From positions 1-21,500 of the IMG/VR virus record IMGVR_UViG_3300042900_000440: 21,500 nucleotides of DNA. The stretch is one strand, 5' to 3'. Below, one piece after another: positions 1 to 21,500 of this stretch. The DNA comes from a virus. The notes beneath the pieces were generated by a model that did no database searches, was not told the origin of the DNA, and saw only the letters and a list, made by a program, of their open reading frames with translations. Every line of letters begins with the position of its first letter. Positions within the stretch are counted from its first letter, which is position 1. A program made the translations under genes and the position numbers.

Positions 1-1518
1 ACCATTCCCTTCTTTAAAAAGATAATGTGGATTCTCTTGTTTCATTTCATTATATCTATCTTCATCAACAAGTTTATAATCATGTACAGCAATATAATTA
101 TTTACATCACCTATGATCATTTTACTATAAGTATCATGCTCTAGTTGAAGACTTGTAATCTTTTCCCATCTAGCACATATCTCCAAATATTTTTCCTGAT
201 ATTCTCTTGGTATGATAGTCTCTAAACCATCTGTATTTTGCATTAATGGTACTGCATTAGGTATCTCTTCAATTATCATCTCATATAACATACAAAGACT
301 TAACTGACCATTAATAGTTATTCTCATAGTAAATTCTGGATCATACAGAAAACTATTTGCATCATTACTTAATCCATAAGTTGAATTAAGAATAATCTTA
401 TATACATAATTTCTTACATCTTTCTTACTTATCTTCTTTCTCTCATTAAAGAACCATTCATACAGCTCACAGAATTCTACTTTAGGTAAATGTGCAGGAG
501 CCCAGTTATTTCTAATAGCTAGATTTGGATAATAACTGACAACATCACTTGACATTATCATCATATCTTCATTAGACTTATAGATACCACTTGTCTTTGC
601 ACCATGAATACCACCTAAACCAAAATCAGTTTTAACACCTTTATAGTTTATAGAATACTTGAAGCCTCCTTTTGTATGTTCTGGATATACAACAATATCA
701 TTAAATACTGATAATAGCTTTTGAAAGGTTGCAGTCTCAAACTTTACATAATCAAGAATAATATCCTTTACAGGAATGCTTTCTCTCTTAGTTCTCAACT
801 GTCTTAAATCATATTTTTTAATTCCAGTACTCTCACTCAAGAAATGTAAGAATAACTCTTTACTAATTCTTGGTTCTGAAGCACTAAATAAAGGAATATT
901 ATATTCCTCTGTCAATGTTTTTCTTAATGCAATTTGATTTTTACTTAGGCGCATTATCTGCTTAGTTGACACAACATCATTCCAACAATAATCAACTATC
1001 ATGTTAATTTGCTCAAATGTGGTCACTTTGGTAGTATGGTGTAAAGGCATATCTTGGATACTTGGCCAATCCATACTATACTGTATCCATTTTAAACTTG
1101 ATCTCTTAGCAGGATTATCCCAATGATTTAACTTGAATACATCTACTTGCTTGATGCTCATAGTCTTTTCATAAAAATCTAGAAACTCACCAGATCCTTG
1201 CTTATTAATCACATATTGAGCTTTACTATAAACCCATTCAGCAATTTCAGATCCAGCCATGAAAGATAGACTACCAGCATTCTGTAATATATACTCAGTT
1301 ATCTGACCATCAAATCCTAAACCATTATAAGATACATGCCATTCATTATAGAGTATGTTTCTCTTTAGAAACTCAATGTATTCATCCCAGTCATTCTGTA
1401 AATCATGCATTACAAATACATGTCTCTCATCAGTTTTTATACTTTCAAAACATGCAATAAAACAATTTTGCATTGTTTCATAATCCATAACCCAGTGGGT
1501 CTTAGTAATTTCTCCCAT
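1..1518 (-). CDS. B-family DNA polymerase, N-terminal 506 residues (runs off the left edge)
   Basis: Replicative DNA polymerase with a 3'-5' proofreading domain. The frame is open from the ATG at 1518 to position 1 with no stop, so only the C-terminal part (end of palm, and thumb) is missing. Visible motifs are Exo I (VMDYETM, D12/E14), Exo II (SYNGLGFD, N65/D70), Exo III (YCWNDV, Y177/D181), polymerase motif A (SSDVVSYYPNLA, D325), motif B (KIILNSTYG, K374 to G382) and motif C (QNTDGLE, D430). Motif C has Asn in place of the first Asp of the usual DTD; the second Asp, which binds metal in this family, is kept. The other nearby ATG (1525) is out of frame and short. No Shine-Dalgarno is visible. 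Family B is well supported; the assignment to a crAss-like type is inference. Confidence 0.93.
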   Translation of the reverse strand, partial: MGEITKTHWVMDYETMQNCFIACFESIKTDERHVFVMHDLQNDWDEYIEFLKRNILYNEWHVSYNGLGFDGQITEYILQNAGSLSFMAGSEIAEWVYSKAQYVINKQGSGEFLDFYEKTMSIKQVDVFKLNHWDNPAKRSSLKWIQYSMDWPSIQDMPLHHTTKVTTFEQINMIVDYCWNDVVSTKQIMRLSKNQIALRKTLTEEYNIPLFSASEPRISKELFLHFLSESTGIKKYDLRQLRTKRESIPVKDIILDYVKFETATFQKLLSVFNDIVVYPEHTKGGFKYSINYKGVKTDFGLGGIHGAKTSGIYKSNEDMMIMSSDVVSYYPNLAIRNNWAPAHLPKVEFCELYEWFFNERKKISKKDVRNYVYKIILNSTYGLSNDANSFLYDPEFTMRITINGQLSLCMLYEMIIEEIPNAVPLMQNTDGLETIIPREYQEKYLEICARWEKITSLQLEHDTYSKMIIGDVNNYIAVHDYKLVDEDRYNEMKQENPHYLFKEGNG

Positions 1519-1560
1519 AATCCATATTCAGTTAAGCTGTTTCCCCTATTTAGTTAAAAG

Positions 1561-1588
1561 CACAGAGCATCACGGATGACACTCTGTG
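1561..1588 (-). terminator. Hairpin, probable intrinsic terminator before the polymerase gene
   Basis: On the minus strand CACAGAG pairs with CTCTGTG (7 bp). A further 5 bp including two G-U pairs extend the stem, leaving a UCCG loop. A short T-run follows (CTTTTAA). It lies between the stop of the 1599-1985 gene and the polymerase start at 1518. It could equally be an RNA stability or processing element, because little room is left for a new promoter before the polymerase. Confidence 0.6.
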
Positions 1589-1598
1589 ACTTATTAAA

Positions 1599-1985
1599 TT
1601 ATTTTGCAGCTACAACTGCTTTATCTAATGTAGTCTGAAAATCAAAATCTTTAGAGTTAACACCTAAGTAGTTAATTAAGTTTTTAATATCAGTTTTGTC
1701 ATCCAAATAATACTCTTGAAATGTTTCACTAGAGATTCTCTCTTCTTTAACATTTCTACCATTTGCTCTCATTGCTTGTGTACCCATTGGATCACCATTC
1801 TCATCTAATTTTGGTAACATATGCAAACTTGTCTTAGTTACCTTACCAATGATTACAAATAACCCTGAAGTTAAATCATAAATACATTCTACATACGGTG
1901 CATCATTAGATACTGGTATCATTCTAAAAGTACTGTGACCATTCCATTCTGAACTGATCAATGTCATTGTGTTTTCTCCTGTCAT
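1599..1985 (-). CDS. Hypothetical protein, 128 aa
   Basis: I do not recognise a family. The protein is soluble, of mixed composition, with no signal peptide or membrane segment. It lies between the unknown gene 2008-2574 and the polymerase, so a replication role is possible by context only. Two starts compete. The ATG at 1985 has the A/T-rich leader typical of this genome. The in-frame ATG at 1967 has a good Shine-Dalgarno-like AGGAG about 8 bases upstream, which is rare here. I kept the longer form; the shorter one would begin MTLISSEWNG. A hairpin terminator follows the stop. Confidence 0.75.
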   Translation of the reverse strand: MTGENTMTLISSEWNGHSTFRMIPVSNDAPYVECIYDLTSGLFVIIGKVTKTSLHMLPKLDENGDPMGTQAMRANGRNVKEERISSETFQEYYLDDKTDIKNLINYLGVNSKDFDFQTTLDKAVVAAK

Positions 1986-2007
1986 ATTATTTTATTTATT
2001 TTACAAA

Positions 2008-2574
2008 TTACATATTTATTTTTGGATCCTGCAACTCTTTTACAGCAACCATTAATATTTCTTTTTCCATGTCTGGTGTAGTACATAGTTCCCCTACATT
2101 TTTTAATACTTCCTCATCTACTCCTAATAACTCAGAATAAATATTGAAATACTTTTCAGGAAACAAGAAACTATCCATATACATGTAATTACTCCCATTC
2201 TTATCAAAATGGTCCCTTATTTTGCGCTTTACTGTAGGATTCATCTTACTATATCTACCATTAATTAAATGCATCCAATCTGACTCCATATCAGAAAAAT
2301 CAAATGTATATAATACTTCAGTGTCATTTAGTTTAATGTAATCACTCAGCCGATTATGTTTCAGTAATACATTTTTTTCAAAGTTGATGTAATCTTGATC
2401 AGTTCTCTCATGATATACAGCAACTAGTTTCATATCCTCGGGTGTTACATAGTCATTCCAGCCAAAATAAGTTTGGACTGGAGTAACACTTACACCCTTT
2501 TTTATACCTAAGAGCGGATAGACAAATATCTTAGATTTTTGAAAATAATTCTTATAAAGCGCATCAATACTCAT
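2008..2574 (-). CDS. Hypothetical protein, 188 aa
   Basis: No family recognised. It is a soluble protein rich in aromatic residues (many Tyr, Phe and Trp) and charged residues, with no membrane segment. The start ATG at 2574 lies just below the stop of the RecE-like nuclease gene at 2579, so the two are probably translated from one message. Downstream is a small unknown gene and then the DNA polymerase. The position between a nuclease and a polymerase suggests DNA metabolism, but nothing in the sequence proves it. Confidence 0.75.
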   Translation of the reverse strand: MSIDALYKNYFQKSKIFVYPLLGIKKGVSVTPVQTYFGWNDYVTPEDMKLVAVYHERTDQDYINFEKNVLLKHNRLSDYIKLNDTEVLYTFDFSDMESDWMHLINGRYSKMNPTVKRKIRDHFDKNGSNYMYMDSFLFPEKYFNIYSELLGVDEEVLKNVGELCTTPDMEKEILMVAVKELQDPKINM

Positions 2575-2578
2575 AATT

Positions 2579-3589
2579 CTACAATTTAATTTTACCGGTT
2601 GCTAATTCATATGGTAAACTAAAATCTTTATTGCTATAATGATAGTCTACTACATTCAATATATCTTTAAAGTTTTCTTCCCATACTTTTAATGTTTCTG
2701 GTGATACCTGAAATGGGTAAATTAAATTAGCTCTATCAATCACAATAAAAGTAATTACAACCTTCCATTCAGCTGCGTCTGGTAATTCTCTAAGATATTT
2801 ACCCAAACTCAACTGTTTATACATGACGGCCTGTATCCAATACTTATAATATTGCACTGAGTCTGGAAAGTCTTGAATAGCCTTACCAGTTGTTTTTAAA
2901 TCATTAATGAACAAAGTCTTAGTATTATAGTCCATTACTACATTATCTAAGATACCTTTAAATCCAAACTTATACTTGCTTGATTTTATCTGTACTCCTT
3001 CTTCATTATATATTTTTACATTTTCATCTTTATCATTATCAAGTTGCATTAAACTTCTTACAGTCTCATGGTTTCTTAATAACTCTACAGATTCTTTTGC
3101 TGTGTCTAATGTAGTTTGATCTACAATAGTCTTACCTTGTTTTACTTTTAAAAATTCAAAGTACTGTGTATTCTGTTCAGTCACCATCTTTGCAATTCTA
3201 CCTTCATCAGTTTTCAATGACTGGTGTAAATTAATACCAACAAGTACACTAATTATTGAATCAGGAAAATCTGCTAATGTCAAATCTGTATCAGGTTGTG
3301 ATTGAAAAACCTTAAAGACTTCATCTACAAGTAATCTATTATTATCTTTTGGTAAATTACTTGGTATTACAATAAATTCATCATTGAACTTTTCTGGTTC
3401 AAGTAGTAAACAATGCACTACTTTCCCGGCTACTAAATGAGCATCAACCATATCTTCTCTTTGATTTAAGATATAGTGTCTATAAAAAGCTGCTGGTGAA
3501 TACAACAGCTTATTTATACTTGAGTAACTAAAATAAAAGTCACTTTTATAAAATTGATTTAATTCTTCATTATAAGAAATACCCATCAT
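2579..3589 (-). CDS. PD-(D/E)XK nuclease, RecE/Cas4-like (DUF3799 type)
   Basis: Probable DNA exonuclease of the RecE C-terminal/YqaJ-like class, which resects double-stranded ends for phage recombination. The N-terminus has the family pattern SYSSINKLLYSP (residues 21-32), followed by the G-x-x-x-H element (AGKVVHCLLLEPEKF, H59). The catalytic core is FKGILDNVV (D215), then FINDLKTTGK with D230 and K232, followed by a QYYKYWIQAVMY helix. The length (336 aa) suits a single-domain nuclease. Start codons at 3589 and 3586 are adjacent (ATGATG); the 5' end overlaps the upstream gene by 20 bases. Natural partners for recombination in this window are the Sak4-like ATPase (14127-14852) and the SSB-like protein. 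The nuclease fold is well supported; the polarity of the enzyme cannot be read. Confidence 0.85.
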   Translation of the reverse strand: MMGISYNEELNQFYKSDFYFSYSSINKLLYSPAAFYRHYILNQREDMVDAHLVAGKVVHCLLLEPEKFNDEFIVIPSNLPKDNNRLLVDEVFKVFQSQPDTDLTLADFPDSIISVLVGINLHQSLKTDEGRIAKMVTEQNTQYFEFLKVKQGKTIVDQTTLDTAKESVELLRNHETVRSLMQLDNDKDENVKIYNEEGVQIKSSKYKFGFKGILDNVVMDYNTKTLFINDLKTTGKAIQDFPDSVQYYKYWIQAVMYKQLSLGKYLRELPDAAEWKVVITFIVIDRANLIYPFQVSPETLKVWEENFKDILNVVDYHYSNKDFSLPYELATGKIKL

Positions 3590-4880
3590 TATTTGTTTTA
3601 GGTTCTACTATTACATTGTCAAAGTCTATTAACTCTCTTGTAGGTGTGTTAACTACTTCTTCAACAACTTCTTCAATTGTTTCTACCACTTCTTCAACAA
3701 TCTCTTCTTCTACAGTTGCAGTAACAGCTTCTTCTTCTAGAGATACTATTTCTTCTACAACTTCTTCTTCAATCTCAGGAGATTGTGGTGTAAAATCACC
3801 ATGTAATGAATACTCATAGTTTAAATTCAAAACAGCCAACATCTCTTCAGTCATTGTAATTGTTTTAATTTTAAAATACGTTGAGTCACCACCATTAATG
3901 ATTTTGTCTCCTAGTTTCTTTAGTATTATGTCAACATTTTCTTTAGTCAACTTACCATGCTTTTTCAATCTCTCAATTATTTGATCTATATCTAAATGAA
4001 AATAATTGCTTCTGATATCCATTAATGCAAGTAAAGATTTAAAATTCACATGGCTTTTACTCCTTGAGTCTTGTATTCTATTATAGTAGTTATTAAACAA
4101 TAAACTTAAATATAAAATACTATCTTCAAACTGTGAATTAGCCATTATCTCCATAGCTAATGTATGATTATCTCTATCTGAGCTATCAAACATCTCACAT
4201 AAACTTTCATACATGTTCTCTTCAATAGCTAATGCATCACTACCATTTAAATACTTTAGTAATTCAGATTCATCATATATTGGCCCAGTAAAGTTAAGCA
4301 TGTCTTTATATGAACTAACATACTCATCACTAATATATTGCAATCTTTGAGATGAAAAACTTACACCTTCAGTTAATCTAAAAGGAATATGAACATCTTC
4401 TAATATACTTTTAGTATTATATTCAATAGCAATATATTCATTTTCATAGAACTCTAATGCTGTATTTACTTTATTTGCATAATAATCATCAATATAACCA
4501 CCATCAACTGCACCTTGAAAAAACTCTTTAAACTTTTCAGTTTTTACATTATAATGCCAACGTGCTTCTGTATATTTTGCAGTAGTATTATCTGAAATAA
4601 ATACTGCACTTGCCTCTTCAATCTTTGTTGTAGCTTTTATTTTATAATCTTTTGTAAGATTTTTAAGCTTTACACGAGGTATATTTACACTTTTAGCAAA
4701 AAATAATTTATCACCTGTAGTTGGTTCATAACCTGTTGTTACAGGAAACAAGGTTCTTACACTGTTAAATGTAGCATATTGTAAATCAACTTCTGTATTA
4801 ATATCAAGTAAAGATAAATCATGATTATCATAGTAATCAGAGTTTGAAATCTGTAGTTTTATTATTAATGTATTTTCCAT
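3570..4880 (-). CDS. Unknown 436-aa protein with acidic Glu/Val-rich tail
   Basis: No named family. Three parts can be seen: a beta-rich N-terminal region (about 1-170), a helical middle (about 200-330), and a low-complexity tail (about 375-415) made almost only of Glu, Val, Ile and Thr, ending in a short conserved-looking peptide. Residues about 225-262 contain a motif (SSDRDNHTLAMEIMANS...EDS...LSLLF) that is clearly repeated in the small protein at 9477-9887. It lies directly downstream of the AAA+ ATPase gene, separated by a hairpin, and overlaps the nuclease gene by 20 bases. A role as partner or substrate adaptor of the AAA+/VWA pair is a reasonable guess, not shown. Confidence 0.82.
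   Translation of the reverse strand: MENTLIIKLQISNSDYYDNHDLSLLDINTEVDLQYATFNSVRTLFPVTTGYEPTTGDKLFFAKSVNIPRVKLKNLTKDYKIKATTKIEEASAVFISDNTTAKYTEARWHYNVKTEKFKEFFQGAVDGGYIDDYYANKVNTALEFYENEYIAIEYNTKSILEDVHIPFRLTEGVSFSSQRLQYISDEYVSSYKDMLNFTGPIYDESELLKYLNGSDALAIEENMYESLCEMFDSSDRDNHTLAMEIMANSQFEDSILYLSLLFNNYYNRIQDSRSKSHVNFKSLLALMDIRSNYFHLDIDQIIERLKKHGKLTKENVDIILKKLGDKIINGGDSTYFKIKTITMTEEMLAVLNLNYEYSLHGDFTPQSPEIEEEVVEEIVSLEEEAVTATVEEEIVEEVVETIEEVVEEVVNTPTRELIDFDNVIVEPKTNNDGYFL
3646..3779 (-). repeat. GAA/GTT-rich low-complexity tract coding for an acidic tail
   Basis: Short imperfect repeats of Glu and Val codons (GAAGAAGTTGTTGAA-like units on the minus strand) in the 3' part of the 3570-4880 gene. 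Such tracts are prone to slippage length changes. The tract also creates a false Ser/Thr-rich open frame on the plus strand. Confidence 0.75.
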
Positions 4881-4892
4881 ATTTTTAAATTA

Positions 4893-4915
4893 AAAGCGGC
4901 TTTTTACACCGCTTT
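4893..4915 (-). terminator. Hairpin with T-run after the AAA+ ATPase gene
   Basis: On the minus strand AAAGCGG pairs with CCGCTTT (7 bp, 9-base loop), followed by TTTTAATTT. It sits 10 bases after the ATPase stop and 12 bases before the ATG of the 3570-4880 gene. This fits an intrinsic terminator, perhaps a leaky one, because there is no room for a promoter between it and the next gene. Confidence 0.6.
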
Positions 4916-4925
4916 ATGTTAATAT

Positions 4926-5882
4926 CTATTTAACTGCCATTTTAATTACATTAGCATTCTGCATTAGTCTAGCAAACTTAGGTTTGTTACCTGCAAGAAT
5001 CTCTTTTACCATGTAATATTTAAGGTCAGTTGTGAAAGCTTCACAATCTGTAGTCAATTTAACCAAACGGTTAATCATTGCATCACTAACTGCATGCTCA
5101 GATGCATGCTTTAATGAATAATTGATTAATCTGGTAGTAATTATACTACTAATATCAGCTCTAAAATCATCTCCTGTACCTACCGCACCATTTAATGCTC
5201 CTACTACATATGCTTCACTTGTATTAGTCATAATATCTTGAGGAGAAATAATCTTATCCATCTTGTTATTAATAAACATAGTAAACATACTAGAGAACTC
5301 AGCTCCAACAGAACCTTCACCAATCATTTGGATTAATGGTAACTGCTCTTCAAACTTTTCAATAGAGCTAATAGCATTAAAGAAAGTAGTAATAGCTCTT
5401 GGATTAACATTTTGTGTTACAAGTTCAGGATTCATTAAAATAAAATTTATTCCACGGCCATCAATTCCAAATCCTTCAGCCCACTTAGCCCAAGTATTAA
5501 CATCAAATTTCATTTCAACTGTAATATATCTTGTTGTTTGAGCAATATCTTGTGCAGTAACTGAATAGTCTCCATTATCAGGATTTTGACTTAACAATAT
5601 TGTCCATCCTTTTGGTAATTTCCAAGATACATAAGTCTGTCTATCAATTAATTCCATACAGGCTTGTATGAAGCGTAAATCAGCTCTATTCCAGTCATCT
5701 AGCAATAAAATACCACCTTTAGTTTTACCTTCAATCCATTCTGGAGCTGCATAATTCATTCTATTTCTTCCTGTTGGCTTATATCTGTTTTTGATATATG
5801 TATCCATAATTGTTTCAGGAACCCATTTGTTCATACCATCTTCTCTTACCATTTCAAACTCTTTGAATGGAAAACCAACTAA
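4926..5882 (-). CDS. MoxR-like AAA+ ATPase, exon 2 (residues 74-391)
   Basis: Second exon of an AAA+ ATPase whose first exon is 6940-7158. Joining base 6940 to base 5882 gives an uninterrupted 391-aa protein reading ...EELGD-LVGFPF..., which restores the D-L-x-G motif of MoxR-type ATPases. This exon carries Walker B (GILLLDDWNRAD, D135/D136 of the spliced protein, compare LxxDEINRA) and sensor 1 (ILLSQNPDNGDY, N173). MoxR ATPases usually act with a VWA-domain partner, and such a gene (7179-9490) lies immediately upstream. The open frame also extends through an intron-borne ATG (5885-5883), which could allow a truncated product lacking Walker A from unspliced RNA. Family assignment is strong; the substrate is unknown. 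Confidence 0.9.
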   Translation of the reverse strand, partial: LVGFPFKEFEMVREDGMNKWVPETIMDTYIKNRYKPTGRNRMNYAAPEWIEGKTKGGILLLDDWNRADLRFIQACMELIDRQTYVSWKLPKGWTILLSQNPDNGDYSVTAQDIAQTTRYITVEMKFDVNTWAKWAEGFGIDGRGINFILMNPELVTQNVNPRAITTFFNAISSIEKFEEQLPLIQMIGEGSVGAEFSSMFTMFINNKMDKIISPQDIMTNTSEAYVVGALNGAVGTGDDFRADISSIITTRLINYSLKHASEHAVSDAMINRLVKLTTDCEAFTTDLKYYMVKEILAGNKPKFARLMQNANVIKMAVK

Positions 5883-6142
5883 CATTATGTTATCTCTAAG
5901 GCTCTTTATCCTTAGATTCTGTAGTTTACGGACTTGTATTATTACTACAGTTCAGACTATATCATCTACTCCCTTTAAGTGTTGATACACATAAGGAGTA
6001 GCTCTGCGCTCGTGGGTGTTTACCATCTTCAACATCACTTGTTAAGACTCCATCACCTAGTCGTTGCACCTTCAATGTATTTCTACAAAGCTTGGCTCAT
6101 GATTGTCCTTACCAGGATGTTCCATGAGTTCACAGAGTTTAA

Positions 6143-6157
6143 AGGGGACCTAGTTGG
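6143..6157 (-). other. Internal guide sequence (P1/P10) of the ATPase-gene intron
   Basis: The minus-strand sequence CCAACTAGGTCCCCT is complementary to the joined exons AGGGGAT/TTAGTTGG over all 15 positions, counting two G-U pairs exactly at the junction. This is direct sequence evidence for both splice sites. The TAG stop of the endonuclease ORF lies inside this guide. Confidence 0.88.
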
Positions 6158-6899
6158 TTTTTAATTTAATATCAATATTAAAATTTGTTTTGCCTGATAA
6201 TACTTGTTCAGATAAAAATTTCCATACATCTTTTACACTATTGAAAGCAACAACACCATCACAATAAAAATCAAAATGTTTACCTAAATATTTAGGATCA
6301 ACATTAAATTTTTTTATTTGGGTTTTGCTATCAGAGTATCTTAACCTTATTCCATTTTTACTTAAACCTTTAACATAACCACCAGCCAATCTTTGGACAT
6401 CTTTTTTAGTAATGTTTAATTTTTCAGAAGCTTCATCTTTATCTTTAAAAGACTTAATATAATTTCCAAAATAATCATATACTTCAACAGTACAATAATC
6501 AAATTTGTTTTTATACTTACCTTCATCAATACCTTTAAGAATTGATTTGGATAATTTTTGTCTACTGTATAAAGAAAGAGTTCTGCTAATGGGGTCTAAT
6601 TGTAAATTAAAATCAGGTTTTAATGTATCAATGTAGTATTTTTCTCTTAATATTCTGTTTTCTGGCAAGCAAAATTCTAATATCTCATATTCAAAACTAT
6701 TTATGCCATGTTTATTAAAAGCCTTTTGCATAAAATCATTTGAATGTTTATTATTCAAAAGTTTTTGTCTATGCTCTAATAATCTGTCATATAAAGTTTT
6801 AGAACTACCTACATAAAATCTATTATTACATGATAACATGTATATACCAGATTTATGTCTAAGTTCTTTTGCACTTAATTGAAGAATTGATGTTTTCAT
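6150..6899 (-). CDS. GIY-YIG homing endonuclease with NUMOD1-like DNA-binding region (intron-encoded)
   Basis: Intron-encoded endonuclease that would spread the host intron by cutting intronless alleles. The N-terminal GIY-YIG domain shows GIYMLSC (18-24), FYVGSS (28-33), R39, a catalytic Glu in RILREKYYI (E86) and the conserved PDFNLQ (95-100). The C-terminal region about 138-188 (VEVYDYFGNYIKSF...AGGYVKGLSKNGIRLRY) looks like a NUMOD1-type DNA-binding motif, common in such enzymes. The start is the ATG at 6899; an in-frame TTG two codons upstream is less likely. A 14-base palindrome (6910-6923) lies just upstream of the start. The last two sense codons and the stop overlap the intron guide sequence. 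The length (249 aa) suits the family. Confidence 0.9.
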   Translation of the reverse strand: MKTSILQLSAKELRHKSGIYMLSCNNRFYVGSSKTLYDRLLEHRQKLLNNKHSNDFMQKAFNKHGINSFEYEILEFCLPENRILREKYYIDTLKPDFNLQLDPISRTLSLYSRQKLSKSILKGIDEGKYKNKFDYCTVEVYDYFGNYIKSFKDKDEASEKLNITKKDVQRLAGGYVKGLSKNGIRLRYSDSKTQIKKFNVDPKYLGKHFDFYCDGVVAFNSVKDVWKFLSEQVLSGKTNFNIDIKLKTN

Positions 6900-6909
6900 A
6901 TACAAATAT

Positions 6910-6923
6910 ACAAATATATTTGT
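6910..6923. repeat. Perfect 14-base palindrome upstream of the intron ORF
   Basis: ACAAATATATTTGT reads the same on both strands and lies 11 bases before the ATG of the GIY-YIG ORF, within the first 30 bases of the intron. In RNA it could form a weak hairpin affecting access to the start codon; in DNA it could bind a dimeric protein. AT-rich chance occurrence is also possible. Confidence 0.4.
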
Positions 6924-6939
6924 AGAAAACTAAATCTTA

Positions 6940-7158
6940 ATCCCCTAATTCTTCAATTTGTGATAAATTTAACTTAACAACATCTAAATCTAATTCTTCA
7001 CCGACTTGCATTATAGATGATGTTTTACCTAAACCGGCTTCACCAACAACAGCTAGTGCTGTAGGCATCTTACCAGTTTGTTGAAGTATCTCATTGTTTT
7101 TAATAATATGTTTAATAAAGTTTTTTAACTCATCTGCATTTAATTGAATCTGACTCAT
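6940..7158 (-). CDS. MoxR-like AAA+ ATPase, exon 1 (residues 1-73)
   Basis: First exon of the AAA+ ATPase continued at 4926-5882. It contains Walker A, VVGEAGLGKTSS (GEAGLGKT at 39-46), after a short N-terminal helix. Without splicing the frame ends one codon after GGG GAT at an intron TAA (6939-6937), giving a useless 73-aa fragment; this identifies a 5' splice site rather than a real gene end. The ATG at 7158 is 20 bases below the stop of the VWA gene and has an A-rich leader, so the two are probably co-transcribed. Exon length (219 bases) is a whole number of codons. Confidence 0.9.
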
Positions 7159-7178
7159 CTTTTTTAATTTTTTTTAAT

Positions 7179-8154
7179 TTATAACTCAAGTTTTATCACC
7201 TTTCCCGGAAGGCTATTATTCATATGGGATTGTTCAGACAGCACCCATAAAACAGGAGCTTTTGGTTTAACATCAGTATAACATTCACCATCAGTGAAAT
7301 ATACCAAGCTAGTAAACTTTCTTATATTTTCATTATAATACTCAAGGACGGGAGTAAATTCAGTCCCACCTCTACCATATATCTTAATTTCATTTTTGCC
7401 TTTATACGGTTCAATACTTCTTATAACAGTATCACATTGTATAATAGTAATATCTACTCCTTGCTTATAGATGTGATGTATTTCATTCATGAACTCATGC
7501 AACTCTTTATCACATACAGAACCTGAAGTATCAATAGCCAACAACATATGTTGTTTCATTTTAATCTTTAGACCAGGATTATCAGAATATCTTCTATTCT
7601 CTTTTCTCCTTATCTTTTTAGTATACACTTTTGATGATACACCAGTAAATCTTCTTATATAACCTTTCCAATCAAACTTAGGGGCTGTGATTGCTTCCAT
7701 TTCAAGTAATCCCTCAATTTCTCCAGGAACATTACCTCTTTTCTTTTCAGTCATTTCCTTAGCATCATTGAGAATCTTATTCAATTGCTTCTCAATTAGC
7801 TTCTGTTCAGCTTCAGTCATGTCTTCAAAGTCAGACCAAGTTGGATGATCAGAGTCCATATCATCTCCGGAATCCATTTGATCACATACTTTATCATAGT
7901 TGTCATCACCACTTGTACCTTCTTCACCACCTTTGTCTTTCTTCTCTTTGGCTTGTTGTAGTTTCTCATAATAATATCTACAACCTGCCTTTCTATCTAA
8001 GTTCAAATCAGGATAATCATCTATATTAACACCACCTTCTGGAAGATACTGATTATCAATGAATTGATTTATTTCCATGTCCATTGCGTAATTAGCAAGC
8101 TTCTTATCACTAAACTTAAAATACATAGTAAGATGGCCAAATGCGATATGCAAG
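7179..8154 (-). CDS. Metallopeptidase-like/VWA protein (DUF2201 + VWA-like), exon 2 (end of codon 76 to residue 400)
   Basis: Second exon of a 400-aa protein. Joined to 9264-9490, the sequence reads ...LLKHEL-LHIAFGHLTM..., the zinc-binding HExxH...GH signature of the DUF2201 metallopeptidase-like domain. A charged linker follows (about 140-190, rich in Asp, Glu and Lys). A C-terminal VWA-like domain has an intact MIDAS: LLAIDTSGS (spliced residues about 280-288), GRGGTEF and FTDGE. Cellular proteins with this two-domain layout are usually found next to a MoxR-type ATPase, as here (4926-7158, 20 bases downstream). The pair probably forms a chaperone-like complex that remodels a target; the phage target is unknown. 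In the unspliced RNA the exon has no normal ATG start in frame; its first in-frame codon is TTG. Confidence 0.9.
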
Positions 8155-9263
8155 CATTTTTGTTAACTCATGCTTTCACATGAGATCAGACTATACCTTC
8201 ATCCACTAGGGATGGTCTATTGTAGTCGTTGAACCTCTTTCTTGGTACATATGTGTCTAAGTAATCAATAAAAACTTGTCTTTTTCTATTTAAACATAAT
8301 GTATGATTTTTATACATAAAGTTATATAAATTAAGTGTATCATGCAAAGAATGCTGTGTAACATAACACTCATTGCTTTGCTTAATAGTTTTATTTTTTA
8401 CTGGTAATATTTTTAATAAGTCAATCATAAATTCTTTTGAGCCTGAACAAAAACCTGATTTTAGGATTTTCCAATCACTATTTTTTAAGTTTTTGTAAGC
8501 TCCAACTGTACCATCACCGTCAAAATAACCTCTAATAAAATGATGAACTAATTCATCCTCTAGTATAGGTATTCTTATTGTTTTAGTTTTAGCTGGTGTA
8601 CATCCTAAATTATTTAAATCATTATACATTTGAGCTGATGTTATTTGAGCTTTCCATATATATTTTTTAAATACTTTTTGATATTCACAATTAGGAGAAT
8701 TATTTGATCCAACATCTAATAAAAATTGTTCTACCCAATCTTTATCTTTTGATGAAAAAATTATTTGTCCTGATTTACTTGCTTTTTTTGTAATATTACC
8801 ATCAGCAAAAAGAACACCTAACCAATATGCTTTTTTTTCTGTATCAATTACATTAAAAAAGTCATCTTGACAAGTATATTTCATTGCTGATTCAGACAAA
8901 GTTCTTGATTTTATATTATTTCTTTTTAAAATTGCAAATACAGTTTTTACATTTACTCGTAATATGCTTGCAATCTTTTTACCTGATAATTTATCAGTAA
9001 CATAATAATCAATTACTTTTTGTTCTAATTCTATTTTCATATATGTAAGTATTTATACTACAATATACCAAAAATAAACCATATAACCAAGAAATTTGGC
9101 TGCGGATTTCCCATTTGGACATCTCTATCTTTTTTACTATACCTGAGTAATTAATTCAGCCACATACTACCTCACGGTGCATGCTTAGTAGATAGAGCTT
9201 TAGGGAGTCCCCGTCAATTTAAGACATTTTACACATACATTACTGCATGAGGAGCCCTAGTTG
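8155..9263 (-). ncRNA. Group I self-splicing intron in the metallopeptidase/VWA gene, with a LAGLIDADG ORF
   Basis: 1109-base intron interrupting codon 76 inside HExxH. It starts after a T (9264) and ends with a G (8155); removal restores CTC TTG CAT (Leu-Leu-His). P1 is short: exon GAGCU pairs with GGCUC a few bases into the intron (near 9256-9252), with a U-G pair at the splice site. Group IA-like core elements are clear on the minus strand: P-like AAATTGACGGGGACTCCCTA (9220-9201), Q-like AAATCCGCAGCCAAAT (9109-9094), R-like GGTTCAACGACTAC (8235-8222) and S-like GGTATAGTCT (8197-8188). A P9 hairpin CTCATG/CATGAG (8184-8167) precedes the 3' end. I found no convincing P10. The 9041-9256 stretch without a gene is this intron's 5' half. 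Confidence 0.9.
8186..9040 (-). CDS. LAGLIDADG homing endonuclease (intron-encoded)
   Basis: Intron-encoded DNA endonuclease, 284 aa. Both LAGLIDADG helices are present: YWLGVLFADGN (72-82) and HFIRGYFDGDGTV (167-179), each ending in the acidic catalytic residue (D80 and probably D176). This is therefore a monomeric two-motif enzyme. The N-terminal ~50 residues (KKIASILRVNVKTVFAILKR at 21-40) look like a resolvase-type helix-turn-helix. The ORF starts at the ATG at 9040, after the P6-side core element, and runs through the R and S core elements. Its last ~19 codons (FNDYN...VDEGIV) are therefore read from P7/P3/P8 RNA and the protein end is constrained by ribozyme sequence. Confidence 0.92.
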   Translation of the reverse strand: MKIELEQKVIDYYVTDKLSGKKIASILRVNVKTVFAILKRNNIKSRTLSESAMKYTCQDDFFNVIDTEKKAYWLGVLFADGNITKKASKSGQIIFSSKDKDWVEQFLLDVGSNNSPNCEYQKVFKKYIWKAQITSAQMYNDLNNLGCTPAKTKTIRIPILEDELVHHFIRGYFDGDGTVGAYKNLKNSDWKILKSGFCSGSKEFMIDLLKILPVKNKTIKQSNECYVTQHSLHDTLNLYNFMYKNHTLCLNRKRQVFIDYLDTYVPRKRFNDYNRPSLVDEGIV

Positions 9264-9490
9264 AGCTCATGTTTTAATAAACCATGCTTATGATCATCAC
9301 TTAATCCAGTCCAGAAATTTTCATTAATAGTAAGCTGATAATTGATATTATGCTTACTTACACCAGCAGTTGGAACTCTTTTATTATCCCAAACCTTATT
9401 CAACATAATTAAAAAGAACCCGTAATAGGGCTCCTTCAACATCAAATCTTTACTGGTTTTTGCTAAACTATCTTCTCTACTCTTTGCCAT
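9264..9490 (-). CDS. Metallopeptidase-like/VWA protein, exon 1 (residues 1-75 and part of codon 76)
   Basis: First exon of the protein continued at 7179-8154. It encodes the start of the DUF2201-type metallopeptidase-like domain and ends ...HGLLKHEL, supplying H74 and E75 of the HExxH zinc motif; H78 comes from exon 2. Without splicing the frame ends at TAG 9259-9257, a few bases into the intron. The ATG at 9490 overlaps the 3' end of the 9477-9887 gene by 14 bases, suggesting translational coupling. Exon length (227 bases) leaves two bases of codon 76, completed by the first base of exon 2. Confidence 0.9.
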
Positions 9491-9887
9491 CCTTTAATGT
9501 TATTGAATAGTTTAATTTATCTACGGGATAACCCCAACTTTTCATACTTTTCTTTAATGTCTCAACATGTAATTGTAAAAACATATCTACTACATCAGAT
9601 TCAGCAGTTAAATTAATTAATGTTGTCAAAACATTATTAACTGTAGGTTTATATTCACTATAAATACCCATACCTCTTATAACATCAATAACATTAGGTA
9701 TATTTTCTTCCCAATAATTATTATCTTTATTACTTTCTGCATATAATAAAACTAACCATGCTTTAGATTTCTCAATATCACAGTTATTTACTATCTCATT
9801 TGCAACTAACCAATTATCTTTATCAGTTGATGCATACATATCCATTATACTTCTTACACTCTCTTTTGTCAGTACTACCTTTTCCAT
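9477..9887 (-). CDS. Small helical protein sharing a motif with the 3570-4880 protein
   Basis: Soluble helical protein of 136 aa with no named family that I recognise. Residues about 12-46 (SIMDMYASTDKDNWLVAN, then EIVNN...EKS...LVLLY) match residues about 225-262 of the 3570-4880 protein in spacing and key positions: M-Y/F-x-S-x-D-x-D-N, A-x-E-I, N, E-x-S and L-x-L-L. The ATG at 9887 overlaps the stop of the upstream small gene (TGATG); a TTG one codon earlier is unlikely. The 3' end overlaps the VWA gene start by 14 bases, so it belongs to the same operon. Because the two motif-bearing genes bracket the AAA+/VWA genes, it may be part of the same complex. Confidence 0.8.
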   Translation of the reverse strand: MEKVVLTKESVRSIMDMYASTDKDNWLVANEIVNNCDIEKSKAWLVLLYAESNKDNNYWEENIPNVIDVIRGMGIYSEYKPTVNNVLTTLINLTAESDVVDMFLQLHVETLKKSMKSWGYPVDKLNYSITLKDGKE

Positions 9888-10048
9888 CAATCTTCTATTT
9901 TATTACTTATTAATTTGATTGCTGCTTTAAAACCAGCTAAAAAACCTACGTATAAATCCGGTTGAGGTTCACCATAGCTTTCTTCAATCATATACTTTTC
10001 AGCCATTTCTCTTAAAATATCATCAGATATATCAAATTGATTTTCCAT
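9887..10048 (-). CDS. Hypothetical protein, 53 aa
   Basis: A small acidic open frame from the ATG at 10048 to TGA at 9889-9887, beginning MENQFDISDDILREMAEKYM. It contains a Gly/Phe-Leu-Ala segment (YVGFLAGFKAAIKLI) typical of small phage proteins that begin with a disordered acidic stretch and end with a helix. The stop overlaps the next ATG (TGATG), and only 6 bases separate it from the gene before. The tight fit and amino-acid composition support it being real. Function unknown. Confidence 0.7.
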   Translation of the reverse strand: MENQFDISDDILREMAEKYMIEESYGEPQPDLYVGFLAGFKAAIKLISNKIED

Positions 10049-10054
10049 CAGTCT

Positions 10055-10390
10055 TTATAAATTTTTTGGATCAACACCTCTTACTTTTATCAAATACTGC
10101 TTGTATTGTTCTATAGTTATTGTACGTACACCTTCATATAGATCACCTCTATCAAATATTTCTCTTACAGTTGCTAAAGAATCAAATGTATTCATATATA
10201 ATTCACCCATAAATGATGGCTCTCTGTTAAAAACAGATGGATCTATCAATACTTGAGTTTCTTTTACACCTTCACTATTCCTTACACAAATAAATTCTAC
10301 TTGTAAACTTGGCTCATCTGGATTTGCCTCATTTGTGAAAACCACTTTGATTCTCTCATTCTCTAGTTTAATTTCTTTTACTTCTTCCAT
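10055..10390 (-). CDS. Hypothetical protein, 111 aa
   Basis: No family recognised. The protein begins MEEVKEIKLENERIKVVFTN, a beta-strand-like start, with no membrane segment or clear catalytic motif. An in-frame ATG at 10423 would add 11 residues. I prefer 10390 because it overlaps the upstream stop as TAATG, the same arrangement seen at 17463 and 20848. It is part of a chain of small co-directional genes between the primase block and the AAA+/VWA block. Confidence 0.72.
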   Translation of the reverse strand: MEEVKEIKLENERIKVVFTNEANPDEPSLQVEFICVRNSEGVKETQVLIDPSVFNREPSFMGELYMNTFDSLATVREIFDRGDLYEGVRTITIEQYKQYLIKVRGVDPKNL

Positions 10391-10737
10391 TAGTCTTCTA
10401 TTTTTAAAGTTTTTATAGCCCATAACTCAGGTTTTCCAGATTCAATCATCTTAACCCATTCCTTTGCTGTAGGAATATATCCATTACAATCTTCTTTTAC
10501 ATGTTGTTCAGCAACATATCTTGTATATACAGTCTTACCATCAAAGTTGATAAAGCTTGATCCAAATACTTTCTCACATTCAAATATACCTTCACTATGG
10601 TGACGGAACATTCTATGCATACTGTGACCAACCCAAGCCTTAGTTTCATCTAGCCACTCATGAATAGCTTGATAATCAACCTGTCTACCACCCCATTTTC
10701 TTACTGAGGACTTACAATGCTCTAAAGGATGTGCCAT
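10390..10737 (-). CDS. DUF6915-like protein
   Basis: 115-aa protein that matches from memory a conserved family of unknown function in phages and bacteria (DUF6915). Features are an opening MAHPLEHCKSSVRKWGG, DYQAIHEWLDETKAW, the His-rich HSMHRMFRHHSEGIFECEKV and a late VAEQHVKEDCNGYIPTAKEW. The many conserved His and Glu residues hint at a metal site, but no activity is known to me. The stop overlaps the next start (TAATG); the 5' neighbour is the DUF3820-like mini-gene, 11 bases away. Confidence 0.8.
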   Translation of the reverse strand: MAHPLEHCKSSVRKWGGRQVDYQAIHEWLDETKAWVGHSMHRMFRHHSEGIFECEKVFGSSFINFDGKTVYTRYVAEQHVKEDCNGYIPTAKEWVKMIESGKPELWAIKTLKIED

Positions 10738-10748
10738 ATTATTCTTAT

Positions 10749-10901
10749 TTAAATAAAATTTTCATGCTCTTTAATATATTTCTTTACCTGACTTGGACAA
10801 AACTCTTGACCTGCCAACCATTTTAAATAATCAAAGGGTACATCTTTTAACTTTTTATGTTTATGCTTTCCAAATTTAATTTTATAATTGTCATGCATCA
10901 T
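10749..10901 (-). CDS. DUF3820-like small protein, 50 aa
   Basis: Short frame from ATG ATG at 10901/10898 to TAA at 10751-10749. The sequence IKFGKHKHKKLKDVPFDYLK, then WLAGQEFC, matches the DUF3820 pattern (F-G-K-x-K-G-x-x-L-x-D-V-P-x-D-Y-L-x-W-L), also known as a C-terminal module of some exonucleases. Here it stands alone. The start directly follows the TAG stop of the upstream gene (TAGATGATG), so translation is probably coupled. Small size makes function uncertain; it may help bind nucleic acid. Confidence 0.8.
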   Translation of the reverse strand: MMHDNYKIKFGKHKHKKLKDVPFDYLKWLAGQEFCPSQVKKYIKEHENFI

Positions 10902-11294
10902 CTATCTCTTATTTTTCTCAAACAAGTTACCATAATGATTAAACTCTTCATAATCAGTAACTCTTATGCTATTTTGAATTTCATATGTACCTTCTTCTAC
11001 ATCAATATTTACATATCCAAAGCCACCATCATTGTTCCACCAGTCTTCAATGTCATTCAATAACATCTCTTGACAGTAATCTTCAAGCAATGAATATAAC
11101 TCTGAGTTATAATCATTTAAATCAGTTCCACCTTCCCAACTTTGTAATTGGTCAAAGTCAACATCTGGATCAGTTGTTATTCTTATAGACTCAATAGCTC
11201 CACTATCTCCACCACCATCATAATTTACAGATACCTTTTTAATACCTGCATTTACTAAACCAATCATTATTTTTTCTAATACATTTTCAGCCAT
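10902..11294 (-). CDS. DUF6878-like protein, 130 aa
   Basis: The protein carries the signature VNYDGGGDSGAIESI early on and DWWNNDGGFGYVNIDVEEG later. I recognise this as the DUF6878 type: a Gly-rich, Asp-rich pattern in small proteins often found on phages and plasmids. It is strongly acidic with no membrane segment. The stop abuts the start of the DUF3820-like gene. Function unknown; family call from memory. Confidence 0.78.
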   Translation of the reverse strand: MAENVLEKIMIGLVNAGIKKVSVNYDGGGDSGAIESIRITTDPDVDFDQLQSWEGGTDLNDYNSELYSLLEDYCQEMLLNDIEDWWNNDGGFGYVNIDVEEGTYEIQNSIRVTDYEEFNHYGNLFEKNKR

Positions 11295-11306
11295 AACTTT
11301 TTTATT

Positions 11307-11702
11307 TTATACTACAAATTTCCATTCAAAACCACCTGCTGTAGCTCTTATTCCTCTAGCACATTTACCAATATTATCACGCAATATGTTATTTATAAAA
11401 GCAGCTTCTTCTATATTTTTATAGGTACAAATGTATACTCCTTTATAATATTTTTGCACTTGTTTTTCTACTGCTTTTTTTAAATCAATACAACTTCCAA
11501 TTTTTTGTAAAGGTTTTTTAGTAAAAACTTCTCTAAATTGATAGCCTCCACAAAAATTAATTTCTCCTCTTGTGGCTTGTTGTATAGAAGCAGTACTTTT
11601 AATACTTGATTTTACAGGCAATAGATCAATGATTCCTTGATATGTTTCTGCTTCTAATACTTCTAATAAATGACCTTCAAGGTCGTACATTGCTATTTTC
11701 AT
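11307..11702 (-). CDS. Protein with two NUMOD1-like DNA-binding repeats, no nuclease domain
   Basis: 131-aa protein that appears to consist of two related units. The first is MYDLEGHLLEVLEAETYQGI (residue 5 onward) ending in GGYQFREV. The second is YICTYKNIEEAAFIN, ending in the characteristic CARGIRATAGGFEWKFV. This resembles NUMOD1-type modules (Y-D-x-x-G-x-x-x-x-x-F/L...G-K-x-x-x-A-G-G-Y/F-x-W) that usually sit behind a GIY-YIG or HNH nuclease. No nuclease motif is present here. The gene directly follows a SegE-like GIY-YIG gene (11712-12137), 9 bases apart, so the two may act together or derive from one endonuclease. Family call is moderate. Confidence 0.7.
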   Translation of the reverse strand: MKIAMYDLEGHLLEVLEAETYQGIIDLLPVKSSIKSTASIQQATRGEINFCGGYQFREVFTKKPLQKIGSCIDLKKAVEKQVQKYYKGVYICTYKNIEEAAFINNILRDNIGKCARGIRATAGGFEWKFVV

Positions 11703-11711
11703 AACTTTTTA

Positions 11712-12137
11712 TTATTTAAACTTATAAAATTTACCAAGTATATTCCCATTAAGGAATTCCTCTTTTTCAAGCACTTCATATTTAAATTGATGCTTTACTT
11801 CTTGATAAGTCAATTCTGTTGCTGAGTAGCAAATCATTAGAATTTCCCTTTTAATTTTACATCCAGCTTTATGAGCTTCTTTTAATTGTTGATTACTACT
11901 ATGGTAAGCCATAAAGTTAGGTTTAGTAACCCTAGTGTATTTCTTTAGTCTTTTATCAGTAGTTTGAGCTAATGCTTTTTTACCCATAGGTTTCTTGATA
12001 TTAGCAAAAAAGTTCTTCTTACCAATATATGCATAGCTATTACCATTTAATATTACTGACATATGATATACAAAACCAATTGCTCCTTCAGGAATATCAG
12101 ATTCTGTAAACACTTTTCCTTTATGTATCCAACTCAT
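11712..12137 (-). CDS. SegE-like GIY-YIG endonuclease (free-standing)
   Basis: 141-aa protein resembling the T4 SegE group of free-standing GIY-YIG homing endonucleases. GFVYHMSV and YAYIGKKNFF form the GIY-YIG-like pair. The central region AYHSSNQQLKEAHKAG aligns with the family's YYGSS...LK pattern, and REILMICYSATELTYQEVKHQFKYEVL with its conserved C-terminal helix containing the catalytic Glu. It is not inside an obvious intron: it has its own leader and lies between two intact small genes. Such enzymes promote spread of the phage region that encodes them. The GIY-YIG call is fairly firm; its target site is unknown. Confidence 0.82.
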   Translation of the reverse strand: MSWIHKGKVFTESDIPEGAIGFVYHMSVILNGNSYAYIGKKNFFANIKKPMGKKALAQTTDKRLKKYTRVTKPNFMAYHSSNQQLKEAHKAGCKIKREILMICYSATELTYQEVKHQFKYEVLEKEEFLNGNILGKFYKFK

Positions 12138-12148
12138 AATCTTAATTT

Positions 12149-12382
12149 TTATGCATCACCTTTTGGTATAATCTTAACACCAGCAAATCCTGCATTATTA
12201 TTCAATAATTCTAATATTTTTCTTTGATCATCATCATCTGCATACTTTTCTAATATCTCTATAAGAGTAGTTACAGCTGATGCAATATGTAATGGTGTTA
12301 TACCATCAATGTTTACCTTTTTAGTAAATTCACCAGGATTATCCTTTTTGAATTTAAACCCAATTTTAATTTCACCTTTCAT
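12149..12382 (-). CDS. Hypothetical protein, 77 aa
   Basis: No family recognised. Begins MKGEIKIGFKFKKDN, with a central helix (LHIASAVTTLIEILEKYA) and an Asp-rich turn (DDDDQRK). The start overlaps the 3' end of the primase gene by 11 bases, pointing to translational coupling with it. Confidence 0.7.
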   Translation of the reverse strand: MKGEIKIGFKFKKDNPGEFTKKVNIDGITPLHIASAVTTLIEILEKYADDDDQRKILELLNNNAGFAGVKIIPKGDA

Positions 12383-13358
12383 GTATTGCTTTTTTTAATA
12401 ATGGAAATAATTCTTCTTTTACTTTTTGCAGTCCATGTGCTTTAATAGAGTCTGATACATCTTTTTCCATATCAAGAACTATATAGGATAAACCATATCT
12501 TTCTTTATATTTTTCCATAGCCATTTTACCGGCATCATCATTGTCAAACAATACACATATACTTTTATACTTACTCTTTAGTTTTTCAATACTGGTTTCT
12601 TTTATAATAGTATTCTCACTATCTGGTGCTATACACTCAACATTGTTAAAACCAAGCTTATTAAAAGCCATTACATCTTTAAGTGATGATGTAATAACCA
12701 AATAATCTTTAGTCAATGTTAATTGCTCAGAACCTTGGATATAATTAGCCATCTTTAAAAACTTTCTGTTTAATATTTTTGGCTGATAAATCTTATATAG
12801 TGTACCATCATTTTTAAAATAACCATACAAGTTAAATCCTGTAATTGTAATTTCAGATACACTACCATCTGGTTCATTTCTTGATAACTTATAATACTCC
12901 AAGGGAGATACATTGTAAGCATCTAACATTTTTGAACCAATGTGATAATCACCCCAATACTTTTGATCAAAATTACTCCAGTGTCTTATAGTATAGTCAC
13001 ATACTTTATAATTCTCATAACTTTTGATTTCAGGAGCACTATATGATTTATTAAAATCTATATATGCTTTGTAATCATCTATTATTTTAAATGTAGCAAG
13101 TCTTCTATCAAGATTAAACATATGTTCAATAAGGGATATTGAATCTCCTTGTATTCCAGATGAAAAATCTTTATACTTATAAGTCATTGTGTTGGCATCA
13201 ACATATACATACATTGATGGCGTCTTTTCAGTCTTAAATGCAGATTTTACTTTAATCTGTTGACCATCTAATTTTTCAGTAAGATTTAAGTAATGTTCAT
13301 ATATCCATGTGACAGGAACATTACCTATTGATATAGCATTTTTCTTTGTTGAAATCAT
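12372..13358 (-). CDS. DNA primase with TOPRIM domain, degenerate zinc-finger region
   Basis: Probable DnaG-type primase that makes RNA primers for the phage polymerase with the nearby DnaB-type helicase. Residues 39-52 (SAFKTEKTPSMYVY) correspond to the C-P-F-H-x-E-K-T-P-S-F stretch of the CHC2 zinc finger, and the following KYKDFSSGIQGDSISL to its second half, but the zinc-binding Cys and His residues are absent. The TOPRIM domain shows VITSSLKDVMAF (221-232), where the usual catalytic Glu is replaced by Ser/Thr, and CVLFDNDDAG (268-277) with the D-x-D motif intact. A length of 328 aa means no C-terminal helicase-binding domain of cellular size. Primase identity is likely; whether it is active without the Glu cannot be told from sequence. 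Confidence 0.82.
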   Translation of the reverse strand: MISTKKNAISIGNVPVTWIYEHYLNLTEKLDGQQIKVKSAFKTEKTPSMYVYVDANTMTYKYKDFSSGIQGDSISLIEHMFNLDRRLATFKIIDDYKAYIDFNKSYSAPEIKSYENYKVCDYTIRHWSNFDQKYWGDYHIGSKMLDAYNVSPLEYYKLSRNEPDGSVSEITITGFNLYGYFKNDGTLYKIYQPKILNRKFLKMANYIQGSEQLTLTKDYLVITSSLKDVMAFNKLGFNNVECIAPDSENTIIKETSIEKLKSKYKSICVLFDNDDAGKMAMEKYKERYGLSYIVLDMEKDVSDSIKAHGLQKVKEELFPLLKKAIHER

Positions 13359-13376
13359 AATTATTAACTTTAATAA

Positions 13377-13405
13377 AAAAGGGAGCCTTTGTCTGACTCC
13401 CTTTT
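13377..13405 (-). terminator. Intrinsic terminator between the SSB-like gene and the primase gene
   Basis: On the minus strand AAAAGGGAG pairs perfectly with CTCCCTTTT (9 bp, 11-base loop), followed by further T's (TTATT). It lies 10 bases after the stop of the SSB-like gene. The primase ATG (13358) is only 18 bases beyond, leaving no room for a promoter. It may therefore be a leaky terminator that lowers primase expression relative to SSB. Confidence 0.75.
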
Positions 13406-13414
13406 AAACTATTG

Positions 13415-14101
13415 TTAGTCTAAATCAAAGTCAGAAGCTACCTTGTTAGGTACTGCAAAGTCATCCTCACCTGAACCAAATGAGTCTACTTTTTTAGCTT
13501 CAAGTTTTTTAAGATGTAGTGCTTCAGAATATAATAAGTTTTTACCTGAACCAAGTTTAGCAAATGCAAAACCATCTTTTGAAGATTTTGGCAAATATAA
13601 GTCATAATTTGTATAACCTGTTTTACCTTCATATTCTTTTCCTGCTACACAGAAGTCCATAAATTTATCTTTAAATGGAGCTGACTCATTAAATGCAAGA
13701 ATAAAATCTTCAATAGTATCATGTTTGTTATCTTGCTCATCAAACCATGCTAACATATCTAATGTAGTACAAATTGATTTCAAGAATACTAATATAGAGT
13801 TATCTCTATAGATTTGTACACCTGATTTAGTAGTACCATCAGCAAATGCATACTGACCAGCTTTTACTCTACCAATTTGACCTTTATAATGACCTGCTTC
13901 TGGCATATCTTTGTTGATCATAAAACCTTCAAATCCTTCAAGAGGTTCAGTTTCTACATTCAAGATAATCTGTATTGCACCAGGAATAAACTTAAAGTCT
14001 TCAGCCATTAAGCTATTGATTTTTAATTTATGATTTCCTGGGCTAATTGTTTTTGGTAATCCGTTACCACCTGCTACTACGTCTTTAGTTCCTATTGCCA
14101 T
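13415..14101 (-). CDS. Probable single-stranded DNA-binding protein
   Basis: 228-aa protein with an extended beta-rich region and an acidic C-terminal tail (FGSGEDDFAVPNK ending SDFDLD), the kind of tail by which SSB proteins contact partners. No Cys cluster or catalytic motif is seen. It lies directly downstream of the Sak4-like recombinase-type ATPase (25 bases), a common pairing in phages, and is followed by a strong terminator, which would fit high expression. The SSB call rests on tail plus context; a different single-strand annealing accessory protein is possible. Confidence 0.65.
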   Translation of the reverse strand: MAIGTKDVVAGGNGLPKTISPGNHKLKINSLMAEDFKFIPGAIQIILNVETEPLEGFEGFMINKDMPEAGHYKGQIGRVKAGQYAFADGTTKSGVQIYRDNSILVFLKSICTTLDMLAWFDEQDNKHDTIEDFILAFNESAPFKDKFMDFCVAGKEYEGKTGYTNYDLYLPKSSKDGFAFAKLGSGKNLLYSEALHLKKLEAKKVDSFGSGEDDFAVPNKVASDFDLD

Positions 14102-14126
14102 CTTTTCTTATTTTTTATATTATTAA

Positions 14127-14852
14127 TTATTTATAAACTTCATCCCAGTGAGTAACTATATCACCTTTATCATTAATTTCACTAATCACTATCTCTGCAT
14201 TTCTTAAATGCTCTGGTCTTGCACCACAAGTAGTTTCTTCATTAGTCTTAAAGTTTAACATAACCTTGTTACCCTTTCTAAACATATAACCAATTGCATC
14301 TGAATTTGCACAGATTAAAGACTTAATCTTACCAGTTAAATCAATATTAGCTGCCATTACCATTTCACCCTTATCATCAACTTGTTTGTCTTTGATGTGA
14401 CCTGATAGAATAATATGTTCAGCTAATGTATCTACATAATTCAAAACATCAAAGAATGCTTCTCTTATGTATAAATAACCAGCACCATTTGGTAAAGTAA
14501 TTACGTTGTCTCCATCATAACTTTTACCCATTGGAGTAGCTTTATACTTTTTAACAGCTAAAGGCATAACCATTTCTTCCAATGCAGTTACAGTATCAAT
14601 AGTGATAACCCTATAAGGTTTACCTGCTTCTTCTACTGCTTTACCAACTGCTAATAATTCTTTAAGACTATTAGCTTTTACTTTCATTGCATCTACATAA
14701 TCAGTCCCATTTTCCAAATCAATTATTAAATTACCTTCTAAACCTGCAAAAGCGGTAGTTTTACCTGTCTTTGGCTTAGAGTAAATTAACAATCTTTTTG
14801 GATTAACTCTTGTTGCGCTCACTTTCTTAGTGGGCAATACCAATCCTTCCAT
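14127..14852 (-). CDS. Sak4-like RecA-fold ATPase (AAA_24), single-strand annealing recombinase
   Basis: 241-aa RecA-core ATPase of the phage Sak4 type, which promotes annealing with help from SSB. Walker A is YSKPKTGKTT (24-33), followed by NLIIDLENGTDY, a typical acidic strand. Walker B is YRVITIDTVTALEE (80-93, D86), and ILSGHIKDK (148-156) is the conserved sensor-like His/Lys element. The length fits stand-alone Sak4. It sits between an acidic-tailed unknown protein (4 bases upstream) and the SSB-like gene. A RecE-like nuclease elsewhere in the window (2579-3589) could supply single-stranded ends. Confidence 0.88.
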   Translation of the reverse strand: MEGLVLPTKKVSATRVNPKRLLIYSKPKTGKTTAFAGLEGNLIIDLENGTDYVDAMKVKANSLKELLAVGKAVEEAGKPYRVITIDTVTALEEMVMPLAVKKYKATPMGKSYDGDNVITLPNGAGYLYIREAFFDVLNYVDTLAEHIILSGHIKDKQVDDKGEMVMAANIDLTGKIKSLICANSDAIGYMFRKGNKVMLNFKTNEETTCGARPEHLRNAEIVISEINDKGDIVTHWDEVYK

Positions 14853-14855
14853 TTT

Positions 14856-15431
14856 TTACTTTATTAAATCATTTAACCATTTCTTGTTACTCACTGGTTT
14901 CTGTAATAATATAGCAGCTAGATCTCTTACAGTTAAACTGCTTAGAGGAGCATCTAAATCTGAGTCCATTATATCATCAAAATCAGGAAATAACCCATTT
15001 ACTTCTTCAGTATCAATTTCAGTCTTTTTAGTTTCAGTCTTTTTAGGTTCAGCCTTTATTTTTATCAGTTCTGATACAGGAATAAGATATCTTACATGTC
15101 CTTGTGCATTAGGATCTGTAGTTTCATATTCCTCATCATAAAATGGATTATGTTTCCATTTATACAAAGTTCTTGTTGGATCTTCTGGATCAAGTGCAAT
15201 ACTGGTAAACTCAGTATATATATCTTGATCTCTACTTAATTCACTCTTAAAGAACCCCATGTGTAATTCATCTTTACCATAAGGTCTATAAGCACATTTA
15301 GGTATAAATAATGGATTAGAAATATCTAATGCATCAAAAACCTTTTGGTGATACTTCACCAACTCCTCAGTCTTTTCTTTTCTGTTAAATCCACTGGTTT
15401 GATTACCACCGTCTTTTGTTGTTAATGCCAT
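14856..15431 (-). CDS. Hypothetical protein with acidic C-terminal region, 191 aa
   Basis: No family recognised. The N-terminal ~130 residues look folded and rich in aromatic residues. They are followed by a Lys/Glu/Thr stretch (about 128-142) and an acidic segment (EEVNGLFPDFDDIMDSDLDA), ending with a small helical region. Such acidic tails often bind SSB-interacting or replication partners. It is squeezed between the helicase gene (8 bases upstream) and the Sak4-like gene (4 bases downstream), so a replication or recombination role is likely by position. Confidence 0.75.
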   Translation of the reverse strand: MALTTKDGGNQTSGFNRKEKTEELVKYHQKVFDALDISNPLFIPKCAYRPYGKDELHMGFFKSELSRDQDIYTEFTSIALDPEDPTRTLYKWKHNPFYDEEYETTDPNAQGHVRYLIPVSELIKIKAEPKKTETKKTEIDTEEVNGLFPDFDDIMDSDLDAPLSSLTVRDLAAILLQKPVSNKKWLNDLIK

Positions 15432-15438
15432 ATATTAA

Positions 15439-17274
15439 TTATTTGGTTCCTATTCTTTTTTCTTGTTGAGCAGGAGTATTCATCTCTGCAATACTCATCT
15501 TTTCAAACTCTGCTTTAAAGAAGCTTAATCTTGTATCACCATTTCTACATTTTAAAAAGTGTAATACCATTACTCTATCATTCTCAATTATAAATCTATC
15601 AGGGCCATAGAATCTGATCTTTTGTTTTGCTGGTCTATTAATACCTATTACGGTATCAGCATGTTGTAATAACGCATCAGCACCAAATATATCTGATTCT
15701 AATACATAATTACCATACTTGCCATCTTCTGATCTTTCAGGATTATCAATATTTCTATTTAACTGACTTAATATTATAAATGCTATAGGGTATATCCTTT
15801 TCAATGATGTTAATGCCTCACCAAGATTATTTAGTGTCTCATTCTTATCTTTTTCTGTTTGTGCTTTTTTTACAAGCAAAGAGTGGTCTAATGATATCAA
15901 TGTTTTCTTAAAATGTCTTACACCGTTATCATCAACGGTAGAATAATAAGCCATATATTCTTGAATAGTTCTAATGAACTCATCTACAGTACATGGTTTC
16001 TCAACAATATCAATAGGATACTTTACTTTTTCTTTGGCATAGTTATAACACTTTTGTAAATCTTCAGGACTCAATTGTCCATCAGCACTACATAAATACT
16101 TATATGACTTACCAATTATACTTGAGTACTCTCTAATTGCAGAAGATCTAGCTAACATCTCAAACTGAAACTGTAATACTCTAAAGTCTTCAGCTGGATT
16201 TAAAAGAAATGACTCTCTCACTATTTGTTCTACTATTAAAGTTTTACCTGAATTATGAACAACAAAACCATTTGCAATAAAATTATTATATGGATCTTTC
16301 ATTGATACATCATAAGTCATTTCATCCCCTATGTAATTAATAGATACAATTTTTTCTTTTTGCACATGGTTTAAACCAAGTCTAGATCTATCATTATGTA
16401 AAGCATGGTGCTCTTTAACTGATAATAATTGTAAATTACTTATATCATTGTTTAAAGGATTTTGATCCATATGATGTATTTCCATTGTCATATCAGAAAA
16501 TACAAAATTGTTTGGTGCATTTACTTTATCAAGAAATTCAGTTAATTCTAAATCATTAAGGTTAGCATCATATACAGCTCTTGCTTCAGAAATTCTATGA
16601 TATGTATATTTACCTGTTATTTTAACTTTTGCTGAAGGATAATAAGCCATTTTTTTTATTATATGAACTCTTTTGTGAGTTATTTTTTCAGCTTTATCTT
16701 TTTTCTTTGGTTCAGCTTTACATACAATAAAATCACCTATGCTTAACTCTTTTAATTCTTTAAAATCATCACAAAAGTCAACTAAAAATCTATGATCTAA
16801 AGTTGTTTTTATTGTTTTGCCTGTTTCAGTTGTTACTAAATAAACAGGTTTAATCCCAGATTCATACACTGCTTCAATTTGATTTAAACCTGTTAAGTTT
16901 TCATCATATTTATAACATTGAGTATTAGTTGTAATAGTATTATTCCAACCTCTATCTCTAGATGACATATCTGTATGTCTTAAACCATTAAATTTATAGT
17001 ATATATCTTTTAGACTATACCATCTGCCAGATCCTTTTGGACCTTTTCTTGCAATATACATTAGTGAATCACCAGATAAACAAGCAGGTCTTCCACCAAT
17101 TACAGTCATTGTATTCCATTCAATACCATCTGTCATTGCATCATTAAATTTAGGCCATGGAGTTCTAAGACTTTTAATCTCACCTGCCATTCTACCTTTT
17201 AAATAATGTAATGATTCCTGAAAACCTTCTTTCTGACTATTCCACTTTGTTGGTGTTTCTGCTTTTTTCAACAT
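15439..17274 (-). CDS. dnaB: DnaB-type replicative helicase precursor interrupted by an intein
   Basis: Hexameric replicative helicase (SF4). The precursor is 611 aa from the ATG at 17274 (a TTG three codons earlier is less likely); removal of a 277-aa intein leaves about 334 aa. The mature enzyme has only the RecA-like DnaB C-terminal domain. Walker A is restored as VIGGRPA-SGKTLI. FQFEMLARSSAIREYSS (motif H2), TLISLDHSLL (Walker B), IILSQLNRN (H3) and HFLKCRNGDTRLSFFKAEFE (H4) follow in order. No DnaB N-terminal domain is present, as in some other phage helicases. It lies between a 58-aa membrane protein gene and an acidic-tailed protein gene. Helicase activity depends on protein splicing, because the intein cuts the ATP-binding loop. 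Confidence 0.93.
   Translation of the reverse strand: MLKKAETPTKWNSQKEGFQESLHYLKGRMAGEIKSLRTPWPKFNDAMTDGIEWNTMTVIGGRPACLSGDSLMYIARKGPKGSGRWYSLKDIYYKFNGLRHTDMSSRDRGWNNTITTNTQCYKYDENLTGLNQIEAVYESGIKPVYLVTTETGKTIKTTLDHRFLVDFCDDFKELKELSIGDFIVCKAEPKKKDKAEKITHKRVHIIKKMAYYPSAKVKITGKYTYHRISEARAVYDANLNDLELTEFLDKVNAPNNFVFSDMTMEIHHMDQNPLNNDISNLQLLSVKEHHALHNDRSRLGLNHVQKEKIVSINYIGDEMTYDVSMKDPYNNFIANGFVVHNSGKTLIVEQIVRESFLLNPAEDFRVLQFQFEMLARSSAIREYSSIIGKSYKYLCSADGQLSPEDLQKCYNYAKEKVKYPIDIVEKPCTVDEFIRTIQEYMAYYSTVDDNGVRHFKKTLISLDHSLLVKKAQTEKDKNETLNNLGEALTSLKRIYPIAFIILSQLNRNIDNPERSEDGKYGNYVLESDIFGADALLQHADTVIGINRPAKQKIRFYGPDRFIIENDRVMVLHFLKCRNGDTRLSFFKAEFEKMSIAEMNTPAQQEKRIGTK
16252..17082 (-). other. Intein with HNH endonuclease domain in the DnaB P-loop
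   Basis: 277-residue intein inserted between Ala and Ser of GRPA/SGKT. It starts with Cys (CLSGDSLMYI, block A). Block B is GKTIKTTLDHRFLV with the T-x-x-H pair. The end is NFIANGFVVHN (blocks F and G), with the terminal His-Asn before a +1 Ser. The middle holds an HNH homing endonuclease: MEIHHMDQNPLNNDISNLQLL followed by EHHALHND. All residues needed for splicing and for HNH cleavage are present, so both activities may be intact. It shares the insertion position reported for inteins in other DnaB-like helicases (Walker A). Confidence 0.94.
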
Positions 17275-17286
17275 CTCATGCAAATA

Positions 17287-17463
17287 TTAAATAACTTTTA
17301 CTTTAACTCTGTTAAAACTTGCATGCATAATGCTAATGATTACCTCAACTACTATAAAATTAATTACACTAATCTCAATAATAAAAGCATTAGTTACCGC
17401 ATAGCCAAACAGAGTTCCCACTACTGCACAAAGCAATAGTGATACTCTGGACAATTTACGCAT
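17287..17463 (-). CDS. Small membrane protein, 58 aa
   Basis: Short frame from the ATG at 17463 to TAA at 17289-17287. It starts MRKLSRVSLLLCAVVGTLFG: a basic N-terminus followed by a hydrophobic segment, then a second hydrophobic stretch (FIIEISVINFIVVEVIISIM) and a basic tail. Probably two membrane-spanning segments. The start overlaps the stop of the upstream gene (TAATG), and the helicase start is 12 bases downstream. No family recognised; a role in placing replication at the membrane is speculative. Confidence 0.72.
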   Translation of the reverse strand: MRKLSRVSLLLCAVVGTLFGYAVTNAFIIEISVINFIVVEVIISIMHASFNRVKVKVI

Positions 17464-18053
17464 TATACAACTCTTTCTTTAAAATGTGTTTGTGTTGGGT
17501 CTTCTCCACCGTTTAATAACATATCACAATAGTTTGCTAACTCAGAGTCATATGTTTTATCTGAGCCTTGCTTTCTAATAAAATATTGTGATGTTCTCAT
17601 ATACTTAAATCCATTTACTTCATATTCATCAACATACTTTCTTGTAGCATCAAGTATGGTATCCCATGAGTAACTGTGTGATTCAAAGAACCACTTGAAA
17701 TTATTCTCAAGATTCTTCTTATCTGACCTAGCATATTTACCACTTGGGAGTTTAAATTTAGGAAAAATATCTAAATATGTTTCAATATTTTCCATAAAGT
17801 TTTCCCCCATTACACTGGTACTTGTTTTCTTTTTACTTGTCTTGAAGAATGAGTCTAAGTCTTGTAATAGAATTATTGACTTACCTTCAAGTGTTAAATC
17901 AGCTCCCAACCAACTAGTTGATTGTAAGCGTTTTACTTCTAATGTATCATTGACAAAATCATTAGTTTTGATCTTATGTTTAATACAATAAAGTATATAC
18001 AACTGATTTGGACTCAGGTTATTCTTAATTAATAGATTGAATATCTCATCCAT
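17463..18053 (-). CDS. Unknown replication-associated protein, 196 aa
   Basis: No firm family. The N-terminal ~60 residues (LLIKNNLSPNQLYILYCIKH) resemble a winged-helix start as found in phage replication initiators and helicase loaders. The rest is helical and charged, with a Trp/Tyr-rich region (KWFFESHSYSWDTIL) and YMRTSQYFIRK near the end. It lies one base after ung and upstream of the helicase gene. A helicase-loader or replisome-organiser role is inference from position and the N-terminal look. Confidence 0.72.
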   Translation of the reverse strand: MDEIFNLLIKNNLSPNQLYILYCIKHKIKTNDFVNDTLEVKRLQSTSWLGADLTLEGKSIILLQDLDSFFKTSKKKTSTSVMGENFMENIETYLDIFPKFKLPSGKYARSDKKNLENNFKWFFESHSYSWDTILDATRKYVDEYEVNGFKYMRTSQYFIRKQGSDKTYDSELANYCDMLLNGGEDPTQTHFKERVV

Positions 18054-18054
18054 A

Positions 18055-18783
18055 TTACCATTTTATATCAAAGTTATAATTCTTTTTTGTAAGATCAGCT
18101 ACCTTGTGGAAAACATCTTGACAATCCCATTCTTTTAAGTGAGAATATGCAGCTGATGCAGGATGAGATACAAAGAATTTATAACAGTTGTTGTTAATAT
18201 GTACTGAATCTTCTTGTGCTTTCTTACCCATGAATACATAGATTAATCCAGGATTATATGAATTAAGATAGTCTAATAAATAAGCCATCATAGGTTTCCA
18301 TAACTCTGAATGTGATCCCGGTTTCCCTATTGTACATGTAAGAGCACTATTAATCATAAGTATACCCTGATTACTCCATCTTTTCAGATCAATATCCGTT
18401 GATACTAATGAACCAGAGTAATACTCATCTTTATAAACAGTTCTGTTTACTGCATCAAGTATAAACCTAAGACTTGGTAATGCTTTCTTTTCAAAACTAC
18501 ATGAGAATGCTATCCCATCAGCTTGCTCAATTCCCGGATATGGATCTTGTCCAACAATAACTACTTTGAGATCAGTATAAGGTGTTTCCTCAAATGCTCT
18601 AAACAAGTATTTCATAAATGGTGTAAATCTTCTATCTTCTTGTGAGTCTTTAATCAGTTTCAATAAAATATTATCAAATTCAGTACTATATATAAATCCT
18701 CTGAGCACTCTTGCCCATCCTGAATCAATAAGTTTTGCATTTAATTTTTCTTTTATATCATTAATATCTATATTTGTTGTCAT
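18055..18783 (-). CDS. ung: Uracil-DNA glycosylase
   Basis: Family 1 uracil-DNA glycosylase, which removes uracil from DNA by base excision. Visible motifs are the water-activating loop VVIVGQDPYPG (74-84, D80), the uracil-binding LMINSALTC (142-150), and the DNA-intercalation loop region VSHPASAAYSH (205-215, H207), where the usual HPSPLS is HPASAA. The length (242 aa) is normal. The ATG at 18783 has a pure A/T leader shared with the divergent plus-strand gene. It is the first gene of the replication block after the strand switch. Confidence 0.95.
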   Translation of the reverse strand: MTTNIDINDIKEKLNAKLIDSGWARVLRGFIYSTEFDNILLKLIKDSQEDRRFTPFMKYLFRAFEETPYTDLKVVIVGQDPYPGIEQADGIAFSCSFEKKALPSLRFILDAVNRTVYKDEYYSGSLVSTDIDLKRWSNQGILMINSALTCTIGKPGSHSELWKPMMAYLLDYLNSYNPGLIYVFMGKKAQEDSVHINNNCYKFFVSHPASAAYSHLKEWDCQDVFHKVADLTKKNYNFDIKW

Positions 18784-18803
18784 ATTAATTTTAATTATAC
18801 ATT
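18784..18803. promoter_or_regulatory. 20-bp A/T-only divergent spacer
   Basis: The only point where transcription diverges: ung runs left from 18783 and the plus-strand gene runs right from 18804. The spacer is almost wholly A and T. It is too short for two complete promoters, so at least one promoter must lie within a coding region. No certain -7/-33 Bacteroidota-type boxes could be assigned. Confidence 0.35.
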
Positions 18804-19124
18804 ATGGCTGTTAAGGTAAAAGAACTAAAGGATGATGCTTTATTAAGTGTCCAAGTAAACAAAGCATATTACTTCATGTTGAAGAATACACTTTTTTACT
18901 TATTCAATCAAATTCAAGCTCAAGGTAAAGAAGAAGCTGATAAATCAGTTGAAACTGTTCAAGCTGCTGACTATTCTAAAATGTCACAAGTTGAACAATC
19001 TTTCTATACTGTTACACTAATGATTTCTGAGATTGAAAGAATATCAGTTGAGCAAAATCTTTTTGATGAAAAAGAAATACTAGAACCTGGTGATGAAGGT
19101 TATGTTGAACCTACGCTAGATTAA
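18804..19124 (+). CDS. Hypothetical protein on the plus strand, 106 aa
   Basis: The one convincing plus-strand gene in the window. It is soluble, acidic and helical (MAVKVKELKDDALLSVQVNK..., then SKMSQVEQSFYTVTLMIS), with a Pro/Glu-rich end. No open frame competes on the minus strand here, and the composition is protein-like, with Glu, Lys and Ala-rich helices. The 3' end overlaps the convergent 19111-19497 gene by 14 bases. No terminator hairpin was seen at this convergent end. The opposite orientation suggests a different time of expression from its neighbours. Family unknown to me. Confidence 0.82.
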   Translation: MAVKVKELKDDALLSVQVNKAYYFMLKNTLFYLFNQIQAQGKEEADKSVETVQAADYSKMSQVEQSFYTVTLMISEIERISVEQNLFDEKEILEPGDEGYVEPTLD

Positions 19125-19497
19125 TATTATACTCTAGACCAATTTCTATACATGCTTGAATAGCTTGAGATAACTCATCATTTGAACACTCAGCAAATGA
19201 TTTGCACATCTCAAGCTGTTTACCTTCATCATTTACAGCATAGCATAAACCTGCTTGTTTCTTAACTAACTTTTTCATTTCTTCAAAAGTATATCCTGAT
19301 TCTTTAGCCATTTCTCTTACACATGCGTGTATTTTTGAGATCTGAGCATAAGAACCTCCTTTACCAGGTATGCTTAAAAACATATCTACTTCTTCACCTT
19401 CTTGTATCTGATCAATAAAGTTTTTATATGCTAAACTTTCTTTATCAGTTTTATATGTTAATTTCCCCTCTTTTTTCACAAACTTTGCACTGAACAT
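19111..19497 (-). CDS. Hypothetical protein, possibly NinB-like
   Basis: 128-aa protein. The pattern GGSYAQISKIHACVREMAKE, then GYTFEEMKKLVKKQAGL, then CKSFAECSNDELSQAIQACI recalls phage recombination-accessory proteins of the NinB or HNHc-like kind, which have a Q-x-x-x-I-H helix, a TFEE-type helix and a late KS-x-x-x-x-S-x-x-E-L segment. I see no certain nuclease residues. The ATG is at 19497; the gene ends tail to tail over the plus-strand gene. The NinB link is weak. Confidence 0.7.
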   Translation of the reverse strand: MFSAKFVKKEGKLTYKTDKESLAYKNFIDQIQEGEEVDMFLSIPGKGGSYAQISKIHACVREMAKESGYTFEEMKKLVKKQAGLCYAVNDEGKQLEMCKSFAECSNDELSQAIQACIEIGLEYNINLA

Positions 19498-19522
19498 AAT
19501 CTTAAATTTTATAGGTTTAAAC

Positions 19523-19780
19523 TTATAATGGTATTTTACTCCACTTTTTAAATAAATTGATAAGAGTTATTACATCATCAATATCTGTCATAGCAACACC
19601 CCAAGAGTGTTCATATACTTTCCATGTATTGTTGTTTATTGTATCACTCTCATTTGATGTAAGTATTACATCTGCATTGATTGCATAACTATAATAGTAA
19701 TAGTCATTCTTATTACCTGACTGTTCTTTAGGTACAAATACTTTTACAAATTCAGTCTCTTCTAAGTCTTCTTTTCTCAT
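19523..19780 (-). CDS. Hypothetical protein, 85 aa
   Basis: Soluble acidic protein rich in Tyr (NDYYYYSYAIN) with a C-terminal hydrophobic helix (DVITLINLFKKWSKIPL). The start overlaps the upstream stop (ATGA). No family recognised. Confidence 0.68.
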   Translation of the reverse strand: MRKEDLEETEFVKVFVPKEQSGNKNDYYYYSYAINADVILTSNESDTINNNTWKVYEHSWGVAMTDIDDVITLINLFKKWSKIPL

Positions 19781-19968
19781 TTTGCTATTTTATCTTGTTC
19801 TAACAGTTTCTCAATCTTGTCTTCAGCTTCCATAGCTGTAGAAAACAGTATGATAAACCCATCACAATCTTTTACATATTTCCAAAAACTAAAAAATCCA
19901 TTTTTAGTCTGCACAAAATACCCACCATATGAGTACTGTGACTTTAAAATTCTAAATCTCTTTTTCAT
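19777..19968 (-). CDS. Hypothetical protein, 63 aa
   Basis: Begins MKKRFRILKSQYSYGGYFVQ, continues with aromatic-rich strands (FFSFWKYVKD), and ends with a charged helix. I use the ATG at 19968; an in-frame TTG at 19983 is less likely. The layout of strand, strand and final amphipathic helix is seen in many small phage proteins. Function unknown. Overlaps the next gene by 4 bases (ATGA). Confidence 0.65.
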   Translation of the reverse strand: MKKRFRILKSQYSYGGYFVQTKNGFFSFWKYVKDCDGFIILFSTAMEAEDKIEKLLEQDKIAK

Positions 19969-19988
19969 ATATCTACTGACCAAAGTAT

Positions 19989-20201
19989 TTAATCAAACTC
20001 AGGATTCTTATAAAACCCCATCTTTATTTTTTCTGTAATGTTTAACTTGTGTAACTTCCTATGATTATGTTTTTTAATAATCAATGAGTTATCTTTAGGT
20101 ACTTTTCTTATCAGCCTTTTCTTTCTCATCATGCTTGCCTTATTTGTTACCTTTTTACTAGCCCACTTCATCATCAATACTTGTTTATATAGATCTTCCA
20201 T
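19989..20201 (-). CDS. Small very basic protein, 70 aa
   Basis: Lys/Arg-rich throughout (ASKKVTNKASMMRKKRLIRK, then KKHNHRKLHKLN), which suggests nucleic-acid binding by charge alone. The ATG at 20201 has an A/T leader. No family recognised. Confidence 0.6.
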   Translation of the reverse strand: MEDLYKQVLMMKWASKKVTNKASMMRKKRLIRKVPKDNSLIIKKHNHRKLHKLNITEKIKMGFYKNPEFD

Positions 20202-20216
20202 AGCTTTAAATTTTAA

Positions 20217-20288
20217 TTATTTATTTGAATACATTTGATACCCTATTATCAATAATGCTAAAATAACAATTATAAATAATTCAATCAT
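20217..20288 (-). CDS. Putative 23-aa single-span membrane peptide
   Basis: Tiny frame, ATG 20288 to TAA 20219-20217. It encodes a strongly hydrophobic segment, MIELFIIVILALLIIGYQMY, with a short polar end. It overlaps the stop of the upstream 30-aa frame by 8 bases. In this A/T-rich sequence such a frame could occur by chance, but hydrophobic mini-proteins of this form are common in phages. Confidence 0.4.
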   Translation of the reverse strand: MIELFIIVILALLIIGYQMYSNK

Positions 20289-20373
20289 GATTGCTATTAT
20301 TATATATCAACAATGTAATCTCATAAATACTTGGTGCACCAATGGTACCAAATTCTTCATATATCTCTTTCAT
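20281..20373 (-). CDS. Putative 30-aa protein
   Basis: Frame from the ATG at 20373, which overlaps the upstream stop (ATGA), to TGA at 20283-20281. It starts MKEIYEEFGTIGAPSIYEIT. The overlap at both ends with neighbours supports it being translated, but the length is too short for certainty. Confidence 0.42.
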   Translation of the reverse strand: MKEIYEEFGTIGAPSIYEITLLIYNNSNHD

Positions 20374-20531
20374 AACTTAGATTTTAACATTTTTATTTCT
20401 TCAATTACATCATCACCCAATTCTATCTTAGACATCATAGTCAAATCTACTACTTGAGAATACAATAAGTCTATTAAAGTATTTTGAGTTTCAATGATTT
20501 GTTTTAACTCTTCAATTTTTACTATCTTCAT
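20370..20531 (-). CDS. Hypothetical coiled-coil-like protein, 53 aa
   Basis: Starts MKIVKIEELKQIIETQNTLI at the ATG at 20531. It is a mostly helical protein with a heptad-like spacing of Ile and Leu and an acidic centre. The 5' end overlaps the previous frame by 20 bases and the 3' end overlaps the next by 4. Function unknown. Confidence 0.58.
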   Translation of the reverse strand: MKIVKIEELKQIIETQNTLIDLLYSQVVDLTMMSKIELGDDVIEEIKMLKSKL

Positions 20532-20661
20532 AATCTCTGAATTTAAAATACAATTCTTTCTCACCTAACTCAAATGCCAGGTTCCTAATATAACTCAACT
20601 GGTATATACTAGTTTTATCTACACTTTCCCATAAGTGCATCAATGCTTCTTTATTTGTCAT
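20512..20661 (-). CDS. Hypothetical protein, 49 aa
   Basis: Frame from the ATG at 20661 to TGA at 20514-20512, beginning MTNKEALMHLWESVDKTSIY. It fills the space between two neighbouring genes and overlaps both (11 and 20 bases). Helical and charged; no family recognised. Confidence 0.55.
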   Translation of the reverse strand: MTNKEALMHLWESVDKTSIYQLSYIRNLAFELGEKELYFKFRDYEDSKN

Positions 20662-20848
20662 CTTGTGTTAGTTTATCATAATACTTTTCTCCATATACAG
20701 TGCCATCAGTACCAAACATATCTTCATATGCAGATGCTGAAGCCATAATAATCTGATGCATTTCTATTTCTTTAGCTACAACTATTTGTGATGTAGTTAT
20801 AAAATTTTGAGTTTCTAATAAGTCTACTAAGTATTCTACTGCTGTCAT
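20651..20848 (-). CDS. Small phage protein of the MTAVEWL-type family
   Basis: 65-aa protein beginning MTAVEYLVDLLETQNFITTS, with a central helix AKEIEMHQIIMASASAYEDM and a C-terminal YGEKYYDKL. It matches a small protein seen in many Bacteroidota phages (start M-T-A-V-E-W/Y-L, then A-K-E-x-E-x-x-Q-I-I, ending with an aromatic-rich segment). That similarity and the TAATG overlap with the upstream stop decide the start at 20848 over the in-frame ATG at 20857. Function unknown. Confidence 0.72.
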   Translation of the reverse strand: MTAVEYLVDLLETQNFITTSQIVVAKEIEMHQIIMASASAYEDMFGTDGTVYGEKYYDKLTQDDK

Positions 20849-21030
20849 TATATCCATCCTCTTTTAGTTGCTAAATATCTTGCATGTATATCTGCTGACA
20901 TATAATCATAATATACACTAACAGTAAACCAGAAGAATAAAAATTTTACTTGTACATAGTACTCAAATTCTTCTTCATTGGCAAATACTCTTACTTTTTT
21001 GCTATACTTATATTCTGCCGGGTAACTCAT
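20848..21030 (-). CDS. Hypothetical protein, 60 aa
   Basis: Begins MSYPAEYKYSKKVRVFANEE, with an aromatic hydrophobic centre (FLFFWFTVSVYYDYM) and a basic end. The centre is either a core beta-hairpin or a short membrane-associated stretch. Its stop overlaps the next start (TAATG). No family recognised. Confidence 0.62.
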   Translation of the reverse strand: MSYPAEYKYSKKVRVFANEEEFEYYVQVKFLFFWFTVSVYYDYMSADIHARYLATKRGWI

Positions 21031-21181
21031 CTTCTATATCATTAATTAAATAAACAGATTCATTCCCTTTATCACTGCGGTACAAAGACTCATCTCTAAC
21101 ATTTCTATCCTTTATAATCACTTTCTTATCTGTTACTCCTAATAAGATATAGGATAACAATACTAATACAACTACTTTCAT
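21008..21181 (-). CDS. Small protein with N-terminal hydrophobic segment, 57 aa
   Basis: Frame from the ATG at 21181 to TAA at 21010-21008. MKVVVLVLLSYILLGVTDKK forms a signal-anchor-like hydrophobic segment, followed by a charged, probably exposed tail. It overlaps the next gene by 23 bases and follows the upstream gene by 2 bases. No lipobox Cys is present. Confidence 0.6.
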   Translation of the reverse strand: MKVVVLVLLSYILLGVTDKKVIIKDRNVRDESLYRSDKGNESVYLINDIEDELPGRI

Positions 21182-21183
21182 AA

Positions 21184-21489
21184 CTATTTCTTTTTAGTTG
21201 GTATTAAATATTGATAATCACCATTTATTTTAAATTCCCAATTAAAGTCAGGATTTAACCAAAAACCATTTTTTATACTAGTAAAAGCATCATGTCTAAC
21301 AATATAAGCACTACCTAAAAGTATACCATGATTACCATATGTAACTTTACTTATATCAACACTACCATCATCTTGTTTAAGATACTTAGATACAATTGGT
21401 AATTGCTCTTTAGTGCAAGCTTTAAACATTGTATCAACTTGTTCTTGTGTTAATTCAATATAATCTTCTAATGGATTTCTATAACCCAT
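21184..21489 (-). CDS. Hypothetical protein, 101 aa
   Basis: Starts MGYRNPLEDYIELTQEQVDT at the ATG at 21489. A helical N-terminal half is followed by a beta-rich Trp/Asn part (GFWLNPDFNWEFKINGDYQY). It lacks a signal peptide or known motif. It is the rightmost gene in the window; whatever lies upstream is cut off after 21500. Confidence 0.68.
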   Translation of the reverse strand: MGYRNPLEDYIELTQEQVDTMFKACTKEQLPIVSKYLKQDDGSVDISKVTYGNHGILLGSAYIVRHDAFTSIKNGFWLNPDFNWEFKINGDYQYLIPTKKK

Positions 21490-21500
21490 TGCTTCTAATT

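Follow-up and report, generated by a model that had tools for sequence, protein, structure and literature searches.

The window analyzed here comprises 21,500 nucleotides (positions 1-21,500 of the IMG/VR record IMGVR_UViG_3300042900_000440) and contains an operon with four co-directional, minus-strand gene products that we denoted SMALL, VWA, ATPase, and LARGE. An earlier note, made from the same sequence, had placed these four genes at about the coordinates found here (Table 1). Two of them, described there as single genes (4926-7158 and 7179-9490), each turned out to be split into two exons, which lie 1057 and 1109 nt apart, respectively, with endonuclease ORFs in the gaps. The operon also includes a PD-(D/E)XK nuclease gene.

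Table 1. Features of the AAA+/VWA operon and coordinates in the window
Feature	Position	Strand	Remarks
SMALL	9477..9887	-	Helical protein of 136 aa with a predicted ARM/HEAT-like fold; opens the operon; overlaps VWA start
VWA-metallopeptidase exon 1	9264..9490	-	Ends ..KHEL| inside HExxH; uninterrupted alleles in relatives
VWA-gene intron, group I-like, 1109 nt	8155..9263	-	In HExxH codons; RF00028 partial
LAGLIDADG_3 homing-endonuclease ORF within VWA intron	8186..9040	-	PF14528, phrog_4645
VWA-metallopeptidase exon 2	7179..8154	-	Remaining DUF2201_N and DUF2201 VWA; MIDAS residues intact
ATPase exon 1 (MoxR-like AAA+)	6940..7158	-	P-loop GEAGLGKT; ends ..EELGD|
ATPase-gene group I intron, 1057 nt	5883..6939	-	RNA core 5934-6172; RF00028; uninterrupted alleles in relatives
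GIY-YIG/NUMOD1 homing-endonuclease ORF within ATPase intron	6150..6905	-	PF01541, PF07453
ATPase exon 2	4926..5882	-	LVGFP..; Walker B LLLDD; sensor 1 SQNP; ..TTRY; phrog_1297
LARGE, 436 aa	3570..4880	-	Weak BRCT-like region ~52-215; SMALL-type domain ~217-334; disordered acidic region 366-436
PD-(D/E)XK nuclease	2579..3589	-	Overlaps LARGE; closes the conserved part of the operon; PF12705, PF12684

Gene order and the replication block

The order SMALL-VWA-ATPase-LARGE-nuclease is almost invariant among 85 related viral contigs. In counts that omit genes too near a contig end, 72 of 73 SMALL genes have VWA as their immediate downstream neighbor, the sole exception being a locus with an antisense endonuclease ORF in between. 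Conversely, VWA has SMALL upstream in 70 of 74 contigs; SMALL is absent beside VWA in L035 and L036. ATPase is directly followed by LARGE in every case (57/57), and LARGE by the nuclease gene (49/49). Furthermore, all 41 contigs retrieved via SMALL alone have VWA as the next gene. Given these adjacencies (41/41, 72/73, and 57/57), the association of the flanking proteins with AAA+/VWA genes holds in the profile search that the earlier note had suggested. Its description of a “self-contained” machine is doubtful because the nuclease comes after LARGE in all 49 contigs. In one relative, L032, the operon SMALL (8350-8748) directly precedes VWA (at 8754), and a second, distant small-type ORF is present elsewhere.

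The operon is located inside a crAss-like replication block, between primase/helicase genes and the nuclease (PF12705, 35.4 bits; PF12684, 31.8 bits). The likeness to crAss phages is based on the RecA-like protein of the block (43-47% to mostly crAss phages among the 15 matches listed of 49 records), the primase (matches mainly to crAss-type and Bacteroides phages), the nuclease, and the order of the genes in the block, which is similar to that in crAss genomes. A single scan of genome contigs confirmed no cellular or prophage relative of the ATPase and thus provided no evidence on the host.

ATPase and VWA-metallopeptidase genes and their introns

The MoxR-like ATPase of the earlier note was confirmed to have a P-loop and other MoxR-type motifs: the P-loop residues G42, G44, and K45, sensor residue N173, and R191 are invariant in 16 sequences from this clade and other phages. 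Exon 2 matches the phrog_1297 “ATPase” family (E = 7e-22), and in a profile comparison with the PDB, the ATPase matched midasin (1e-20) and 2r44 (1e-6). No Pfam cut-off was reached, AAA_22 alone scoring 17.9 bits, below the threshold of 27. Kinship to MoxR-like AAA+ ATPases is clear, although short of the cut-off of a curated family. The second Walker B residue is D in all 11 aligned clade members and E in the other 5 sequences; because the motif is D-D and not D-E, ATP hydrolysis by the clade ATPase may be slow or absent.

The spliced VWA protein belongs to the DUF2201 metallopeptidase-VWA family, scoring above both Pfam cut-offs (PF13203, 57.7 bits against 23.2; PF09967, 66.4 bits against 26.4) and containing HExxH and a complete MIDAS, in line with the earlier assignment. 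The residues H74, E75, H78, H83, D284, S286, S288, T340, and D364 are invariant in 18 sequences from the clade and other phages; accordingly, the D-x-S-x-S pattern of the MIDAS together with T340 and D364 is retained in 18/18 proteins. A SNORD104 match at 7847-7912 falls within the VWA coding sequence and was taken as chance.

Both insertions look like self-splicing introns, of group I in the ATPase gene and group I-like in the VWA gene, and both junctions were fixed to within a few bases using uninterrupted alleles of relatives. The ATPase intron scored 67.3 bits against RF00028, above the gathering score of 50, which places it in group I, and its ORF encodes GIY-YIG (PF01541, 38.1 bits) and NUMOD1 (PF07453, 23.9 bits) domains. 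For the VWA intron, which is missing from relatives with an intact gene, the RF00028 match covers the 5' half, which the endonuclease ORF (PF14528, 33.0 bits; phrog_4645, E = 5e-52) separates from the 3' half; it reaches 26.7 bits (E = 4e-5), under the gathering score. As this intron interrupts the HExxH codons (HEL|LHIAFGH), the motif is present in the window only after splicing.

Introns of the relatives occupy five sites in the ATPase and VWA genes. Four of these sites fall in the most conserved stretches, and only the NRAD site is unremarkable (top 17% of windows), with conservation scored on alignments dominated by this clade. At two further ATPase sites in relatives, RF00028 scored 81.4 and 59.1 bits. 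This detection works on slices that exclude the endonuclease ORF; a search of five whole loci of relatives at the Rfam gathering score detected 0/5 introns. The junctions for the L002 ATPase, L050, L072, L104, and L098 were set from the sequence or alignment ends, and an extra stretch in the L065 ATPase, considered as a candidate intron, is an in-frame insert. The two core genes form a two-gene intron hotspot, with evidence of recent horizontal movement. Similarly, core genes of crAss-like phages contain group I introns with endonuclease ORFs, as well as inteins (Yutin et al. 2021, PMC7886860). The hosts named in the accessible text of that work are the MCP, PolB, primase, ATP_43b, TerL, and RNAP genes, with no mention there of MoxR or VWA hosts or of the five sites of the window clade.

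SMALL and LARGE

The earlier note reported a motif of about 40 residues common to the first and last proteins. The similarity is real and far beyond chance, but it extends over a helical domain of about 115 residues. SMALL and LARGE matched each other in BLASTP (E = 4e-7) and in profile-profile comparison (probability 97.9, E = 4.8e-13, 115 columns), and the SMALL profile matched all 63 LARGE ORFs of at least 300 codons (E = 5e-14 to 2e-7), so a chance match or simple repeat was rejected. In the predicted models (pLDDT 90 for SMALL and 81 for LARGE), the shared domain is predicted to be ARM/HEAT-like, with ARM-like structural matches at Z of about 5-6. Superposition of SMALL on solved ARM folds gave a best Z of 6.2, with many ARM rows at about 5, below the caution level of 8 and in a range (below 13) that the tool itself notes as not diagnostic for helical repeats. 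The N-terminal part of LARGE is possibly a BRCT-like, alpha/beta head: for the modeled residues 52-215, 11 of 50 rows were BRCT folds, with a best Z of 6.1, also under the caution level. The LARGE profile had no sequence match in the PDB. LARGE has the acidic tail described in the earlier note, and this tail is disordered (Table 1). ARM-like helical patterns are common, and two designed proteins are among the matches of the SMALL profile.

Neither protein had a match in the phage collection at E up to 1. Comparison of SMALL relatives with Pfam and PHROGs, and of LARGE relatives with PHROGs, yielded only isolated hits, in no more than two members (for LARGE, the Pfam comparison covered the window protein alone). 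The rate of divergence of SMALL and LARGE (median distances 0.71 and 0.66) is about double that of ATPase and VWA (0.27 and 0.30) and 1.5 times that of the nuclease (0.45). Across 30 operons, SMALL and LARGE co-vary (partial r = 0.52; 414 non-independent pairs after 21 near-identical pairs were dropped), which may reflect shared ancestry because the raw distances of LARGE correlate with those of VWA (r = 0.84) no less than with those of SMALL (r = 0.81).

Profiles of SMALL and LARGE were also compared with the surroundings (~7 kb on each side) of the family in S-TIM5, AR9, Moorella, Ab09, phiKT1024, and phiFa (best E = 0.1) and with the cr55_1, cr273_1, and cr10_1 replication blocks (best E = 0.2). 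A second search at E <= 0.01, in which cr118_1 and two gut contigs were added to these three crAss phages, gave no match. At this sensitivity, a widespread module beside any phage AAA+/VWA pair was rejected, and, since no ORF in the six phage stretches or the three blocks matched better than E = 0.1, SMALL and LARGE look like lineage-specific add-ons. The gut contigs L110 and L111 (GC 0.58 and 0.62) carry an AAA+/VWA pair; their DNA was taken for cellular.

Relationship to known systems and possible function

The core of the operon corresponds to a known phage pair, an adjacent or nearly adjacent MoxR-like ATPase and DUF2201 metallopeptidase-VWA fusion (N4 gp24/gp25, AR9 gp28/gp29, phrog_1297 and phrog_1314), with which it shares the invariant residues of both proteins. 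In N4, gp25 is the VWA relative according to the Ab09 annotation, and gp24 is presumably the ATPase of the pair. Such pairs are known in N4-like phages, AR9, and jumbo phages, those of jumbo phages having been described in print (Iyer et al. 2021, PMC7824862). Matches of the VWA protein extend to 391 phage records at E <= 1e-3 (21 over 80% of its length), so the machine as such is not new among phages. Unlike the known pair, that of the window stands between SMALL and LARGE, with the PD-(D/E)XK nuclease behind them; both genes are intron-split, and Walker B is D-D. In the window, VWA comes first, as in two gut contigs, whereas ATPase comes first in the five named phage records with both genes. 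A further AAA+ gene with an adjacent partner in a replication block, AAA_5 with DUF7192 in the crAss phage cr10_1, involves different families, and no SMALL or LARGE relative was found there. A literature search that covered few subscription papers found none that describes this operon or reports introns in the MoxR or VWA gene of a phage.

Among cellular chaperones, NorQ-NorD, RavA-ViaA, and CbbQ-CbbO likewise combine a MoxR-type AAA+ ATPase with a VWA partner, but the VWA of the window is fused to a zincin-like domain, and there are extra proteins predicted to be ARM-like. In NorQ-NorD, a finger of the NorD VWA enters the NorQ pore (PMC13036017). By analogy, we infer that the spliced ATPase would form an AAA+ ring on which the spliced VWA-metallopeptidase would dock as a cochaperone, and that the latter may, in addition, act on clients by cleavage or metallation. 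SMALL and LARGE, with their common, predicted ARM/HEAT-like domain, would serve as adaptors delivering clients to it, LARGE contributing the alpha/beta head and acidic tail. Both mobile introns, at highly conserved codons, would have to splice out for the machine to work.

The clients would most likely be phage replication or recombination complexes and not virions, because of the location between primase/helicase genes and nuclease and the early or middle expression in relatives: in AR9, an early promoter lies just before the ATPase gene, and N4 gp24/gp25 are middle genes (PMC4193335). Taken together, we put the probability at roughly 0.5 that the operon encodes one AAA+/VWA remodeling machine with intron-split core genes and two adaptors, its probable targets being replication or recombination complexes. 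A narrower version, a replisome-remodeling machine in which both core subunits are under splicing control and the two adaptors are ARM-type paralogs, one of them bearing a BRCT-like head, appears quite improbable; the introns interrupting the ATPase and the protease zinc site would make such a machine active only once RNA splicing has run.

It is unlikely that the pair is instead a virion-assembly chaperone, assembling and processing structural proteins, a role that Iyer et al. 2021 (PMC7824862) put forward for the jumbo phages of group 2.2, citing the precedent of the Acidianus two-tailed virus. In its favor, the pair adjoins Hsp20 and structural genes in S-TIM5, the VWA gene of phiKT1024 is near tail genes, and roseophage RPP1 encodes four virion proteins near gp24/gp25 homologs (PMC4193335). 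However, in the window, Ab09 (N4-like), the Moorella phage, and AR9, the pair is found among replication genes or behind an early promoter, and the nuclease is tied to the operon in all 49 contigs.

A role in host take-over or counter-defense, with SMALL and LARGE recognizing a changing host or defense protein that the AAA+/VWA-protease would unfold or cleave, is also doubtful. It is consistent with the rapid divergence of SMALL and LARGE, the likely early or middle expression, and the dispensability of SMALL in one lineage; yet counter-defense genes tend to be patchy, whereas almost all relatives examined retain this operon, in fixed linkage to a replication-type nuclease. That SMALL and LARGE are mere operon neighbors, an unrelated helical pair not touching the machine, is very improbable: other phages run the pair without them, and ARM-like helical matches extend even to designed proteins, but the flanking arrangement is kept (70/74 and 57/57 contigs), SMALL overlaps the VWA start, and the two proteins co-vary.

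In the literature examined, as far as accessible, no demonstrated client was found for phage MoxR/VWA-metallopeptidase pairs. Many phages carry such pairs, and one locked into an operon with two adaptor candidates and a replication-block nuclease offers a direct handle on the target.

Probable group I and group I-like introns in the ATPase and VWA genes

The earlier note had treated the MoxR-like AAA+ ATPase (4926-7158) and the HExxH/VWA DUF2201 metallopeptidase (VWA; 7179-9490) as encoded by continuous genes; instead, each gene consists of two exons around an insertion. The VWA insertion lies between bases two and three of codon 76, within HExxH (between HEL and LHIAFGH), and the ATPase insertion directly after codon 73 (between EELGD and LVGFP). 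The joined proteins (ATPase, 391 residues; VWA, 400) were confirmed by uninterrupted alleles in relatives, found by the criterion of our script in 47 contigs for ATPase and 61 for VWA. The ATPase insertion matched the group I intron model at 67.3 bits (gathering threshold 50); the VWA insertion, scored over its 5' part, reached 26.7 bits (E 4e-5), below the threshold. With the junctions as placed (at some sites, one to three adjacent positions fit equally well), both insertions follow a U at the 5' site and end in G, and a P1-like pairing is visible by eye at both. They contain ORFs, GIY-YIG/NUMOD1 in ATPase and LAGLIDADG_3 in VWA, and both are probably removed by splicing. An Rfam SNORD104 match at 7847-7912 (-) was taken as a chance match (25.6 bits, below gathering, in VWA coding sequence).

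Interrupted genes, replication genes and nuclease of the window
Feature	Position	Strand	Remark
UDG	18055-18783	-	replication block, first along the minus strand
DnaB helicase with intein	15439-17283	-	replication block
RecA-like AAA_24 ATPase	14127-14852	-	replication block
Primase	12372-13358	-	replication block
SegE-type GIY-YIG gene	11712-12137	-	between primase and the four-gene cluster
VWA exons	9264-9490, 7179-8154	-	separated by a 1109-nt insertion
ATPase exons	6940-7158, 4926-5882	-	separated by a 1057-nt insertion
PD-(D/E)XK nuclease	2579-3589	-	after the four-gene cluster

Insertions of this type occur at five sites in at least 29 of the 85 distinct contigs, near-identical contigs being counted separately and several result sets combined by hand. 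The ATPase sites are the P-loop, between GxAGL and GKT (L008, L015, L039), the site between EELGD and LVG (L002, L066), and the position following NRAD, just past Walker B (16 contigs; L008 and L018 show an ORF at a cut contig). In VWA, the sites are HExxH (L002, L003, L050, L090; cut in L017) and the invariant D101, between NxAxD and xxxN (L090, L072, L104; cut in L084). By covariance model, group I introns are present at three ATPase sites in all: besides that of the window, RF00028 confirms two in relatives (L053, 81.4 bits; L015, 59.1 bits). Mean conservation was reached by 1 of 20000 random draws for the three ATPase sites and by 20 of 20000 for the two VWA sites; in these alignments, mostly of sequences of this clade, four sites fall individually in the top 3% of conservation windows and NRAD in the top 17%. 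The LAGLIDADG ORFs of L050 and L090 are 86-89% identical to that of the window, whereas the VWA exons share 61-80%, which points to recent horizontal homing. Introns in core genes of crAss-like phages are already described in passages of PMC7886860. Elsewhere in these loci, L039 contains an antisense LAGLIDADG ORF between SMALL and VWA (359-1090), and GIY-YIG matches resembling free-standing homing endonucleases lie between VWA and ATPase (L021, 370-957; L033, 9244-9762).

The five-gene operon and its two related proteins

The interrupted pair is flanked by SMALL (136 aa) and LARGE (436 aa). Operon counts cover 85 distinct contigs, after removal of 14 loci, of which 13 were duplicates and one was the slice from the window itself, and leave out genes too close to contig ends. 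The ATPase is followed by LARGE in 57/57 cases and LARGE by the nuclease in 49/49; VWA directly follows 72 of 73 SMALL genes, and SMALL directly precedes 70 of 74 VWA genes. The four exceptions are L017, which begins inside the intron, L039, and L035 and L036, where primase directly precedes VWA and no SMALL match was found elsewhere in the locus. The proposal that relatives of the SMALL motif adjoin AAA+/VWA genes was borne out, VWA being next in each of the 41 contigs retrieved with SMALL alone. L032 has a second, distant small-type ORF besides its operon copy. Well upstream of the operon in two contigs (L032, 216-704; L061, 225-713), a protein of 163 aa bears a weak motif of the SMALL type (E 8e-5 and 1e-4); it had no match in a Pfam search. 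Tandem duplicates comprise two LARGE copies in L066 (11172-13377) and two SMALL copies in L012 (6884-7722).

The earlier note correctly recognized a motif common to SMALL and LARGE, but the shared region spans ~115 columns (hhalign probability 97.9, E 4.8e-13) rather than ~40 residues. The SMALL profile matches 63/63 LARGE ORFs of at least 300 codons (E 5e-14 to 2e-7). SMALL is predicted with confidence to adopt a helical fold (pLDDT 90, pTM 0.82) that resembles ARM/HEAT proteins (best Z 6.2; numerous ARM entries at about Z 5); its profile also matches two designed proteins, one of which recurs among the ARM-like structure rows. The LARGE model (pLDDT 81, pTM 0.64) comprises an alpha/beta part, with weak BRCT likeness at 52-215 (best Z 6.1; BRCT in 11 of 50 rows), followed by the domain common with SMALL, and a disordered acidic tail. 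LARGE matched four phage proteins, one named CrAss-like, in a viral model library (E 1e-11 to 1e-7). The structural matches may serve as leads on fold, not function.

SMALL and LARGE diverge at roughly double the rate of ATPase and VWA, with the nuclease intermediate. Across 30 operons (414 non-independent pairs, after 21 near-identical pairs were dropped), SMALL and LARGE co-vary with a partial r of 0.52 when the other three proteins are allowed for; before correction, LARGE correlated about equally with VWA (r 0.84) and SMALL (r 0.81), which counts against special co-variation.

A crAss-like replication setting

The 21.5-kb virus record has ~30% GC, and its minus strand carries almost every likely gene. 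Among the 15 listed of 49 records matched by the RecA-like protein, most are from crAss phages and identity is 43-47%; primase matches 92 records, mainly "uncultured" (with crAss phages among the matches listed) and Bacteroides, plus two from Cellulophaga. The order helicase, RecA-like protein, 200-aa protein, primase, exonuclease is the same in cr55_1, cr10_1 and cr118_1, and the window nuclease is related to nucleases of their replication blocks. On these grounds, the window is judged to hold a crAss-like replication block, as seen from replication rather than structural genes; the host probably belongs to Bacteroidota. The DnaB intein is HNH-type (PF14890, 58.5 bits; HNH_3, 29.4 bits) and interrupts Walker A (GGRPA, intein C...HN, SGKT). 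Immediately upstream of the operon lies a gene for a DUF6915 protein of unknown function (10390-10737, minus strand; 131 bits, a strong match). Within the cr10_1 replication block, an AAA_5 ATPase adjoins a DUF7192 protein (L108, 17481-19611); the two may form an AAA+/partner pair of independent origin. Neighboring genes in cr118_1 are annotated much alike.

The ATPase/VWA pair in other phages and a proposed function

The pair itself is already known in phages. VWA matched 391 phage records, 21 of them over >80% of its length, and ATPase 63, none over >80%. HExxH and MIDAS residues are invariant in 18 VWA sequences (this clade and six other phages), as are the P-loop, sensor 1 and one arginine across 16 ATPases; both the operon and the catalytic residues are conserved. 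Walker B reads D-D in 11/11 aligned ATPases of the clade, with E second in five other phages; one possibility is that hydrolysis is slow or VWA-stimulated. PHROGs family phrog_1314 and several phage records (AR9, S-TIM5, Ab09, Moorella) label the DUF2201 metallopeptidase-VWA family "HNH endonuclease," apparently a mislabel that has propagated.

Neighbors of the pair include DNA polymerase and N4 gp37-like genes in Ab09, DNA helicase in the Moorella phage, topoisomerase II and an early promoter in AR9, RNase H in phiFa (recombination and DnaB genes 6-7 kb further), and Hsp20 and structural genes in S-TIM5; the phiKT1024 VWA gene is near tail genes. Sections of Iyer et al. 2021 (PMC7824862) describe a MoxR/VWA-metallopeptidase pair in jumbo phages and propose a role in virion assembly. 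According to portions of PMC4193335, the related N4 gp24 and gp25 are middle genes, and RPP1 encodes four virion proteins near their homologues. NorQ-NorD (PMC13036017) offers a model of how a VWA partner can act on a MoxR ring, through a finger inserted into the pore and a linker that is twisted.

To our knowledge and within the searches made, the new features are the constant five-gene operon, the paralogous putative adaptors SMALL and LARGE, and the way introns cluster in the two core genes. Once the predicted splicing has removed both introns, the ATPase would form a ring on which the VWA protein docks, and SMALL and LARGE would act as adaptors for clients that may be replication or recombination proteins or complexes.
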